From positions 248,001-312,000 of the forward strand of contig CAJTBF010000002.1 in assembly GCA_910574195.1 (NCBI GenBank): 64,000 nucleotides of DNA, given 5' to 3'. Each line of letters opens with the position of its first letter. Within the stretch, counting starts at the first letter, position 1. This DNA is from Lachnospiraceae bacterium (lineage in GTDB: Bacteria > Bacillota > Clostridia > Lachnospirales > Lachnospiraceae). The notes below the pieces were generated by a model that saw only the letters and a list, made by a program, of their open reading frames with translations, did not search any database and was not told the origin of the DNA. A program made the translations under genes and the position numbers. Shown piece after piece: positions 1 to 64,000 of the stretch.

Positions 1-855
1 TCCCAGATAATCCATATCCATCCGAACAGTCAGGTCTCCGTCGGCAAGGGAATCCAGCCGGCTGCAGATGTGCTCTATGTAGCTGGCCAAAGTGCGCAAT
101 ACAAAACGAAGATCTTCTGCCAGCGCGCCAAGTTCATCCTTTGATTCATAGGTAACTTTCGTATGCATATCTCCCTTTGCCATAGCGTTGACTGCAGTTT
201 TGATCTCGGCAATTGGTTTTACCAGTTGACGGGTGATAGATGTGGATAAAAGCAGTGTCAGAATGATGCTGACAATTGCAAGTATAATTAAGGCGAGTGT
301 ACATATCTTCTGTGTGGACAGGCCAGAATTGTAATATTCGTCCGCGTCCTGTTCCGCCTGTGTGATGACGTTGTTCAGATAGCCTTGAAGTTCGGTGGAA
401 GCATTTGCGTAGTCCCCGTTCACAACGGTCAGAGATTCCTGAAGCGCTCCTTTGGCGATCAGTTCCATCGCTTCTGTTCTTGCAGTACCGGTCGCGGAAA
501 AAGCGGTCTCGATCGACTGCAGCAAAGAAGCATCCCCTTTGTATGCTTCTTTTAAGTTGGAAATGGCGGAATTTAGCTTTACAACGCCCTCGTCTGCCTT
601 ATTGAGACTGGCTTGTCTTGCAGCGTCATCCTCCGCCAAAACAGCTTCCAGAATATGCTGTCGGACCAGCCGGGTGCTGGACTGTGCGTCCAAAGCGGCG
701 TGGACCATAGGATAAGGGGTATTATAAAAATCTTTTAATCCTCCGGCAACACTTCCGATACCGACAGAACCGGCGATAATAGAAATGATATAGAAGATCA
801 TGACCATACCGAATGCAAGATATAGCTTGCTTCTTACTTTTAAGTTTTTAAACAC
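1..855 (-). CDS. Methyl-accepting chemotaxis protein, N-terminal part (cut by window edge)
   Basis: The reverse strand reads open from a GTG at 855 to base 1 (285 codons, no stop), so only the N-terminal half is present. An AGGAGGAG ribosome site lies about 6 bases before the GTG. The translation starts VFKNLKVRSKLYLAFG and continues into a first membrane helix, an extracytoplasmic four-helix-bundle-like sensor of about 150 residues, a second membrane helix (CTLALIILAIVSIILTLLLS) and a HAMP region with the typical KPIAEIKTAVNAMAKGD and DELGALAEDL segments. This is the layout of 4HB-type chemoreceptors. The signalling domain would lie outside the window. Chemoreceptors signal to CheA through CheW; the ligand cannot be read from the sequence. 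It is transcribed away from the flagellar locus. Confidence 0.93.
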   Translation of the reverse strand, partial: MFKNLKVRSKLYLAFGMVMIFYIISIIAGSVGIGSVAGGLKDFYNTPYPMVHAALDAQSSTRLVRQHILEAVLAEDDAARQASLNKADEGVVKLNSAISNLKEAYKGDASLLQSIETAFSATGTARTEAMELIAKGALQESLTVVNGDYANASTELQGYLNNVITQAEQDADEYYNSGLSTQKICTLALIILAIVSIILTLLLSTSITRQLVKPIAEIKTAVNAMAKGDMHTKVTYESKDELGALAEDLRFVLRTLASYIEHICSRLDSLADGDLTVRMDMDYLG

Positions 856-904
856 GATTACTCCTCCTCTTTTCTTGCAGTAAAAACAGCGATATTTATT
901 CTCT

Positions 905-933
905 ATTCTATAACGAATTCTTATGAAAGTAAA
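905..933 (-). promoter_or_regulatory. Putative sigma-A promoter for the minus-strand chemoreceptor
   Basis: On the minus strand TTTACT (928-933) and TAGAAT (905-910) are 17 bases apart, about 50 bases upstream of the GTG start at 855. The match is fair and was found by eye only. No good sigma-28 box (TAAA, about 15 bases, GCCGATAA) was seen here. Confidence 0.45.
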
Positions 934-1013
934 TATCTGTTTTGCGCTTTTATATGGTTTTTTTTGGTTTTTTATTTTTTTTTGAGTTTTTACAAAAAGA
1001 ACTCTTTTCAAAA

Positions 1014-1041
1014 TTGAAAAAAAGTGGCATAATGATACAAT
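1014..1041 (+). promoter_or_regulatory. Putative sigma-A promoter for the lytic transglycosylase gene
   Basis: TTGAAA (1014-1019) and TACAAT (1036-1041) are separated by 16 bases, about 55 bases before the ATG at 1097, in a very AT-rich stretch. Together with the opposing promoter at 905-933 this makes 856-1096 a divergent intergenic region. Confidence 0.5.
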
Positions 1042-1096
1042 CAGAATAGCGTCTAAAATTTCTAACTATAAATAGGAATATACAGGAGGATAGAGG

Positions 1097-2059
1097 ATGG
1101 CGACAGACTATACAGCTTATCAGAATTATTATGATTACATGACCCGTTTGATTGGCCAGATCCAGACTTCGTCTGATACAGGGGGACAATTCGGACGAAT
1201 TTATGAGAAAAGCGATGCGTCGGAGGAGCGTTTTTCTGAAGTATATCGAAGTACGGCGCAGAAGCTGGATGTGCCGGAAAGTATGGATGCAATTTTTCAG
1301 GAAGCGGCGGAGAAGTATCAGGTACCGGTTCAGTTGCTGATGGCAGTAGGAAAAGCGGAATCTGGTTTTAACCCAAATGCAGTATCTCCGGTGGGAGCGC
1401 AGGGAGTCATGCAGTTGATGCCGGCTACGGCAGCGTCTTTGGGCGTCACAGATCCATTTGACGCAAGAAGTAATATTATGGGTGGAGCAAAATATTTGGG
1501 AGAAAAATTAAGAGAGTACAATGGTGACATTGAATTGGCACTTGCAGCATATAATGCGGGGAGTGGCAATGTAGCAAAGTATGGCGGCGTCCCTCCTTTT
1601 ACAGAGACCAGGAATTATATTCAGCGGATTAAGGAATATATGGGGACGGATCTAAGCACGGGAAAAACGGTGAATACACAAAAGGCCTCCGGAAGTTTTG
1701 AGGAGCGTACATGGAATCGTCAGGGAACGTTGCAGGCTTTACAGACGCTTCAGGAGATGAGCGCTCTACAAGGGATCCAGAATCTCAGTCTTTTGCGACA
1801 GCTTCAGATTCTAGGAGCGTCCTATGGAAGTTCATTCTTATATTCCTCCATGTCAGATCAAAGTTCTGATTATCGGGCAGATCTGAGCGACTCCCAAAGT
1901 TTATTACATATGGGAATGATGCAGAATTTTCAGAGAGCCAGTCTCTTGCGGGAACGAAACGGTGAACAAGCTACTAACTCTGTGGAAACAGCGCAGGCAT
2001 ATGTAGAATTGCTAAAGCAGCAAATGCAGAGTCGATTCAGCCGGTTGGACTTGATATAA
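1097..2059 (+). CDS. Lytic transglycosylase (SLT domain), at the head of the flagellar locus
   Basis: This 320-residue protein has a lysozyme-like SLT fold at about residues 66-180: the catalytic glutamate motif GKAESGF (Glu88), GVMQLMPATA, and the substrate motif AAYNAGSGNVAKYGG. Such enzymes cleave the MurNAc-GlcNAc bond of peptidoglycan with formation of a 1,6-anhydro end. The C-terminal 130 residues are Gln/Ser/Leu-rich and resemble no domain I know. There is no recognisable signal peptide: the N-terminus is polar. With its place directly before flgB this suggests a rod-associated muramidase exported by the flagellar apparatus, in the role FlgJ plays in proteobacteria; that is inference. 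The ATG is preceded by AGGAGGATAGAGG. Confidence 0.88.
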   Translation: MATDYTAYQNYYDYMTRLIGQIQTSSDTGGQFGRIYEKSDASEERFSEVYRSTAQKLDVPESMDAIFQEAAEKYQVPVQLLMAVGKAESGFNPNAVSPVGAQGVMQLMPATAASLGVTDPFDARSNIMGGAKYLGEKLREYNGDIELALAAYNAGSGNVAKYGGVPPFTETRNYIQRIKEYMGTDLSTGKTVNTQKASGSFEERTWNRQGTLQALQTLQEMSALQGIQNLSLLRQLQILGASYGSSFLYSSMSDQSSDYRADLSDSQSLLHMGMMQNFQRASLLRERNGEQATNSVETAQAYVELLKQQMQSRFSRLDLI

Positions 2060-2143
2060 TATAGAGAGAAAACGTTCTGTTTCCGAGTAGCAACAGGGAG
2101 GATTTGTAAAAGATAGAAAAATTTGAAAAAAGCATGAAATCGC

Positions 2144-2172
2144 TAGACTTTTTAAAAAAATGCGTGTATGAT
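2144..2172 (+). promoter_or_regulatory. Putative sigma-A promoter of the main flagellar operon
   Basis: TAGACT (2144-2149) and TATGAT (2167-2172) are 17 bases apart in the 278-base gap before flgB. It is the best promoter-like match in the gap and would give a leader of about 160 bases. Confidence 0.5.
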
Positions 2173-2199
2173 AAACGAGAATCGCCATATATGTGCTTT

Positions 2200-2221
2200 T
2201 TTCGATCTTTATAGATCGAAA
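2200..2221 (+). promoter_or_regulatory. Inverted repeat in the flagellar operon leader
   Basis: TTTCGATC and GATCGAAA form a perfect 8-bp stem around a 6-base TTTATA loop, about 20 bases after the expected transcription start. No T-tract follows, so it is not a terminator. It could be an operator or an RNA hairpin. No cyclic-di-GMP riboswitch core was recognised in the leader. Confidence 0.4.
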
Positions 2222-2337
2222 TTACGACAAGTTCGGGGAGAAAAGCAGAGAGGCAGACGATAAAAATATCAACAAATCCAGGGTTTTATAAGATATAAAA
2301 ATTTAAAAGAAACAAGAAGGAAAAGATCAGGAAAGAA

Positions 2338-2727
2338 GTGGTGGGAAGCATGTTTGGAAATTCATTTTTAATGGAAGGCAAAGCATTAGATTATCTGTGG
2401 AAAAAGCAGGAAGTGATTTTAAACAATATTTCCAATGTAGATACACCGGGATATAAGAAGAAGCAGGTTCGTTTTGTGGAAGAATTTAGGAACAGACTCA
2501 GAGCGGCAAGTCAGACGCATGATAGGAGTGCGGTTCGGCAGGCGATTCAGGATTCCAATTATCAGGTGTATACGGCGTATGATTCTTCGGCAAGAGTAGA
2601 TGAGAACAATGTGAACGCCGACGTGGAGAATGTAGAGATGGCCAGAACTGGTCTACACTATCAGTATATGCTTCAGTCTGTGACGAATGATTTCAAGAGA
2701 TACCAAAGTGCGATCAAGGGACAGTAA
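2338..2727 (+). CDS. flgB: Flagellar basal-body rod protein FlgB
   Basis: The product (129 residues from GTG 2338; 125 from ATG 2350) shows the rod-protein signature LNNISNVDTPGYKKKQVRF near the N-terminus and the C-terminal helix ending in LQSVTNDFKRYQSAIKGQ typical of FlgB. FlgB is the proximal rod subunit exported by the flagellar type III apparatus. The start is uncertain: AGGAAAG lies about 5 bases before GTG 2338, while ATG 2350 has only a weak GGTGGGA upstream. It is the first gene of the long flagellar run and is followed, unusually, by fliE rather than flgC. Confidence 0.92.
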   Translation: MVGSMFGNSFLMEGKALDYLWKKQEVILNNISNVDTPGYKKKQVRFVEEFRNRLRAASQTHDRSAVRQAIQDSNYQVYTAYDSSARVDENNVNADVENVEMARTGLHYQYMLQSVTNDFKRYQSAIKGQ

Positions 2728-2872
2728 AAGCAGGATGGTGCAAAAACCATAGAGTTATTTAAGAAGAATCGAAAAGTTATAAGTCATACGGATTCTACTG
2801 GCAGGGAGATTTGGAGAAGATGTTATTTTTTTAGAAGAAATATAAAAATATAAATGGAAGGAATAGTACATT

Positions 2873-3211
2873 ATGCAGAATATGGACATTACCCCGTTAC
2901 AGTCGACGACATTTATTAGACCGATCCAGCCTTTGAATTTAGAGGAACTGGGAAAAAGTTCCAAGACAGAGGTGGCGGGAAAAGAGGGCATATCTGCTTT
3001 CAAAGGCATCTTTGAGGAAGCAGTGAATAATGTGAGAACAACAGAGGAGGATCTGGTGAAGAATCAGTATCTGCTTGCAACGGGAGAGATTGATGATCCT
3101 CATACGGTCGGGATTGCATCATCGAAAGCACAGCTTGCGGTAGACATGCTGGTATATATGCGGAGCAAAGCGTTAGAGTCTTATAATGAAATTATGCGTA
3201 TCAGTTTGTAA
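2873..3211 (+). CDS. fliE: Flagellar hook-basal body complex protein FliE
   Basis: At 112 residues this matches the usual FliE length. The C-terminal half carries the family pattern: FKGIFEEAVNNVRTTEEDLVKNQYLLATGEID, then DPHTVGIASSKAQLAVDMLVYMRSKALESYNEIMRISL, with the conserved hydrophobic end. FliE joins the MS ring (FliF) to the proximal rod. A GGAAGGA ribosome site lies 10 bases before the ATG. The 145 bases between flgB and this gene hold no ORF of note, so flgC has left no obvious remnant here. Confidence 0.93.
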   Translation: MQNMDITPLQSTTFIRPIQPLNLEELGKSSKTEVAGKEGISAFKGIFEEAVNNVRTTEEDLVKNQYLLATGEIDDPHTVGIASSKAQLAVDMLVYMRSKALESYNEIMRISL

Positions 3212-3314
3212 TACAAAGAAAGTAGTACAGATCGATATTTTTTTGCTGTCTATCGGGAGAGTGTAAAGAAGATATAGATAGTCAGACAATATATAAAGAA
3301 GGTAATTTGAAGCG

Positions 3315-4910
3315 ATGAAAGAAAGACTTGGGCAGATAAAAGAATATGTGGATGGTCTGAGCAGCAGGACAAAAAAGCTGATCATTGCCGGAGCAGTGAT
3401 TTTTCTTGTGGCTGCGGTAGTGATTGCGCTGGTATTGAATAATCATCCGTATGAAGTTTTGTTTTCGGGACTTGGAGCGGAAGAAGCGCAACAGATCACG
3501 CAGAAGCTACAGGAAGAAGGGGTTGACTTTCAATATGACGGAGACTCCACAATCCTGGTTCCAGACAATGTGCTGAATCAGACAAAGGCGAATCTGGTAC
3601 AGGAAGGTTATCCCAAAAGTGGATTTACATACGATACATTTAAGGATAATGCCGGTATGTTGACAACAGATTCGGATAAGAGTACATATAAGCTTTATGA
3701 GCTCCAGGATCGAATTGGATCGACGATTCGTTTGTTTGACGGGGTGAAAGATGCGAAAGTGACCATTGCGCTTGCTGAGCAAAGCCGGTACGTTCTGAAT
3801 GAAAATATGGATGCGAAGTCCAGTGCAACAGCGGTTGTTACAATGAATGACGGTGGTTCTCCTACGGAAGATCAGGCGGCGGCAATCCAGCGGCTTGTGG
3901 CGAAAGGTGTTCCGGGGATGGAGATGGAAGATGTAGCGGTCTTTGATGGGAACGGGAATGATGTGTCTCCGGATGCGGATTCCATGGTGAATACCTCGGA
4001 TGCGGAGGAGATTGCCAGAATTGTAGAGGCGCAGATCGTGAGCAATGTGATGCAGGTTCTGGGTCCGATCTACGGAGCGGATAATGTAACAGCGTCTGCA
4101 AGAGCAAAGATTAATATGGAGAAGCTGATCCGGGAAAGTATTTCTTATAGTACGCCGGAAAAGATCAACGAGAACGATAAGACCGGGATTGTCAGCAATG
4201 AAGAGTTATATGAGGAACGTTCGGGTACGGGTTCTACTGCAGAAGGAGTTGCCGGAGCAGAAACCAATGCAGATACTGCTGAATATAATACAGATGGGGA
4301 TAATGAAGGAGCTTCGGCTTACAGTGAAAGTACGTCCCGGGAGTATCTGGTTGATCAGATCAAAGAGCAGGGGCAGATTGATCCGGGAGCTCTGGATGAT
4401 CTTACTATCGCCGTTGCCATTAACGGAAATGGGTTTGGAAGTTTGAGGGAGGCGCAGATCCGTGCATTGGTCGGTAATGCAGCCGGAATTGCGTCAGATG
4501 AACAGGCGCAGAAGATCACGGTGGTAAGCGCACCGTTTGATGGAATTACGGAGGATGAAGAAGAAGATTCTCAGACATCAGGCGCTTTACAGATTTTAGA
4601 AAATGTTCCTTTGTGGGCAATTATCGCAGCGGCGGCATTGGCGGTACTCCTGATTGTAGTGATTATTATTCTTGTTATTCGGGGACGCCGCAAACAGGAA
4701 GAAGAGGAAGAACTGGAAGAGAACGAGTTTGAGGCGGAAGGCGTTCTACCGGCAGCAGAAGTGAATCAGGAACTTCAGGAGATTCAGAACGACAGGGGAA
4801 TGCAGCTCAAGAAAGATATCCGTGACTTTGTAGAGCAGGATGCGGAGATATCCGCACAGCTTTTGAGAAGCTGGCTGAATGGAAATGGGGGCAGTGAAGA
4901 TGGAGAGTAA
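3315..4910 (+). CDS. fliF: Flagellar MS-ring protein FliF
   Basis: A 531-residue protein of normal FliF length. The first membrane helix (LIIAGAVIFLVAAVVIALVL) lies at about residues 23-42; the ring-building region follows with LFSGLGAEEAQQITQKLQEEG and later KVTIALAEQSRYV. The second membrane helix (LWAIIAAAALAVLLIVVIII) is near residue 433, then an acidic cytoplasmic tail ending in AQLLRSWLNG, the segment that binds FliG. FliF forms the membrane ring on which the C-ring and export gate assemble. The gene's end overlaps the start of fliG, consistent with translational coupling. Confidence 0.96.
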   Translation: MKERLGQIKEYVDGLSSRTKKLIIAGAVIFLVAAVVIALVLNNHPYEVLFSGLGAEEAQQITQKLQEEGVDFQYDGDSTILVPDNVLNQTKANLVQEGYPKSGFTYDTFKDNAGMLTTDSDKSTYKLYELQDRIGSTIRLFDGVKDAKVTIALAEQSRYVLNENMDAKSSATAVVTMNDGGSPTEDQAAAIQRLVAKGVPGMEMEDVAVFDGNGNDVSPDADSMVNTSDAEEIARIVEAQIVSNVMQVLGPIYGADNVTASARAKINMEKLIRESISYSTPEKINENDKTGIVSNEELYEERSGTGSTAEGVAGAETNADTAEYNTDGDNEGASAYSESTSREYLVDQIKEQGQIDPGALDDLTIAVAINGNGFGSLREAQIRALVGNAAGIASDEQAQKITVVSAPFDGITEDEEEDSQTSGALQILENVPLWAIIAAAALAVLLIVVIIILVIRGRRKQEEEEELEENEFEAEGVLPAAEVNQELQEIQNDRGMQLKKDIRDFVEQDAEISAQLLRSWLNGNGGSEDGE

Positions 4911-5907
4911 TAAGCTGACGCAGGAACAAAAAGCAGCGGCAGTCGTTGTTGCACTCGGCACCGACAAGGCCTCGAAGATTTATAAATTTTTAAGTGAAAC
5001 TGAGATTGAAAAATTAACAATAGAAGTGGCGAAGCTGGGACATATCAGTCCGGAACAGACAGAGGAAGTACTGGATGAGTTCTACAAGTTCTGTCTGGGA
5101 CAGAAGGTGATGACAGACGGCGGAATGGAATATGCAAGAGCCGTACTGGAAAAAGCCTTTGGAGAAAACACGGCGAAGTCCCTTCTGGAAAAATTGTCCA
5201 AATCATTGAAGACGCGTCCCTTTGAGTTTATACGGGGGAGTACGGCCAAGAATCTGTTTTCGTTCTTACAGCATGAAAGACCGCAGACAATTGCGTTGAT
5301 TCTTTCTTATGCGGAAGCAGATCAGGCTTCCGCGGTAATCAGTGAACTCCCGGGAGAGAAGCGGATTAAGGTTGTGGAAGCCATTGCCAAAATGGAAAGT
5401 GCATCCCCGGATGCAATTAAAATTGTAGAAAACTCATTGCGGAAGCGGTTTGATACAATCCTTACTGCCGACTTTACCAAGATTGGCGGCGTAGATTATA
5501 TCGCAGATGTAATGAATCATATGGATCGGTCCAACGAGAAGTATATCTTCGACGAATTGAGCAAGGAAAACGAAGAACTTGCCGAAACCATTCGCAAGAA
5601 GATGTTTGTATTCGAAGATATTGCGTCTATGGATAACAGGTCTATCCAGAGATTTATCCGTGAGTGCGACGTGAAGGATATTGTATATGCATTGAAGGGT
5701 TCAGACGAAAGTATCAAAGAACTTATCTTTGCGAATGTTTCTAGTCGTATGGCTGAAAGTATTCAGTCCGATCTGGAAGTTACAGTTAACGTTCGTCTGC
5801 GTGATGTGGAAGAAGCTCAGCAGAGAATTGTTGGCGTAATCAGAAAACTGGAAGAAGCTGGCGAATTGATTATTGTTAAGAGCGGAAAGGATGAGATCAT
5901 TGCCTAG
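4900..5907 (+). CDS. fliG: Flagellar motor switch protein FliG
   Basis: FliG is the rotor protein that contacts MotA. From ATG 4900 (MESNKLTQEQKAAAVVVALG) the product has 335 residues, the usual length. Visible family segments are the N-terminal FliF-binding helix, the middle EHPQT-like motif (LQHERPQTIALILSY), and the C-terminal torque domain with FVFEDIASMDNRSIQRFIRE and SSRMAESIQSDLE. Earlier in-frame ATGs at 4879 and 4885 lie further inside fliF; 4900 was chosen because the homologous start begins there. It overlaps fliF by 11 bases and ends inside the start of fliH. Confidence 0.95.
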   Translation: MESNKLTQEQKAAAVVVALGTDKASKIYKFLSETEIEKLTIEVAKLGHISPEQTEEVLDEFYKFCLGQKVMTDGGMEYARAVLEKAFGENTAKSLLEKLSKSLKTRPFEFIRGSTAKNLFSFLQHERPQTIALILSYAEADQASAVISELPGEKRIKVVEAIAKMESASPDAIKIVENSLRKRFDTILTADFTKIGGVDYIADVMNHMDRSNEKYIFDELSKENEELAETIRKKMFVFEDIASMDNRSIQRFIRECDVKDIVYALKGSDESIKELIFANVSSRMAESIQSDLEVTVNVRLRDVEEAQQRIVGVIRKLEEAGELIIVKSGKDEIIA

Positions 5908-6679
5908 GATTGTCAAGAGACCGGGTAGAGATCAAGATATCAGACCGTATGATTTCTTCGCGGGGTTTAAGATTGTAGAGACAGAGCCGACGGAAGAGGA
6001 AGAGTTGGAAAAGGAAGTCGGGGAAGAAGACCACAGAGAAAACGAAGAATCGGAACTTCTGAAGCGGATTTCTGTTCTGGAGGAGGAGACGTTAAGGAAA
6101 GCAGAAGAGCAGGCCGGGCAGATTTTGCAGGATGCCAGGCAGCAGGCGGAACTCTTAAGGGAGCAGGGATATGCAGAAGGCACAGACGCTGGTCGGGAAG
6201 CAGGATTTCAGGAAGCCTATGAGGAGCAGCGTCGTCTTCTGGATGCAGAGCTTCAGGAGCTTCGGAAACAGATTTCGGATGTATTGTTGAGTGTATCCAT
6301 AGAGAAAACGAAAGTTTTGGAACAGTATATTGATGATCTGAAACGCATTTCTCTTGCAGTGGCAGAGAAGATTATCCAGACCAGTCTGCAGTCCAGCGGC
6401 GATATCGTAAAAAGGATGATACTGGCGGCCACGGATAAAATTACAAAGAAGCAATGGGCAAAAATATATATTACAAAATGTGACACAGGTGTGTCTATGG
6501 AAGTGGATACAGAATTTTTAGAAGCGTTGTCCCGCTTATCGGAGAATATCAAAATTATTACGATGGACAATGGCGAAGAAGGAACCTGCATTATTGAGCT
6601 TCCAGATGAGATTATTGACGCCAGTGTCGGCACACAGTTGGAAAATATCAAAGACATCTTAAATAATGTCAGAGCATAA
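5891..6679 (+). CDS. fliH: Flagellar assembly protein FliH
   Basis: FliH is the export-ATPase regulator and stator-like linker of the flagellar type III system. The 262-residue product opens with RIVKRPGRDQDIRPYDF, a long acidic coiled-coil follows (ETLRKAEEQAGQILQDARQQAEL, EQGYAEGTDAGREAGFQEAYEEQ, with the Gly-spaced helix typical of FliH), and the C-terminal half matches the family (VAEKIIQTSLQSSGDIVKRMI). The start is either ATG 5891 (GGAAAGG directly upstream) or TTG 5900, which would give the usual short MPRIVK start. It overlaps fliG by 17 or 8 bases. Confidence 0.9.
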   Translation: MRSLPRIVKRPGRDQDIRPYDFFAGFKIVETEPTEEEELEKEVGEEDHRENEESELLKRISVLEEETLRKAEEQAGQILQDARQQAELLREQGYAEGTDAGREAGFQEAYEEQRRLLDAELQELRKQISDVLLSVSIEKTKVLEQYIDDLKRISLAVAEKIIQTSLQSSGDIVKRMILAATDKITKKQWAKIYITKCDTGVSMEVDTEFLEALSRLSENIKIITMDNGEEGTCIIELPDEIIDASVGTQLENIKDILNNVRA

Positions 6680-6693
6680 TCGAGGTGAGAAAG

Positions 6694-7998
6694 GTGTTTT
6701 CAAAGTTACCGGAGTTGATTCGGAAAACAGAGACAGTCAGCTACATAGGAAAAATAGAAAATGTAATCGGGATGTCTATGGAATCCTCCGGGAATCGTGC
6801 CAGCATTGGCGATATTGCGATGATTTATAATGAAGAAAAGCATAGGCAGATTCCAGTAGAAGTAGTAGGCTTTCGGGAAGATAAGATGCAGTTGATGGCT
6901 TATGAGAACCTGAGTGGGGTAGCGGCGGGGAGTTTTGTGCGCAATACCAGAAAGCGCCTGAAAATCCCGGTGGGCGAATTTCTGCGGGGAAGGATTATTG
7001 ATGCGACGGGTAATCCCATGGATGAATTAGGACCGTTTCCTTCTTCTCGCTATTATTATGTAGAGAATACCTATATTAATCCGCTGAAACGGCCGCCCAT
7101 TACCGATATGCTGGAATTTGGAGTGAAAGCCATAGATGGTGTGAATACAGTAGGAAAGGGACAGCGTATCGGTATCTTTGCCGGGAGTGGCGTAGGAAAG
7201 AGTACACTGCTGGGAATGATTGCCAAGAATGTAAAAGCGGATATCAATGTGATTGCACTGGTAGGGGAGCGAGGTCGTGAGGTTCGTGAATTTGTAGAGA
7301 AAGATCTGGGACCGGAAGGCCTGAAACGGAGTGTTGTTGTGGTTGCTACCTCAGATCAGCCGGCAATGCTGCGTATGAAATGTCCGCTTGTGGCGACAAC
7401 CATTGCCGAGTACTTTAAGGATCAGGGAAAAGATGTTTTGCTGATGATGGATTCCCTCACACGATTTGCTATGGCACAACGTGAAATTGGGCTTGCCACC
7501 GGGGAACCCCCGGTGGCGAGAGGGTATACTCCGTCTATTTATGCAGAATTTCCTAAGTTGCTGGAGCGTAGTGGCAATTTTGAAAAAGGATCCATTACTG
7601 GTGTTTATACTGTATTGGTAGAAGGAGACGACACCAATGAACCTATTGCAGATACAGTCCGGGGTATTTTGGACGGACATATTGTATTGACCAGAAAATT
7701 GGCCAACGAGAACCATTTTCCGGCAATTGATGTGAACGCCAGCATTTCTCGTTTGATGTCGACGATCGTGACAGACGCGCATCGCGAGGTAGGCGCGAAA
7801 TTGCGGGATATTTTGAGTGTTTATTCTAAAAATGAAGACTTAATTTCCATTGGGGCATATAAGGCTGGAACCAACCCAAGGTTGGATGCGGCGATTGCCA
7901 AGATAGATCAGGTGAATGCATTTTTAATGCAGAAAACGAATGAAAGTTTTTCTATTGAAGAGTCATTGCAGATTATGCAGAGAATCTTAGGCACTTAG
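6694..7998 (+). CDS. fliI: Flagellum-specific ATPase FliI
   Basis: This is the export ATPase, a hexameric relative of the F1 beta subunit. The 434-residue product shows the Walker A loop GIFAGSGVGKST, the catalytic VALVGERGREVREF, Walker B DVLLMMDSLTRFAMAQREIGL, and the family segment GEPPVARGYTPSIYAEFPKLLERSG. GTG 6694 is preferred over GTG 6685 because GAGGTG lies 6 bases before it. It follows fliH closely, as usual, and powers unfolding or loading of rod, hook and filament subunits at the FlhA/FlhB gate. Confidence 0.97.
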   Translation: MFSKLPELIRKTETVSYIGKIENVIGMSMESSGNRASIGDIAMIYNEEKHRQIPVEVVGFREDKMQLMAYENLSGVAAGSFVRNTRKRLKIPVGEFLRGRIIDATGNPMDELGPFPSSRYYYVENTYINPLKRPPITDMLEFGVKAIDGVNTVGKGQRIGIFAGSGVGKSTLLGMIAKNVKADINVIALVGERGREVREFVEKDLGPEGLKRSVVVVATSDQPAMLRMKCPLVATTIAEYFKDQGKDVLLMMDSLTRFAMAQREIGLATGEPPVARGYTPSIYAEFPKLLERSGNFEKGSITGVYTVLVEGDDTNEPIADTVRGILDGHIVLTRKLANENHFPAIDVNASISRLMSTIVTDAHREVGAKLRDILSVYSKNEDLISIGAYKAGTNPRLDAAIAKIDQVNAFLMQKTNESFSIEESLQIMQRILGT

Positions 7999-8086
7999 CA
8001 ATGAGATCTTTCACGTTTTGGAAAAGTTTTGATTTCGGTATATCCGGGATAAGATGAAAATAAAATGAGGGGTCGAATAGAATAAA

Positions 8087-8539
8087 ATGAAAAAGTTTTT
8101 TTTTGCATTAGATACGGTGCTGAATTATAAGGAACAGGTACTGGATGGATTGAAGGCGGAACACGCCAGAATTCTTGCGAAGGTAAGGGAATGTGAACGT
8201 GCCATTGAGAGATTGGAACAGGAACATTTTCAGTGTACGCAGGAATTTCAGCACAGTAGAGCAGCAGGGATGAAGATCAGCGACATTCATACTTATGAAA
8301 ATTATCTGGACGCATTGCGGCTGAAGATTTTGCAAAAGCAGGAATTGCTGGTAAAACTTCAGACGCAGGAAGAAGCCAAGCGTAATGAAGTTGTGGAGGC
8401 GAAAAAGGAGACCTCTTCCATCGACAAACTGAAAGAGCGGAAGCGAGAAGAATATGAAAAAGAAGTGCAGAAGGAAGAAGAACATTTTATTGAAGAGTTT
8501 GTGTCCACAAAGCGTGCAATGGCAAAATTGATGGGGTAA
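8087..8539 (+). CDS. fliJ: Flagellar export chaperone FliJ
   Basis: The product has 150 residues, is almost wholly alpha-helical and charged, and begins MKKFFFALDTVLNYKEQVLDGLKAEHARI, the standard FliJ start. FliJ is the coiled-coil stalk that links the FliI hexamer to FlhA. Position after fliI and before fliK supports the call. The ribosome site is weak (GAGGGG about 14 bases upstream). The stop codon sits inside a palindrome (8536-8558). Confidence 0.88.
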   Translation: MKKFFFALDTVLNYKEQVLDGLKAEHARILAKVRECERAIERLEQEHFQCTQEFQHSRAAGMKISDIHTYENYLDALRLKILQKQELLVKLQTQEEAKRNEVVEAKKETSSIDKLKERKREEYEKEVQKEEEHFIEEFVSTKRAMAKLMG

Positions 8540-8558
8540 TCCTGCAATTGCAGATTAC
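8536..8558. repeat. Palindrome overlapping the fliJ stop codon
   Basis: GTAAT, the self-complementary core CTGCAATTGCAG, and ATTAC form a near-perfect inverted repeat. The fliJ stop TAA (8537-8539) lies in its left arm. There is no T-tract, so termination is unlikely; RNA processing or translational separation of fliJ and fliK is possible. Confidence 0.35.
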
Positions 8559-8593
8559 TATATAAAAAATCAAGAAGAAAGGAGGAAAAACCA

Positions 8594-9748
8594 ATGGTGA
8601 AGGTCAACGGGAAGACAGCGGATTTCAGTCTTCAGATCGCAGGCGCACAAAAGACCATGGAGAGCCGGGAAGCATCCGGCGACTTTCGAAAGCTTTTACA
8701 GGGAAAGCAGAATTCTACGGCAGAAGACAGTAAAGGAAGTACAGATGTAAAGGAAGATACAAAGCCGACGGAAAACAAAGAAACTTCTGTAGAAGGTACG
8801 GAGGATGAGAAGACACAGACGGATGATGTACAGGCAGAAGGACTGCTGACAGCATATCAAATCGGTCAGGAACTTCGTCCAGAGTTGATTCAGTTAGCGC
8901 CGAAGACGACTGCCGAGACGGAAGAGACAGCTTCAACAATGACAGAAGAATTGCCCGTGGGGGCGACGGAAAGTGCAGAGATCCCAGGAAAGAGCGCTTT
9001 GCCGATAACAGAAGAAGGAAAGTCTTCGGTTTTGACGATAGGAGCAACTGTACAGACCGTGGGAAAGGCAGAAGCAAAAGATATGATGCCAGTAAAGGAA
9101 AGCGCAGGATTGGAATTGCAAGGTGTTGCGGTGGAAGAGATAAAGCCGGAACAGAGCGCCGAACAGAATCCGGCACAGCAGAATACCGAACAGGAAAGTA
9201 CAGCAAGGGAACAGGCACAGCCTGACGACGGTATGATGCAGCAGATCGCAGCAACACAGATACAGCAGCCTGCGACACAGGGAGTACAAAGAGAGGTTTT
9301 CCCTGAAGAGAATGTGGCGCCAGTGCAGGTATCCCAGCCAGAGGAACTACCGGAGAAGGTGACAGATCAGATCTTGGCAAAAGTGAACGAGGGTGTCACA
9401 GAGTTCGAGATCCATATTGAACCCGAGAATCTGGGGAAAATTGCGGTAAAAATTTTGTATCAGGCCGGACAGGCGACGGTATCTATTTTGTGTTCTGAAA
9501 AGAGAGCATTGGATGTACTTGGGAATAATGCCCGTGAGATTGGGAACGTACTTCAGCGGAATCTGGGTGGCGAGACCACGATTATTGTAGAAAAGCAGGA
9601 AACAGATTATCTGCATCAGAACAGAGAAGATAATCAGCAAAGTCAACAGGATGCGCAGCAACAGCAGAAGAAGGAACAAAATCAGAAGCAGAATGCAGAA
9701 GATGCAGAACAATTTCTTCAGAGATTGCGGCTTGGACTGATGGGCTAA
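8594..9748 (+). CDS. fliK: Flagellar hook-length control protein FliK
   Basis: The 384-residue protein has a long low-complexity, Glu/Thr/Gln-rich N-terminal ruler region (about residues 40-250) and a C-terminal Flg_hook domain with EFEIHIEPENLGKIAVKI, then a Gln-rich tail (QQSQQDAQQQQKKEQNQKQN). This is the FliK plan: the N-terminal part measures the hook and the C-terminal part switches FlhB specificity. The start follows AAAGGAGGAAAAACC. The order fliJ-fliK-flgD fits the Bacillus-type operon. Confidence 0.92.
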   Translation: MVKVNGKTADFSLQIAGAQKTMESREASGDFRKLLQGKQNSTAEDSKGSTDVKEDTKPTENKETSVEGTEDEKTQTDDVQAEGLLTAYQIGQELRPELIQLAPKTTAETEETASTMTEELPVGATESAEIPGKSALPITEEGKSSVLTIGATVQTVGKAEAKDMMPVKESAGLELQGVAVEEIKPEQSAEQNPAQQNTEQESTAREQAQPDDGMMQQIAATQIQQPATQGVQREVFPEENVAPVQVSQPEELPEKVTDQILAKVNEGVTEFEIHIEPENLGKIAVKILYQAGQATVSILCSEKRALDVLGNNAREIGNVLQRNLGGETTIIVEKQETDYLHQNREDNQQSQQDAQQQQKKEQNQKQNAEDAEQFLQRLRLGLMG

Positions 9749-9765
9749 AGTGGAAAGGAGAGAAA

Positions 9766-10284
9766 ATGGCGGTAGAATTTAATAGCAACGCTGCACAGTA
9801 TGCATATAATGAATTACTGACTTCGCAGACGACAGCGACAGCGAATAATAGTACCATGACGATGGATGATTTCTGGCAGCTTCTGGCGGCACAATTACAA
9901 TATCAGGATATGACGAATCCCATGAGCAACAGTGAGATGCTGAGCCAGATGACACAGATGGCAACGATGAATGCGATGACACAGGTATCCGATGCGGTTG
10001 CGAAATTTGCAACAGTAACGAACAATTTGTCTTCTGTTACACTTACCACCTATTCTACAGGATTGCTTGGAAAAGAAGTGACCGTGGCGATTACAGATGA
10101 AAAAGGAAAGATCAAAGAAAAGATCAAAGGTGTGGTATCAGGTGTGGATCTCACCGGGGCGACGTCCGTATATGTAGACGGCAAGAAATACGAATTGTCT
10201 CAGGTGATGGCAATTGGTGAAGTGCCGGAAGAGAAAGAGGACGGAAGTAATACGACTTCCAAGCCGGAGGATTCTTCAAAATAA
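9766..10284 (+). CDS. flgD: Flagellar hook capping protein FlgD
   Basis: FlgD is the scaffold that caps the growing hook. The 172-residue product has the N-terminal family motif MTMDDFWQLLAAQLQYQDMTNPMSNSEM, followed by Met-rich SQMTQMATMNAMTQVSDAV. The remainder (GLLGKEVTVAITDEKGK, GVVSGVDLTGATSVYVDGKKYELSQVMAIGE) is the short hook-assembly core seen in Firmicutes. AAAGGAGAG lies just upstream. A short acidic Glu/Ser/Thr tail closes the protein. Confidence 0.93.
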   Translation: MAVEFNSNAAQYAYNELLTSQTTATANNSTMTMDDFWQLLAAQLQYQDMTNPMSNSEMLSQMTQMATMNAMTQVSDAVAKFATVTNNLSSVTLTTYSTGLLGKEVTVAITDEKGKIKEKIKGVVSGVDLTGATSVYVDGKKYELSQVMAIGEVPEEKEDGSNTTSKPEDSSK

Positions 10285-10351
10285 GTGTCTGAGAAACAAG
10301 ATCATATGGGCTGTCGCATAGTAGATTTTTAGATAAAGGCGGTGCACAAAA

Positions 10352-10762
10352 ATGAATAAGATCAATCAGATTACGAATGCCGGGACGCTAAAGCTGCAGC
10401 ATGCATCGACACAGCTTCAGGTGCAGACCAATGCGTCAGCAGGAATCAAGACAGGTGCCGCGAAGTCTTCGTTTGCAGATCTTTTGCAGCAGGAAGTGGA
10501 CCGGTCGCAGAATGTACAATTTTCCAGACATGCCGCACAGAGAGTGCAGGAACGGGGAATTGAGATGACAGAAAATCTTCTGCAGGACCTGAACCAGGCA
10601 ATTTCCAAAGCCCGGGAAAAGGGTGCAAAGGATGTGGTAGTGATCGGAAAGAGCGGAGCCTTTATTGTGAACGTTCCGAATAATATCGTAGTAACAACGA
10701 TGTCTGGAACAGAAATGAAAGAGAATATTTTTACGAATATTGACAGTGCTGTCTTAATGTAA
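10352..10762 (+). CDS. Flagellar operon protein, TIGR02530-like
   Basis: A 136-residue protein of the conserved family found between flgD and flgE in Firmicutes, annotated only as flagellar operon protein (TIGR02530). The recognisable part is VQFSRHAAQRVQERGIEMTENL and the following KAREKGAKDVVVIGKSGAFIVNVPNNIVVTTM. It probably helps hook assembly or export, but I know of no firm biochemical role. GGCGGTG precedes the ATG. Family recognition is from memory of the motif and the position. Confidence 0.8.
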   Translation: MNKINQITNAGTLKLQHASTQLQVQTNASAGIKTGAAKSSFADLLQQEVDRSQNVQFSRHAAQRVQERGIEMTENLLQDLNQAISKAREKGAKDVVVIGKSGAFIVNVPNNIVVTTMSGTEMKENIFTNIDSAVLM

Positions 10763-10849
10763 GCCGGACCATTTAAGGGAGCTTTTGGTATTTGCGCGAC
10801 TGGCAGATACCGAAGACAGCAGCAGAAAAAAGAAAGGAAGTAGAATGAA

Positions 10850-12190
10850 ATGGTCAGATCAATGATTGCAGGAGTTGCAGGACTCAAGGCACACCAGTCA
10901 AAGCTGGATGTAATCGGCAATAACATTGCAAATGTGAATACATGGGGATTCAAATCATATAGCTATAACTTTCAGGATTCTATGTATACGAATTCCATCA
11001 GCAGTGCAGGCGGAGATATCACGGCGGGAGCTGCCGGTGGACGAAATGCGTCTCAGGTAGGTTACGGTTCTCAGATCGCGTCTATCTCCACGGAATTCGG
11101 AACCGGAGCGCCGTCTCCCTCTTCCAATCCCATGGACTGTATGATTGATGGGACCGGATTTTTCCTTGTGGGAAATATGGTAAACGGAACTTTTACTAAC
11201 GTGGCAGATTCCGGTTTGTATCTGTCCAGGGTTGGGATTTTCCGTGTGGACAATAATGGGTATTTGGTAGATAATAACAGAAATTATGTGTATGGATATG
11301 CGCTGGAGGATGGAACCGGTATTCCGGAGATTCCGGCTACGGCGGCGACTTATACGATCAACAATACAATGGTAACACAGACACCGTCGAAGCCAGCTGA
11401 TAATACAACGAATCCGCCGACTCCGGCAGTACCGGCACAGATCACGATTGCGGGTGTGTCTGTTGCAACCAGTGAGAAAGCGAAGTTCCAGGATCAGGTA
11501 CAGGACTGGATTGCGGAAGTGACGAAAACCGGCGGACAATTTGAGGGATACACGGTGTCCATGTTGAACTATAATGAAAACACAAAGACCGTGAACCTGA
11601 GAATCACGGCAAATGTGACGGGGACGGCCGGCGATGTGGGCGCAGGCCCGGCTCCGGCTCCAGGTGGAACAAAAGGTTCCGTAGCAGATATGCCTTGGGG
11701 GAATGATCCGGCTGGAAATCCTATCACTGCAGATGCTACTGCGGCTGTAGACCGTGTTCCAGGCGTTGCAGCAGTGTATTCAGAGGAACTGTCCGCGATT
11801 CGGATACCGAGAGATCCTACGACGGGAATGCAGTATGATATCCAGAGTTATAAGATTAATGAGGATGGAACCATCATGGGTACCGATACCCAGAACCGGA
11901 CCATTGCTATTGGACAATTGGCGCTGGTAGCAGTGGAGAATCCAAACGGTCTGGAAAAGGGAGATGGATATTACTATAATATCGGTCCCAATGCCGGAGA
12001 CGTAGAGGCGATGAAGCCCAACGGCGGTCCTACCGGAAAGATCATGGGCGGTTATCTGGAAATGGCCAATGTAGACCTGGCTAATGAATTTTCCAATATG
12101 ATTACCACTCAGAGAGGATTCCAGGCAAATTCCAAGATTATCACAGTGACGGATGAGATGTTGCAGGAACTTGTAAATATGAAGAGATAG
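10850..12190 (+). CDS. flgE: Flagellar hook protein FlgE
   Basis: A 446-residue hook subunit. The N-terminal rod/hook signature is MIAGVAGLKAHQSKLDVIGNNIANVNTWGFK, the middle is a variable surface domain with a Pro-rich stretch (residues about 180-210), and the C-terminal helix is MANVDLANEFSNMITTQRGFQANSKIITVTDEMLQELVNMKR. These ends form the coiled core of the hook tube. ATG 10850 follows AAAGGAAGTAGA. A strong stem-loop lies 40 bases after its stop. Confidence 0.96.
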   Translation: MVRSMIAGVAGLKAHQSKLDVIGNNIANVNTWGFKSYSYNFQDSMYTNSISSAGGDITAGAAGGRNASQVGYGSQIASISTEFGTGAPSPSSNPMDCMIDGTGFFLVGNMVNGTFTNVADSGLYLSRVGIFRVDNNGYLVDNNRNYVYGYALEDGTGIPEIPATAATYTINNTMVTQTPSKPADNTTNPPTPAVPAQITIAGVSVATSEKAKFQDQVQDWIAEVTKTGGQFEGYTVSMLNYNENTKTVNLRITANVTGTAGDVGAGPAPAPGGTKGSVADMPWGNDPAGNPITADATAAVDRVPGVAAVYSEELSAIRIPRDPTTGMQYDIQSYKINEDGTIMGTDTQNRTIAIGQLALVAVENPNGLEKGDGYYYNIGPNAGDVEAMKPNGGPTGKIMGGYLEMANVDLANEFSNMITTQRGFQANSKIITVTDEMLQELVNMKR

Positions 12191-12229
12191 TAAAAGGGAA
12201 GTTTATAGAAAGCTGGTTATTGTTTACAT

Positions 12230-12257
12230 GGTGCCGTGCGTTCTTCTGCACGGCACC
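12230..12257 (+). promoter_or_regulatory. Strong stem-loop after flgE without T-tract
   Basis: GGTGCCGTGC and GCACGGCACC form a perfect 10-bp, GC-rich stem around an 8-base loop, in the 168-base gap between flgE and flbD. The following bases (TGCATGCAGG) are not T-rich, so it is not a standard terminator. An mRNA 3'-end stabiliser or processing site for the abundant hook transcript is the likeliest role. Confidence 0.55.
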
Positions 12258-12358
12258 TGCATGCAGGAGAAATCGTTACCGTTCCTACTTTATGGGGATT
12301 CTGGTAGCGACAAGTATATATATTTTGGCAGTGTTTGAAATTCAAGAGGGTTTGTGTT

Positions 12359-12556
12359 ATGATTATGCTTACGAAATTGAACAATGAAAAAATAGTGCTG
12401 AACAGCGCACAGATAGAAGCAATCGAGATCATCCCGGAATCAAAGGTCATTATGATGAACGGAAAGTTTTATATTGTGACAGAGAGTGCAGAAGAAATAA
12501 TCGAGAAAACAATTGCGTACAATGGAAAAGTCCATTGTTACCGTGCAGATAGATAA
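12359..12556 (+). CDS. flbD: Flagellar FlbD-family protein
   Basis: A 65-residue protein of the small FlbD (YlzI/SwrD) family: MIMLTKLNNEKIVLNSAQIEAIEIIPESKVIMMNGKFYIV, with the typical NGKxYIV core and a C-terminal helix. In B. subtilis the homologue (SwrD) supports swarming by increasing motor power. ATG 12359 is chosen because AGAGGG lies 8 bases upstream; the ORF extends further upstream in frame without homology. It lies directly before motA, fitting a motor-power role. Confidence 0.85.
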   Translation: MIMLTKLNNEKIVLNSAQIEAIEIIPESKVIMMNGKFYIVTESAEEIIEKTIAYNGKVHCYRADR

Positions 12557-12577
12557 AAAGTAAGGTGGTGAGTTGAC

Positions 12578-13402
12578 GTGGACATAACGAATATCGTAGG
12601 ATTACTTGTAGGAATTGTATTGATTGTATTCGTCGGAATTTCTCCTGCAAAGCTTGGGAATTTCTGGGATGGAGCGAGTGTGGCGATTGTGTTGGGCGGT
12701 ACGATTTCAGCCATAATTGCCAGTTATCCTTTAAGTACCCTGGCAGGAATTCCGAAACAGTTGATCAAACTGATTCAGGGCAAAAAATATGATATGGGCG
12801 CTCTGATCGATAAGTTGGAAGAACTGGCGCAGCTTGCAAGAAAGAACGGTTTGCTTGCGCTGGAAGAAAAGGCCAACGAGCTGGAGGATCCTTTTTTCAA
12901 GCAGGGGATTATGTTGATCGTGGATGCGACGGAACCGGAAGAGGTGCGAAGCCTCCTGGAAAATGAACTGGATACCATGGCGGCGAGACATGAAGAAAGC
13001 ATCGGGCTTTTCAACCGGGCTTCGGCGGCGGCGCCGGCGTTTGGTATGATCGGTACGCTGGTCGGACTGGTGAACATGTTGAAGGGAATGAATCTGGATG
13101 GAGACGGTGCATCAGATATCGGCCCGGCAATGGCGACGGCATTGATCACCACATTTTACGGATGTATTCTTGCCAACATGATTTTTAATCCGATTGCCAG
13201 CAAGTTGTCAATAAGGAATGAAGAAGAGTTGTTGTATAAGCAGGTGATGATAGAAGGGGTTCTTGCAATCCAGGCCGGAGATAATCCGAAGTTCTTAAAA
13301 GAAAAGCTGGTAACCTATCTGAAACAGTCCTCACGGGCAAAAATCCTTGATCCAGAAGCCGCAGGAAAGAGTAAAGGCAAACAAGAACCAGCCGGCGAGT
13401 AA
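12578..13402 (+). CDS. motA: Flagellar motor stator protein MotA
   Basis: MotA forms the stator ring that pushes on FliG. The 274-residue protein has four predicted membrane helices: an N-terminal pair (IVGLLVGIVLIVFVGI, ASVAIVLGGTISAIIASYPL) and a C-terminal pair (PAFGMIGTLVGLVNML, GPAMATALITTFYGCILANMIFNPIASKL) separated by a charged cytoplasmic loop. The start is GTG 12578 with AAGGTGGTGAG upstream. Placing motA-motB inside the fla operon between flbD and fliM is common in clostridia and unlike B. subtilis. The coupling ion cannot be decided by eye. Confidence 0.95.
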   Translation: MDITNIVGLLVGIVLIVFVGISPAKLGNFWDGASVAIVLGGTISAIIASYPLSTLAGIPKQLIKLIQGKKYDMGALIDKLEELAQLARKNGLLALEEKANELEDPFFKQGIMLIVDATEPEEVRSLLENELDTMAARHEESIGLFNRASAAAPAFGMIGTLVGLVNMLKGMNLDGDGASDIGPAMATALITTFYGCILANMIFNPIASKLSIRNEEELLYKQVMIEGVLAIQAGDNPKFLKEKLVTYLKQSSRAKILDPEAAGKSKGKQEPAGE

Positions 13403-13429
13403 TGATATATTAGGGAGGATCGAAGGAAT

Positions 13430-14173
13430 ATGAAAAAGAGACCAAAGTCATCCGGAGGCGGAGCCAACTGGATGGATACATACGGAGATTTGGTGACACT
13501 GTTGCTCTGTTTTTTCGTGCTTTTATATTCCATTTCCACGATCGACCAGGCAAAGTGGATTCAGATTGTAAAAAGTTTTAACCCGGATGCAAAAGAAGTA
13601 TCCCAGATTGCGGAGAACCCGGATGTTGATGCAAATGACGAGGTACCCGGCGGTGTGGAGGCGGATGAGTTTGACGGATTGTATGAAGCGTTATTGAAAG
13701 CGATACAGGAAGCCGGACTGGAAGGAGAGGTAGAATTATATAAAGGAGATGGTTACACATTTATCACCTTTCAGGATAATGTATTCTTTGATGGTGACAG
13801 CTCCATTATCAAAGAAGAAGGGAAATCCATCCTCACTACATTTTCTAACATTGTTGCCGGCGTCTCAGATTCTATAAAAGAGATACAGGTGCTGGGACAT
13901 ACGACGCAGGCGGATCCGAACCAGATGAACGAACCGGAATCAGACCGTGTACTTTCCGCAGAACGAGCGGCGAGAGTGGTGGCGTTCATACAGCAGCGTA
14001 CAACAGTACCGGCAGACAGAATGGTGGCGGTAGGGTACGGACAGTTTCGTCCGATTGCTCCTTTCGATACAGCGGAAAACCGGGCAAAAAACCGAAGAGT
14101 GGAGTTGCTGATTACGAAGTCAGATGCAGTACAGCATAGTCTGGAAGAGTATTATCAAGAGATGAACCGGTAA
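13430..14173 (+). CDS. motB: Flagellar motor stator protein MotB
   Basis: The 247-residue product has a short basic N-terminus, a single membrane helix with the ion-carrying aspartate (MDTYGDLVTLLLCFFVLLYS, Asp20), a plug/linker, and a C-terminal OmpA-like peptidoglycan-binding domain (QVLGHTTQADPNQ, SAERAARVVAFIQQR, VGYGQFRPIAPFDTAENRAKNRRVELLI). It anchors the MotA ring to the wall. It follows motA by 27 bases with its own GGGAGGA site. fliL, usually next in clostridia, is missing; fliM begins 27 bases later. Confidence 0.95.
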   Translation: MKKRPKSSGGGANWMDTYGDLVTLLLCFFVLLYSISTIDQAKWIQIVKSFNPDAKEVSQIAENPDVDANDEVPGGVEADEFDGLYEALLKAIQEAGLEGEVELYKGDGYTFITFQDNVFFDGDSSIIKEEGKSILTTFSNIVAGVSDSIKEIQVLGHTTQADPNQMNEPESDRVLSAERAARVVAFIQQRTTVPADRMVAVGYGQFRPIAPFDTAENRAKNRRVELLITKSDAVQHSLEEYYQEMNR

Positions 14174-14200
14174 GATTGAAAAGGAAAGTGGGAGTTTGGC

Positions 14201-15220
14201 ATGGCAGAAGTATTATCACAAAGTCAGATAGATGCACTTTTGAATTCACTGCAGAATTCGGAAGAAGAGACTGTGGAGGATAAACCGAAGCAGTCGGAGC
14301 CGGAATATAGAAAATATGACTTCTTTAGTCCGAAAAAATATACCAAGGATAAGCTGAAGATGCTGCGTAGTGTTTATGACAATTATGCTAGAATTTTTGC
14401 ATCCCAGATCAACGGGCTATTCCGTGTGGCAAGTGAAGTGGAGGTCGTAGGAGTAGAGGAGCAGCGTTATTATGAATTTTCTAACGCGTTGAATGAAAAT
14501 GACATCATCGCACTTGTACAGACGGAACTGGTGGATCACTCCAGTAATCCGCCGATTATTTATCATATTGATCCTATCCTGATGAGTTCTATGATTGACC
14601 ATATGCTGGGAGGGACTGGTACGGTAGATATGACGGTGGATATGTCTTATACATACACAGAGATTGAACTTGCGTTATATGAGAAAATTATTAAGTATCC
14701 GATTTCGATCACTTCCGATGTATGGGGGGGATATCTGGATCTGAAAGTGGAGTTTGACGGAGTGGAAGAAAATCCAAGTATGTTCCAGGAAATCAGTGTG
14801 GATGAGACCGTAGTGATTATTATGCTGACAATTAATATGGGCGGGGTCAGCGGTATTATGAATATCTGTATTCCTGGAACATTAATGAGTAATATTTTTG
14901 AGATCATTGATAAGACGAAGCACATAGCCAATAAGAATGGTATAGAGGTAAAAGGCAATCGGGATGATATCATGGAAAGTATCAGGGAGTCCAAGATGGA
15001 TGTCATGGCGCAGCTTGGAATTGCACAATTGAACCTGGATGATGTATATAATCTCCATGTAGGCGATGTGATTGATTTGAATAAGCCGCAGAATTCATTG
15101 GTTTCCCTGTATGTGGAAGGGCAGCCCTGGTTCAATGGTCAGTTGGGTGTACATCATAAGAATATGGCGGTCAAAATCGAGGATCGTATTTTAGAAAGCA
15201 AAGAAGAAGCGGCAGGATGA
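14201..15220 (+). CDS. fliM: Flagellar motor switch protein FliM
   Basis: FliM is the C-ring protein that binds CheY. The 339-residue product opens with the CheY-docking peptide EVLSQSQIDALLNSL, followed by a short acidic linker, the core YDFFSPKKYTKDKLKMLRSVYDNYARIFASQING, the GGTGTVD loop in the CheC-like middle, and a C-terminal SpoA (FliN-like) domain (MDVMAQLGIAQLNLDDVYNLHVGDVIDLNK). The docking peptide resembles the three repeats found in FliY downstream. Confidence 0.96.
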   Translation: MAEVLSQSQIDALLNSLQNSEEETVEDKPKQSEPEYRKYDFFSPKKYTKDKLKMLRSVYDNYARIFASQINGLFRVASEVEVVGVEEQRYYEFSNALNENDIIALVQTELVDHSSNPPIIYHIDPILMSSMIDHMLGGTGTVDMTVDMSYTYTEIELALYEKIIKYPISITSDVWGGYLDLKVEFDGVEENPSMFQEISVDETVVIIMLTINMGGVSGIMNICIPGTLMSNIFEIIDKTKHIANKNGIEVKGNRDDIMESIRESKMDVMAQLGIAQLNLDDVYNLHVGDVIDLNKPQNSLVSLYVEGQPWFNGQLGVHHKNMAVKIEDRILESKEEAAG

Positions 15221-15257
15221 TATTTGGGTTTCGAATCGTGATTACCAGATAAAATAG

Positions 15258-15286
15258 TTGAATTATCTGTGTATATAAATTACAAT
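15258..15286 (+). promoter_or_regulatory. Putative internal promoter upstream of cheY
   Basis: TTGAAT (15258-15263) and TACAAT (15281-15286) are 17 bases apart in the 93-base gap between fliM and cheY. It could uncouple cheY-flgC-fliY-fliO and downstream genes from the upstream operon part. Confidence 0.5.
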
Positions 15287-15313
15287 GAGTATAAAAAAGT
15301 GAGGTAAAGAAAA

Positions 15314-15673
15314 ATGGCAAAAATTTTATTAGTGGATGATGCGGCGTTTATGAGAATGATGTTGAAGAATGCATTGAGTCAGGCTGGTTATACGGATCTC
15401 ATAGAGGCGGAGGACGGCGTAAAAGCGGTGGAAGCCTATACTGCGGAGAAGCCGGATCTTGTGTTTATGGATATTACCATGCCGAATAAGGACGGATTGG
15501 AGACATTGAAAGAAATTAAAGCGATGGATCCGAATGCCACGATTGTAATGTGTTCCGCGATGGGACAGGAAGCGATGGTTATGGACTCCATAAAATCAGG
15601 TGCGAAGGACTTTATTGTGAAGCCTTTTAAACCGGAACGTATTTTGTCAACAGTCAAGAAAATTCTGGGTTAA
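15314..15673 (+). CDS. cheY: Chemotaxis response regulator CheY
   Basis: A single-domain receiver of 119 residues. Acidic pocket residues Asp8/Asp9, phospho-acceptor Asp53 (LVFMDITMPNKDG), the Ser81 switch residue (VMCSAMGQEAM) and Lys103 (DFIVKPFKP) are all present, so it should be phosphorylatable. There is no output domain. Phospho-CheY binds FliM and FliY and alters motor rotation. GTGAGG lies upstream. Its place after fliM matches the clostridial switch cluster, but flgC has been placed between it and fliY. Confidence 0.96.
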   Translation: MAKILLVDDAAFMRMMLKNALSQAGYTDLIEAEDGVKAVEAYTAEKPDLVFMDITMPNKDGLETLKEIKAMDPNATIVMCSAMGQEAMVMDSIKSGAKDFIVKPFKPERILSTVKKILG

Positions 15674-15687
15674 TAAGGAGGCTCACT

Positions 15688-16131
15688 ATGTCTTTTCTGA
15701 ATTCATTTGATATCAGTGCATCTGGTCTCACTGCGCAGCGGCAGAGGTTGGATATTGCATCTGAGAATATTGCGAATACGGAGACGACCAGAACAGAAAG
15801 CGGCGGGCCGTATCGGAGAAAGATGGTGGTACTTCAGGAGATTCCTTCGACTTCTTTTCGCTCAAAGTTCAACAGTCTTTTGAATAAAACAGCACTTTCC
15901 AAAGGTGGGGTGCAGGTAACAGACATTGTAGAGGATGCAAGAGACTTGAATCCTGTATATAATCCAGAGCATCCGGATGCCAATGCAGAGGGGTATGTGA
16001 TGATGCCGAATGTAGATCCTGTGAAGGAGACGATTGACGCAATGTCTGCAACAAGATCTTATGAGGCGAACATTACCGCATTTAATGCCATGAAGTTAAT
16101 GGCGCAAAAGGCGTTGGATATTGGAAAATAG
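15688..16131 (+). CDS. flgC: Flagellar basal-body rod protein FlgC, relocated
   Basis: The 147-residue product has the FlgC signature: FDISASGLTAQRQRLDIASENIANTETTRT, then YRRKMVVLQEI, PVYNPEHPDANAEGYVMMPNVDPVKETIDAMSATRSYEANITAFNAMKLMAQKALDIGK. FlgC is a proximal rod subunit. In most bacteria the gene lies directly after flgB; here it lies about 13 kb away between cheY and fliY, with its own AAGGAGG site. The sequence looks intact, so the rod should be complete. Confidence 0.94.
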   Translation: MSFLNSFDISASGLTAQRQRLDIASENIANTETTRTESGGPYRRKMVVLQEIPSTSFRSKFNSLLNKTALSKGGVQVTDIVEDARDLNPVYNPEHPDANAEGYVMMPNVDPVKETIDAMSATRSYEANITAFNAMKLMAQKALDIGK

Positions 16132-16168
16132 AAACAGGGGGATTCCCTGAAAAGAAAGAAGGGATAGT

Positions 16169-17638
16169 ATGAGTTCTGAATGCTTTAGCAAGATGGAAAT
16201 TGACGCGATTGGCGAGATACTGAACATCAGTCTCGGCGCATCTGCGACGGCAGTTTCCACGATGCTTTCTACAAGAGTAGATATTACAACGCCCATTGTA
16301 AAGGTGGTAAAAAAAGAAGAATTTAAGATGGACCGGGTAGAGCCGGCAGTCTGTGTTGAAATTACTTATGTAGAAGGTCTGGAAGGTAAGAACATCATGC
16401 TTTTGAAGAGGCATGATGTGAAAGTGATTGTAGAGATGATGATGGGGATGGAAATGTCTGATGAAGACTTTCAGATGGATGAGATTACAATCAGTGCCGT
16501 CTGTGAGGTTATGAATCAGATGATGGGATCCTCAGCTACAGCATTGTCCGAATTTTTAAATAAAGTAGTCAATATTTCTACACCGATTTCTTTTGAAGTA
16601 AAAGATGAACAGGAGTTTATTGATAAATATTTTGTGGACGAATATCCGAAAGTAGTAGTTGGGTTTACACTGCGAATTGCGGATAAGCTGGAGAGTGAAT
16701 TTTTTAATGTCATGCCGATCGAATTGGCGAAGGGATTGATCAGAGGTTTTCTGCCGGAGGATCAGATTATTGATGCGGAGACTGTGTTAAATTCCAAGGC
16801 AAAAGATCCTGTGGAAGAGGCGTCATCCGGAGGAAAACAGCTTTCTCAGGAAGAGATCGAGAAGATGTTGGCGGGAGGAAGCACGGCCCCAGCGTCTGAA
16901 CCGGCCCCAGCGCCGACACCCTCGGAGGGAAAACAGCTTTCTCAGGAAGAGATTGAGAAGATGTTGGCGGGAGGAAGCACGGTCCCAGCGTCTGAACCTG
17001 TTCCGGCACCAACAACATCTGGAGGGGGAACCCTTTCTCAGGAAGAGATTGAGAAGATGTTGGCAGGAGGAGCCGCTGCTACGCCTCAGGAAAATATGCA
17101 GCCGCAGTCTTCTGTTCCGGCACCGCAACCTATGGCACAGGGAGCGCAGCCTGTGATGCAGGCGCCGATGATGGGAGTAGATATGTCTGCGATGCAGATG
17201 CAAATGCAGATGATGCAACAGATGATGCAACAGATGCAAGCAATGCAGCAGATGCAACAGGAACAGCAGGCCAAACAACAGGAGGAAAAGAAAGCACCGC
17301 CGGAGCCTAAGATGATCCATGTACATTCCCCGGCACAGCAGCATTTGAAGCAGGACAACGGCATTGTGCTTGAGGCAGAGCAGGAAGAAAATATGGAATT
17401 GATCATGAGCGTTCCTCTTGAAGTGTCGGTGGAAATCGGCAGGACAAGAAAGCTGGTGAAAGATATTCTTGATTTTACAAAAGGCTCTTTGGTTGTTTTA
17501 GATAAATTAGCTGGCGAACAGGTGGATTTGTTTGTAAACGGACAATGTATTGCAAAAGGCGATGTTGTAGTCGTGGAGGATAATTTCGGTATTCGAATTA
17601 CTGAAATTATGAAAGTGAATCTGAATATTCAGGAGTAA
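16169..17638 (+). CDS. fliY: Flagellar motor switch protein FliY (CheC-FliN hybrid) with three docking-like repeats
   Basis: A 489-residue switch protein. Residues 1-200 are a CheC/FliM-like phosphatase region with two helices of the expected type (KMEIDAIGEILNISLGASATA and ITISAVCEVMNQMMGSSATALSE). Residues about 220-305 hold three tandem 32-residue units, each with LSQEEIEKMLAGG (Leu at 225, 257 and 289). A Met/Gln-rich stretch (about 330-370) leads to the C-terminal SpoA domain (MSVPLEVSVEIGRTRKLVKDIL, VDLFVNGQCIAKGDVVVVEDNFGIRI). FliY-type proteins dephosphorylate CheY-P at the C-ring. The single known docking peptide of this family is normally N-terminal; here the copies sit in the linker. 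Confidence 0.93.
   Translation: MSSECFSKMEIDAIGEILNISLGASATAVSTMLSTRVDITTPIVKVVKKEEFKMDRVEPAVCVEITYVEGLEGKNIMLLKRHDVKVIVEMMMGMEMSDEDFQMDEITISAVCEVMNQMMGSSATALSEFLNKVVNISTPISFEVKDEQEFIDKYFVDEYPKVVVGFTLRIADKLESEFFNVMPIELAKGLIRGFLPEDQIIDAETVLNSKAKDPVEEASSGGKQLSQEEIEKMLAGGSTAPASEPAPAPTPSEGKQLSQEEIEKMLAGGSTVPASEPVPAPTTSGGGTLSQEEIEKMLAGGAAATPQENMQPQSSVPAPQPMAQGAQPVMQAPMMGVDMSAMQMQMQMMQQMMQQMQAMQQMQQEQQAKQQEEKKAPPEPKMIHVHSPAQQHLKQDNGIVLEAEQEENMELIMSVPLEVSVEIGRTRKLVKDILDFTKGSLVVLDKLAGEQVDLFVNGQCIAKGDVVVVEDNFGIRITEIMKVNLNIQE
16829..17083 (+). repeat. Three 96-bp tandem repeats inside fliY
   Basis: The segment CTTTCTCAGGAAGAGAT recurs starting at 16841, 16937 and 17033 (period exactly 96 bases, 32 codons), each followed by the codons for the EIEKMLAGG core and an Ala/Pro/Thr-rich spacer. 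Copies 1 and 2 are nearly identical along the whole unit; copy 3 has a divergent spacer and flank. Confidence 0.9.
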
Positions 17639-17650
17639 GGGAAAGATACT

Positions 17651-17995
17651 ATGTGGAGTGTGATTTTCACCTTTATCGGAGTCGTGCTTATTATTTATCT
17701 GAGCTATCTCGCCAGTAAATATATAGGCACGGGACTGAATAAAAGCAGTAGTTCCCGTTATATGCGTCTGGTCGATCAGATTACGATGGGACAGGACAGG
17801 CATATTGCAATTGTACAGGTAAGTGGAAAGTACCTGTTGCTGGGAATTACAGGGAGCCAGATCAATGTTCTGTCAGAAATTCAGGATGAGGAGCTGTTTC
17901 CATTAACGCCAGAGGGGGAAGACGGCGGCGTAAAGGCGCCGGATTTCAGAGCGTTATTGGATAAGCTGGGGGATATGGGAAAAAAGAGGAGGTAG
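17651..17995 (+). CDS. fliO: Flagellar biosynthetic protein FliO (FliZ-like)
   Basis: A 114-residue protein with one N-terminal membrane helix (VIFTFIGVVLIIYLSYLASKYIG) and the small cytoplasmic FliO domain (MRLVDQITMGQDRHIAIVQVSGKYLLLGITGSQINVLSEI). FliO helps FliP assemble into the export gate. Position between fliY and fliP and the domain pattern support the call. It ends 4 bases before the fliP start. Confidence 0.88.
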   Translation: MWSVIFTFIGVVLIIYLSYLASKYIGTGLNKSSSSRYMRLVDQITMGQDRHIAIVQVSGKYLLLGITGSQINVLSEIQDEELFPLTPEGEDGGVKAPDFRALLDKLGDMGKKRR

Positions 17996-17999
17996 ATGT

Positions 18000-18683
18000 G
18001 TGTACGATTCATTGATAAATGTCAACGGCAATCAAGTGCCTACATTAGATATATTGTTGATGCTGACGCTGATATCACTTCTGCCCTCTCTTCTGATCAT
18101 GGTAACCTCCTTTGTGAGAACGGTGATTATCCTTTCTTTTTTAAGAAATGCCATGGGAGTTCAGCAGACTCCTCCCAACATGGTGCTTGTGGGAATTTCT
18201 ATTTTTCTAACATTGTTCATTATGGATCCGGTGATTAAGGATATCAACACAACGGCATATACACCATATAAGAATCAGGAAATTACGCAGGAAGAGGCGC
18301 TGGATCGCGCGCAGATTCCTCTAAAAAGATTTATGCTGAGTAATACAGATGATAGTGCACTGGATCTGTTCATGGATATGTCGGGAAGCGAGCCGGTAGA
18401 AGTATCCGATAAAGAAGCACTTGTAGAAGAACTTCCTTTGACAGTGGTGATTCCCTCTTTTATGACAAGTGAATTAAAAAAGGGATTTACTGCTGGTTTT
18501 CTGTTGTATATCCCATTTTTGCTGATTGATATTGTAGTTTCCAGTACCTTGATGTCAATGGGTATGATGATGTTGCCGCCGGCAATGATCTCTTTGCCTT
18601 TTAAGTTGTTGTTGTTCGTTACCGTGAACGGATGGGAACTGCTCTTCTCCACGATTGCGGGAAGCTTTCATTATATTCGGTGA
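18000..18683 (+). CDS. fliP: Flagellar export gate protein FliP
   Basis: A 227-residue membrane protein with the FliP hallmarks: LMLTLISLLPSLLIMVTSFVRTVIILSFLRNAMGVQQTPPNMVLVGISIFLTLFIM, then LDLFMDMSG, VVIPSFMTSELKKGFTAGFLLYIPFLLIDIVVSSTLMSMGMMMLPP. FliP forms the central pore with FliQ and FliR. The start GTG 18000 is set by AGAGGAGGT 6 bases upstream; there is no long signal peptide, as usual for Firmicutes. Confidence 0.95.
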   Translation: MYDSLINVNGNQVPTLDILLMLTLISLLPSLLIMVTSFVRTVIILSFLRNAMGVQQTPPNMVLVGISIFLTLFIMDPVIKDINTTAYTPYKNQEITQEEALDRAQIPLKRFMLSNTDDSALDLFMDMSGSEPVEVSDKEALVEELPLTVVIPSFMTSELKKGFTAGFLLYIPFLLIDIVVSSTLMSMGMMMLPPAMISLPFKLLLFVTVNGWELLFSTIAGSFHYIR

Positions 18684-18776
18684 GCGAGTGAGGAAGGAAG
18701 ACAAGAAGAGTTTTGGCAATTGGAATAAGAAGCCGGAAAACAGAGAGCAAAGCAGGAAGAGGGGAGGCGTCATGAA

Positions 18777-19040
18777 ATGTCAAATGCACAAATTGGGGAT
18801 TTGATGTACGAGGTATTTATTCTGGTAGTTCAACTGGCAGGTCCTCTTCTGGTGATTAGTATGCTGGTAGGTATTTTAATTTCAATTATACAGGCAGCAA
18901 CACAGATTCATGAACAGACAATTACCTTCGTACCAAAGCTTCTGGTAATCGGGGTAATCCTTTTGTGTAGCGGCGGAAGGATGATGCAGTCCCTGCAAGA
19001 TTTTACCTATATGATTTTTGAATTAATACGGCAGGGATGA
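18777..19040 (+). CDS. fliQ: Flagellar export gate protein FliQ
   Basis: An 87-residue protein with two long membrane helices (FILVVQLAGPLLVISMLVGILISIIQAATQIHEQT and FVPKLLVIGVILLCSGGRMMQ). The AATQIHEQTITFVPK loop is diagnostic of FliQ. It packs around the FliP ring. GGGGAGG lies upstream. The gene ends 4 bases before fliR. Confidence 0.95.
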   Translation: MSNAQIGDLMYEVFILVVQLAGPLLVISMLVGILISIIQAATQIHEQTITFVPKLLVIGVILLCSGGRMMQSLQDFTYMIFELIRQG

Positions 19041-19044
19041 GAGT

Positions 19045-19824
19045 ATGAGTAGCGATTTTATCATTGGTACGACTGCACAACTGACATTGTTTTGCCTGGT
19101 TTTGATGAGAATGTCAGGTTTCATACTGTTGAATCCGATTCTGGGAAGAAGTAATATACCGATGCGGGTAAAAGGAGGATTCATTTTTATTCTGACACTT
19201 GCAGTGTATTCATTCAGTGCAGGGGAAGCATTTGAAACAGCGAGTACAATCGAATTTGGATTTCTTCTGATGAAGGAGTTTGCAGCAGGATATGTAATTG
19301 GACTTGTGACACAGTTGTTTTTTTTAATCATAAGTTTTGGCGGTTATATCATTGATTTTCAGATGGGACTGTCTATGGCTACGGTGTATGATCCCCAAAG
19401 TAATGCGCAAATGCCGGTAACGGGATCGATCTACCAGACATGGTTGATGTTGTTGTTTTTTGCAGTAGACGGCCATCTTGCATTGATGAAGATATTGGTT
19501 ACTTCTGCAGAAATCGTGCCTTATGGGGGAATTTTGATTACGCAGACTCTGGCTTCGAGAATGCTGGAGATTTTTTACCAGTGTGTGGACATGGGAGTAC
19601 GATTGGCGCTTCCTATGATTGCCGCAGAGTTTCTGGTGGAAATTGGAGTGGGGATCATGAATAAAGTTGTGCCGCAGATCAGTATATTTGTGATTAATAT
19701 TCAGATGAAATTAATTGTCGGTCTCGGGCTTCTGGTCGTTCTGTTTTCACCAACAGGAGAATATCTTGAGAAGGTGATGACCACGATGTTAAAAACAGTG
19801 CAGGGGATTTTGACATTTCTATAA
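19045..19824 (+). CDS. fliR: Flagellar export gate protein FliR
   Basis: A 259-residue, multi-helix membrane protein with RMSGFILLNPILGRSNIPMRVKGGF near the start, then EFAAGYVIGLVTQLFFLIISFGGYIIDFQMGLSMATVYDPQSN, and VPQISIFVINIQMKLIVGL near the end, all characteristic of FliR. It completes the FliPQR export pore. GGGATGAGAGT precedes the ATG, overlapping the end of fliQ. Confidence 0.95.
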   Translation: MSSDFIIGTTAQLTLFCLVLMRMSGFILLNPILGRSNIPMRVKGGFIFILTLAVYSFSAGEAFETASTIEFGFLLMKEFAAGYVIGLVTQLFFLIISFGGYIIDFQMGLSMATVYDPQSNAQMPVTGSIYQTWLMLLFFAVDGHLALMKILVTSAEIVPYGGILITQTLASRMLEIFYQCVDMGVRLALPMIAAEFLVEIGVGIMNKVVPQISIFVINIQMKLIVGLGLLVVLFSPTGEYLEKVMTTMLKTVQGILTFL

Positions 19825-19895
19825 AGAAAGCTGGCGGATAGCCGGAAGAGGGAGTAAAAATAACCGGAAAGTAGCCGGAGACGAAAGTGAAGTGA

Positions 19896-20963
19896 GTGCT
19901 TTTGGCATCAGAAGAAAAAACCGAAAAAGCCACGCCTAAGAGGCGAAAGGACCAGCGAAAAAAAGGAAATGTTGCAACCAGTAAAGATGTGATCGCGGTC
20001 GTTTCGCTTGTAGGGGGATTTTATTGTTTACAGATGCTGTTTCCTTCGATTTATAAAAGATTGAGGGAAAGTATGGTTTTCTTTATTTCTTCAGTGGGCG
20101 GGCTGGATCATTTTTCTACGGGGACGCTGCAGGAAGTCGCCATGAGAGTGGCGATGATGGTTGTACTTTGTGTTCTTCCGTTCGGGGTGATCTGTATGAC
20201 GTTTGGAATCCTGGCAACGGGAGTACAGACAAGATTTCTATTCACGATGGATCCGGTAGGATTCAAGCTTAGTAAATTGAATCCAATCAACGGAATCAAA
20301 AATCTTTTCAGTGTGAAAAATCTGGTGGAATTGATCAAAGCAACATTGAAAATCATTATTTTGGCCATTGTACTTTATCAGATTCTGCGGGAGGAGATCG
20401 TCATGATCGCACAAATGATGGATGTGAGCATTCTTCCGGCCAGTGCGTTTGTTCTGCAGGAAATCATGGGGATGGTGCGAAAAATAGGATTGGTATTTGC
20501 TGCAGTCGCAGGGTTCGATTATTTTTATCAGCACTGGTCCTATGAGAAAAATATGAAGATGACAAAAGAGGAAGTAAAAGAAGAATTTAAGCAAATGGAA
20601 GGAGATCCTAAGGTAAAAGGAAAGATTCGGAGTATCCAGCAGAGCATGGCGCGCAGCAGAATGATGCAGGCGGTACCGGATGCGGATGTGATCATCCGAA
20701 ATCCTACGCATTATGCCGTTGCATTGAAGTATGATGTAGATCATGACAACGCCCCGATTCTGATTGCAAAAGGGCAGGATATCGTTGCACTGCGAATTGT
20801 GGAGATTGGGGAACAGAATGGCGTGACTGTAATTGAGAATAAACCTCTTGCGCGGGGAATCTATGCAACCACTCCTCTGGAGAGCGAGATACCGGCTGAG
20901 TTCTATGGTGCGGTGGCAGAAATTCTTGTTCAGGTATTCCGTATGAATAAAAAGTTGGTGTAG
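19896..20963 (+). CDS. flhB: Flagellar export substrate-switch protein FlhB
   Basis: A 355-residue protein with the family start EEKTEKATPKRRKDQRKKGN, four membrane helices in the first 210 residues, and a cytoplasmic domain with the self-cleavage motif NPTH (DVIIRNPTHYAVALKY). Cleavage there allows the change from hook to filament export signalled by FliK. The start may be GTG 19896 or TTG 19902, both with poor ribosome sites; TTG would give the usual MASEEKTEKATPKRR. It ends 4 bases before flhA. Confidence 0.94.
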   Translation: MLLASEEKTEKATPKRRKDQRKKGNVATSKDVIAVVSLVGGFYCLQMLFPSIYKRLRESMVFFISSVGGLDHFSTGTLQEVAMRVAMMVVLCVLPFGVICMTFGILATGVQTRFLFTMDPVGFKLSKLNPINGIKNLFSVKNLVELIKATLKIIILAIVLYQILREEIVMIAQMMDVSILPASAFVLQEIMGMVRKIGLVFAAVAGFDYFYQHWSYEKNMKMTKEEVKEEFKQMEGDPKVKGKIRSIQQSMARSRMMQAVPDADVIIRNPTHYAVALKYDVDHDNAPILIAKGQDIVALRIVEIGEQNGVTVIENKPLARGIYATTPLESEIPAEFYGAVAEILVQVFRMNKKLV

Positions 20964-20966
20964 AAG

Positions 20967-23048
20967 ATGAAAAATATATTGAATAATGCGGTATCTGTGA
21001 TCGTAGTTATGATTGTACTGCTGCTGATCATACCGCTGAATCCGGTTCTGATTGATGTTTTGATTATTTTGAACATCGGAATTTCACTGATTATCCTTTT
21101 GATCAGTATGAATATCAAGGAGTCGTTGGAATTTTCTATTTTTCCATCGCTGCTTTTGATTACAACTTTATATCGTATCGGAATCAATATTTCTACCACG
21201 AGGAGTATCCTTACCAGAGCCGGCGGAGCCGGTTCTATAATCAAGGCAATGGGTGATTTTGTTCTGCAGGGAAATGCGGTTGTCGGGGTAGTTATTTTCC
21301 TGATTATCGTGTTGGTGCAGTTCCTTGTTATCACGAAAGGCGCGGAACGTGTCGCAGAAGTTGCCGCCAGATTTACATTGGACGCTATGCCCGGAAAGCA
21401 GATGGCGATTGATGCCGATCTGGGAAGTGGGCTGATTACAGAAGGGGAAGCAAAAGAGAAGCGGCATAAGATCCAGAAAGAGGCAGACTTTTATGGTTCC
21501 ATGGATGGTGCGACCAAAATCGTAAAAGGGGACGCAACCATGTCCCTGGTCATTACGGCCATTAACTTCATCGGTGGATGTGTTATCGGTATGGTACAGG
21601 GGGGCATGGAATTTAATGAAGTGCTTCAGGTCTATACGATTGCGACGATTGGTGATGGTCTGGTGTCACAGATCCCCTCCTTGTTGATCTCCACAGCTAC
21701 GGGTATGATCGTAACCCGTGCAGTATCTGAAGACAGCCTGAATATGGATGTGACAAGGCAGTTTACCGCGCAGCCAAAATCTATTATGCTGGGTGGCGCG
21801 GTACTTGCAATTCTTCTGGTTGTTCCGGGGATGCCAAAAATTCAGCTTGGCATCATTTCTCTGGGGCTGATGCTGGGAGGCTGGCAGCTTGTCCGAAAGA
21901 TGGAAGAACTGGCAGTTCCTTTATCAACAGCAGGTGTAGGAGGCCCCGGCGGCATGAGCGACGAGGAAATCGAGCAGATGCAGGCCGAGGAAGAAGAAAA
22001 CTTTAAAGATATCAACAGTGTATATGGGTTGATTAGTGTGGAACCCATTGAGATGGAATTTGGGTATAGTCTGATCCCTCTTGTGGATGAAGCCAGCGGT
22101 GGAAAAATGATTGATCGGATTGTAATTTTCCGTCGGCAGTATGCGCAGGAGATGGGATTGGTGATTCCCTCGATCCGTCTGCGCGACAGTTCCAGTTTGA
22201 ATACAAATCAATATGTGATTAAGATTAAGGGGGAAGAGGTAGCCAAGGGAGAGATCCTGGTGGACTATTATCTGGCTCTGGAGCCGCCCAATCCGGAAAA
22301 AGAATTGGATGGAATTGAGACCATCGAACCGGCGTATGGAATTCCAAGTAAGTGGATTACGGTAGACAAAAAAGAGATGGCAGAGATCTATGGGTACACC
22401 GTAATTGATCCGCTCTCTGTTATGTTGACACATTTGTCGGAGACGGTGAAAAAACATGCTCACGAGTTATTGAACAGACAGGAAGTGGTCCGGTTGGTTG
22501 ATAATATGAGAAAACAGACGCCGGAACTGGTAGAGGAGTTAATCCCGGCGGTGATCTCTTATGGAAATTTCCAGAAGATTCTGACGAATCTTTTGAAAGA
22601 AGGAATTCCGATCAAAGACTTGGAGACCATAATGGAGACAATCATCGATTCGGCTATGACAGTCAAGGATCTGGAATCCATTACCGAGAATATCCGGGTG
22701 GCGTTGAAGCGCACAATTACAAGAAAATTCTGCGAAGGCGGCAGTATGAAAGTGGTAACATTGGACGCGGAACTGGAGAAGAATATCATCACCAGTATGA
22801 CCAATGGGGAACATGGGATGTATCTTGCTTTAAGCCCGGATGTGATGCAGAATGTAATCACGCAACTCTCAGAGGAAGTAAAGAAGTTCCACGAGATTGC
22901 GCAGGTACCGATTGTTTTGACCAGCCAGGTGGTGCGGGTGCATTTTTATCATCTGGTGGAGCAGTTCTTTCCAGATATGTATGTACTTTCTTTTAATGAG
23001 ATCAACAATAACATCCAGATCCAGGCAATTGGGAATGTCACATTGTAA
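20967..23048 (+). CDS. flhA: Flagellar export gate protein FlhA
   Basis: FlhA, 693 residues as expected, has about eight membrane helices in the first 330 residues with the FHIPEP-type loop: FPSLLLITTLYRIGINISTTRSIL, KGAERVAEVAARFTLDAMPGKQMAID ADLGSGLI, and VSQIPSLLISTATGMIVTRA. The C-terminal cytoplasmic domain (from about 350) forms the nonameric docking ring for chaperone-substrate complexes. In most Firmicutes flhF and flhG follow; here the sigma factor gene follows after 63 bases. Confidence 0.96.
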   Translation: MKNILNNAVSVIVVMIVLLLIIPLNPVLIDVLIILNIGISLIILLISMNIKESLEFSIFPSLLLITTLYRIGINISTTRSILTRAGGAGSIIKAMGDFVLQGNAVVGVVIFLIIVLVQFLVITKGAERVAEVAARFTLDAMPGKQMAIDADLGSGLITEGEAKEKRHKIQKEADFYGSMDGATKIVKGDATMSLVITAINFIGGCVIGMVQGGMEFNEVLQVYTIATIGDGLVSQIPSLLISTATGMIVTRAVSEDSLNMDVTRQFTAQPKSIMLGGAVLAILLVVPGMPKIQLGIISLGLMLGGWQLVRKMEELAVPLSTAGVGGPGGMSDEEIEQMQAEEEENFKDINSVYGLISVEPIEMEFGYSLIPLVDEASGGKMIDRIVIFRRQYAQEMGLVIPSIRLRDSSSLNTNQYVIKIKGEEVAKGEILVDYYLALEPPNPEKELDGIETIEPAYGIPSKWITVDKKEMAEIYGYTVIDPLSVMLTHLSETVKKHAHELLNRQEVVRLVDNMRKQTPELVEELIPAVISYGNFQKILTNLLKEGIPIKDLETIMETIIDSAMTVKDLESITENIRVALKRTITRKFCEGGSMKVVTLDAELEKNIITSMTNGEHGMYLALSPDVMQNVITQLSEEVKKFHEIAQVPIVLTSQVVRVHFYHLVEQFFPDMYVLSFNEINNNIQIQAIGNVTL

Positions 23049-23111
23049 GGGATTCTGTTGATATAATGGAAAGATGACAGGGTGTAAGAAGGAAATGATG
23101 GAGCGGTCAAT

Positions 23112-23885
23112 ATGGACACACAGGGATTATATGCAGATAAGACGAATGAAGAGCTTTTAAAACTGTATAAAGAGACAGGGAGCCTGGAGATCAAACAGGA
23201 GATCGTCATGCGCTATATATATCTTGTGCGGAGTATTGCACTGCAGATGCGGGACATTTATCTGAGCTTTTCCCAGGTGGATGATATTATCAGTGAAGGT
23301 GTCATCGCCATCATGTCTGCGATTGATAAATTTGATATGGAAAAAAATGTAAAGTTTGAAACATTTATTTCCAAACGGATCAAAGGGATGATTATTGATC
23401 TGGCTAGAAAACAGGACTGGGTACCAAGAAGTACAAGAAAAAACACGAGAGATATTGAAGAAGCGGTGACAACGTTATATAATAAACTTGGGTATTATCC
23501 GTCGGTCAGAGAAGTAACCGAATATTTAAATATTACAACAGAAAAGTACCAGGAAACGATGCGCAAAGCAACGTTGTTTAATATCCTTTCTCTGGATATG
23601 GTGTTGGCGGAGGCCCAGGGAAATGAAGTGGGGATGAAACTTCCCCAGGTAGAATTGAATGAATTGCCGGAGAATCAACTACTGAAAAAGGAATTGTCCG
23701 AAATTCTGGCAGAAGGAATCAGGCAATTGAAAGAGAACGAACAGCTGGTGATTTCTCTATATTATATTGACGAGTTGAATATGCGGCAGATTGCGGATGT
23801 GCTGGAGGTTAGTGAGCCAAGAGTATCGCAGATTCATGCCAATGCGATTCGGAAACTGAGAAAGCATATGGAAAAGTTTAATTAG
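23112..23885 (+). CDS. fliA: Sigma-28 factor for late flagellar genes (FliA/SigD)
   Basis: A 257-residue sigma-70 family factor of the FliA/WhiG type. Region 2 reads IALQMRDIYLSFSQVDDIISEGVIAIMSAIDKFDMEKNVKFETFISKRIKGMIIDLARKQDWVPRSTRK, region 3 LGYYPSVREVTEYLNITTEKY, and region 4 LKENEQLVISLYYIDELNMRQIADVLEVSEPRVSQIHANAIRKLRKHM. It should direct late genes such as fliD, fliS and flagellin. A fitting promoter box is seen upstream of fliD (32601-32627). No anti-sigma factor FlgM is present in the window. Confidence 0.95.
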   Translation: MDTQGLYADKTNEELLKLYKETGSLEIKQEIVMRYIYLVRSIALQMRDIYLSFSQVDDIISEGVIAIMSAIDKFDMEKNVKFETFISKRIKGMIIDLARKQDWVPRSTRKNTRDIEEAVTTLYNKLGYYPSVREVTEYLNITTEKYQETMRKATLFNILSLDMVLAEAQGNEVGMKLPQVELNELPENQLLKKELSEILAEGIRQLKENEQLVISLYYIDELNMRQIADVLEVSEPRVSQIHANAIRKLRKHMEKFN

Positions 23886-23923
23886 AAGAATTGTTTTATA
23901 AGAAAAAGAAAAGGAGAACCGTT

Positions 23924-24667
23924 ATGTTTCAAGGATATTATGATTTGGCGTCCAATATGATTACACAGAGCAGAAATCTGAATGTCATCAGCAACAACAT
24001 GGCTAATGTATCTACGCCGGGATTCAAGATGGATCGAGTGATGCAAAGTACGTTCCGGGAGGAGATGATCTACCGTTATGACAAGAATGGTAAAACACCG
24101 GTTGGCACAGTATCCCGGATGAACACAGCACAGGAACGTATCACAGATTATACGGAAGGCGGGATTCGTGAGACGGGATATGCGCTGGATGTGGGATTGA
24201 CGGGAAATGGATTTTTTGTGATTCAAACAGACAATGGTATTGTATATTCACGGAATGGTTCTTTTAATCTGGATCAGGAAGGGTATTTGATGTTGCAGGG
24301 CGTGGGGCGTGTGCAAGGCACGAACGGGCCTATTCGTCTGACCACAGATGATATTGCAATTGATAGTCGAGGAAATATTACAAGTTCTGACGGACGACAG
24401 AACTTTGGAAGAATTCGGGTGGTGGATTTTGCGGACTATAATCAGCTTGTGAAAGTGACGGGCGGCGTATTTCGTTCTGACGCGCAGCCGCAGGACGCGC
24501 AGGGGGCGAGAGTTACCCAGTCATATCTGGAGGATTCAAACGTATCGATGGCAGAAGAGATGACACGGATGATGAGTTCCCAGCGTGTACTGCAAAGTTC
24601 AGCGCAGATCCTGAAAATCTACGATCAGCTTGTGGGAAAAGCAGTACAGATGGGATCTCCGACGTAA
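23924..24667 (+). CDS. flgF: Flagellar rod protein, FlgF-like
   Basis: A 247-residue distal-rod type protein: YYDLASNMITQSRNLNVISNNMANVSTPGFKMDRV at the start, VGLTGNGFFVIQTDNGIVYSRNGSFNLDQEGYL in the middle and a C-terminal helix SNVSMAEEMTRMMSSQRVLQSSAQILKIYDQLVGKAV. The end is less like FlgG than that of the next gene, so I call it FlgF (FlhO type). ATG 23924 is chosen because AAGGAGA lies 6 bases upstream; the open frame extends 11 codons further up without homology. Confidence 0.88.
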   Translation: MFQGYYDLASNMITQSRNLNVISNNMANVSTPGFKMDRVMQSTFREEMIYRYDKNGKTPVGTVSRMNTAQERITDYTEGGIRETGYALDVGLTGNGFFVIQTDNGIVYSRNGSFNLDQEGYLMLQGVGRVQGTNGPIRLTTDDIAIDSRGNITSSDGRQNFGRIRVVDFADYNQLVKVTGGVFRSDAQPQDAQGARVTQSYLEDSNVSMAEEMTRMMSSQRVLQSSAQILKIYDQLVGKAVQMGSPT

Positions 24668-24767
24668 AAAGGTGAAAACAGCCTGGAATAGGAACCATAT
24701 AAAGTGTACGGGAATACTATATAAAATTAGGAAGTGGAATAAGAGATGAGAGGAAAGGGGAGGAATT

Positions 24768-25484
24768 ATGTACACATCATTTTATACGGCGGCAAGAGGA
24801 GCGATGGAACAACAGAGAAAGATGGATGTAATCGCCAACAATTTTGCGAATGTAAATAATTATGGATATAAACCCAAAGTTTCTGTATTTCTGGATTTGA
24901 TGTATTACAATATGAACAATTATACGGGAGCGGATTTAACCAATAAAATCGGAAGCGGCATTGTACAGGAAAAGACAAATATTCAGTTTGATGCGGGGGC
25001 GCCAATGACGACGGAAGGGGAATTTGATTATGCAATCGTAGATGATAATGGCTTTTTCATGTTGCAAAGCCCCGTGACCGGTGAGATTACATATACAAGA
25101 AATGGACATTTTAGTAAATCCCAGAGAGGGAACGAATTTTATCTGGTAAATGATACTGGTAATCTGGTTCTGGATCGAAATCGGAATCCGATTACGGTAA
25201 CAAGAGAAGGCGTCATGAGCGGTGAAATTGGTATATTTGGATTTAACGTTCTGGATGGAATGCAGAGTGTTGGAAACAACGAATTTGTTCCGATTCAGAA
25301 GAACGGACAGCCATACTTGATTCCAAATGCAAAAGTGATTGATCATGCACTGGAGATGTCGGGGGTTAGTACGGCAGATGAGATCACGCGTATGATCGAG
25401 ACGCAGAGAGCGTACAGCTACGCTTTGAAGATGGTACAGACGTCGGATGAGATTATCAGTACGATCAATATGTTAAGACAGTAG
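24768..25484 (+). CDS. flgG: Flagellar rod protein, FlgG-like
   Basis: A 238-residue rod protein: YTAARGAMEQQRKMDVIANNFANVNNYGYKPKVSVF at the N-terminus, DDNGFFMLQSPVTGEITYTRNGHFSKSQRGNEFYL in the middle, and the FlgG-style C-terminus MSGVSTADEITRMIETQRAYSYALKMVQTSDEIISTINMLRQ. Together with the preceding gene it builds the distal rod. AAAGGGGAGGAATT precedes the ATG. FlgF and FlgG are paralogues, so the two names could be exchanged. Confidence 0.88.
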   Translation: MYTSFYTAARGAMEQQRKMDVIANNFANVNNYGYKPKVSVFLDLMYYNMNNYTGADLTNKIGSGIVQEKTNIQFDAGAPMTTEGEFDYAIVDDNGFFMLQSPVTGEITYTRNGHFSKSQRGNEFYLVNDTGNLVLDRNRNPITVTREGVMSGEIGIFGFNVLDGMQSVGNNEFVPIQKNGQPYLIPNAKVIDHALEMSGVSTADEITRMIETQRAYSYALKMVQTSDEIISTINMLRQ

Positions 25485-25501
25485 GGGGGTGAGTCAGAAC
25501 G

Positions 25502-26116
25502 ATGAACAATTATCAGGAAATGAATGAAATTCAACTGGATCTTCTGAAAGAATTAGGAAGCATCGGCGGCGGGAACGCTGCGACCGCACTCTCCAGTATA
25601 TTGGGTACAAAAGTCAATATGGCGTTGCCCAAAGTGGAGATGTTAGGGTTCAATGAGGCGTTGGCGCTTTTAGGGGATCCGGAGGAAGTAATTGCAGCAA
25701 TCCTGGTAGAGATGTCGGGTGGGGTAGAAGGAATTATGCTTTTTCTTCTGAGTAAAGAGTTTTCCGATGAGATCTTGTACCGGATGTTAAACAAGCCTCC
25801 GGTAGATCTGTTTGAATTGGATGAGATCGATATTTCCGGCCTTACGGAAATTGGAAACATTGTGATTTCTTCCTATGTTACAGCAATGTCTTCCCTATCG
25901 AGCGTGGAGATGGAACTGTCCGTGCCACAGTTTGCTGTAAACATGCTGGGAGGCATTATGAGTATGCCGATGGCGATGATGGGACAATATTCCGATCAGA
26001 TTATGATGATTACAGGAGAATTCCAAATAGACGGAAAAGCACTCCATAGTGATATGCTGCTTCTTCCGGATGTGCGGTCATTAGAAGTTTTAATGAAGAA
26101 ACTGGGAGTGAATTAA
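25502..26116 (+). CDS. cheC: Chemotaxis protein CheC (CheY-P phosphatase)
   Basis: A 204-residue CheC with both phosphatase motifs: ELGSIGGGNAATALSSILG (residues about 16-34) and LTEIGNIVISSYVTAMSS (about 115-132), each with the Glu and Asn needed for hydrolysis. CheC dephosphorylates CheY-P and binds CheD. The next gene, cheD, begins 4 bases after its stop, as in B. subtilis. cheA, cheB and cheW, which usually lie upstream, are not in the window. Confidence 0.95.
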   Translation: MNNYQEMNEIQLDLLKELGSIGGGNAATALSSILGTKVNMALPKVEMLGFNEALALLGDPEEVIAAILVEMSGGVEGIMLFLLSKEFSDEILYRMLNKPPVDLFELDEIDISGLTEIGNIVISSYVTAMSSLSSVEMELSVPQFAVNMLGGIMSMPMAMMGQYSDQIMMITGEFQIDGKALHSDMLLLPDVRSLEVLMKKLGVN

Positions 26117-26119
26117 ATA

Positions 26120-26596
26120 ATGGAGAAAAAGACAACGGTCGGAATTGCAGATATGAAGATCATCCGCCAGGAGGGGGTGCTGATCACATATGCACTGGGG
26201 TCCTGTATCGGAGTTTCCTTTTATGATCCGGTACTGAAGTTGGGTGCGCTTCTTCATATCATGCTTCCAGAGCGAGGAAATGATGCGAATTTACTAAAAT
26301 ATGCAGACTCGGGAGTAAAAGAAACGCTTCGTAAGCTTCATGCATTTGGAGCGGTAAAGAGTCGTATGATCTGTAAGATTGCGGGTGGAGCAAAGATGTT
26401 CGAGATGAAAGGGCCGGGGGGCCTGGGAAATATCGGGGAACGGAATGCCCAGTCTGTGAAAAGAGCTTTAATGGCAGAAGGTTTGCGGGTTTCGAGTGAG
26501 GACACTGGTGCAAATTATGCGAGAACAATGCTGCTTGATGTGGGAAACGGAAAGGTATCCATTCGATCAGCAGGGAAGCCAGAAAAGTTCCTCTGA
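26120..26596 (+). CDS. cheD: Chemoreceptor glutamine deamidase CheD
   Basis: CheD deamidates glutamine residues of chemoreceptors and stimulates CheC. The 158-residue product has the catalytic Cys in LGSCIGVSFYDP (Cys29), the His in LLHIMLP (His46) and the KIAGGAKMF segment, all conserved. It is coupled to cheC. Targets may be the three chemoreceptors encoded in this window. Confidence 0.95.
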   Translation: MEKKTTVGIADMKIIRQEGVLITYALGSCIGVSFYDPVLKLGALLHIMLPERGNDANLLKYADSGVKETLRKLHAFGAVKSRMICKIAGGAKMFEMKGPGGLGNIGERNAQSVKRALMAEGLRVSSEDTGANYARTMLLDVGNGKVSIRSAGKPEKFL

Positions 26597-26647
26597 CCGA
26601 TGTCCGGTAACGATGGAATGATAGAAAATGCAAAGGAGTGAGCACGT

Positions 26648-27571
26648 ATGGCTGATACAGAAATTTTATTGGAATCAGGGACAAATGAAATTGAAATTAT
26701 GCAGTTTACCATATTTGGCGAATTGTATGGAATCAATGTGGCAAAAGTACGGGAAATTATGATGGCGGGTAAAGTGAAACCAATTCCTCATTCTCACCAG
26801 TCTGTGGAGGGGATTTTCAAACCAAGAGATATTTTGCTTACCGTGATCAATCTGCCTTATTATTTGACGGGAGAACGGGGAGAGAATAATGATCGGGATT
26901 TATTCATTATCACGAATTTCAATAAAACGAATATTGCGTTCCGTGTACATACAGTAGTCGGTATCAGCCGTATTTCCTGGGAAGATATCCAGAAGCCGGA
27001 TAACACGATAACCAATGGGGAAGAAGGCGTAGCAACAGGAATCGCTCTATGCGGCGGGAATCTGGTAAGTATTCTTGACTTTGAAAAGATTGTGGCGGAG
27101 ATTGCACCAGAGACAGGAATCCAGGTGGATGAAGTGGATCGTCTGGGAGAGCGAACGGAGAGGGATCATCGGATTATTCTTGCAGAAGATTCGATTCTTC
27201 TTACAAAAATGATCAAAGATTCTCTCATGCGGGCAGGTTATGTGAATGTTACGAATTTTAATAACGGAAAAGAGGCTTGGAACTATCTGTGCGGAATCCG
27301 GAATGATTCGGACTTTGCAGAAAAAGCGGCGCTTTTAATTACAGATATTGAGATGCCGGAGATGGACGGACATCGTCTGACAAAACTTGTGAAAGAAGAC
27401 GAGAAGATGAAAGATATACCGGTTATTATTTTTTCATCGTTAATTAATCATGAAATGAGACTGAAAGGAAAGAAGTTGGGAGCCGATGAGCAGCTTTCAA
27501 AGCCGGAGATCGGACGTCTAGTGGAGGTTATGGACGAACTGATTGAAAGAAGGGAACAAAATAATGGATAG
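26648..27571 (+). CDS. cheV: Chemotaxis coupling protein CheV (CheW-receiver fusion)
   Basis: A 307-residue protein with an N-terminal CheW-like domain (IMQFTIFGELYGINVAKVREIMMAGKVKPIPHS, residues about 15-165) and a C-terminal receiver domain (IILAEDSILLTKMIKDSLMRAG, phospho-acceptor Asp233 in LLITDIEMPEMDG, FSSLINHEM, and SKPEI). CheV couples receptors to CheA and adapts the array through phosphorylation. AAAGGAGTGAG precedes the ATG. It overlaps the next gene by 8 bases. Confidence 0.95.
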   Translation: MADTEILLESGTNEIEIMQFTIFGELYGINVAKVREIMMAGKVKPIPHSHQSVEGIFKPRDILLTVINLPYYLTGERGENNDRDLFIITNFNKTNIAFRVHTVVGISRISWEDIQKPDNTITNGEEGVATGIALCGGNLVSILDFEKIVAEIAPETGIQVDEVDRLGERTERDHRIILAEDSILLTKMIKDSLMRAGYVNVTNFNNGKEAWNYLCGIRNDSDFAEKAALLITDIEMPEMDGHRLTKLVKEDEKMKDIPVIIFSSLINHEMRLKGKKLGADEQLSKPEIGRLVEVMDELIERREQNNG

Positions 27572-28811
27572 TTGTGTGGTAAGACAGGCGATTAAGAATC
27601 TGGAAACGGATACGATCATAGGATATGAATTACTGATTCAGGAAGATAAGGACAGTTTGTATAATCCGAGTTCAGATAGTATAGCGGCGAATGCAATGGT
27701 ATCCTTTTTTTCAGAAAATTCAAAACGGATTTTCAAAGAGAAAAAGACGTTTATCACATTTACCCCTTCGCTATTGTTTCGAAATACGCCGAAGATCTTT
27801 GACAAAGATAAAATTGTGATTCAAATAGAGGATAATATTATTGTTCACTCCCTGGCTGCAATTTTGATCAGTAAATACAGAGACGAAGGGTATCATTTTG
27901 CAATCAATGATTTTCAGTTTACGCCGAAGTATTTCAGTATGCTGGAATATGTGGATTATATTAAAGTAGATATTTCGCGAAAGATGGGAGATACGGATCG
28001 GCGTTCTATTGTGAATGTGGTTGAGATGGCTCATGGATTCCAAAAAGAATTCATTGCAACCGGTGTGAATAGCAAAGAGGTCTATGATTATGCAAAAAAG
28101 CTGGGCGTGGATTATGTCGAGGGGAATTATATATCCGGTGCGATGATGACCAAGACCAGTAAAGTAGATTTCATGCAGGGGAATCTATATCAATTGATTA
28201 TAGAGATTACCAAGGATGAACCGGACATTGAAGTCTTAGAGGAGATTGTCACCAGAGACGCCTCCTTGACGTATGCATTGCTGAAAATGGCGAATTCCGC
28301 ATATTTTGCAGTGCGTAATGAAACCACATCAGTGCGACAGGCAATGGTACGCGTGGGAATCAGTCAGTTGAAACAGTGGATTTATCTGTTGAGTTTTGAA
28401 GAGAATGAAGATAATAGCTCCGAAGAGATGTTGAAGACTTCTTTTATGCGTGCAAACTTTGCTTCGGCACTGGTAAAGAAGCTGCGGAAATTTGAGATTA
28501 CAGCGTCGGATGCATATCTGCTGGGGATGTTTTCCACACTGGAGTATATGATTGATGCCCCACTGGAAGAGATTCTTTATGAAATTCCAGTCGTGGAAGA
28601 GGTAAAAGCAGCGTTGATTTCCCAGGAGGGAAAAGCAGGAAGGCTATATGAGCTGATTCTTCATTATGAACGGGCCGAGTGGAACGAGATCAAAGTAATT
28701 GCAGAAGAACTGGGACTTCGTGTGAATGAGATGGCACAGATTTATATGGAATGTGTGGAAGAAGTAAATGATATCTGGGATAACGTTGTAGGTGTGAAGG
28801 AAGAAAATTAA
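27564..28811 (+). CDS. EAL-HDOD domain signalling protein with degenerate EAL
   Basis: A 415-residue two-domain protein. The N-terminal 200 residues resemble EAL domains (IIGYELLIQED, DKIVIQIEDNII, HFAINDF, DYIKVDIS, IATGVNSKEVYDYAKKLGVDYVEGNYISGAM), but the glutamate motif reads ELL and several metal ligands are changed, so phosphodiesterase activity is unlikely. The C-terminal HDOD region contains LEEIVTRDASLTYALLKMANSAYF and SVRQAMVRVGISQLKQWIYLLSF. This is the YuxH/CdgJ-like design, linked to motility control elsewhere. ATG 27564 (AAGGGAAC upstream) overlaps cheV by 8 bases, so the two are coupled. Confidence 0.9.
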   Translation: MDSCVVRQAIKNLETDTIIGYELLIQEDKDSLYNPSSDSIAANAMVSFFSENSKRIFKEKKTFITFTPSLLFRNTPKIFDKDKIVIQIEDNIIVHSLAAILISKYRDEGYHFAINDFQFTPKYFSMLEYVDYIKVDISRKMGDTDRRSIVNVVEMAHGFQKEFIATGVNSKEVYDYAKKLGVDYVEGNYISGAMMTKTSKVDFMQGNLYQLIIEITKDEPDIEVLEEIVTRDASLTYALLKMANSAYFAVRNETTSVRQAMVRVGISQLKQWIYLLSFEENEDNSSEEMLKTSFMRANFASALVKKLRKFEITASDAYLLGMFSTLEYMIDAPLEEILYEIPVVEEVKAALISQEGKAGRLYELILHYERAEWNEIKVIAEELGLRVNEMAQIYMECVEEVNDIWDNVVGVKEEN

Positions 28812-29000
28812 AAAATGAACAGATATTGATATTGTAAAGTGGATTCAAGAGATTTGCCAGCCGGTGCTTCTCGTATGAGAAGTTGCTGTTGTTTACCAGA
28901 ATAATGGAAAACAGTATGACGGCAGATTTGTTTTGAAGCGAAAACAGCAGGCAGCCGACTTGTCAGAGGGAACGGTGTCAAAAAAGCGGAGGTGCGCAAT

Positions 29001-30653
29001 ATGCGGAAAAGCATAAAAAAAATGGTGGGGTACCGAGTAGCGGCAGCGGTAGCCTCGGTACTTTTGTATAGTATTGTCGTAACAGTGAATGTATTTAGTA
29101 TTAAGGCAGCCGAAAGGGAGAGCCGGGAGGCCAGTACATTGCTGGAAACAGTGCAGAGCGCAGAAGTAGGGCATTATAAATGGGCCAGTGGCCTGAGCAA
29201 TGCACTATATGCCGGGAAGGAGTTCACCGGAAGCATGGATCCTACTTCATGCGTGCTGGGACAATGGCTATATGGGGAAGTGGAAACAGACGAAAAGAGT
29301 ATTCTGGAGCTACGGGATAAGATGGAGCCGCTTCATAAGGAATTGCATGAGTCGGCAAGTTATGTACTGGATTTGATGAAGACGAGTCCGACGCAGGCGC
29401 AGGCTTACTACCAGAATACAATTCAGGCGAATCTTACAACATTGGTTGGGTATCTGGAAGAAATTGTGGAATATGGTACGACAGTAAATCAAACAAGTTC
29501 GGAGAGTATGGTCCGTGTGATCCATACTTTGCAGGTTGTGTCGGGAGTTTGTTTTTTCCTGGCACTGATTTGTCTGGCAAGTCTGGTGCAGTATGTGTTG
29601 AAACAAATCATTAAGCCAATTTTGCATATTGCAAATAGTACGCGGCCTTTGCAAGATGGAAAATTGGAATTGAATATTCAATACAGTGCGGAAAACGAAT
29701 TAGGAGAGCTGGCGGAAATTTTGAAAAAGTCTCTTCATGTGATTTATTCTTATGTGGAGGATATCACAAAGATTATGGGGCAGTTTGCGAGGGGAAATTT
29801 CGATGTACGTACGTCGGTAGACTTTATTGGGGATTTCCGTTCCATTCAGGATTCTGTTGAGAGTTTTACAGGAACGATGTCCGGGACCATGTCCCAGATT
29901 AATCGGGCGGAGGGACAGATTTCTGGAAATGCAGAACAATTGTCCAGCAGCGCGCAGGCATTAGCGCAAGGGGCGACGCAGCAGGCCAGTGCGGTGGAAG
30001 AGTTATATGCAACATTAGATGAATTGTCCAAAACAGCCAAGCAGAATGTAGAAACAGCTTCAAACGCACAGGAAGGCGCTCATCTGGCGGGAGAGCAGGT
30101 TACGCTCAGTAGTGAGCAAATGGAAGAAATGGTAGCGGCTATGGAAGATATCACCCAGGCGTCACAACAGATTGGAGAGATTATCGCAACCATTGAAAAT
30201 ATTGCATTCCAGACCAATATTCTGGCTTTGAACGCGGCGGTGGAAGCAGCTCGTGCCGGAACAGCCGGGAAAGGTTTCGCAGTTGTGGCCAGCGAAGTTC
30301 GTTCTCTGGCAGCGCAGTCTGACAAGGCGGCGAAGGCGACGAAAGAATTGATTGAGAATTCAATTCAGGCAGCAGACCGTGGTAATCAGATTGTCAGTGA
30401 AGTTTCAGAGACATTGAAAAAGACACTGGAGCTTGTAATGCAGTCCAACAATTCCATCGGAACGATCGCAGAGGCCGTAAAAGGGGAAGCGGCCGCTATT
30501 ACGCAGGTTACGGATGGGATTGGTCAGATTTCGGAAGTGGTGCAAACGAACTCTGCGAGTAGTGAAGAATCGGCAGCAGTCAGCACAGAATTGTTTGATC
30601 AGGTCCGTCTGCTGCGAGATCAGACCAGTCGGTTTAAGCTGAAAAGAAAATAA
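29001..30653 (+). CDS. Chemoreceptor with extracytoplasmic CZB-like zinc-binding sensor
   Basis: A 550-residue chemoreceptor. After TM1 (about residues 12-33) the sensor contains a CZB-like pattern: [10 protein letters not shown] (His58, Trp61), [14 protein letters not shown] (Cys84, Trp89) and [10 protein letters not shown] (His112, His116). CZB domains bind zinc through three His and one Cys; most are cytoplasmic, whereas this lies between TM1 and TM2 ([18 protein letters not shown]). HAMP follows, then the signalling hairpin tip [39 protein letters not shown]. The start is ATG 29001, with GGAGGTGCGCAAT upstream. It stands at the end of the flagellar run and is closed by a terminator. Confidence 0.93.
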
Positions 30654-30672
30654 AAATAGAGAAAATAAAAAG

Positions 30673-30702
30673 AAGGGAGATCCATTTTGGATCTCCCTTT
30701 TT
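30673..30702 (+). terminator. Rho-independent terminator, probably bidirectional
   Basis: AAGGGAGATCC and GGATCTCCCTT form an 11-bp perfect stem around a 5-base loop, followed by TTT C on the plus strand and preceded by an A-rich run that is a T-run on the minus strand. It lies between the convergent chemoreceptor and ComFB-domain genes. Confidence 0.92.
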
Positions 30703-31769
30703 CAATGACGTGGATGATCTTTTATAATTATGCAAGCTTTGGTTGCCTCCACGGTAACATCTGGAATTAAACGGTTTGTGTAGTAGCTGAGTAGAGGATC
30801 TACGGCAGCAGGTGTGGTTACAATGTATTTTGGCGTTAGCCCGTTTAATGTCATGGCAATCGTATCAGCCACGCAACGATCACAAGTACAGACATCAAAT
30901 TGGCGCATAAAATAAATAATCTTATCTTTTACAATACGTTCCATGACATTGACGGAAGTGAAATCGGGTTCCGGCTTTGAAGCGGACGGGGGTTCTGCAT
31001 CTAATGGAAAATTAGATGCCTCCGGCAAAGTCTCTGTTTCCAGTGAAACTTTTGCTTCAGACGGAGTCTCCGCACCCAATTGTGCCCCGGTCTCCGGCAC
31101 CGCTTCCTTTTCCAGTGGAACTTCTGTTTCTGACCGCCTGTCCTCTTTCCGTAGAGTCTCCATTTCCGGTTGTGCTTCCTCTTCCAGTGGAACTTCTGTT
31201 TCTGGCTGCCTGTCCTCTTTCTGTAGAGTCTCCGTTTCCGGTTGCGCCTCCGCTTCCATCGGAATGTTTGCGACTGTCTGAGATTCTGTATGGGGTGGAT
31301 TCTCTATTGTCGGTTGAATATCTACGTTTGAAATAGAACTTGTCTCCGAGGAAAGATCTGTATTTGATGGGGATGTTGGCACTGTCAGAACTTCTGTCTC
31401 CACTGACTCTGCCGGCCCTTCCGCCTCCGGCTGTACTGTTACCTCCCCTTCAGAAAGCGGTACTTCGTCTGTTTGGGGCTCCAACTCAGCGGAGAGCTTT
31501 TCATGTATCAATGCAGCGACAGGATCTTCTCCGGTAGTATCAATGACAGAAATGTTTTGCGGCGCCGCGGGGGCGCTGGTAACTGTCGCTGCTGGTCTGG
31601 TTCCAGTGTCGGTAGAAGAAGCAGGTGGGGAAATAAGTTCCTCATCTGCTTCCATTTTTTTTACAGAGGAAGTTTCTTCTGCTGCGGCCTCCTCAACCGC
31701 TTCTTTCGTATTATCATGTCCTGCAAGCAGGTTTAGTACATGAGCTGTCTTATTACTTTTCTTTGCCAT
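30702..31769 (-). CDS. ComFB-domain protein with long acidic repeat region
   Basis: A 355-residue protein. Residues 1-260 are low-complexity, Glu/Pro/Thr-rich and probably disordered, with repeats of 24 residues around ETEVPLEEEAQPE and ETLRKEDRQP. Residues about 265-355 match the ComFB family: NVMERIVKDKIIYFMRQFDVCTCDRCVADTIAMTLNGLTPKYIVTT. Cyanobacterial ComFB-type proteins have been reported as cyclic-di-GMP receptors; in Gram-positives the role is unclear. The start (AGGAGGGAAGATAA before ATG) directly abuts the stop of the upstream ParA gene (TAAATG), so the pair is one operon. The Cys-rich CTCDRC may bind metal. Confidence 0.82.
   Translation of the reverse strand: MAKKSNKTAHVLNLLAGHDNTKEAVEEAAAEETSSVKKMEADEELISPPASSTDTGTRPAATVTSAPAAPQNISVIDTTGEDPVAALIHEKLSAELEPQTDEVPLSEGEVTVQPEAEGPAESVETEVLTVPTSPSNTDLSSETSSISNVDIQPTIENPPHTESQTVANIPMEAEAQPETETLQKEDRQPETEVPLEEEAQPEMETLRKEDRRSETEVPLEKEAVPETGAQLGAETPSEAKVSLETETLPEASNFPLDAEPPSASKPEPDFTSVNVMERIVKDKIIYFMRQFDVCTCDRCVADTIAMTLNGLTPKYIVTTPAAVDPLLSYYTNRLIPDVTVEATKACIIIKDHPRH
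31111..31260 (-). repeat. 72-bp tandem repeats in the ComFB-domain gene
   Basis: The plus-strand string TCCAGTGGAACTTCTGTTTC recurs at 31111 and 31183 (period 72 bases, 24 codons), with a partial third unit toward 31260. They encode the ETEVPLE(E/K)EA repeats on the minus strand. Confidence 0.8.
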
Positions 31770-32558
31770 TTATCTTCCCTCCTGATGAGATTTCTGTTTT
31801 GTAATATTCAAGACTTCCTGTATAAAATCCCGATAGTCCTGAGAAGGTTTGGCATGAGGAGAATGATCAAAGATACTGACACCATGGGCAGGCGCTTCTG
31901 CTACGGAGACGCTGGCTCTGATCTGGGTAGAAAACACCCGGCTTCCAATTTGGGAAGCAATATTCTCGGCCATCTCTTTGACTTCTTTTGCAAGTAAAGT
32001 ACGTTGGTTATACTTGGTGAGAAGAATCCCCAGTACATTCAGGTGGGGATTCAGACTTTGCCGGACCGAGTCGATGGTTTCTTTAATCTGTGTGACGCCG
32101 AGAAGACTCAGAATCTCGGGGGCCATCGGAATAATGAGGTAATCTGCAGTTGCATAAGCATTTACCGTAAGAACATTCAAGGCAGGCGGGGTGTCAATAA
32201 TAATATAATCATAATCCTGCATAACAGGAGCCAACGCATTTTTTAAAAGCATCTCCCGGTCAGAGGAAGAAAATTCCTGTTCCGCGCCGCTTAAGAGAAT
32301 ATTTGAGATAATGACGTCGCAATAATCGGTTTTTTGAATGGCATCCCGGGTAAGAACTTTACCGGTCAGTATATCATGGATCGTATGCGAGTCCTCTATA
32401 TCCAGTCCGAGACTGAATCCAAGATTCCCCTGTGGATCCAGATCAATTGCCAGTACCTTTTTATGATAAAAAGTAACCAAACCGGCTGCCAAAGCAGTGG
32501 ATGTGGTTGTCTTGCCTACACCGCCTTTTTGATTCGTAAGTGCGATTACAGTAGCCAA
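31770..32558 (-). CDS. ParA/Soj-type ATPase
   Basis: A 262-residue ParA-type ATPase: deviant Walker A KGGVGKTTTS with the signature lysine (ALTNQKGGVGKTT), the DxDPQGNLG Walker A' region (LAIDLDPQGNLGFSLG), Walker B YIIIDTPPAL, and C-terminal TQIRASVSVAEAPAHGVSIFDHSPHAKPSQDY typical of Soj. The start is TTG 32558, because GGAGGA lies 7 bases upstream of it; an in-frame ATG at 32573 has no ribosome site and contains that signal. No ParB follows; its partner is the ComFB-domain protein. It is not FlhG: it lacks the usual FlhG tail and lies divergent to fliD. Positioning of a chemotaxis or motility complex is possible. Confidence 0.88.
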   Translation of the reverse strand: MATVIALTNQKGGVGKTTTSTALAAGLVTFYHKKVLAIDLDPQGNLGFSLGLDIEDSHTIHDILTGKVLTRDAIQKTDYCDVIISNILLSGAEQEFSSSDREMLLKNALAPVMQDYDYIIIDTPPALNVLTVNAYATADYLIIPMAPEILSLLGVTQIKETIDSVRQSLNPHLNVLGILLTKYNQRTLLAKEVKEMAENIASQIGSRVFSTQIRASVSVAEAPAHGVSIFDHSPHAKPSQDYRDFIQEVLNITKQKSHQEGR

Positions 32559-32598
32559 AATAAATTCCTCCATTCGTAAATTAAAACTTAAACTAACT

Positions 32599-32627
32599 AT
32601 TATATAAAGTATACTATATGCCGATAA
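32599..32627 (-). promoter_or_regulatory. Putative minus-strand promoter for the ParA-ComFB pair
   Basis: On the minus strand TATAAT (complement of 32599-32604) lies 17 bases from TTATCG (complement of 32622-32627), about 40 bases before the TTG start at 32558. The -10 box is perfect and the -35 weak (3 of 6). It occupies the same bases as the opposing sigma-28-like promoter. Confidence 0.4.
32601..32627 (+). promoter_or_regulatory. Candidate sigma-28 promoter of fliD-fliS
   Basis: GCCGATAA (32620-32627) equals the consensus -10 element of sigma-28 promoters, with TATA (consensus TAAA) 15 bases upstream at 32601-32604. The start would fall near 32634, giving a leader of about 130 bases for fliD, a classic late gene. 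FliA is encoded at 23112-23885. Confidence 0.6.
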
Positions 32628-32762
32628 ATAAGTACAGAATAAATTTTAATTTGTCATAGTGCGGGTATATTTATAGTTTTTGTTCACATTCTGCGAGTGT
32701 GTCAGACAACTGTAATGGAAAGACTGCATAGCCAATAAGTAAAATGTAAAGGAGAGATTAGT

Positions 32763-35282
32763 ATGGCAATAGGTGGATTAACCAGTTCAACAAGCAGCAG
32801 TATTCGGGGATACGGCGGTCTTGCCAGTGGCCTGGATCGTGATACCTTGATTGAAGGTATGGTCTATGGAACAACAAGTAAGATTACACAGCAGGAGCAG
32901 AAAAAAACTCAACTTGAGTGGAAGCAGACGGCTGTGCAGAATATCAGTGATATGATGATCGCATTCGCGAATAAATTTACGGATTCTCTGACTTCTCCGA
33001 CCAACCTGTTCAGTTCTGTTTTTTGGGGGCGGACACAGATCTCGACGACGGGAGAGAACGCGAAGTATGTATCGGTAACGGGAAATGCAAGTTCCGCAGA
33101 GGCAATTACGATTATGGGCGTGAAGCAATTGGCGGAGAAGGCGAAGTGGACATCTTCTGCGAATGTTTCCAATCAGACGCTGGAGAGCGGACAGATTACA
33201 AAAGAGATGATGGACGCCAATTATGACGTGCAGCATCTGGTGGGAAAGAATCTGGAATTTAAGGTAGGAGCCGAGAGTTATTCTCTGTATTTGAAGTCAA
33301 CGGATAAGGATGGGAATGCGTATGATTATTCTACCGCAGACGGCATTGCGAAGGCCATCAATGAACAGCTTGCAGATATTACGGTGGGAGGCGAAGGAAG
33401 CGGGAAGAATCTCGGTCAATACGTGAAAGTGACTTCTGCTGGAGACGAGATCGTATTTTCGGGTATAAAGGACGAAGGAAACAAGCTCATGCTTACAGGC
33501 GGTAGTGCAGTGGGATTGTTAGGATTTAACAGTCTGGCAGGAGATGATGGATGGGATCTGGCGAACAGCGGATTTATCCGGGGAGAGGTAGACAAGGATA
33601 AGCTGGTAACAGAGATTGATTTTGATCATAAGATTGCCGGGAAGCAGTTGACGTTCTCCTATAACGGAACTTCCAAGAATATCTATATGCCGAGTGTGGA
33701 GGAATTAAAAGACGGAGTAACGAAAAAAATAGAGGAGGCTGCTGCGAAAGGCGAGACCATGACCAGTGAAGAGGCGAAGATGGACGTCATCAAAGAATCT
33801 CTTCAGAACCAGTTGAACGCCGCGTTTGGAAAAGGAAGAATCGAAGTTAGCAATAAGGATGGAAAACTTTCTTTTAAGACCATGGATCCGTCTCAGGCAG
33901 GAAAAGAGGATAAGACGTCTACATTCTCATTGGTGTCCGGAAGTGAAGATCTGGTTGGCGCAAACGGTATTCTCGGAATCAAAGCCGGGGAATCGAACCG
34001 GGTGAACCTGAACGCATCCTGGGAAAAATCCGGTCTGGATTTGTCAAAAGTGAAATTTGATCAGGAAGAAGTTGTCAAAGATGCGGAGGGAAACATTGTT
34101 TATAAAGAAGGAACAACTGATCCCGTAACCAGGAACAAGACGTCCTTTACGCTCAACGGGAAAGAGATTGCCGTATATGAAGACGATACCATGTCCTCTC
34201 TGATGGATCGGATCAATAACAGCGGCGCAGGCGTGAAGCTTACCTATCAGTCTGCAGCAGATAAGTTTACGTTTACTTCCACAGAGAATGGCGCCAGCGG
34301 AGCGGTAGAGATGAAAGGGAATGGAGATCTCTTAAACGGTCTGTTTGGAGTGAATAACGATACGCCGGATGCAAATGGAGATGTTTCGGTTGATATTCGT
34401 GGAAAAGATGCGATTGTGGCAGTGAAGTACAATGGTTCCGATGAGGTTGTAGAGTTGATCCGTGATTCTAATTCCTTTACCGTAGATGGGCTTACGATCG
34501 GTGTGAAGGGGAAGTTTGGATATCAGGGAGATACCGTCGATACTATCGACAAAGACGCGGCTGTTGGAATTGATGCAAGAGTAAATACAGATAATATCGT
34601 GGATTCCATCAAGGATATGGTGGAACAATATAACAAGATTGTGGATTTGGTCAATTCTGAGTTGACAACCAGACCAGACAAAGAATATGCGCCCTTGACC
34701 AGCGAGCAGAAGAAAGAACTGACAGAGAGCGAGATCAAGCTGTATGAAGAAAAAGCGAAATCCGGAATGCTGTATGGCGACAGTGATCTGAGAACTTTGA
34801 GCAGCGATCTTCGTTTTGTGGTTAGCGGCGGAATGGCGGAAGCGTTGAAGAATATTGGTATTACAACGTCTACTCTTTATTCAGATAACGGAAAGTTGAC
34901 ACTGGATGAAAGTAAGTTGCGTGCAATGTTAGAGGCAGATCCGGAAGCGGTCGAGAAAGCATTTACAACAAAGAGCGGCAATGAAAACCAGAATGGACTT
35001 GCGACGAATCTGAAGAACGTGATGGATAAATATGTGAAAACTATGGGTTCCATGCAGAACAAAGGAATTCTGATCCGGAAGGCAGGCTCTAAGAGTTCTC
35101 CAATGAGTTTAACGGAGAATGCGCTTTATGATCAGATTAAAGCTGTAAAGGAAGCGATCACGAAGTTGAATACAAGATTAGAGACAGAGCGGGATCGTTA
35201 TATTGCACAGTTTACAAGTCTGGAGACGTTGATTTCTCAGATGAATAGCCAGAGTAGCTGGTTAAGCCAGTTTGGCGGCTGA
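32763..35282 (+). CDS. fliD: Flagellar filament cap protein FliD
   Basis: A hook-associated protein 2 of 839 residues, longer than most. The N-terminal domain reads RGYGGLASGLDRDTLIEGMVYGTTSKITQQEQKKTQLEWKQTAVQNISDMM, and the C-terminal domain MVEQYNKIVDLVNSELTTRPDKEYAPLTSEQKKELTESEIKLYEEKAKSGML followed by LDESKLRAMLEADPEAVEKAF and a final coiled-coil (LNTRLETERDRYIAQFTSLETLISQMNSQSSWLSQF). The extra length is in the outward variable domain (about residues 100-560). It caps the growing filament and may adhere to host surfaces. A GGAGAG site lies upstream; fliS follows 23 bases later. Confidence 0.95.
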   Translation: MAIGGLTSSTSSSIRGYGGLASGLDRDTLIEGMVYGTTSKITQQEQKKTQLEWKQTAVQNISDMMIAFANKFTDSLTSPTNLFSSVFWGRTQISTTGENAKYVSVTGNASSAEAITIMGVKQLAEKAKWTSSANVSNQTLESGQITKEMMDANYDVQHLVGKNLEFKVGAESYSLYLKSTDKDGNAYDYSTADGIAKAINEQLADITVGGEGSGKNLGQYVKVTSAGDEIVFSGIKDEGNKLMLTGGSAVGLLGFNSLAGDDGWDLANSGFIRGEVDKDKLVTEIDFDHKIAGKQLTFSYNGTSKNIYMPSVEELKDGVTKKIEEAAAKGETMTSEEAKMDVIKESLQNQLNAAFGKGRIEVSNKDGKLSFKTMDPSQAGKEDKTSTFSLVSGSEDLVGANGILGIKAGESNRVNLNASWEKSGLDLSKVKFDQEEVVKDAEGNIVYKEGTTDPVTRNKTSFTLNGKEIAVYEDDTMSSLMDRINNSGAGVKLTYQSAADKFTFTSTENGASGAVEMKGNGDLLNGLFGVNNDTPDANGDVSVDIRGKDAIVAVKYNGSDEVVELIRDSNSFTVDGLTIGVKGKFGYQGDTVDTIDKDAAVGIDARVNTDNIVDSIKDMVEQYNKIVDLVNSELTTRPDKEYAPLTSEQKKELTESEIKLYEEKAKSGMLYGDSDLRTLSSDLRFVVSGGMAEALKNIGITTSTLYSDNGKLTLDESKLRAMLEADPEAVEKAFTTKSGNENQNGLATNLKNVMDKYVKTMGSMQNKGILIRKAGSKSSPMSLTENALYDQIKAVKEAITKLNTRLETERDRYIAQFTSLETLISQMNSQSSWLSQFGG

Positions 35283-35305
35283 TAAAACCGAAAAAGGGGA
35301 AAGAT

Positions 35306-35677
35306 ATGTATCAAAGCGGATATGAGCAGTATAAAATGCAGTCTGTAAATACAATGACACGGAGTGAGATGCTTTTACTCCTTTATGATGAGTTAATCAA
35401 GCGTCTCACCCGTGCGCAGATCGCGCTGGACGATAAGAATTATGCGTTATTTGATAAGTCGGTGCAGAGATCCAGGGAGATTGTACAGTATCTGAAAAAG
35501 ACGCTGAATATGGAATATAAAATCAGCTATGAACTGAGGCGGATGTATGAATTTTTCCTGTTTGAAATTAGCAGATTGCAGGCCGGCAGGAACGGGGCGG
35601 TGGTAGATGAACTGAAGCCACTCGTTATCGAATTGCGAGATGCCTTTAAGGAAGCCAGCAAATCGACGAACTTATAG
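35306..35677 (+). CDS. fliS: Flagellin export chaperone FliS
   Basis: A 123-residue helical chaperone with the family pattern YEQYKMQSVNTMTRSEMLLLLYDELIKRLTRAQIALDDKNY, then KSVQRSREIVQYLKKTLNMEYKISYELRRMYEFFLFEISRLQ. FliS binds the C-terminus of flagellin and keeps it unpolymerised before export. AAAAGGGGAAAG precedes the ATG. No flagellin gene is in the window. Confidence 0.95.
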   Translation: MYQSGYEQYKMQSVNTMTRSEMLLLLYDELIKRLTRAQIALDDKNYALFDKSVQRSREIVQYLKKTLNMEYKISYELRRMYEFFLFEISRLQAGRNGAVVDELKPLVIELRDAFKEASKSTNL

Positions 35678-35697
35678 ACGGGGAGGCTAAGGGCTAT

Positions 35698-36111
35698 ATG
35701 GACAAAAAAGAGGAACTTCTGACAGAAATTTTGAAACGTGTGCAGAGGAATTATGTACATATGGTAGAGATTGAAAGGCTGACGAAGGAGCTTGGTGATG
35801 CCTTTTCCAGGAATGATCGGGAGACGGTAGGTCTTGTGATGAAGATGCGGCAGGACGAGATGGATCGAGTCAGTGAAGCAAAGGAAGAAATTCAGTTACT
35901 GGAAGAGTCGGCGGATGAGGAGACTGGAAATCGGATTGCCTCCTGGTTAAAAGGAGAGGATAAATATTCGGCAGACAGTTTTGAAGCCAAAAAGATTTTA
36001 GAACTGAGCGAACAGTTTCACCAGGTTCTAAACCGAACAATTACTATTGATAAGACGATCAATCTGAAACTTGCCGGAAAAGATTCTTATTATCAGAATA
36101 CAGCAGTATAA
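35698..36111 (+). CDS. Putative flagellar chaperone, FlgN/FliT-like
   Basis: A 137-residue, charged, fully helical protein beginning DKKEELLTEILKRVQRNYVHMVEIERLTKELGDAFSRNDRETVGLVMKMRQDEMDRVSEAKEE. The helical-bundle character and place directly after fliD-fliS suggest a chaperone for FliD or for the hook-filament junction proteins, as FliT or FlgN. I do not recognise a diagnostic motif, so the function is inferred from position. GGGGAGG lies upstream and a strong terminator follows. Confidence 0.65.
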   Translation: MDKKEELLTEILKRVQRNYVHMVEIERLTKELGDAFSRNDRETVGLVMKMRQDEMDRVSEAKEEIQLLEESADEETGNRIASWLKGEDKYSADSFEAKKILELSEQFHQVLNRTITIDKTINLKLAGKDSYYQNTAV

Positions 36112-36124
36112 ATGATTTCAAATG

Positions 36125-36189
36125 AAAAAATCTCCATGGGAGTCCGTATGATCATATAAGGATACGGAGAATTCCATGGGGATTTTTTT
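36125..36189 (+). terminator. Rho-independent terminator after the fliD-fliS cluster
   Basis: AAATCTCCATGG pairs with CCATGGGGATTT (one G-T pair), enclosing a second stem TCCGTAT/ATACGGA, and T7 follows. The A-rich left flank would make it work for the convergent peptidase gene too. Confidence 0.9.
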
Positions 36190-36247
36190 GATACATCGTA
36201 TGTGAAAAAACCGGAGGATGGTTTTCTGTATTGTGCTATATCACCGA

Positions 36248-37000
36248 TTATTCCGGTGAAATGCTCCAGATAGGGCCGCCGCTGGCAGCTACGGAGTTCA
36301 GCTCATTCAGGATCAGAGAGATATCCCAGGCTTGCTGTGTCCGTTCAAGACTGGCGGGATCTGCGACACGCACCTGATCTCCGGACCAGTAATCCGTGAT
36401 GATAATGAAATGGCCGCTGTCGGAGAAATGACCAATCCCCATCAAAGCAACCAGAATATGGCCGGAAGATAATTCTGATATTACCCCTGCTTCTGTAAAA
36501 TCCTGGAAGGAGGATGCCTTGAGTCCAAATGCTGCGGCACATTCTGGGATGAAACTGTGTTTTGTACCGTTACCGGAAGCCCAGTATCCATGTTCCGCCG
36601 CCCAGGCGGCCATATCGGAGGGGAGGTAGATTTCATTCGTGAAACTGGTGACCAACATAGCCATAGCAGTCGGACCGCAACCAAAAGCGGCCATGGGATC
36701 TGTACCGCCGTATAGGTAATTCGCCCAGCGGGCATCGGATTGGTTGTAATAAGTGAGTGTACCGATACTGCTGGTAAGAGAGAGGCGATAAATGCCGTCT
36801 GTGACAGCCGGGACAGCCGGTGGCTCCGGAGCAATATCGGGGGCATCTTTTGATGGATTGGCACTGGAATCCGGTCCTTCTCCGGGCATCGTATATCCCA
36901 GGCCGGAAGCCAGATTGATGCGAGAAAAGGGAAGACACAAAATAAAAGCCAGAAGAAGCACGCTGTATAATAATTTTTTTGACAGGGAAATCTGTTTCAT
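36248..37000 (-). CDS. Secreted C39-family-like cysteine peptidase
   Basis: A 250-residue protein with a cleavable signal peptide (LLYSVLLLAFILCLPFS), a Pro-rich linker (about residues 39-65) and a peptidase_C39_2-like domain: YYNQSDARWANYLYG, catalytic Cys in FGCGPTAMAMLV (Cys108), His and Asp in SGHFIIITDYW (His197, Asp203). Such papain-like enzymes are usually secreted or wall-associated. The substrate is unknown; no bacteriocin transporter lies nearby, so leader-peptide processing is not implied. GGAGAAC precedes the ATG. Confidence 0.85.
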   Translation of the reverse strand: MKQISLSKKLLYSVLLLAFILCLPFSRINLASGLGYTMPGEGPDSSANPSKDAPDIAPEPPAVPAVTDGIYRLSLTSSIGTLTYYNQSDARWANYLYGGTDPMAAFGCGPTAMAMLVTSFTNEIYLPSDMAAWAAEHGYWASGNGTKHSFIPECAAAFGLKASSFQDFTEAGVISELSSGHILVALMGIGHFSDSGHFIIITDYWSGDQVRVADPASLERTQQAWDISLILNELNSVAASGGPIWSISPE

Positions 37001-37128
37001 AAAAAGTTCTCCATAGATTGTTGCTTTTTACGGTTACATTTCAAATCAGGAAAAGTCCTCTTGCATTTATCTGGGCTGGTATCGTATATAAGTTCCAGGG
37101 GATTCTGCACTTGGTGCAAAATCCGATG

Positions 37129-37157
37129 TTGACGGCGGCATGGAAAAACAGTATAGT
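37129..37157 (+). promoter_or_regulatory. Putative sigma-A promoter of the FtsE-like operon
   Basis: TTGACG (37129-37134) and TATAGT (37152-37157) are 17 bases apart, about 100 bases before the ATG at 37260. It is one of the best promoter matches in the window. Confidence 0.6.
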
Positions 37158-37259
37158 GATAGTATGTGTTATATTATCATGTCAAGTATTCCATGTAATG
37201 GTCATACACAGTATATCATGAATATCGGAAATTGCGGGAAAAAATTAAGGTGGGAGTAT

Positions 37260-38033
37260 ATGGCGCAAATCGTTTTCGAGCATGTAACAAAAAAATTTGG
37301 CGAGGAAACTGTGCTCAGAGACATTTCTTTTGAGATTGAACAAGGGGAATTTGTATTTGTTATAGGAAAGAGCGGAGCCGGAAAAAGTACGTTGTTGAAT
37401 TTGATTATGAAGCAGGAAGAAGTGAGTTCCGGAAAGATCACGGTTAATGGACGCCGGGTAGACAATATGAGAAGGCAGCGGATTCCCCTGCATCGACGGA
37501 AGCTGGGGGTAGTATCTCCGGAAGTAGGGCTGTTGAAAGATCGTACGGTATATGATAATATATTATTTGCAATGCTTGCAACAGAGCAAAAAGAACGTCA
37601 TCGGGATAAAAATATTATGAGAGTTTTGGGATTGGTCGGGCTTGCAGAAAAGTTCCGGTCTTATCCAGAAGAACTTTCGGGAGGCGAACAGGCAAGGGTT
37701 CTTTTGGCGAGAGCATTATCGGTTCAGCCGGAGATTCTAATTGCAGACGAACCGACAGCGAATCTGGATCCCGATGCGTCCTGGGATCTAATGCAATTGT
37801 TGGGAGAGTTGAATTACCGCGGCATGACAATTCTGATGGCCAGCCATGCGCGGGAACTGGTTACGATCATGAAAAAGCGGTGTCTTACATTGGTTGCCGG
37901 GACACTTGTGGCGGATGAAAGAAGAGCAATTTATAATACAAAAGCAACAGATATATTTGAAGAAAGAAGAATTCGCTCAGAAGGGGGAAAAAAAGAGGAA
38001 AAAACATTATATTTGCTGAAAAATATCCGATAG
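37260..38033 (+). CDS. FtsE-like ABC ATPase, without FtsX
   Basis: A 257-residue ABC ATPase: Walker A GKSGAGKST, Q-loop region replaced by VVSPEVGLLKDRTVYDN, signature ELSGGEQARVLLARAL, Walker B ILIADEPTANLDPD and the switch His in ASHARELV. The SPEVGLLKDRTVYDNI segment is most like FtsE. A C-terminal extension of about 30 charged residues goes beyond FtsE. FtsX is expected next but an NTP_transf_5-like gene follows instead. The Q in the loop before the signature is Glu here (SPE rather than FQD). The start ATG 37260 has AAGGTGGGAG upstream; an in-frame upstream extension lacks homology. Confidence 0.88.
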   Translation: MAQIVFEHVTKKFGEETVLRDISFEIEQGEFVFVIGKSGAGKSTLLNLIMKQEEVSSGKITVNGRRVDNMRRQRIPLHRRKLGVVSPEVGLLKDRTVYDNILFAMLATEQKERHRDKNIMRVLGLVGLAEKFRSYPEELSGGEQARVLLARALSVQPEILIADEPTANLDPDASWDLMQLLGELNYRGMTILMASHARELVTIMKKRCLTLVAGTLVADERRAIYNTKATDIFEERRIRSEGGKKEEKTLYLLKNIR

Positions 38034-38069
38034 AATAACAGGGGTATTTTTTACGGACAGCGAAAGGGA

Positions 38070-39344
38070 GTGAGTATCATTAATTATGAGATCAGATATA
38101 TGTTGATGTTGCTGACAGCGATAATTAATCAAACACCAGTCCAGACGCTGCGAAGACGTGTAAGGTGGGAAGTGATTTCAGACATTGCTGATTATCAGAA
38201 TGTAACAGGTCTGTTGTATTTGGGGATGCTTGGAGTTGAAAAGGAAATTTCAGAGGACTGCCAGGAAGTGATTTATCAGAGATATCGCAGGGAACTTCTT
38301 CTTCGGCAATCCTATAAGACTGCCGAAGAAGTAATTATGTGGCAGTTGGAACGATACGGAATTGATGCGCTGTTCCTGTCGGATACAAGCGTCAGTGAAC
38401 TTTACCCCAAGTCCGAGATGGGATATGTCAGACAGATTGAGATTTTGGTAGATAAGAAGCATTTGCTCCAGATTCGCAGGCTGATGCAGGATATGGATTA
38501 TGAGCAAAAGGAAGATCGTCTGGGGAACGGAAGTATTTTTGAAAGAGTACCTGGGATACAGGTGGTCTTTTATGACAAAGTTCCGATTATGAATAAGGTA
38601 TTCCGGCGCTATTTTTCTGAACCTGTCAAAAAGTATCTGCGTATGGAGAACTATAAGTTTATACATATCTTATCTGATGAAGAGGAGTATCTGTACCGGG
38701 CAGGAAGAATGGTTGAGTTATACTTGACGGGACTGCTCAAGGTAAGAGAAGTGATAGATTTCTGGCAGTATCAAAAACTGCTGGATGAAGGGTTTCCATG
38801 GAAAGCTGTAAGGGAACTACTGGAAAAGGCAAGATGGGGAGAGTTCATTCGTCAGATTGAGATTCTTTCCATGCTCTGGTTCGAGGACGGTGCAAAACAG
38901 CAATTTGGGCTTGCCCTGGAACTGGAGGAATATATTTTCTCCCATTCACAGGAGAATAAGCATCTGGATCAGATGCTTCTGCCGGATGAAAAGCCAAGAC
39001 TGGATTTTTACTGGCGGAACCGGGAAGAAGAATGGTCGGAGAGAAAGCAGGAATGGCTGTTTCCGCCAAAAGAGTACATGTGTCAGTTCTTTCCGGTTTT
39101 GGAAAAGATTCCGTCTCTTCTTGTTTTTTGCTGGCTGATCAGGGACTTTCGTTTTTTTAGGAATACGGTATTCAGTAAATGCAGCAAGGCGTGGTTTTGG
39201 ATCAGTGTCCGTTTTCTGGATCTGAAGGAAAAGATGAAAGGCGGAGGCGAAGACATGAAGGAGGAGAAGGAGGTGCCGGAAGAGATTTTAATTACAGGAA
39301 ATAATAAAGAAAAAGGAACGTTGAGAGGAGAAGAAAATGTTTAA
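38070..39344 (+). CDS. NTP_transf_5-like protein, motif altered
   Basis: A 424-residue protein that I recognise as similar to the uncharacterised nucleotidyltransferase family NTP_transf_5: N-terminal helices, a segment [36 protein letters not shown] at about 108-145, and a long helical C-terminal part. In the family the catalytic stretch reads approximately D-I-D; here it reads QIEI, so activity may be lost. Family recognition is tentative. The start is GTG 38070, preceded by AAAGGGA. The gene overlaps the next chemoreceptor by 8 bases, so it is coupled to it. Confidence 0.6.
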
Positions 39345-41043
39345 AAAATTAAAAATGAGAAACAAATTGTTGGTAGCTTTTTGTATTGTATTACTGTTGA
39401 CAGGTATCATCGCAGTGTATTCTATTATACAACTGCAAAAAGCGAATACACAACTGAAATCATTGATGTCAGGCGCCGTTGCTGTGGATGATACAGTGAA
39501 AAACTGTCGGATTAATGCATTTATGGCTGCAAAAGATGTACGTGATATGGTACTCAGCGGTCGATTGGATACAGAGAAGCAGCAGGCCATTGCAGCCAAT
39601 AAACAAGTAATCATTGAGGGTATGGCGGAGTTAAAAGAATTTGGTATTTTGGATACAACAGCAGTAGAGGACTTGGAGAACCGTATGAATGAGTGGTTTG
39701 CGATTGAAGAAAAGATCGAATCGCAACTGCAGGCAGGGAATCCGGAAGCTGCGGCCAGAACCATTACAACGGAATGTACACCGGAACTGGAGACGCTGAT
39801 TTCTACGATTAATGTATTACTTGACGAGACCACAACGATTCGAAATGATGCAGTACAAGATAGTGTAAAAACAACAAATATCAGCTTGGTTATTTTGATT
39901 GTTTTGACTGTTGTTGCCGTTGTGATGGCAATGGTAATTTGTATCAGAGTGACAGCCGGAATCGTGAGGCCAATTCAGGAAGTGCAGAGAGCGATGGAAG
40001 GCCTTTCAGATGGGATTATGTCACAGAATTTGGAATATGACTCCCCGGATGAGATTGGAGAGTTGGTGAAGAATGTACGGATAACCTGCAAAGATCTGGA
40101 AGACGTGATGGATGATCTTACCCGTCTTTTGAACGAGATGGCGAAAGGAAACTTCAATTTGTTTGCCAATGAGGAAGTGTATAAGGGCGACTTCAAGCCG
40201 CTTTTGGCATGTATTCGTACAATGAACCGCAGTCTGAGTGATACGATGCGTCAGATCAACGATGCGTCAGATCAGGTGGCAAATAGTTCGGAACAGGTAT
40301 CCTCCGGCGCGCAGGCATTGTCACAGGGAGCGACAGAACAGGCAAGTTCTGTGGAAGAGCTGGCGGCGACTGTGGGTGATATTTCACGGGAGATCGGCAA
40401 TACAGCGGAGAATGCAAAAGAAGCAAGCATCAAGGTTACAGAAGCACAGGATAAGTTGTCTGTATCGAACGAGCAGATGCAGGATATGATTGAGGCGATG
40501 AATAATATCAGCCAGAAGTCCGGAGATATCGGAAAGATTATTAAGAATATTGAAGATATCGCATTCCAGACGAACATTCTTGCGCTGAATGCAGCGGTAG
40601 AAGCAGCCCGTGCCGGAGAAGCAGGAAAAGGATTTGCCGTGGTGGCGGATGAGGTACGGAATCTTGCATCAAAGAGTGCGGAAGCTGCAAGTAATACAAC
40701 GATTCTGATTGAGGGAACCATTCAGGCAGTGGAGAGTGGAACGGAGATTGCGGACAGAACGGCAGAAGCGATTTCCGCAACGGTGGAAAGTACGAAGGGC
40801 GCCGTTATTTATGTGGATAAGATTTCTACGGCGGCAGAGATGCAGGCGGAGGCAATTTCCCAGGTGACCTTGGGGATGGATCAGATTTCCAGCGTGGTAC
40901 AGACCAATTCTGCTACTGCGGAGGAAAGCGCGGCGGCCAGCGAGGAACTGTCCAGCCAGGCGCAGATTCTGAAGAATCTGGTGGGAAGATTTACATTAAG
41001 AGATGTGAAGAGAGACATTCCGACAAAAGGAACGACTGCATAA
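39337..41043 (+). CDS. Methyl-accepting chemotaxis protein (4HB sensor)
   Basis: A 568-residue receptor: TM1 ([21 protein letters not shown]), an extracytoplasmic four-helix bundle of about 155 residues, TM2 ([21 protein letters not shown]), HAMP ([16 protein letters not shown]), and the cytoplasmic hairpin with tip [40 protein letters not shown]. The sensor resembles that of the partial receptor at 1-855. The ligand is unknown. GAGAGGAGAAGAA precedes the ATG, which lies 8 bases inside the preceding gene. It is closed by a terminator. Confidence 0.96.
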
Positions 41044-41066
41044 GATACAGGAAAGATATTCATTTC

Positions 41067-41110
41067 AAAAGAAAGGATTCCCAGAAAGGTGAGTCCTTTC
41101 TTTTCTGTTT
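41067..41110 (+). terminator. Rho-independent terminator after the chemoreceptor gene
   Basis: GAAAGGATTC pairs with GAGTCCTTTC (one G-T pair) around a 10-base loop, followed by TTTTCTGTTT. Confidence 0.85.
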
Positions 41111-41217
41111 ATTAGTATAATCAAATGATCCCAAATTTGATTTTCGTTATACCAGGACACGAATCTGGGGAAGATATGCAAGAGGTAAAAAGAAATTGCG
41201 AATGCAGGGAGGCAGAT

Positions 41218-42669
41218 ATGAAAGCAGGCAGAGTCTTGGCAGGGATGATTATGGCTGTAATTCTGGCAATTTGGCCGGGAATCAGGGTACTGGCAGAGGA
41301 ACCGGAAGTTTTGACAGAAGGGGAAGAGCAGGCAGAACAGGAGAAAACGCCGGAACAGATTGCGGCGGAGGAACAGGCGAGAAAAAATGCATCTTATGAA
41401 GTAGAGGTGGACTCTAACCTTCTGCCGGGATGGGCACAGGGACCAAAAGTATATGCGGCGTCGGCCATTGTGATGGATATGGAAAGCGGTGCGGTGCTGT
41501 ACGCAAAAAAAGCGGAGGAGCAGCATTTTCCGGCAAGTATTACAAAGCTTTTGACAACTCTGGTTGCTTTGGAGGAAGCGTCGCTTACAGATCCGGTGGT
41601 TTTTTCAGAGGACAGTATCAGTTTTCTTCAGTATGATGACGCAAATATTGGAATGAAGCCGGGAGAACAGATCAGTATGAATGATGCTCTGTATGCGGTG
41701 CTGCTGGCTTCGGCCAATGAGGTTTCCTATGCAGTAGCAGAAAATACGGGCAATACGATGGGAGGCGGATATGACACATTTATTCAACGTATGAATGAAC
41801 GGGCGGCGGAATTAGGCTGTACCGGTTCTCACTGGGTAAATGCCAATGGATTGCATGATGACGCACATTATACAACGGCACACGATATGGCACGGATCGG
41901 TGCGGCCGTATATCAAAGAGAAGAGTTCCATACAATTATGGGGAATTTGGAGTATCGGATTCCGCCGACCAATCTGGTGCCGGAGGAACGGGTGTTTCAG
42001 CAGAATCACAAAATGCTTTGGCCGGAGAATTATTACTATTATGAATACTGCAGAGGAGGAAAGACCGGCTATACAGATCAGTCGGGAACTACATTGGTGA
42101 CGTTGGCGGATAATGGCACCATGCGTCTGGCAGCAGTTGTGATGGCGGATTATGGAGTGGATGCGTATGAAGATACCCGGGCAATGCTGGATTACGCATT
42201 TGGAAATTTTCAGAAAGTAACCGTTGCAGATAAAGAAGTGTCCGGGGATATTGCTTCGTTTTCTGATGAAAACGCTTATGTGGTTCTGCCTGCCGGAATT
42301 GCATTTTCTCAATTGGAATCGGAAATTTATGCGGAGGAAGCGGTGGGGGAGAGTAATCTGCAGGAATCGTCTGCCACCGGAACGATTGTATATCGATATG
42401 GCGGGCAGGAAGTGGGCCATGCGATAGTAACACTGCAGCCGGATTTTTTTGAGGAAGAGGAACCGGACATACAGGAAAAACCGGAAGTTCCCAGGAAGAA
42501 TGTGTCGGAAGAAAAGACAAAAGAAAAGCAGACAGAAGTGATGATTCCGATACGTGAATTCGCGGCCGCAGTGGTAGCGGCGCTTGTAATCGTCGGCTCG
42601 GTTCTCTTTTTTATAAAGCGGAAGAGGAAGAAGGAAAGGAGACGCCGAAGCCGCAGGACGATGGAATAG
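41218..42669 (+). CDS. D-alanyl-D-alanine carboxypeptidase, S11 family
   Basis: A membrane-anchored penicillin-binding protein of 483 residues that trims the terminal D-Ala of muropeptides. The signal peptide (VLAGMIMAVILAIWPGIRVLA) is followed by an acidic stretch and the S11 fold with the active-site Ser107 in PASITKLL, SAN (Ser165) in LLASANEVS, and KTG (282-284). The C-terminal beta domain is followed by a Glu-rich linker and a single membrane helix (FAAAVVAALVIVGSVLFFI) with a very basic tail. ATG 41218 is selected because GGGAGGCAGAT precedes it; a further 31 codons upstream carry no signal. It is of the DacA/DacF type. Confidence 0.93.
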   Translation: MKAGRVLAGMIMAVILAIWPGIRVLAEEPEVLTEGEEQAEQEKTPEQIAAEEQARKNASYEVEVDSNLLPGWAQGPKVYAASAIVMDMESGAVLYAKKAEEQHFPASITKLLTTLVALEEASLTDPVVFSEDSISFLQYDDANIGMKPGEQISMNDALYAVLLASANEVSYAVAENTGNTMGGGYDTFIQRMNERAAELGCTGSHWVNANGLHDDAHYTTAHDMARIGAAVYQREEFHTIMGNLEYRIPPTNLVPEERVFQQNHKMLWPENYYYYEYCRGGKTGYTDQSGTTLVTLADNGTMRLAAVVMADYGVDAYEDTRAMLDYAFGNFQKVTVADKEVSGDIASFSDENAYVVLPAGIAFSQLESEIYAEEAVGESNLQESSATGTIVYRYGGQEVGHAIVTLQPDFFEEEEPDIQEKPEVPRKNVSEEKTKEKQTEVMIPIREFAAAVVAALVIVGSVLFFIKRKRKKERRRRSRRTME

Positions 42670-42753
42670 AGACGGGGAAGAAAGAGAAGGACAGGAAAGC
42701 AGAGAAGAACGGGAAGGCAGAAAAGAACAGAGAAGGGAATAAGAACTGGATGT

Positions 42754-44505
42754 ATGATGAGCACATATATGAAGAAGGTTTTTGAATTTATAGAGAAATA
42801 CCATATGATTACAGAAGGAGATATGGTGATTGCAGGTATATCGGGGGGAGCCGACTCGGTATGCCTGTTTTTCGTACTGTTGGAACTGCGCAGGAAGTCG
42901 GGAATTGATTTTATTGCCGTTCATGTCAACCATGGTTTACGGGGAGAGCCGGCGGATGCAGACGAGGCGTTTGTACGGACTTTGTGCAGTAAATATAAAG
43001 TTCCTTTGGAAGTTTCTCGGGTGCATCTGGAATTAATTGCCAAAAACAGGAAACAATCTTTGGAAGAGGCGGGAAGGATGGTACGCCGGGAAGCCTTTGA
43101 AGCTGCCGGAGGAAAACGAACAAAAATTCGAATTGCATTGGCGCATCATCAGAATGATAATGCAGAGACTTTCCTGTGGAATCTTTCAAGGGGAAGTGGA
43201 TTGGATGGCATGGGAGGAATCCGTCCTGTAAACGGAAAATATATTCGCCCGCTTTTATGTCTGTGCAGAAAGGATATTGAGCAATTTTTGAAAGAAAAAG
43301 GACAAGATTTCTGTACGGATGCGACAAACGCAGAAACCGCGTATACGAGAAATAAGCTGCGGCATTTGGTGATTCCAATTTTGGAGCAGGAAGTAAATGC
43401 GGGAACCATCCGGCATTTCAATGAAGCGATGGAACAGATCCGTGAGGTGCAGGAATATATGGAAGCACAGGCTGCGGCAGCATTTGAGCAATGTGTTTTC
43501 CGTAAAAATTCTCGTCAGGGAGAATGGGAGGCAGCTTCGTGGATGACAGAAAGAGAGCCGGACGACGGGAAGAGGGAGGAAAAGGGATGCTATCTGGTCC
43601 GGAGAAAGCAGTGGGAGAACTATCCGTTGGTTTTGCAAAAGATGCTGCTTCGTAGAGTGTTGGAACTGCTGGCGGGACAAATGCGCGATGTGGGAAGGGT
43701 TCATATTCAGGCGCTATTGGACCTGTTTGAAAAACAAGTCGGGAAACGTGTGGACTTGCCTTTTTCTGTGCAGGCAATTCGTGTATACGAGGGAATCGAA
43801 TTATCCCGAAGCCGGCAGGGTATGGCAGAAGAGCGATTGTCAGATTCAGCCCGTATGTTGGGCGGTGCAGAACGATCGGCAGTTTCACATTACGAGAGAG
43901 AAAAAGAGAAAGTGAATAAACTGTTGCGTATTCCGGGCGAGACGGAGATCCTGCCGCTGCGATTGAAAATCCGCTGCAGTGTGTTTTTGAAGCCGGCGTC
44001 ATTTTCCAGGAAAGAAATACCAGAAAAAATATACACGAAATGGTTTGACTATGATATAATAAAAACGATACTCTGTATAAGGACAAGAGAAAGCGGGGAT
44101 TTTCTTACGGTTGACCGGGCAGGGCATCGACAAAAATTGAAATCATGGTTTATCAATAACAAAATACCTGCAAAGGAAAGAGACGGTTGTCTTTGCATCG
44201 CGGAAGGAAAAGAGATTCTTTGGATCCTGGGATATCGTATGAACAGTGCATATCAGGTTCAGGAACATACGAAAAGGATTCTGCAAATTGAGGTGATGTG
44301 GGAAGAAGGGCAGGACGGTTCGGGTTTTGCATTTTCAGAGGAGGCAGGAACCCTGATTGACGGGAATGAAAAGAGAAAGTGTACAGATTCCAGATGTACA
44401 GACGGAACAGAAGAACGGAGGAAAGAAGATGGCGGAGACGATTCGGGAGCTGGTATCGGAACGGGAAGTAGATCAGAAAATCGCGGAGCTGGGCAGAAAG
44501 ATTAG
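42754..44505 (+). CDS. tilS: tRNA(Ile)-lysidine synthetase
   Basis: TilS adds lysine to C34 of tRNA-Ile(CAU) so that it reads AUA. The 583-residue product has the PP-loop ISGGADSVCLF near residue 30, VHVNHGLRG, LAHHQNDNAETFLWNLSRGSGLDGMGGI and a downstream TilS substrate-binding region (RIPGETEILP, then SGDFLTVDRAGHRQKLKSWFINNKIP). It is essential in nearly all bacteria. The C-terminus is low complexity and overlaps hpt by 77 bases. The start is uncertain among ATG 42754, 42757 and 42769, all with weak ribosome sites. Confidence 0.93.
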   Translation: MMSTYMKKVFEFIEKYHMITEGDMVIAGISGGADSVCLFFVLLELRRKSGIDFIAVHVNHGLRGEPADADEAFVRTLCSKYKVPLEVSRVHLELIAKNRKQSLEEAGRMVRREAFEAAGGKRTKIRIALAHHQNDNAETFLWNLSRGSGLDGMGGIRPVNGKYIRPLLCLCRKDIEQFLKEKGQDFCTDATNAETAYTRNKLRHLVIPILEQEVNAGTIRHFNEAMEQIREVQEYMEAQAAAAFEQCVFRKNSRQGEWEAASWMTEREPDDGKREEKGCYLVRRKQWENYPLVLQKMLLRRVLELLAGQMRDVGRVHIQALLDLFEKQVGKRVDLPFSVQAIRVYEGIELSRSRQGMAEERLSDSARMLGGAERSAVSHYEREKEKVNKLLRIPGETEILPLRLKIRCSVFLKPASFSRKEIPEKIYTKWFDYDIIKTILCIRTRESGDFLTVDRAGHRQKLKSWFINNKIPAKERDGCLCIAEGKEILWILGYRMNSAYQVQEHTKRILQIEVMWEEGQDGSGFAFSEEAGTLIDGNEKRKCTDSRCTDGTEERRKEDGGDDSGAGIGTGSRSENRGAGQKD

Positions 44506-44956
44506 TGAGGATTACGCCGGAAAAAGGATTCATTTGATTTGTATTTTAAAGGGCGGCGTATTTTTTATGTGTGAACTGGCAAAGCGGATTACGATACCGG
44601 TGTCCATGGACTTTATGTGTGTGAGCAGCTATGGCGACGATACCTCTTCCAGTGGGATTGTGCGTATTGCAAAAGATCTGGATGAATCTATTGAGGGAAA
44701 AGAAGTTTTGATTGTAGAGGATATCATCGACTCAGGGCGCACACTGTATTATCTGATTGATGTACTGATGAAGCGAAAACCTGCAGGAATCCGTCTGTGT
44801 ACATTGCTGGATAAACCGGAACGCAGGGTGAAGGATGTAAAGGTGGATTACGTGGGATTTCATATCCCGGATGAATTTGTGGTAGGGTATGGTCTTGACT
44901 ATGCGCAGAAATACCGAAATCTGCCTTATATTGGAGTGGTAGAAGGAATAGAATAA
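44429..44956 (+). CDS. hpt: Hypoxanthine phosphoribosyltransferase
   Basis: A 175-residue purine salvage enzyme with ILKGGVFFMCELAKRI, the PRPP-binding motif VLIVEDIIDSGRT, and VDYVGFHIPDEFVVGYGLDYAQKYRNLPYIGVV, which matches Hpt over its whole length. It converts hypoxanthine or guanine and PRPP to IMP or GMP. ATG 44429 is supported by GGAGGAAAG, so translation starts inside tilS. The order tilS-hpt-ftsH is the standard Firmicute arrangement. Confidence 0.95.
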   Translation: MAETIRELVSEREVDQKIAELGRKISEDYAGKRIHLICILKGGVFFMCELAKRITIPVSMDFMCVSSYGDDTSSSGIVRIAKDLDESIEGKEVLIVEDIIDSGRTLYYLIDVLMKRKPAGIRLCTLLDKPERRVKDVKVDYVGFHIPDEFVVGYGLDYAQKYRNLPYIGVVEGIE

Positions 44957-44961
44957 ACGCG

Positions 44962-44989
44962 GCTGTACAATGACTGTGCTTTGTACGGC
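44962..44989 (+). promoter_or_regulatory. Stem-loop between hpt and ftsH
   Basis: GCTGTACAA and TTGTACGGC (one G-T pair) form a 9-bp stem with a 10-base loop, 30 bases before the ftsH start. No T-tract follows, so attenuation by a standard terminator is unlikely. Confidence 0.4.
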
Positions 44990-45018
44990 AGCGAAGAAAC
45001 AGGAAGGAGCAGATACCA

Positions 45019-46869
45019 TTGAACAACAGTAATAAATACAGGACTATGAGTGGCGCCACAGTTTTCATGTTCATTGCCATCGTGTTTTTTGTGCTCTGGT
45101 TTACCGGTCAGATGCAGCAGCGTGAACAGGAGATCAGTTATACACAGTTTGTGCGGGAATTAAAGGACGGAAATGTGGCAGAGGCGATCATTAGCCAGAG
45201 TAAATCCGTGCCTACCGGATCTGTAACAGTAACATTGAAGGACCTGCATGCTGCTAAAATAGTTTATGTGTCGGATGTAAATGCAGTGCAGGAGATGTTG
45301 ACGAAAAACGGCGTGGAGTACCAGATGTTAAAAGTACAGGAGGACAGCATGTTTACCACAGTGCTTCTTCCCGTCGTAATCATGCTGGCCGGCGTATTTC
45401 TTTTGTTTTTGCTTTTTAATCGTCAGAGCGGCGGAGGAGCGAATGCAAAAGCTATGAATTTTGGAAAGAGCAGAGCGCGCATGAGTAGTCCTTCGGATAA
45501 AAAGGTAACCTTTTCCGATGTGGCAGGTCTGAAAGAAGAAAAAGAAGAGTTGGAAGAGATTGTAGATTTCCTGAAGACACCGAAAAAGTATATTCAGGTG
45601 GGAGCCAGAATACCGAAGGGCGTACTATTGGAGGGGCCTCCGGGAACCGGAAAAACTTTGCTGGCCAAGGCAGTGGCAGGCGAAGCGGGAGTACCGTTTT
45701 TCAGTATTTCCGGTTCGGATTTTGTGGAGATGTTTGTGGGCGTGGGAGCCTCGCGTGTACGTGATTTATTCCAGGACGCGAAGAAGAACGCTCCCTGTAT
45801 TATTTTTATTGATGAGATTGACGCGGTGGCCAGACGACGGGGAAGCGGACTTGGCGGAGGTCATGACGAGCGGGAACAGACTCTGAATCAGCTTCTGGTG
45901 GAGATGGACGGATTCGGAGTGAACGAAGGCATTATTGTGATGGCGGCAACAAATCGAAAGGATATTCTTGATCCTGCGATTCTGCGTCCGGGCCGCTTTG
46001 ACCGGAACGTCATTGTGGGACGGCCGGATGTGGGCGGCCGGGAAGAGATTCTGAAGGTACATGCAGCGAATAAGCCTTTGGGAGACGACGTGGATTTGAA
46101 GCAGATTGCGCAGACGACGGCAGGATTTACCGGAGCGGATTTGGAAAATTTACTGAATGAAGCTGCCATTCTGGCTGCGAAAGAAGAACGGATTTATTTG
46201 ACGCAGGCAGATATTCGTCATGCATTTGTGAAAGTGGGGATCGGACCGGAAAAGAAGAGCCGGATTGTGTCGGAAAAGGAACGGAAAATCACGGCGTATC
46301 ATGAGGCAGGTCATGCGATTTTGTTCCATGTGCTGCCGGATGTAGGGCCGGTGTACAGTGTATCCATCGTGCCTACGGGAGCGGCCGGCGGTTATACGAT
46401 GCCGCTGCCGGAGCGGGACGATATGTTTAATACAAAGGGGCATATGCTGCAGGAGATTACAGTGTCTCTGGGCGGACGTGTGGCGGAGGAAGAAGTATTT
46501 GATGATATTACCACGGGAGCTTCCCAGGATATCCGGCAGGCGACGGCGATTGCAAAATCCATGATTACCAAGTTTGGCATGTCGGAGCGGCTGGGGCTGA
46601 TTAATTATGACAACGACAGCGACGAAGTGTTTATCGGAAGAGATTTCGGTCATACTTCCAGAGGATACGGGGAGAAAGTTGCGGGTACCATTGACGAGGA
46701 AGTAAAACGGATCATAGACGAGTGTTATGCGAAGGCGAGAGCATTGCTCCAGGAGTATCATTCGGTGTTGGAAGCGTGTGCAGGGCTTCTTCTGGAGAAA
46801 GAAAAAATAACACGCAGCGAATTCGAGGCACTTTTTGAAAAGGAAGAGGAGGGGCTTACCGTTTTGTAA
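45019..46869 (+). CDS. ftsH: ATP-dependent zinc metalloprotease FtsH
   Basis: A 616-residue membrane AAA protease. TM1 ([16 protein letters not shown]), a periplasmic segment, TM2 ([20 protein letters not shown]), the AAA module with Walker A GPPGTGKT (206-213), Walker [14 protein letters not shown], the ILRPGRFDR second region of homology, and the zinc site HEAGH (428-432). It degrades misfolded membrane and regulatory proteins. The start is TTG 45019 with AGGAAGGAG upstream. Genes tilS-hpt-ftsH form one unit. Confidence 0.97.
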
Positions 46870-46965
46870 GGGGAGCAGATCTTTTAAGAGACGTTCTGTG
46901 CGGAAAATCTTTGGCAAAGAGTAATTTGACGAGAAGCAACGACAGGTATGACAGGGGGATGAATT

Positions 46966-49308
46966 ATGCGGTCACACAGAAGACGTTTTGGAAAACGGTC
47001 ACAAAGTACATTTTCGGAAAGACTAAATGGTTTCAGGAAAAAGGAGAAAGAAACGGACAGGGCAGGAATAAAAGCGATACAGGGGATCCCAGATCCCCAA
47101 AATCATATACAGGAAAAATCAAATGGCTCGTCCGCAGCATTTCCACCCGTAAATCCGCAGGAAATAAGGATAGAGGAAGATCAGACTGTACAGCCGGGGC
47201 AGACGATATCGTCTGTGAAGGAGATACAGGCAGAAAGAAAGAGAAAAGAGGAGGGGACTATCAACCGGGACGCGTTATTTTGTGACGGAACCTCTTCTTA
47301 TGTGATTCCGGCGGAACCGGCGGTGAATCAGAAAATTCGCCTTCGTTTCCGGACGGCGAGGGATGATGTCAGTCAGGTCCTTCTGGTGGCGGATTCCGGG
47401 ATTTACCCGATGGAGGAGGTTTGCCCCTGGGGAGAGTTTGATTATTATGAGATTGAGTGGCAGTTGGGTGCAAAGCCGTTTACGTACTATTTTGAGATTC
47501 ATTGCGGGGAGGAAGTATGCTATTATAACCGCTGCGGCGCCAGAGATCAGATAGAGGAACATTATTCTTTTCGGATTATGCCGGGATTTTCCACTCCGGA
47601 ATGGGCTAAGGGCGCCGTCATGTATCAGATTTTTGTAGATCGCTTTTATAACGGTGATCCGGAAAATGATGTGAAAGACAAGGAATATCTTTATATCGGG
47701 GCGCCGGTAGAAAAAGTGGAGGACTGGAATTGCCCGCCGCAGAATATGGACGTCCGCCGGTTTTATGGGGGAGATCTGCAAGGGGTGATGGACAAGTTGG
47801 ATTATTTACAGGATCTGGGGATTGAAGTGATCTATTTTAATCCGTTGTTTGTATCTCCGTCCAATCACAAATATGATATTCAGGATTATGATTATATTGA
47901 TCCGCATTATGGAAAAATTGTGGAGGATAGCGGGGATGTCCTTCCTGAAGGGGCGACGGATAACAGCAATGCAGGATTGTATAAGAACCGGGTCGGAAAT
48001 CTGGCGAATCTGGAGGCCAGCAATCAATTGTTTATCCGGCTGGTGGAAGAGATGCACCGCCGGGGGATGCGTGTGATCCTGGACGGGGTGTTTAATCATT
48101 GCGGTTCCTTTCATAAGTGGATGGATCGGGAACGGGTCTATGAAGGGCACCCGGGATTTGAGGAAGGCGCTTTTATCAGTAAAGATAGTCCTTACCGCAC
48201 GTTTTTTCATTTCTTTGACGAACGGGAGGAAGCATGGCCCTATAATCAAAGCTACGACGGATGGTGGGGAAATGATACTCTTCCCAAACTGAATTATGAG
48301 GATTCCGAAAAACTGGAGCAATTTATTCTGGATATTGGAAAGAAATGGGTTTCTCCCCCCTACAATGTGGACGGATGGCGTTTGGATGTGGCGGCGGATC
48401 TGGGAAAATCCAATGAATATAATCACGAGTTCTGGAAGAAATTTCGCAAGGCAGTGAAGGGGGTACGTCCGGATGCGCTGATTCTGGCGGAGCATTATGG
48501 AGATCCGGTTGACTGGCTGCGTGGGGACGAGTGGGACAGCGTCATGAATTATGACGCTTTTATGGAACCATTAACCTGGTTTTTAACCGGGATGGAGAAG
48601 CACAGTGATGAGCGGAGAACGGATCTCTGGGGAAACGCGGATGATTTTGTGAATACGATGCATCACTTTATGGCAAGTATGATGACGCCGTCTTTGCAGG
48701 TGGCAATGAATGAATTGTCCAATCATGACCATTCCCGTTTTTTGACACGGACGAATCATATTGTAGGGCGTCTTGCAGATAACGGGTACAAAGCGGCGTC
48801 TGAGGGGATTAATTATGCGGTGATGTGTGAAGCGGTCGCCATACAGATGACATGGGTGGGCGCCCCGACGGTCTATTATGGGGATGAAGCCGGCGTATGT
48901 GGATTTACCGATCCGGACAGCCGCCGGACTTATCCGTGGGGAGAAGAGAATCAAAGACTTCTGGCGTTTCATAAAGAAATGATACGGATTCATCGAACGG
49001 AACTGCCGCTGCGGATCGGATCCATCAAGATGTTGTACTGGGAAAATAACGTATTGGCATACGGGCGGTTTCAGGGAAGAGAGCAGATCATTGTCATTTT
49101 GAACAATGATAAGACGCTGAAAGAAGTTGTGGTTCCGGTGTGGCTGGCAGAGGTTCCCAAACGGGGAAGGATGGAACGGCTGATGTATTCCTATGAAGAT
49201 GGGTTTACGACGGAGCATGACGAGTATATTATCCATGACGGAGAAGTTGTGGTGAATATGGGAAGGCACTCCGTACTTGTGATGAAAACCAAAAAAGAGG
49301 AAAGATAA
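46966..49308 (+). CDS. GH13 alpha-glucan hydrolase (neopullulanase-like)
   Basis: A 780-residue GH13 enzyme. Residues 1-100 are a basic, low-complexity extension with no signal peptide; residues about 105-220 look like a CBM34-type beta domain (YVIPAEPAVNQKIRLRFRTARDD); the barrel begins at about 220 (WAKGAVMYQIFVDRFYNGDPEND). Catalytic residues are Asp474 (DGWRLDVA), Glu509 (LILAEHYGD) and Asp588 (ELSNHDHSRF); DGVFNHCG is conserved region I. The pattern is that of cyclomaltodextrinase/neopullulanase-type enzymes, thus cytoplasmic maltodextrin breakdown. GGGGGATGAATT precedes the ATG. It lies between housekeeping genes ftsH and metG, with no sugar-transport genes nearby. Confidence 0.92.
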   Translation: MRSHRRRFGKRSQSTFSERLNGFRKKEKETDRAGIKAIQGIPDPQNHIQEKSNGSSAAFPPVNPQEIRIEEDQTVQPGQTISSVKEIQAERKRKEEGTINRDALFCDGTSSYVIPAEPAVNQKIRLRFRTARDDVSQVLLVADSGIYPMEEVCPWGEFDYYEIEWQLGAKPFTYYFEIHCGEEVCYYNRCGARDQIEEHYSFRIMPGFSTPEWAKGAVMYQIFVDRFYNGDPENDVKDKEYLYIGAPVEKVEDWNCPPQNMDVRRFYGGDLQGVMDKLDYLQDLGIEVIYFNPLFVSPSNHKYDIQDYDYIDPHYGKIVEDSGDVLPEGATDNSNAGLYKNRVGNLANLEASNQLFIRLVEEMHRRGMRVILDGVFNHCGSFHKWMDRERVYEGHPGFEEGAFISKDSPYRTFFHFFDEREEAWPYNQSYDGWWGNDTLPKLNYEDSEKLEQFILDIGKKWVSPPYNVDGWRLDVAADLGKSNEYNHEFWKKFRKAVKGVRPDALILAEHYGDPVDWLRGDEWDSVMNYDAFMEPLTWFLTGMEKHSDERRTDLWGNADDFVNTMHHFMASMMTPSLQVAMNELSNHDHSRFLTRTNHIVGRLADNGYKAASEGINYAVMCEAVAIQMTWVGAPTVYYGDEAGVCGFTDPDSRRTYPWGEENQRLLAFHKEMIRIHRTELPLRIGSIKMLYWENNVLAYGRFQGREQIIVILNNDKTLKEVVVPVWLAEVPKRGRMERLMYSYEDGFTTEHDEYIIHDGEVVVNMGRHSVLVMKTKKEER

Positions 49309-49321
49309 AGGAGAGGGAAAT

Positions 49322-51232
49322 ATGGCAGGAAAACAAAAGTATTATATTACAACGGCAATTGCATACACATCCGGAAAACCACATATTGGGAATTCCTATG
49401 AGATTGTTCTGGCGGATGCCATTGCACGGTATAAGAGAAGTCAGGGATGTGATGTGTTTTTCCAGACGGGGACGGATGAACATGGGCAGAAGATTGAGCT
49501 GAAAGCGCAGGAAGCGGGCGTTACTCCAAAGAAATTTGTGGACGACGTATCCACAGAGATCAAACGAATCTGGGATCTGATGGACACTTCCTATGACAAG
49601 TTTATCCGAACCACCGATGAAGAGCATGAAAAGCAGGTGCAGAAGATTTTCAGAAAGCTATATGAAAAAGGAGATATTTACAAAGGGTACTATGAAGGAA
49701 TGTATTGTACACCCTGTGAGTCGTTTTTTACAGAGTCCCAGTTAGTAGATGGGAAATGTCCGGATTGCGGCAGAGAGGTGCAGCCGGCCAGGGAGGAAGC
49801 GTATTTCTTCAAAATGAGCAAGTATGCGGATCGTCTGATTGAACATATTAATACCCATCCGGAGTTTATTCAGCCGGTGTCCCGTAAAAATGAGATGATG
49901 AATAATTTTCTGCTTCCGGGGCTGCAGGACCTGTGTGTTTCCAGGACTTCTTTTCAATGGGGGATTCCGGTAGATTTTGATCCGAAGCATGTGGTATATG
50001 TATGGCTGGATGCATTGACCAATTACATTACGGGAATTGGGTATGATTGTGACGGAAAGAGTACGGAACAGTTTCAAAAAAACTGGCCTGCAGATTTGCA
50101 CCTGATCGGGAAGGATATTATTCGGTTCCATACAATTTACTGGCCGATTTTTCTAATGGCTTTGGATCTTCCTTTGCCGAAGCAGATTTTCGGACATCCC
50201 TGGCTTTTGCAGGGAGACGGGAAAATGAGCAAATCCAGAGGAAATGTACTGTATGCGGATGAGTTGGTAGAGTTTTTCGGTGTAGATGCAGTACGTTATT
50301 TTGTACTTCATGAGATGCCATTTGAAAATGACGGTGTGATTTCCTGGGAGCTGATGGTAGAACGACTGAATTCGGATCTGGCCAATACACTGGGCAATCT
50401 GGTCAATCGGACGGTGTCCATGACAAACAAATATTTTGGCGGTACGGCAGCAGACCGGGGAGCGGCAGAAGACGTTGATATGGATTTGAAGAGGGTGGCA
50501 GAACAGACACCCGGACTTGTGGAAGCAAAGATGGAAGAATTGCGTGTAGCAGATGCGATTACGGAAATTTTTCATCTGTTTAAGCGCTGCAATAAGTATA
50601 TTGATGAGACTATGCCCTGGGTGCTGGCGAAAGATGAGGCGAAAAAGGAACGTCTGGAGACGGTATTGTGGAATCTGATTCAAAGTATTTCGGCCGGTGC
50701 AAAACTGTTGGAGCCTTTTATGCCCTCTACCAGTAAGAAAATTCTGGAACAATTGAATGACGGACATGTAACGGATAAACCGGAAATTTTATTCCAACGT
50801 CTGGATTTGAAAGAGGTTATGGAAAAAGTGGAAAAACTTCATCCGGTTTCGGACGGGGAGGAAGGAAAAACAGCGGAAGAAGAGGGGATTGATATCGAAG
50901 GGAAACCGGAGATTTCATTTGAAGATTTTGGTAAAATGCAGTTTCAGGTAGGGGAGATTATTGCCTGTGAGGAAGTGAAAAAGTCCAGAAAGCTTCTTTG
51001 CTCCAAGGTGAAGATCGGAAGTCAGGTGAAGCAGATTGTATCCGGGATCAAAGCAGAATATTCTCCGGAAGAAATGATCGGGAAAAAAGTAATGGTGCTT
51101 GTGAACCTGAAACCGGCGAAACTGGCAGGAGTGCTGTCGGAAGGAATGTTACTCTGCGCGGAGGATGCGGCAGGAAATTTGTCTCTGGTAATACCTGAGA
51201 GGGAAATGCCCTCCGGCGCGGAAATCCGGTAG
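49322..51232 (+). CDS. metG: Methionyl-tRNA synthetase
   Basis: A 636-residue class I synthetase. The HIGH-like motif appears as KPHIGNSYEIVLADAIARY, the zinc knuckle as CTPCES and CPDCG, the adenylate loop as DGKMSKSRGN, and the C-terminal 110 residues are a tRNA-binding domain (FGKMQFQVGEIIACEEVKKSRKLLCSKVKIG). It charges tRNA-Met with methionine. GGAGAGGGAAAT precedes the ATG. No terminator was recognised directly downstream. Confidence 0.97.
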   Translation: MAGKQKYYITTAIAYTSGKPHIGNSYEIVLADAIARYKRSQGCDVFFQTGTDEHGQKIELKAQEAGVTPKKFVDDVSTEIKRIWDLMDTSYDKFIRTTDEEHEKQVQKIFRKLYEKGDIYKGYYEGMYCTPCESFFTESQLVDGKCPDCGREVQPAREEAYFFKMSKYADRLIEHINTHPEFIQPVSRKNEMMNNFLLPGLQDLCVSRTSFQWGIPVDFDPKHVVYVWLDALTNYITGIGYDCDGKSTEQFQKNWPADLHLIGKDIIRFHTIYWPIFLMALDLPLPKQIFGHPWLLQGDGKMSKSRGNVLYADELVEFFGVDAVRYFVLHEMPFENDGVISWELMVERLNSDLANTLGNLVNRTVSMTNKYFGGTAADRGAAEDVDMDLKRVAEQTPGLVEAKMEELRVADAITEIFHLFKRCNKYIDETMPWVLAKDEAKKERLETVLWNLIQSISAGAKLLEPFMPSTSKKILEQLNDGHVTDKPEILFQRLDLKEVMEKVEKLHPVSDGEEGKTAEEEGIDIEGKPEISFEDFGKMQFQVGEIIACEEVKKSRKLLCSKVKIGSQVKQIVSGIKAEYSPEEMIGKKVMVLVNLKPAKLAGVLSEGMLLCAEDAAGNLSLVIPEREMPSGAEIR

Positions 51233-51523
51233 AATTTGCGGAGATGATACGGGATGCCCGGATGGGTATACCTATGGGACAATGAAAGCTATCCACTCGC
51301 CCGAAGAGCATTCAATGCGGGATGTCCGGATGGAATATCTAATCGGATATTAGTGATTCAATTAGTATGCTTGCAGGACGTATTAGGAAAAGTTAAAGGT
51401 CAAAAAGATAATTTTTGTAGGATATATTCTGTGTGTGTATTTGTATATAAAACATAAATATTCAGAAAATTATATACAAAATAATCAATTATAAATTTAT
51501 TTAAAAAAATATAAAAAGATGCA
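51233..51523 (+). other. Intergenic stretch after metG with a short direct repeat
   Basis: No gene is supported. CGGGATGCCCGGATGGGTAT (51248-51267) is repeated almost exactly as CGGGATGTCCGGATGGAATAT about 68 bases later. A 67-codon frame (51254-51457) exists but has no ribosome site or recognisable sequence. From 51400 the DNA becomes very AT-rich. Confidence 0.5.
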
Positions 51524-51552
51524 TTGACAAATGAAGGCGGGTGTGATATTAT
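51524..51552 (+). promoter_or_regulatory. Strong sigma-A-like promoter of an orphan transcription unit
   Basis: TTGACA (51524-51529), 17 bases, then TATTAT (51547-51552), in an AT-rich context. The match to consensus is among the best in the window. It faces a stretch without a conserved gene. Confidence 0.65.
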
Positions 51553-51677
51553 AAATTCAATCCAAAAGAGATCCAAAAGCAGATCTCAGAAAGGAGATAT
51601 CTACAATAGATATATTTGAAAGAGTAATTTTCTATGGTAGATAATTGAAGTATCAGAAAGAAGGAGGTAGAGGTCCC

Positions 51678-51764
51678 GTGGACAGTATAGTAATAGTTAC
51701 AACACAATATGTCAGTGGTATGGTAGATGGAAGTTCCTGTGCAGAAGAGACCTTTACTCATTGA
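51678..51764 (+). CDS. Candidate 28-residue small protein
   Basis: GTG 51678 is preceded by AAGGAGG with 9 bases spacing, a near-perfect ribosome site. The frame encodes a peptide starting MDSIVIVTTQYVSGMVDG with one Cys and an acidic end. It is the best translated candidate in the orphan unit. I do not recognise it; short frames with good ribosome sites also occur by chance in purine-rich DNA. Confidence 0.35.
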   Translation: MDSIVIVTTQYVSGMVDGSSCAEETFTH

Positions 51765-51976
51765 AGAGAAAAGGATTCGGTAAATATAGAATGAAAAGGT
51801 AAAATGATCGGAGAGTTTAGGAAGCCGGATCATAGTCAAAAGATTTCACATCTGCAGACATATTGCATACAGATACCACAGATAATCGAATTTCCTATGA
51901 TGTGTAAAGAAACATGAAAAGGAATAATATTTCATAGAAAGCATAGAAGGTTATAGAAGGAATAATTTAGTAAGGT

Positions 51977-52005
51977 ACCGGAATACTGAAGAACAGTACT
52001 GCGGT
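51977..52005 (+). repeat. Nested hairpin flanked by direct repeats
   Basis: ACCG, GAA, TACTG, loop AAGAA, CAGTA, CTG, CGGT: two stems of 4 and 5 bp with a symmetric 3 by 3 internal loop. The 14-base direct repeat TTATAGAAGGAATA lies 13 bases to the left of it (51951-51964) and 11 bases to the right (52016-52029). Confidence 0.5.
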
Positions 52006-52288
52006 GGGTGAAGAATTATAGAAGGAATAGCTGAGGGATGTGCTTTAGAGTATGAGCGTATTACCAGATACTGATGAAGTGGAAACAGAAACAGAGGCGG
52101 ATGCAGAAAAAGCAGAAAATTTTGGGAAAGGACAAGACAGAAGCCGGGGCAGAAACACAAGTCAGAGAGATGGATTTGGTTAGAAAAGAAAGAAGACTCA
52201 GTATAAAAGTAAAGGTCTTTACAGGAACGAAATCGGAAGATTCCTCCGATTTACAGATAAATAAGATGATAAAATTGAATATAAATTA

Positions 52289-52331
52289 AAAGGCATCCTC
52301 CGCGGAACGGTTTGGATGCCTTTATTTTTTT
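52289..52331 (+). terminator. Rho-independent terminator of the orphan unit
   Basis: AAAGGCATCC and GGATGCCTTT form a perfect 10-bp stem around a 15-base loop, followed by ATTTTTTT. A TTGACA box of the next promoter begins at its end. Confidence 0.9.
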
Positions 52332-52358
52332 GACAATAGGGAATAGTTATGGTAAACT
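52330..52358 (+). promoter_or_regulatory. Putative promoter of the TPR-AAA giant gene
   Basis: TTGACA (52330-52335), 17 bases, then TAAACT (52353-52358). It begins in the T-tract of the preceding terminator and would give a leader of about 220 bases. Confidence 0.5.
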
Positions 52359-52389
52359 ATACTGTACGAAAGAATGCGTTTTGAAAAAG

Positions 52390-52507
52390 TGTTCCGGTTT
52401 ATATTCAGAATCATAGAGATGCAGACCGGAACATGTATCTTCCGTCACCAGGCAGCACAGTGCCTGGTGTGGTGTGAACAGTAACGGAAAATAGTCTGTG
52501 AAGATAC
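52390..52507 (+). promoter_or_regulatory. Structured leader with three helices upstream of the giant gene
   Basis: Stem 1: TGTTCCGGT (52390-52398) with ACCGGAACA (52425-52433). Stem 2: CACCAGGCA (52446-52454) with TGCCTGGTG (52461-52469), loop GCACAG. Outer helix: GTATC plus TTCCGT (52435-52445) with ACGGAA (52484-52489) and GATAC (52503-52507). All pairings are perfect. It matches no riboswitch that I know. Part of it recurs at 59771-59797, so it may be a dispersed intergenic repeat rather than a gene-specific regulator. Confidence 0.5.
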
Positions 52508-52588
52508 GTTTGGAAGAGAATGATAATTTTTGTGCTTGCATAGAATGAATCTACAAAAAAGTACGAATAAAATGATGAGGTGAACGTG

Positions 52589-55500
52589 GTGGATAAGTAC
52601 GAGTATAAGCAGAAAACAGAACAGATGCTTGAGCTTATGGAGGAAGGTGCATATAGTAAAGCCGCGGTGATTGCGGATGCTATAGACTGGAAGCGGGTAC
52701 GTAATACGAAGATGCTGATAGATGTCAGCGAGATTTATGAAAAAAGTGGGGACTATCGGAAGAGTTATGATGTTCTGAACATTGCTTATCACCGTGCGGA
52801 AGGAAGCCGAAAGGTTTTGTATCAGCTTTGCACGCTTGCGCTGAAGACGAAGAATGTGGATGAAGCAATTGATTACTATGATGAATTTGTGCAGATTGCG
52901 CCAAAGGATCCGAACCAGTATATCCTGCGTTATCAGATTCTGCGTGCCCAGAGGGCGCCGGTAGAACAGCAGATTGAGGTATTGGAGGCCTTTAAGAAAG
53001 CGGAATACATTGAAGAATGGGCGTATGAACTGGCAAAGCTGTATCAGGAAGCCGGTATGACGGCGGAGTGTCTGGATGAATGTGATGATTTGATTTTATG
53101 GTTCAGTGAAGGCAAATACGTCTATCAGGCCATGGAACTGAAGATGCGCTATAAACCTCTGACACCTTCTCAGCAGGAAAAGTATGATCACCGGTTTGAC
53201 GGTTTGTCAAATGAAACCGTTGAGATGCCGGATCTGGTGGAATATAAGAACAGCACGGAAGCCGCGGAAGAGGTGGAGGAGAAAGAAGAGCTGAAGAAGG
53301 CAGGAGAGGTTGCGCCAAAAGAAGATGAGATTCCGCTTTCCGCGCCGAAGACACCGGATATAATGAAAAAAATAGGCAATACTATGAAATTGGACGAAGC
53401 GTTGAAGAGCCTGTTGAATTTTGCGCCGGATACCGAGGGAAAAGAAAGAGAGAGAGACTCTTCCGGCGATCCGGTTAGTACGGATGTTGTGTTTGAAGAG
53501 GACAGGAAAAGTTCCTTTGATACTGCGATTGAAGAGATTGAATCGATTGCAGATCTAAATCTGGCGGATACTTTTTCCGGTCAAAAAGGAATAAAGGAAC
53601 TGAAAGTAGATCCGGATCTGGAGGAATTGCGGCCGGAACCGTTACCGGGAGAGGTGGGAGGCGGGGACACCATTATTTTCCAGAAAATCACCCGGGAAGA
53701 TCTGCAAAGGCATAACGAAAGTGCAGAGATTGCCGAGGATCTGGATGAGAACGCAAAAGCTCTTATGGAGGAATTGGACGCGGAAGCGAAAGCACTGATG
53801 GAGGGACTGGATACCGCGGAAGCGAGCAACACTTTGGAAGAAGTGGACGAAGAGAGAGAGGAGAACGGAGAATCCGAAGCGCCAGAGCAGGAAGCGGCTC
53901 CGGAGATAAAAGAAGGAGAAGCGGGAAAGACGGTGCCGGAGAACGGGGCTGAGCGTGAAAATACACAGATTGAAGGACAGATGAGCCTTTTGGATCTTAT
54001 GGCAGGTTTCGAGTCATTGCCGGACGAATCAGATCCTGCTGATGTTTTGGAGGAAGAGATACAGGAAGGGGAGAAAAGTGGGACTCCGGAAGGAGAACCA
54101 GAGCAATTGGGAGAACTGCCGGAAGTGCAGGAAGAAGTCCTGGTGGAACATACTGTGGAAGATGTGGCGGTGGATGAGACGGAGGAGGAGAAACAGGTCC
54201 GTCTGCCGGAAGAAGATGCCGGGGAAGAGGAGAGAATGGATAATAAGAAAAAGGTAGAATCAATTTTGCCCGCGGATATTCAGCGTTTGATTGATGAGAT
54301 TGAAGGCGTCATTCCGGAAGAAACAGAAGAAGATGCTGTGATGTCGGAAGAGATTTCGGAAGAAGAATTGTTTGAGAATATGGGGGAAGTTGCAGAAAGT
54401 CTGCGTGTAGACGAGTCTTCCGAAGTATTTGAAGATTACGATGATGTTCTGGATGAAGAGGAGTATGTAGAAGAACTGCAGGAAGAAGAGGAATCGGAAG
54501 AGACTGCGGAATATGCCGATGATTACGGAAAGGGAGAGGAAAAATATATTAAGAGTTCCGGGGAAGATCATGTAGAGGAAGCAGAATATACCGGCGGCTA
54601 TGAGGAAGCCGGAGAGTACGGGGATGCGTACGAGGAAGACAGTGAGTACGCCGAAGAGTATAAGGAAGTCGGCTCCGAGGAAGAGAGCGGATATCCGGAT
54701 GAATATGAGGAAGGTAGTTACGAAGAGGACGGCGAGTACGAAGGAGAGGCCTACGAAGAAGAGGCCTACGTAGAAGCGGAATATGAAGAAGCCCGTGATG
54801 AAGATACCGGCGAGTATGCAGAGGGAATCTATGAAGAAGCAGGCTACGAAGAAGACGGTTTTGGGGAAACCGGAGAGTATGAGGAAGGAAGCTACGAAGA
54901 AACCGCTTACGAAGAGGAAGGTTCCGCGGAAACCGATGAATATGTGGGAGAGTATGAGGAAGGGACCTACGGGGAAACTGCTTACGAAGAGGACGGCTAC
55001 GAGGAAGTCGGAGACTATGCCGGAGAGTATGAGGAAGAAAGCTACGGAGAAACCGCTTACGAAGAGGACGGCTACGAGGAAGCCGGAGACTATGCCGGAG
55101 AGTATGAGGAAGAAAGCTACGAGGAAACCGACTACGAAGAAGACGGTTATGAAGAAGCCGGAGACTATGCGGATGAGTACGAGGAAGGTTTCTACGAAGA
55201 AGAGGACGAATATGAAGAAGGCATCTACGAAGAAGATGGGGAGTACACCGATGCATATGAGGATGAATATGCATACGAAGAGGGCAGTGAGCTGATTGAA
55301 GAAAGTCTCAAGGAGGAGTTCAGCCCAAACTGGGATGCGGAGGATTTGTATGATGAACGAGAGATGGAGGAGGAGGAAGAAGAGGAAGAAATAGATCTTC
55401 TTTCGGCGACAACACCTCTCAGCAGAAAAGAAACGGCAAAGATGATCGCCACTGGGAAGACGTCTCCGCTGCCTTTGGATGAAATATCAGATGCATTGTC

Positions 55501-56332
55501 CATGTCCGATACAGGATTTATTGTTCACGGAAAATATGATTTGAAGACGCAAAGCGGTATCGGAACCCGGGCGGGCCTTACCGAGGAACAAAAAAAGCTG
55601 TTCTCCTACTTTGTACCGGTTCGTGGTATGAGCGAACAGCTTGTGGATGTATTGGAGCAGGATAAGAACTGTACAAATCGACAGGGAACTTCCAGTATTG
55701 GAAATTTATTGATTATTGGAAATAAGGGGAATGGAAAAACTGTACTTGCAGTGGATGTGGTAAAGGCAATCCAAAAGCAGCGTGGAATCCAGCAGGGAAA
55801 AGTTGCAATTGTGACAGGGGATTCTCTGAATAAGAAGAAAATCAGTGATATTTTCAATAAGCTATATGGTGGTGCGCTGATTATTGAAAAAGCCGGAAAG
55901 ATGAATGAAAAAACAGTTGCCAGAGTGAACAAGGCAATGGAAAGAGACACAGGGGAACTTTTGATTGTATTGGAGGATCAGAGGAAGCCTCTGGACCGGC
56001 TTTTGAGTTCGGACAGAGAGTTCCGCAGAAAGTTTACAAGCCGGTTGGAAGTACCGATTCTGATTAATGATGAATTGGTTACATTTGGACAGGCATACGC
56101 GCAGGAAAACGGATATCAGATTGACGAGATGGGAATTTTGGCATTGTACAGCCGGATTGATACACTCCAGAGAGAAGATCATGCCGTGACGATCGCAGAG
56201 GTAAAAGAGGTTATGGACGAGGCGATGGAGCATTCCCAGAAAGCGTCGGCGAAAAAATTGATGCGTCGTGTTTTCGGAAGAAATACAGATGATTCTGATC
56301 GGATTATTCTGACAGAGAAAGATTTTAACTGA
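52589..56332 (+). CDS. Giant acidic protein: TPR-like helices, Glu/Tyr repeat region, P-loop ATPase-like domain
   Basis: A 1247-residue protein of unknown function. Residues 1-190 are helical repeats of TPR type (SEIYEKSGDYRKSYDVLNIAYHRA, ALKTKNVDEAIDYYDEFVQIAPKDPNQYILR). About residues 210-960 are extremely acidic and low complexity, with Tyr-rich 25-residue repeats. The last 250 residues resemble CbbX/EccA-like AAA modules: SEQLVDVL, Walker A GNKGNGKT (1044-1051), a Walker B position reading ALIIEKAGKM (Glu1100-Lys1101 instead of Asp-Glu), and FRRKFTSRLEVP near the arginine-finger site. TPR plus AAA is the EccA plan of type VII secretion, but no such genes are nearby. There is no signal peptide. 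GTG 52589 is chosen for GAGGTG 6 bases upstream. Confidence 0.85.
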   Translation: MDKYEYKQKTEQMLELMEEGAYSKAAVIADAIDWKRVRNTKMLIDVSEIYEKSGDYRKSYDVLNIAYHRAEGSRKVLYQLCTLALKTKNVDEAIDYYDEFVQIAPKDPNQYILRYQILRAQRAPVEQQIEVLEAFKKAEYIEEWAYELAKLYQEAGMTAECLDECDDLILWFSEGKYVYQAMELKMRYKPLTPSQQEKYDHRFDGLSNETVEMPDLVEYKNSTEAAEEVEEKEELKKAGEVAPKEDEIPLSAPKTPDIMKKIGNTMKLDEALKSLLNFAPDTEGKERERDSSGDPVSTDVVFEEDRKSSFDTAIEEIESIADLNLADTFSGQKGIKELKVDPDLEELRPEPLPGEVGGGDTIIFQKITREDLQRHNESAEIAEDLDENAKALMEELDAEAKALMEGLDTAEASNTLEEVDEEREENGESEAPEQEAAPEIKEGEAGKTVPENGAERENTQIEGQMSLLDLMAGFESLPDESDPADVLEEEIQEGEKSGTPEGEPEQLGELPEVQEEVLVEHTVEDVAVDETEEEKQVRLPEEDAGEEERMDNKKKVESILPADIQRLIDEIEGVIPEETEEDAVMSEEISEEELFENMGEVAESLRVDESSEVFEDYDDVLDEEEYVEELQEEEESEETAEYADDYGKGEEKYIKSSGEDHVEEAEYTGGYEEAGEYGDAYEEDSEYAEEYKEVGSEEESGYPDEYEEGSYEEDGEYEGEAYEEEAYVEAEYEEARDEDTGEYAEGIYEEAGYEEDGFGETGEYEEGSYEETAYEEEGSAETDEYVGEYEEGTYGETAYEEDGYEEVGDYAGEYEEESYGETAYEEDGYEEAGDYAGEYEEESYEETDYEEDGYEEAGDYADEYEEGFYEEEDEYEEGIYEEDGEYTDAYEDEYAYEEGSELIEESLKEEFSPNWDAEDLYDEREMEEEEEEEEIDLLSATTPLSRKETAKMIATGKTSPLPLDEISDALSMSDTGFIVHGKYDLKTQSGIGTRAGLTEEQKKLFSYFVPVRGMSEQLVDVLEQDKNCTNRQGTSSIGNLLIIGNKGNGKTVLAVDVVKAIQKQRGIQQGKVAIVTGDSLNKKKISDIFNKLYGGALIIEKAGKMNEKTVARVNKAMERDTGELLIVLEDQRKPLDRLLSSDREFRRKFTSRLEVPILINDELVTFGQAYAQENGYQIDEMGILALYSRIDTLQREDHAVTIAEVKEVMDEAMEHSQKASAKKLMRRVFGRNTDDSDRIILTEKDFN
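54890..55264 (+). repeat. Five 75-bp tandem repeats in the giant gene
   Basis: Units begin at 54890, 54965, 55040, 55115 and 55190 (period 75 bases, 25 codons) and encode versions of SYGETAYEEDGYEEAGDYAGEYEEE. Units 2 and 3 are almost identical at the DNA level, pointing to recent duplication; units 1 and 5 are more diverged. Similar but irregular Glu/Tyr repeats extend upstream to about 54590. Confidence 0.92.
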
Positions 56333-56407
56333 GAAATCGCGGGTTGGAGCAGAAGCGGCGCCGATGTACTGAAAAACCAGAAAACAGAAGATAAGAGACT
56401 TACGAAA

Positions 56408-56448
56408 GAAAACCGTTTGCATAAAAATATATGCAGGCGGTTTTCCTT
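56408..56448 (+). terminator. Rho-independent terminator after the giant gene
   Basis: AAAACCGTTTGCATA pairs with TATGCAGGCGGTTTT (two G-T pairs) around a short loop, with CCTTTG following and a run of T within the arm. Confidence 0.8.
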
Positions 56449-56628
56449 TGTGAGATACTTAAATGAAGTATATCTTATCGGAACAGAAAACAGACGGCGT
56501 TAGTGGAAAGAAAATTTGTAAGGGGTTACATCTGAAATGTTAATATGGGAAAACTGCATAAAAAATAAGAGGAAATGTTAAAAAAATATCAATTTTATTA
56601 TGCAATACAACGAATATTATTTGCGGTA

Positions 56629-56657
56629 TTGACATTTCCATATCCACAATTTACAAT
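56629..56657 (+). promoter_or_regulatory. Sigma-A-like promoter of the TRAP operon
   Basis: TTGACA (56629-56634), 17 bases, TACAAT (56652-56657). It is directly followed by a cre-like operator. The rest of the 422-base gap (56333-56754) holds the upstream terminator and AT-rich DNA without a gene. Confidence 0.7.
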
Positions 56658-56662
56658 AAAAA

Positions 56663-56676
56663 TGTAAACGCTTACA
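56663..56676 (+). promoter_or_regulatory. cre-like operator at the TRAP operon start site
   Basis: TGTAAACGCTTACA fits the catabolite-responsive element consensus TGWAARCGYTWNCW at every position. It begins 6 bases after the -10 box, so binding would block transcription. CcpA or a local LacI-family regulator could act here; no such regulator is encoded in the window. Confidence 0.7.
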
Positions 56677-56754
56677 TTATCAGAGGAAAACTCTCTGAAA
56701 ATGTAAAAACGGAGACATTTCCGGCATAAAAGAAACGAGAAAGGAAAGAGAAAG

Positions 56755-57819
56755 ATGAGACGTATGAAAAAAGTAGTATCGGTCGTGTGTTGTATCTGTC
56801 TGATCCTGGGGCTGGCGGGTTGTGCCTCTTCGGGAGGAGGGGGCACCGTAGGGCACAAAAGGATCATTCGGATTTCCCATGCACAATCCGAATCCCATCC
56901 GGAGCATCTTGGCCTGCTTGCATTCAAAGAGTACGTGGAGGAAAATCTGGGAGATAAGTATGAAGTACAGATATTCCCAAACGAGATTCTGGGAGCAGCG
57001 CAGAGGGCCATTGAACTGACACAGACGGGCGCCATTGATTTTGTTGTGGCAGGAACGGCCAACTTGGAGACATTTGCGGATATTTATGAGATTTTCAGTA
57101 TGCCGTATTTGTTTGATTCTGTAGAGGCATATCATGAAACGATGATGGACACGGATTATATGGAACAGATCTATGAGTCCACAGACGAAGCCGGTTTTCG
57201 TGTGATGACCTGGTACAATGCAGGTACAAGAAGTTTTTATGCAAAGACACCGATTGCAACACCGGAGGATTTGAAAGGAAAGAAAATCCGGGTGCAGCAG
57301 TCTCCCGCAAGTGTGGCAATGATGCAGGCGTTTGGGGCGGCAGCCTCTCCCATGAGTTTTGGCGAGGTTTATACGGCGATTCAGCAGGGGGTAATCGATG
57401 GGGCGGAAAATAACGAACTGGCGCTGACGAATAATAAGCATGGAGAAGTTGCCAAATATTATGCTTACAACAATCATCAGATGGTTCCGGACATGTTGAT
57501 TGCGAATTTAAAGTTTTTGAATGGTCTTTCGGACGAGGAACGGGAGATTTTTGTGGAGGCTGCGAGAATTTCCACAGAAGTGGAGATGGAAAACTGGGAC
57601 GATCAGGTAGCGGAAGCAAAACGAGTTGCAGAAGAAGATATGGGTGTGGAATTCACGGAAGTAGATATTGAGGCGTTTAAGGAAAAGGTACTGCCGCTGC
57701 ATGAGGAAATGTTAAAGGAAAATCCGAAAATCCAGGAGTTCTATGATCATATTCAGGAGATCAATCAGAATGTAGAGAAAACATCCGACCAATCAGAAAA
57801 GGAGGCGGAAGAGAAATGA
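56755..57819 (+). CDS. dctP: TRAP transporter substrate-binding lipoprotein DctP
   Basis: A 354-residue extracytoplasmic binding protein. The N-terminus is a lipoprotein signal (CLILGLAGCASS, lipobox Cys about residue 23), and the DctP fold shows RISHAQSESHPEHLG, YEVQIFPNEILGAAQRAIELTQTGAIDFV, the invariant-arginine region GTRSFYAKTPIATPEDLKGKKIRV, and SFGEVYTAIQQGVIDGAENN. Substrates of this family are usually organic acids, often sugar acids; the cre-like site fits carbon control. ATG 56755 or 56764 could start. It overlaps dctQ by 4 bases. Confidence 0.95.
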   Translation: MRRMKKVVSVVCCICLILGLAGCASSGGGGTVGHKRIIRISHAQSESHPEHLGLLAFKEYVEENLGDKYEVQIFPNEILGAAQRAIELTQTGAIDFVVAGTANLETFADIYEIFSMPYLFDSVEAYHETMMDTDYMEQIYESTDEAGFRVMTWYNAGTRSFYAKTPIATPEDLKGKKIRVQQSPASVAMMQAFGAAASPMSFGEVYTAIQQGVIDGAENNELALTNNKHGEVAKYYAYNNHQMVPDMLIANLKFLNGLSDEEREIFVEAARISTEVEMENWDDQVAEAKRVAEEDMGVEFTEVDIEAFKEKVLPLHEEMLKENPKIQEFYDHIQEINQNVEKTSDQSEKEAEEK

Positions 57820-58322
57820 GTACATTGAAGAAACTTCGAAAGGGAATGGATACGGTATTAAGTACGGCATGCTTTATTATTTTTGCGTTTATGGTATGCG
57901 TGGGAACTTATCAGATTGTAGTGCGCTATTTTTTCAATAGTCCGAGTACGGTATCCGAGGAACTTTTAACATATAGCTTTACCTGGATGGCTCTTCTTGC
58001 TTCGGCTTATGTATTTGGGAAACGGGATCATATGCGGATGGGATTTATTGCAGATAAATTGACGGGAAAAAAGAAAATGGTAATGGAAATTGCAATTGAA
58101 CTTTTGATTCTTGCGTTTTCTGTGATTGTGTTGATTTTTGGGGGATTCAGTATCATGAATCTTACAATGACGCAGGTGACGGCTTCTCTGGGGATTCCGA
58201 TGGGGACAGTATATACGGTGGTACCGTTGACGGGAGTACTGGTTGTCGTATATGCAATTCTGAATATTGTGGATTTGTGCCGGGGAACCGAAGGACAAAA
58301 GCAAGAGTGTGCAGAAGAATAA
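57816..58322 (+). CDS. dctQ: TRAP transporter small membrane subunit DctQ
   Basis: A 168-residue protein with four membrane helices: FIIFAFMVCVGTYQIVVRYFFNSPSTVSEELLTYSFTWMALLASAYVFGKRDHMRMGFI is the characteristic first half (VRYFF and FGKRDHMRM). It joins with DctM in the membrane. The ATGA overlap with dctP and the following dctM show a single operon. Confidence 0.94.
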   Translation: MSTLKKLRKGMDTVLSTACFIIFAFMVCVGTYQIVVRYFFNSPSTVSEELLTYSFTWMALLASAYVFGKRDHMRMGFIADKLTGKKKMVMEIAIELLILAFSVIVLIFGGFSIMNLTMTQVTASLGIPMGTVYTVVPLTGVLVVVYAILNIVDLCRGTEGQKQECAEE

Positions 58323-58346
58323 AGGACGAGAGGAGGAAGTGTTTTT

Positions 58347-59654
58347 ATGGATATTGCAGTATTATCGGGTATGATTATTTTAGTGATGCTGGTGGTTTTG
58401 CTGGTTGCCGGAGTTCCCATTGCGGTGGCGCTGGGAGTGTCCTCGATCTGCGCGATTCTGCCGATTCTGAATTTTGAAGCAACCGTTGTGACAGGAGCAC
58501 AGAGAATTTTTTCGGGGATTTCTATTTTTTCGTTGCTTGCTATTCCTTTTTTTATCCTTGCCGGAAATATTATGAACAAAGGGGGAATTGCGGTACGGTT
58601 GATTAATCTGGCGAAGCTTGTGACCGGACGGACGCCGGGGGCGCTGGCACAGACCAATGTGGTGGCCAATATGCTGTTTGGCTCGATCTCCGGTTCCGGT
58701 ACGGCGGCAGCTTCTGCAATGGGATCGATTATCGGGCCGATCGAAAAAGAAGAGGGCTATGATCCTGATTTTTCGGCGGCGGCCAATATTGCGACGGCGC
58801 CGACGGGACTTCTGATTCCACCCAGCAATGTGATGATCACCTTTTCTCTGGTCAGCGGCGGCACCTCTGTGGCGGCGTTGTTCATGGCGGGATACATTCC
58901 GGGATTTTTATGGGGGCTGGCCTGTATGCTGGTGATCTATGTGTTGGCGAAAAAGAACGGCTATCGCAGTACAAGTAAATTTACGGCAAAGGAAGCCGTG
59001 CAGGTACTGCTGCAGGCTTTGCCTTGTCTGCTGCTGATTGTGATTGTAATCGGTGGAATTATTTTCGGAATTTTTACGGCGACAGAAGGTTCGGTTGTAG
59101 CCGTAGTGTATAGCCTGATTCTGTCATTATTTTTCTACAAATCCATTAAATGGAAGGATCTTCCGCAGCTCTTTAAAGAAAGTGCGGAGATGACAGGAAT
59201 CATTATTTTTCTGATCGGTGTATCCAGTATTATGTCATGGGTGATGGCATTCACCGGAATTCCGACCGCCATCTCCAACGGGTTGTTAGGATTGACAAAT
59301 AATAAAATTATTATTTTGCTGATCATCAACGTGCTGCTTTTGGTTGTGGGAACTTTTATGGATATGACACCGGCGTGTCTGATTTTTACGCCGATTTTCC
59401 TGCCGGTATGTACGGCATTGGGAATGAATACAATCCATTTTGGAATTATGATGATCTTCAATCTTTGTATCGGAACAATTACGCCACCGGTAGGAACAAC
59501 GTTGTTTGTTGGGGTCCGTGTGGGAAATGTTAAAATCGAAACCGTGTTTAAGCAGCTTCTGATTTACTTTGCAGCAATTTTTGTTGTGCTGCTGCTTGTG
59601 ACATATATTCCGCAGATCTCGCTGTGGCTGCCGGGGCTGATGGGATATGTATAA
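58347..59654 (+). CDS. dctM: TRAP transporter large membrane subunit DctM
   Basis: A 435-residue, about 12-helix transporter: VAGVPIAVALGVSSICAIL, ILAGNIMNKGGIAVRLINLAKLVTGRTPGALAQTNVVANMLFGSISGSGTAAASAMGSIIGP, IPPSNVMITFSLVSGGTSVAALFMAGYIPGF, and the C-terminal DMTPACLIFTPIFLPV and TPPVGTTLFVGVRVG motifs, all typical of DctM. It drives sodium- or proton-coupled uptake. GAGGAGGAAG lies upstream. It is the last chromosomal-type gene before the mobile element. Confidence 0.95.
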   Translation: MDIAVLSGMIILVMLVVLLVAGVPIAVALGVSSICAILPILNFEATVVTGAQRIFSGISIFSLLAIPFFILAGNIMNKGGIAVRLINLAKLVTGRTPGALAQTNVVANMLFGSISGSGTAAASAMGSIIGPIEKEEGYDPDFSAAANIATAPTGLLIPPSNVMITFSLVSGGTSVAALFMAGYIPGFLWGLACMLVIYVLAKKNGYRSTSKFTAKEAVQVLLQALPCLLLIVIVIGGIIFGIFTATEGSVVAVVYSLILSLFFYKSIKWKDLPQLFKESAEMTGIIIFLIGVSSIMSWVMAFTGIPTAISNGLLGLTNNKIIILLIINVLLLVVGTFMDMTPACLIFTPIFLPVCTALGMNTIHFGIMMIFNLCIGTITPPVGTTLFVGVRVGNVKIETVFKQLLIYFAAIFVVLLLVTYIPQISLWLPGLMGYV

Positions 59655-60115
59655 AGACACCATGAGCGGTAACGGTGGATAGTTGCTTTTCACACCCTAC
59701 GGGCGTGCACAGTAGTGGCCGCCGGCCCATTTAAAGATGTTTTCAGCAAGGGGATGGCGGCTATCCGGTCGGAACGCGTATCTCCCGTCACCAGGCATGT
59801 AGAGACTATTGTGTTGATACAAAAGAAAACCTCGTAGAAATCCTTTATTTTAGGCACTTTGCGAAGCATTTCACGTTCACTTCGGAGGGTGAAAAAATCC
59901 GAAATAAGCACCTCAAAAACTACTTTGACGTTTCGGTGGTAGTTGATATCGGGTGTGGGAACACAAACGGAAAATAAAGGGTTTGGGCAATTAACGTGTC
60001 TATGTAGTGTCCACCTTGCTGATAAAAAGCGGACAACAGGCTCTTAGAAATTGAACGGGATAGGTGTATCATTAGAGATAGTGGTACGCTTATTTTTTTG
60101 ATCCAATTTGCAGCT
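59655..60115. other. Intergenic stretch with probable mobile-element junction
   Basis: About 460 bases without a supported gene. GGAACGCGTATCTCCCGTCACCAGGCA-type sequence at 59771-59797 matches 24 of 27 bases of the leader element at 52428-52454, and AACGGAAAATA at 59966-59976 matches 52483-52493; about 153 bases lie between them here against 28 there. GTTGATA occurs at both 59813 and 59942. Base composition and gene content change from chromosomal to element-type after about 59.8-60.1 kb, so the left end (attL) should be here, but I cannot fix it to a base. Confidence 0.4.
59771..59797. repeat. Second copy of the 27-nt leader element
   Basis: Compared with 52428-52454, the only differences are three transitions. 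The GTATC at 59778-59782 could pair with GATAC at 59816-59820. The stem CACCAGGCA has no nearby partner here, unlike at 52461-52469. Confidence 0.7.
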
Positions 60116-60144
60116 TTGAACATTCTGCTATCCGTCTATATAAT
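60116..60144 (+). promoter_or_regulatory. Putative promoter of the first element genes
   Basis: TTGAAC (60116-60121), 17 bases, TATAAT (60139-60144), about 27 bases before the ATG at 60171. Confidence 0.6.
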
Positions 60145-60170
60145 GAAATCAAAAAAGGATGGTGGACTTT

Positions 60171-60368
60171 ATGAGAGAAAAGAAAAATCATTTGTATGTG
60201 GATAGTGGGGAACGGAGCATTTTGTTACATAGCCTTGTGGAACTGAAAAATCAGCTCATACAGCAAGGCAGATATACAGACTGCGTTGACGAACTTATTT
60301 TTAAGGTTATCCATGCACCTATAAAAAAATTAAGAGTAGAGCTTGTAGGGGGAAGTGATGTACGATAA
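60171..60368 (+). CDS. Small protein of unknown function, mobile-element type
   Basis: A 65-residue protein starting MREKKNHLYVDSGERSILLHSLVELKNQLIQQG and continuing RYTDCVDELIFKVIHAPIKKLRVELVG. Proteins like this are common at one end of Clostridiales conjugative elements, as I recall, but no function is known to me. ATG 60171 follows GGTGGACTTT; an in-frame ATG at 60159 is less well placed. It overlaps the next gene by 11 bases. Confidence 0.7.
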   Translation: MREKKNHLYVDSGERSILLHSLVELKNQLIQQGRYTDCVDELIFKVIHAPIKKLRVELVGGSDVR

Positions 60369-60693
60369 GGAATTTAAAGAACTGGTGAAGATAGCAGCAG
60401 AGAAATTAAAAGACGAATCCGTATTGAAACTGCTACAAGCCGATGTAAGTTATCAAAAAGACAGTAAGGATGAGGGATATGCGGAGGATGCCTTTAACCA
60501 GCTTGATTTGACGGAGAAACAGAGGGAAGTTTGCCAACATCTTATAGATTGCAGGGAAAAGCAGGATTTTGAATACGGCACTCATGCGTATATTGCAGGA
60601 CTGATGGATGCGTTTCATATTATGGCGGTATTGTTTCCAGAAAAATGGGATACGGAGAGAATAAGAGAAGCCTTATCACAAAAGAACAGATAA
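60358..60693 (+). CDS. Conserved element protein, possibly DUF6809-like
   Basis: A 111-residue soluble helical protein: EFKELVKIAAEKLKDESVLKLLQADVSYQKD, LDLTEKQREVCQHLIDCREKQDFEYGTHAYIAGLMDAFHIMAVLFP. The repeated FEYGTHAYIAGLMDAF region resembles proteins of mobile elements annotated as DUF6809; the recognition is tentative. ATG 60358 has GGGGGAAGTG upstream. It is coupled to the preceding gene and followed by a terminator. Confidence 0.7.
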   Translation: MYDKEFKELVKIAAEKLKDESVLKLLQADVSYQKDSKDEGYAEDAFNQLDLTEKQREVCQHLIDCREKQDFEYGTHAYIAGLMDAFHIMAVLFPEKWDTERIREALSQKNR

Positions 60694-60725
60694 GGCAGAG
60701 AATAAAACGGAATAGATTTTTACAT

Positions 60726-60773
60726 AGCCGATTGGTGTAGTTTAGCAAATAAAACAGCCAGTCGGCTTTTTTT
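60726..60773 (+). terminator. Rho-independent terminator before the parA gene
   Basis: AGCCGATTGG pairs with CCAGTCGGCT (one G-T pair) around a 22-base loop, followed by T7. Confidence 0.8.
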
Positions 60774-60793
60774 ATTGCCATGAATCCTTTACA

Positions 60794-60816
60794 TAGCCAC
60801 CTTGACAAAGTGGCTA
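60794..60816 (+). promoter_or_regulatory. Inverted repeat just upstream of the element parA
   Basis: TAGCCAC and GTGGCTA form a 7-bp stem with a 9-base loop, 28 bases before the ATG. TTTACATAGCC occurs both here (60787) and at 60719. Autoregulatory binding by ParA/ParB or a translational hairpin is possible. Confidence 0.35.
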
Positions 60817-60843
60817 AATCTATGCGAAAGGAGGACGCACCCT

Positions 60844-61671
60844 ATGTCAAATTGCAAAGTAATCGCTTTAACCAACCAGAAAGGCGGCGTTGGCAAGACC
60901 ACCACGGCGGTCAATCTGGGCGTGGCTCTGGCACAGCAGGGCAAAAAAGTTCTGCTCATTGATGCCGATGCACAGGCAAATTTAACCATGTCGCTCGGTT
61001 ACAGCCGACCAGACGACTTGCCCGACACACTCTCCACCATCATGCAGGACATCATTGATGATAAGCCCGTCGATGTTTCCAGAAGCATCCTGCACCATGA
61101 CGAGGGCGTTGACCTGCTCCCGTCCAACATTGAACTGTCGGGACTGGAAGTAAGGCTGATAAACGCCATAAGCCGTGAAAGCGTATTGAAAACCTGCATC
61201 AATGAAGTGAAAAAGAATTACAATACTGTCCTCATTGACTGTATGCCGAGCTTGGGTATGCTGACAATCAATGCACTTGCGGCTGCTGACAGCGTGGTTA
61301 TCCCGACACAGCCCCATTATCTTTCTGCCAAAGGCTTAGAGCTGTTGCTTCGCTCCGTGTTTAAAGTGAAACGGCAGATTAACCCGCACCTGCGGATTGA
61401 CGGCATCCTTATGACGATGGTAATGCCACGCACGAACATCTCTAAGGAAATCACGGCAACGGTAAAAAGTGCCTACGGGCAGAGAATCAAGGTATTCGAT
61501 GCACAGATACCCCACTCCATCCGTGCTGTGGAAGCCACCGCAGAGGGAAAGAGCATTTTTGCCTACGACAAGGGCGGCAAGGTAGCCGCCGCTTACGAGC
61601 AGTTCGGAAAGGAGGTGGCAGAGCTTGGCGAGAAGCAGAGAAAGCAAAATCGAGCTGACCGCATACGATGA
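60844..61671 (+). CDS. ParA-type partition ATPase of the mobile element
   Basis: A 275-residue ParA: ALTNQKGGVGKTTTAVNLGVALAQQGKKVLLIDADAQANLTMSLG, then VLIDCMPSLGMLTINALAAADSVVIPTQPHYLSAKGLELLL, and QIPHSIRAVEATAEGKSIFAYDKGGKVAAAYEQF. It has AAAGGAGG before the ATG and overlaps its parB partner by 47 bases. It differs clearly from the chromosomal ParA at 31770-32558. GC content is higher than in the flanking chromosome. It should help maintain the excised circular element. Confidence 0.94.
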   Translation: MSNCKVIALTNQKGGVGKTTTAVNLGVALAQQGKKVLLIDADAQANLTMSLGYSRPDDLPDTLSTIMQDIIDDKPVDVSRSILHHDEGVDLLPSNIELSGLEVRLINAISRESVLKTCINEVKKNYNTVLIDCMPSLGMLTINALAAADSVVIPTQPHYLSAKGLELLLRSVFKVKRQINPHLRIDGILMTMVMPRTNISKEITATVKSAYGQRIKVFDAQIPHSIRAVEATAEGKSIFAYDKGGKVAAAYEQFGKEVAELGEKQRKQNRADRIR

Positions 61672-62569
61672 CCTCTTTGAAACGGACGAGAGCCGTGCGG
61701 AAGCGAATCTAAGCAAAATAAGGGAAATCCCGATTGCGGAGATTGACGAGTTCCCAGACCACCCGTTCAAGGTCTTAATGGACGAGGACATGGAGCAGCT
61801 TGTGGACAGCGTAAGGCGGAGCGGCGTGATGACCCCTGCCACTGTCCGCCAGAAAGAGGATGGGCGGTATGAGCTTATCAGCGGTCACAGGAGGAAAAAG
61901 GCTTGCGAGATTGCAGGGCTTGAAACGCTCAAATGCGAAGTTAAGGAGCTGACCCGTGACGAAGCGATTATCGTCATGGTTGAGAGTAATCTCCAAAGGA
62001 CTACTATCTTGCCGAGTGAGAAAGCCTTTGCGTATAAGATGCGGCTTGAAGCGATGAAGCGACAAGGACAGCGTACAGATTTAACTTGTTCCCCAGTGGG
62101 TAACAAGTTGCAAGGCGTAAAATCATCAGATGAACTTGCCGAGAAAGTCGGGGAAAGTAAAAATCAGATTTTCCGCTATATCCGTCTGACCGAGCTTGTA
62201 CCCGAAATCCTGCAAATGGTTGATGAACGCCAAATTGCTTTCCGCCCTGCGGTGGAAATCTCCTATTTGTCCGAGGAACAGCAATATACGCTTTTAGAAG
62301 CGATGGGCTACAACGATGCGACGCCCTCTCTTGCACAGGCTATCAAGATGAAAAAGTTCATGCAGGAGGGAAAGCTCACGGATGAGGTTATCCAGAGCAT
62401 CATGCAGGAGGAAAAGCCAAACCAGAAAGAAAAACCCGCCTTTAAGGACGAGCGGATAACCAAGCTCATACCGAAATCCATTCCCAGAGGGCAGGAAACG
62501 GATTTTGTCGTAAAGGCGTTGGAGTTTTACAACCGCCACTTACAGCGGAGCAAGGCTCACGAGAGGTAA
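61625..62569 (+). CDS. ParB/Spo0J-type partition protein of the mobile element
   Basis: A 314-residue ParB: IREIPIAEIDEFPDHPFKVLMDEDMEQLVDSVRRSGVMTPATVRQKEDGRYELISGHRRKKACEIAGLETLKCEV contains the GHRR CTPase box and the ParB N-terminal fold; VESNLQRTTILPSEKAFAYKM and a helix-turn-helix region (SDELAEKVGESKNQIFRYIRLTELV) follow. The start is TTG 61625, inside parA, with AAGGAGGTGG upstream. Pairs like this are standard modules of Tn1549-like elements. Confidence 0.93.
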   Translation: MARSRESKIELTAYDDLFETDESRAEANLSKIREIPIAEIDEFPDHPFKVLMDEDMEQLVDSVRRSGVMTPATVRQKEDGRYELISGHRRKKACEIAGLETLKCEVKELTRDEAIIVMVESNLQRTTILPSEKAFAYKMRLEAMKRQGQRTDLTCSPVGNKLQGVKSSDELAEKVGESKNQIFRYIRLTELVPEILQMVDERQIAFRPAVEISYLSEEQQYTLLEAMGYNDATPSLAQAIKMKKFMQEGKLTDEVIQSIMQEEKPNQKEKPAFKDERITKLIPKSIPRGQETDFVVKALEFYNRHLQRSKAHER

Positions 62570-62712
62570 GGCAGGAAAAATAGGGATTTTGGAGATGGAC
62601 GCCGAGGGGAAAGTCTGCCCTTTGGGAAACAGAAAAAATTTTTTGACTTCCCCCTCTCCACACCTCTCCCCCTAGATACTGCCAGTAACTATCCGAGAAA
62701 AGAAATATTAAA

Positions 62713-62738
62713 AGCTGTCCAGATGGGCGGCTTTTTTT
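62713..62738 (+). terminator. Rho-independent terminator after the element parB
   Basis: AGCTGTCC and GGGCGGCT form an 8-bp stem (two G-T pairs) with a 4-base loop, followed by T7. The stretch 62570-62712 holds no gene that I can see. Confidence 0.85.
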
Positions 62739-62785
62739 CTGCCAGAAAGTCAGCTATCAACATGAGAACGAACAGGAGGTAATGA

Positions 62786-64000
62786 ATGAAGATATGTAAA
62801 TTATTGAGGAGAGCTGCGGCGTTTGCTTTAGCTGCGGTCACGGCACTGTCCGCCGTCCCTGCCACGACAGCGTTTGCGGCAGGCGACATCGGCACGATTT
62901 CCTTTACCCACACTTACGACGGCGCAGGGAACGCAATCAGATATAATTCCAGTGCGAACATCGGCGGTCATACCGCAGGAGGGACGGGCGAATATAAGTA
63001 CCGCATGTATGTGGACGGGGAAACGGCGTTCTGCCTTCAGCCAGGAGTGCCGCTGAAAACAGGAAATACGCTTGCAAAAGCGTCTTCCAACGCTTGGAAC
63101 TCCCTTTCCGCAGAACAGAAAAAGGCGGTGGGGCTTGCCCTGCTTTACGGCTATCAGGGCAACAGCGGGAATCTGTCTGGAAGCGATGACGAGAAATGGC
63201 TTGCCACCCAGACCCTTGTATGGGAGTTCGTCACGGGATGCCGCAATTCTGCAAGCCCGTACAGCCAGACAAGCACGACCGTTTACAGCCTGCACTTTGG
63301 CTCGAACTATGCCAACAGCGGGGCGAGGGCGGCTTACGACCAGATTGTATCATTCATGACAAGGCACAGCACAATTCCGAGTTTTATGTCAGCAGGCAAG
63401 AAAGACATTACAAAGGAGCTTGCCTATAAGGACGGGAAATACAGCCTGACGCTGACGGATAAAAATAATTCCCTCTCCGAGTATTCCTTTACCAGCTCCG
63501 ACAGCAATGTGAAAGTTTCCAAGTCTGGGAACAAGCTCACCATCACGTCAAAGAAAGCCATTGACGGCAAGGCGAGGATTACGGCGACAAGAAATAATAC
63601 GCCGACGGTCAGCAGCGGGGCGATGATGATTGCCTATGGCGACCCGAACTTGCAGGATGTCATTACAGGCGTGGAGAACGTGGACACCATGACGGCGTAT
63701 ATCAACGTGGAAACGCCGACAGGGACGGTCGCACTGAAAAAGACTTCCGAGGACGGCGTTGTCAGCGGGATTTCCTTTACCATCAAAGGCGACGGCTTCA
63801 ACAAGACCGTAAAGACAGATAAAGACGGAAATATCACGGTGGAGGGCTTATTCCCCGGCACTTACACCGTCACGGAGCAGTCCATCGACCGCTATGAGCC
63901 GCAGAAAACCCAGACCGTGACGATTATCGGGGGAAAGACTTCTACGGTCACATTCAGCAATACTTTGAAGCGTGGCAGTCTGGAAGTCGTCAAAACATCC
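62786..64000 (+). CDS. Thioester-domain surface adhesin with CnaB repeats (incomplete)
   Basis: The frame is open from ATG 62786 to the window end (405 codons, no stop). A Sec signal peptide (LLRRAAAFALAAVTALSAVPATTAFAAG) is followed by a thioester-type domain: Cys83 in TAFCLQPGV and Gln142 in LATQTLVWEF, the pair expected to form the internal thioester. After an Ig-like stretch come SpaA/CnaB-type domains (TVALKKTSEDGVVSGISFTIKGDGF, GLFPGTYTVTEQSIDRYEPQ, then a second beginning RGSLEVVKTS) with the Lys and Glu of isopeptide bonds. Such proteins are wall-anchored by an LPXTG motif, which would lie beyond the window. The start has CAGGAGGTAATGA upstream. It is cargo of the element. Confidence 0.9.
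   Translation, partial: MKICKLLRRAAAFALAAVTALSAVPATTAFAAGDIGTISFTHTYDGAGNAIRYNSSANIGGHTAGGTGEYKYRMYVDGETAFCLQPGVPLKTGNTLAKASSNAWNSLSAEQKKAVGLALLYGYQGNSGNLSGSDDEKWLATQTLVWEFVTGCRNSASPYSQTSTTVYSLHFGSNYANSGARAAYDQIVSFMTRHSTIPSFMSAGKKDITKELAYKDGKYSLTLTDKNNSLSEYSFTSSDSNVKVSKSGNKLTITSKKAIDGKARITATRNNTPTVSSGAMMIAYGDPNLQDVITGVENVDTMTAYINVETPTGTVALKKTSEDGVVSGISFTIKGDGFNKTVKTDKDGNITVEGLFPGTYTVTEQSIDRYEPQKTQTVTIIGGKTSTVTFSNTLKRGSLEVVKTS

Follow-up and report, generated by a model that had tools for sequence, protein, structure and literature searches.

A TPR–acidic linker–pseudo-AAA protein of the Lachnospiraceae, often encoded next to glgB, and a structured RNA gene upstream of it

Proteins of the SpoVK/CbbX/EccA clade of AAA+ ATPases have particular clients: Rubisco for CbbX, MurG for SpoVK in sporulation and ESX proteins for EccA. 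In the available excerpt of a preprint (PMC10659427), the characterised members are argued to be single-target chaperones with varied N-terminal recruiting domains; SpoVK is reported there to have ATPase activity and a short N-terminal domain and to act on the glycosyltransferase MurG, EccA to combine TPR with a CbbX-like AAA domain, and a GY signature in sensor-1 to be a feature of the clade. The 1247-residue protein described here has a C-terminal domain whose best match, in sequence as in fold, is CbbX (the red-type Rubisco activase; PDB entries 3syk, 3syl and 3zuh), but the Walker B Asp-Glu and the sensor-1 GY are lost, Walker A is often lost as well, and a TPR domain and an acidic arm are added. 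SpoVK, of the same AAA clade, differs from it in having neither the dead motifs nor the TPR domain and tether. EccA shares the order of an N-terminal TPR and a C-terminal CbbX-like AAA domain, whereas the present protein carries a long acidic linker and dead ATPase motifs and scores far below the EccA cut-off.

The gene (52589..56332, + strand) lies in a window of 64,000 nucleotides, the whole stretch of DNA that was analysed. It is an intact open reading frame in the window, with a GTG start at 52589 and a stop codon ending at 56332, and the GTG stands at the same place in all 12 relatives whose upstream sequence was compared. The product consists of a TPR domain (residues 1–205; 52589..53203, +), an acidic linker (residues 206–962; 53204..55474, +) and a pseudo-AAA domain (residues 968–1247; 55490..56329, +). 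Profile searches of Pfam and NCBIfam gave no model covering the whole protein, and literature searches gave no publication recognised as describing it. The combination of TPR-like helices, an acidic arm and an EccA/CbbX-like P-loop domain, proposed in a preliminary description of the window, is thus borne out; its statement that the protein is unlike any family does not extend to the C-terminal fold, which falls in the CbbX/SpoVK/EccA clade.

The gene is present in a single copy in the window's own genome. Species genomes supplied 76 nearer relatives, from Mediterraneibacter, Faecalicatena, Schaedlerella, Hespellia, [Ruminococcus] torques and others, and it is these names that identify the window's family as the Lachnospiraceae; identity in the C-terminal part is 84–94% for 73 of them, 70% for one (L068) and 35–36% for two (L076 and L077). 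A profile of the N-terminus, run against 294 genomes drawn evenly from the order, found one match each in 118 of the 121 genomes of the family; a broader profile recovered the gene in two more (G023 and G256), leaving one genome (G160) without it. Four matches in the 173 genomes outside the family were considered as homologues of the N-terminus and rejected, being weak (E values of 2.8e-6 to 8.6e-4 over 61–113 positions) and read as generic TPR. Judged by these searches, with matches in nearly all genomes of the family and four weak ones outside, the protein is a near-universal, single-copy, lineage-restricted protein of the Lachnospiraceae. Almost all sampled genomes of this family, one of the major ones among gut bacteria, thus encode a large protein, present once, that Pfam and NCBIfam do not model. 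The comparisons below use 194 homologous sequences, 77 at genus level (L001 repeating the window) and 117 from the order draw, and two alignments were made from 49 and 48 chosen rows of these; masked letters in two order-draw proteins, L178 and L195, make their lengths (2474 and 2285) untrustworthy.

The pseudo-AAA domain is predicted to adopt a P-loop AAA fold (pLDDT 88.2, pTM 0.82) and belongs by fold with CbbX, SpoVK and EccA, although it departs from the active-site marks of that clade. The broken Walker B noted in the preliminary description is confirmed: Walker A reads GNKGNGKT (residues 1044–1051; 55718..55741, +) and the degenerate Walker B IIEKAG (residues 1098–1103; 55880..55897, +). 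The Glu-Lys pair occurs in 77/77 genus-level homologues and so is not a sequencing slip; neither an Asp at the first Walker B position nor the sensor-1 GY is found in any of 192 homologues, two more being gapped there. From this alignment ATP hydrolysis by the domain is unlikely. Scores against the curated models lie far under their cut-offs, with 33.6 bits for CbbX (TIGR02880, cut-off 459.25), 24.4 for SpoVK (TIGR02881, cut-off 422.95) and 24.0 for EccA (TIGR03922, cut-off 466.65), and among 49 C-terminal domains 47 match the SpoVK model weakly. Several deep lineages are covered by the C-terminal profile over only ~65–145 residues, and two of the 117 order-draw sequences have no match to it, one with masked letters (L195) and one cut by a contig end (L212). 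Two other CbbX-like proteins were seen in the window's genome, in a 963-aa frame (two domains) and a 594-aa frame (one domain), at G000:C18:4434-5939 and G000:C2:108570-109214.

Nucleotide binding without normal hydrolysis, as the preliminary description had suggested, may fit the clade of the window, where Walker A GK[TS] is kept in 75/77 genus-level homologues, the window included, and a finger-region Asn with an Arg in 74/77 (the clade is marked by the first Arg finger and by an Asn at position −4 from it, where the window domain itself has Asp). A regulator that binds ATP or another nucleotide without hydrolysing it, and thereby switches partner binding, could be built on such a site. Across the order draw, GK[TS] is kept in 52 of the 107 homologues with residues there and missing in 55, and the finger marks are kept in 8/111 domains; nucleotide sensing is therefore not the common function of the family, and we regard it as an unlikely account of the protein.

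Residues 1–205 are predicted with high confidence (AF2 pLDDT 95.6) to form 12 helices between residues 3 and 200, arranged as six TPR-like hairpins, and TPR structures are matched by this region in both sequence and fold searches; Pfam gives TPR matches below threshold only. The model thus assigns the N-terminus to the TPR superfamily of tandem helical hairpins, in agreement with the TPR-like helices proposed earlier. MamA and other TPR proteins share this solenoid fold, which is a generic repeat. In the excerpt available of a further paper (PMC3971600), TPR gene clusters mark a gut-restricted group of Lachnospiraceae. A role as an EccA-type chaperone in type VII secretion would account for the architecture of the protein, and 38/49 C-terminal domains weakly match the EccA model, with EccA1 found in the PDB search at E 5.3e-12. 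The bit score and the dead ATPase motifs given above speak against it, and secretion genes were not recognised by eye among the conserved neighbours. We consider this identity exceedingly improbable. EccA was absent from the matches listed for the N-terminus in the sequence search and in the fold search (best 50 of 1675), as well as from those listed in the fold comparison of the C-terminal domain.

The linker has a net charge of −236, with 37.5% Asp/Glu and 50 Tyr in the window protein, and we assume it to be disordered. Its length ranges from 346 to 907 residues (median 596) in 69 genus-level linkers and from 63 to 1989 (median 442.5; the longest has masked letters) in 114 linkers of the order draw, while net charge is below −0.1 per residue in 69/69 and 107/114, respectively. 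The strongly acidic arm noticed earlier is hence a property shared with the relatives: as far as the compared sequences go, length is free and acidity is kept, and Tyr richness is not (medians of 2.4% at genus level and 1.6% in the order draw, falling to ~0 in some members). Because Tyr richness is not a family trait, the earlier suggestion of tyrosine phosphorylation finds no support, and a Tyr-rich arm serving phosphorylation or as a glycogenin-like primer was rejected as a trait of the family.

A motif scan of the linkers revealed a conserved segment at residues 460–476 (QIEGQMSLLDLMAGFES; 53966..54016, +). After its core, Q[ILVM]xGQ[MIL][STDN][ILMF], there usually come an acidic pair position and then W-E, and many members carry a second, weaker copy ~18 residues before the main one. 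The core is present in 63/117 order-draw and 60/77 genus-level linkers and in none of the composition-shuffled linkers (mean 0.00); it is absent from 54/117 and 17/77, where some of the open reading frames are truncated. The QMSLL of the window's motif resembles a clamp-binding peptide. It would suit a hub for DNA replication or repair, perhaps linked to the sliding clamp or clamp loader, as would RuvB among the fold matches of the C-terminal domain, weak matches of 18/49 domains to Orc1/Cdc6 and 9/49 to HolA, and dnaX-ybaB-recR (named by eye) adjoining the gene in one clade. Against this, CbbX is the better match by both fold and sequence, housekeeping genes of this sort often turn up beside genes of every kind, and the strict clamp-like form occurs in just 2/117 and 2/77 linkers, on which count the sliding-clamp reading of the motif was rejected; a replication or repair role is highly unlikely.

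The gene for the 1,4-alpha-glucan branching enzyme, glgB, which is a conserved downstream partner and not a homologue, lies downstream on the same strand in 67/76 nearer relatives and directly downstream in 58/117 order-draw loci. GlgB scored above the NCBIfam cut-offs in both examples tested, the distant L076 among them; other neighbour names, apart from MetG (also NCBIfam), were read by eye, the evidence from gene order is clustered on the phylogeny, and fragmented assemblies are numerous. The median gap from stop codon to first ATG is 29 nt (≤50 nt in 46/58). In the 58 paired loci, 17 families occupy the upstream place, two of them filling 41/58, and 17 the place after glgB, two filling 36/58. 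On a tree of 118 N-termini glgB adjacency changes only four times, which indicates few old events and not 58 independent ones; three large clades retain it, apart from isolated exceptions in the window and L159. Adjacency is absent in 57/118, the window included, and a contig end hides the state in three further loci (L180, L210 and L212). In the window's genome glgB and the gene share a contig and stand ~287 kb apart, and neither the near-universal single-copy status of the protein nor its frequent glgB adjacency is visible from the window alone. For part of the family these comparisons support, and do not prove, that the gene and glgB are functionally linked. As separate observations, many genomes of the family encode two GlgB-like proteins, a short type (frames of ~640–700 aa), which is the one adjoining our gene, and a long type (~740–920 aa), and a membrane protein of ~700–725 aa, by eye an ion-translocating pyrophosphatase, follows the glgB place in 44 nearer relatives (e.g. 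L005:12931-15054).

A non-hydrolysing hub whose clients are unrelated to glycogen, with the glgB pairing as an inherited operon accident that shares expression, is a real possibility, if a doubtful one. The pairing is missing from about half of the family, rsmA (31 loci) or recR (20 loci) stands upstream in other lineages by eye, and glgB is found in 273/294 genomes of the order, including families without the TPR–pseudo-AAA protein, so GlgB does not need that protein. The glgB pair is, on the other hand, tight and has been kept in three clades while most other neighbours change.

Our preferred reading, to which we give a probability of roughly 40%, is that the Lachnospiraceae use the protein in the cytosol, without ATP hydrolysis, as a scaffold or as a dedicated, chaperone-like partner, with GlgB as the likeliest client where the genes are paired. 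It is favoured because catalysis has probably been lost while the domain itself has been kept, together with TPR repeats for recruitment and a tether that bears the motif. The TPR and pseudo-AAA domains would act as two conserved protein-binding ends held apart by the long acidic tether, whose short linear motif would offer a third docking site, and the ATPase module may derive from this clade of narrowly specialised, enzyme-dedicated AAA+ chaperones, having lost its engine and retained its docking face. At loci where our gene comes first in a close pair with glgB, the protein might act on GlgB, its best supported candidate client, by holding, positioning or regulating it, or might alternatively organise glycogen synthesis. 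If correct, the protein would clearly exemplify how a dedicated AAA+ chaperone can survive as a scaffold after loss of its motor, and the glgB pairing gives a direct, testable entry into glycogen storage by commensals.

The orphan unit that the preliminary description had placed before the gene corresponds to a conserved structured RNA gene (51524..52331, +), with a promoter at 51524–51552 and a terminator at 52289–52331 (both by eye), an RNA from ~51557 and a core at 51701–51868. Part of window 51440–52340 is matched upstream of the gene in 55 of the 67 nearer relatives compared, the segments being mostly 68–82% identical and some of them short. A common structure of 34 pairs was derived from 54 sequences of the 5′ part (98.7% of cells pair), and 13 pairs show changes on both sides, compared with a mean of 5.6 in shuffled alignments (0/500 reach 13) and with 3–6 in slid controls, a comparison biased towards this structure, which was itself derived from the same alignment. 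An apparent open reading frame of 26–32 aa in the 54 sequences (MDSIVSV..QYVSG; 28 aa at 51678–51764 in the window) was rejected as a small peptide: variability by codon position is 0.12, 0.126 and 0.068 among 40 distinct sequences, and without third-position bias and with covarying base pairs the region is read as RNA. Rfam had no match in the window at the gathering threshold, and a lone microRNA match upstream (E 0.5) was judged to be chance.

The RNA gene is present once in the window's own genome, and a covariance model (R1) finds it in 35/200 genomes of the family at E ≤ 0.001, a lower bound given the stricter filters of that search. Of these 35, 24 have it on the strand of the protein gene and no more than 5 kb upstream, at <1 kb in 19, the window's included, and at 1.7–4.8 kb in five (G577 by the weaker of two matches); in three it is on the same contig 17.7–169 kb away and in eight on another contig. 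By covariation and conservation it is an undescribed, conserved, structured RNA gene, and beside the protein it constitutes a second, independent unknown that is now testable. A Lachnospiraceae-wide organising system, in which a former AAA+ chaperone would have become an ATP-free tethering hub that builds or regulates glycogen bodies with GlgB and is linked, in some members of the family, to this ~0.8 kb RNA gene, is conceivable but rather unlikely.

Between the RNA and the protein gene lies a putative own promoter (52330..52358, +; by eye), with a −35 TTGACA at 52330, which overlaps the run of T in the intrinsic terminator before it, and TAAACT at 52353; 10 of the 12 relatives compared show both the terminator and TTGAC. 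The structured leader reported earlier (52366..52588, +) is real in the window, where 52370–52595 folds at a z-score of −3.58, and is not obviously common to relatives, since the 11-mers shared with the 12 relatives, compared without formal alignment, fall mostly in the promoter and ribosome-binding site. Downstream of the protein gene, the window encodes by eye a TRAP-type transporter (56755–59654) and ParA- and ParB-like proteins (60802–62569), perhaps the edge of a mobile element.
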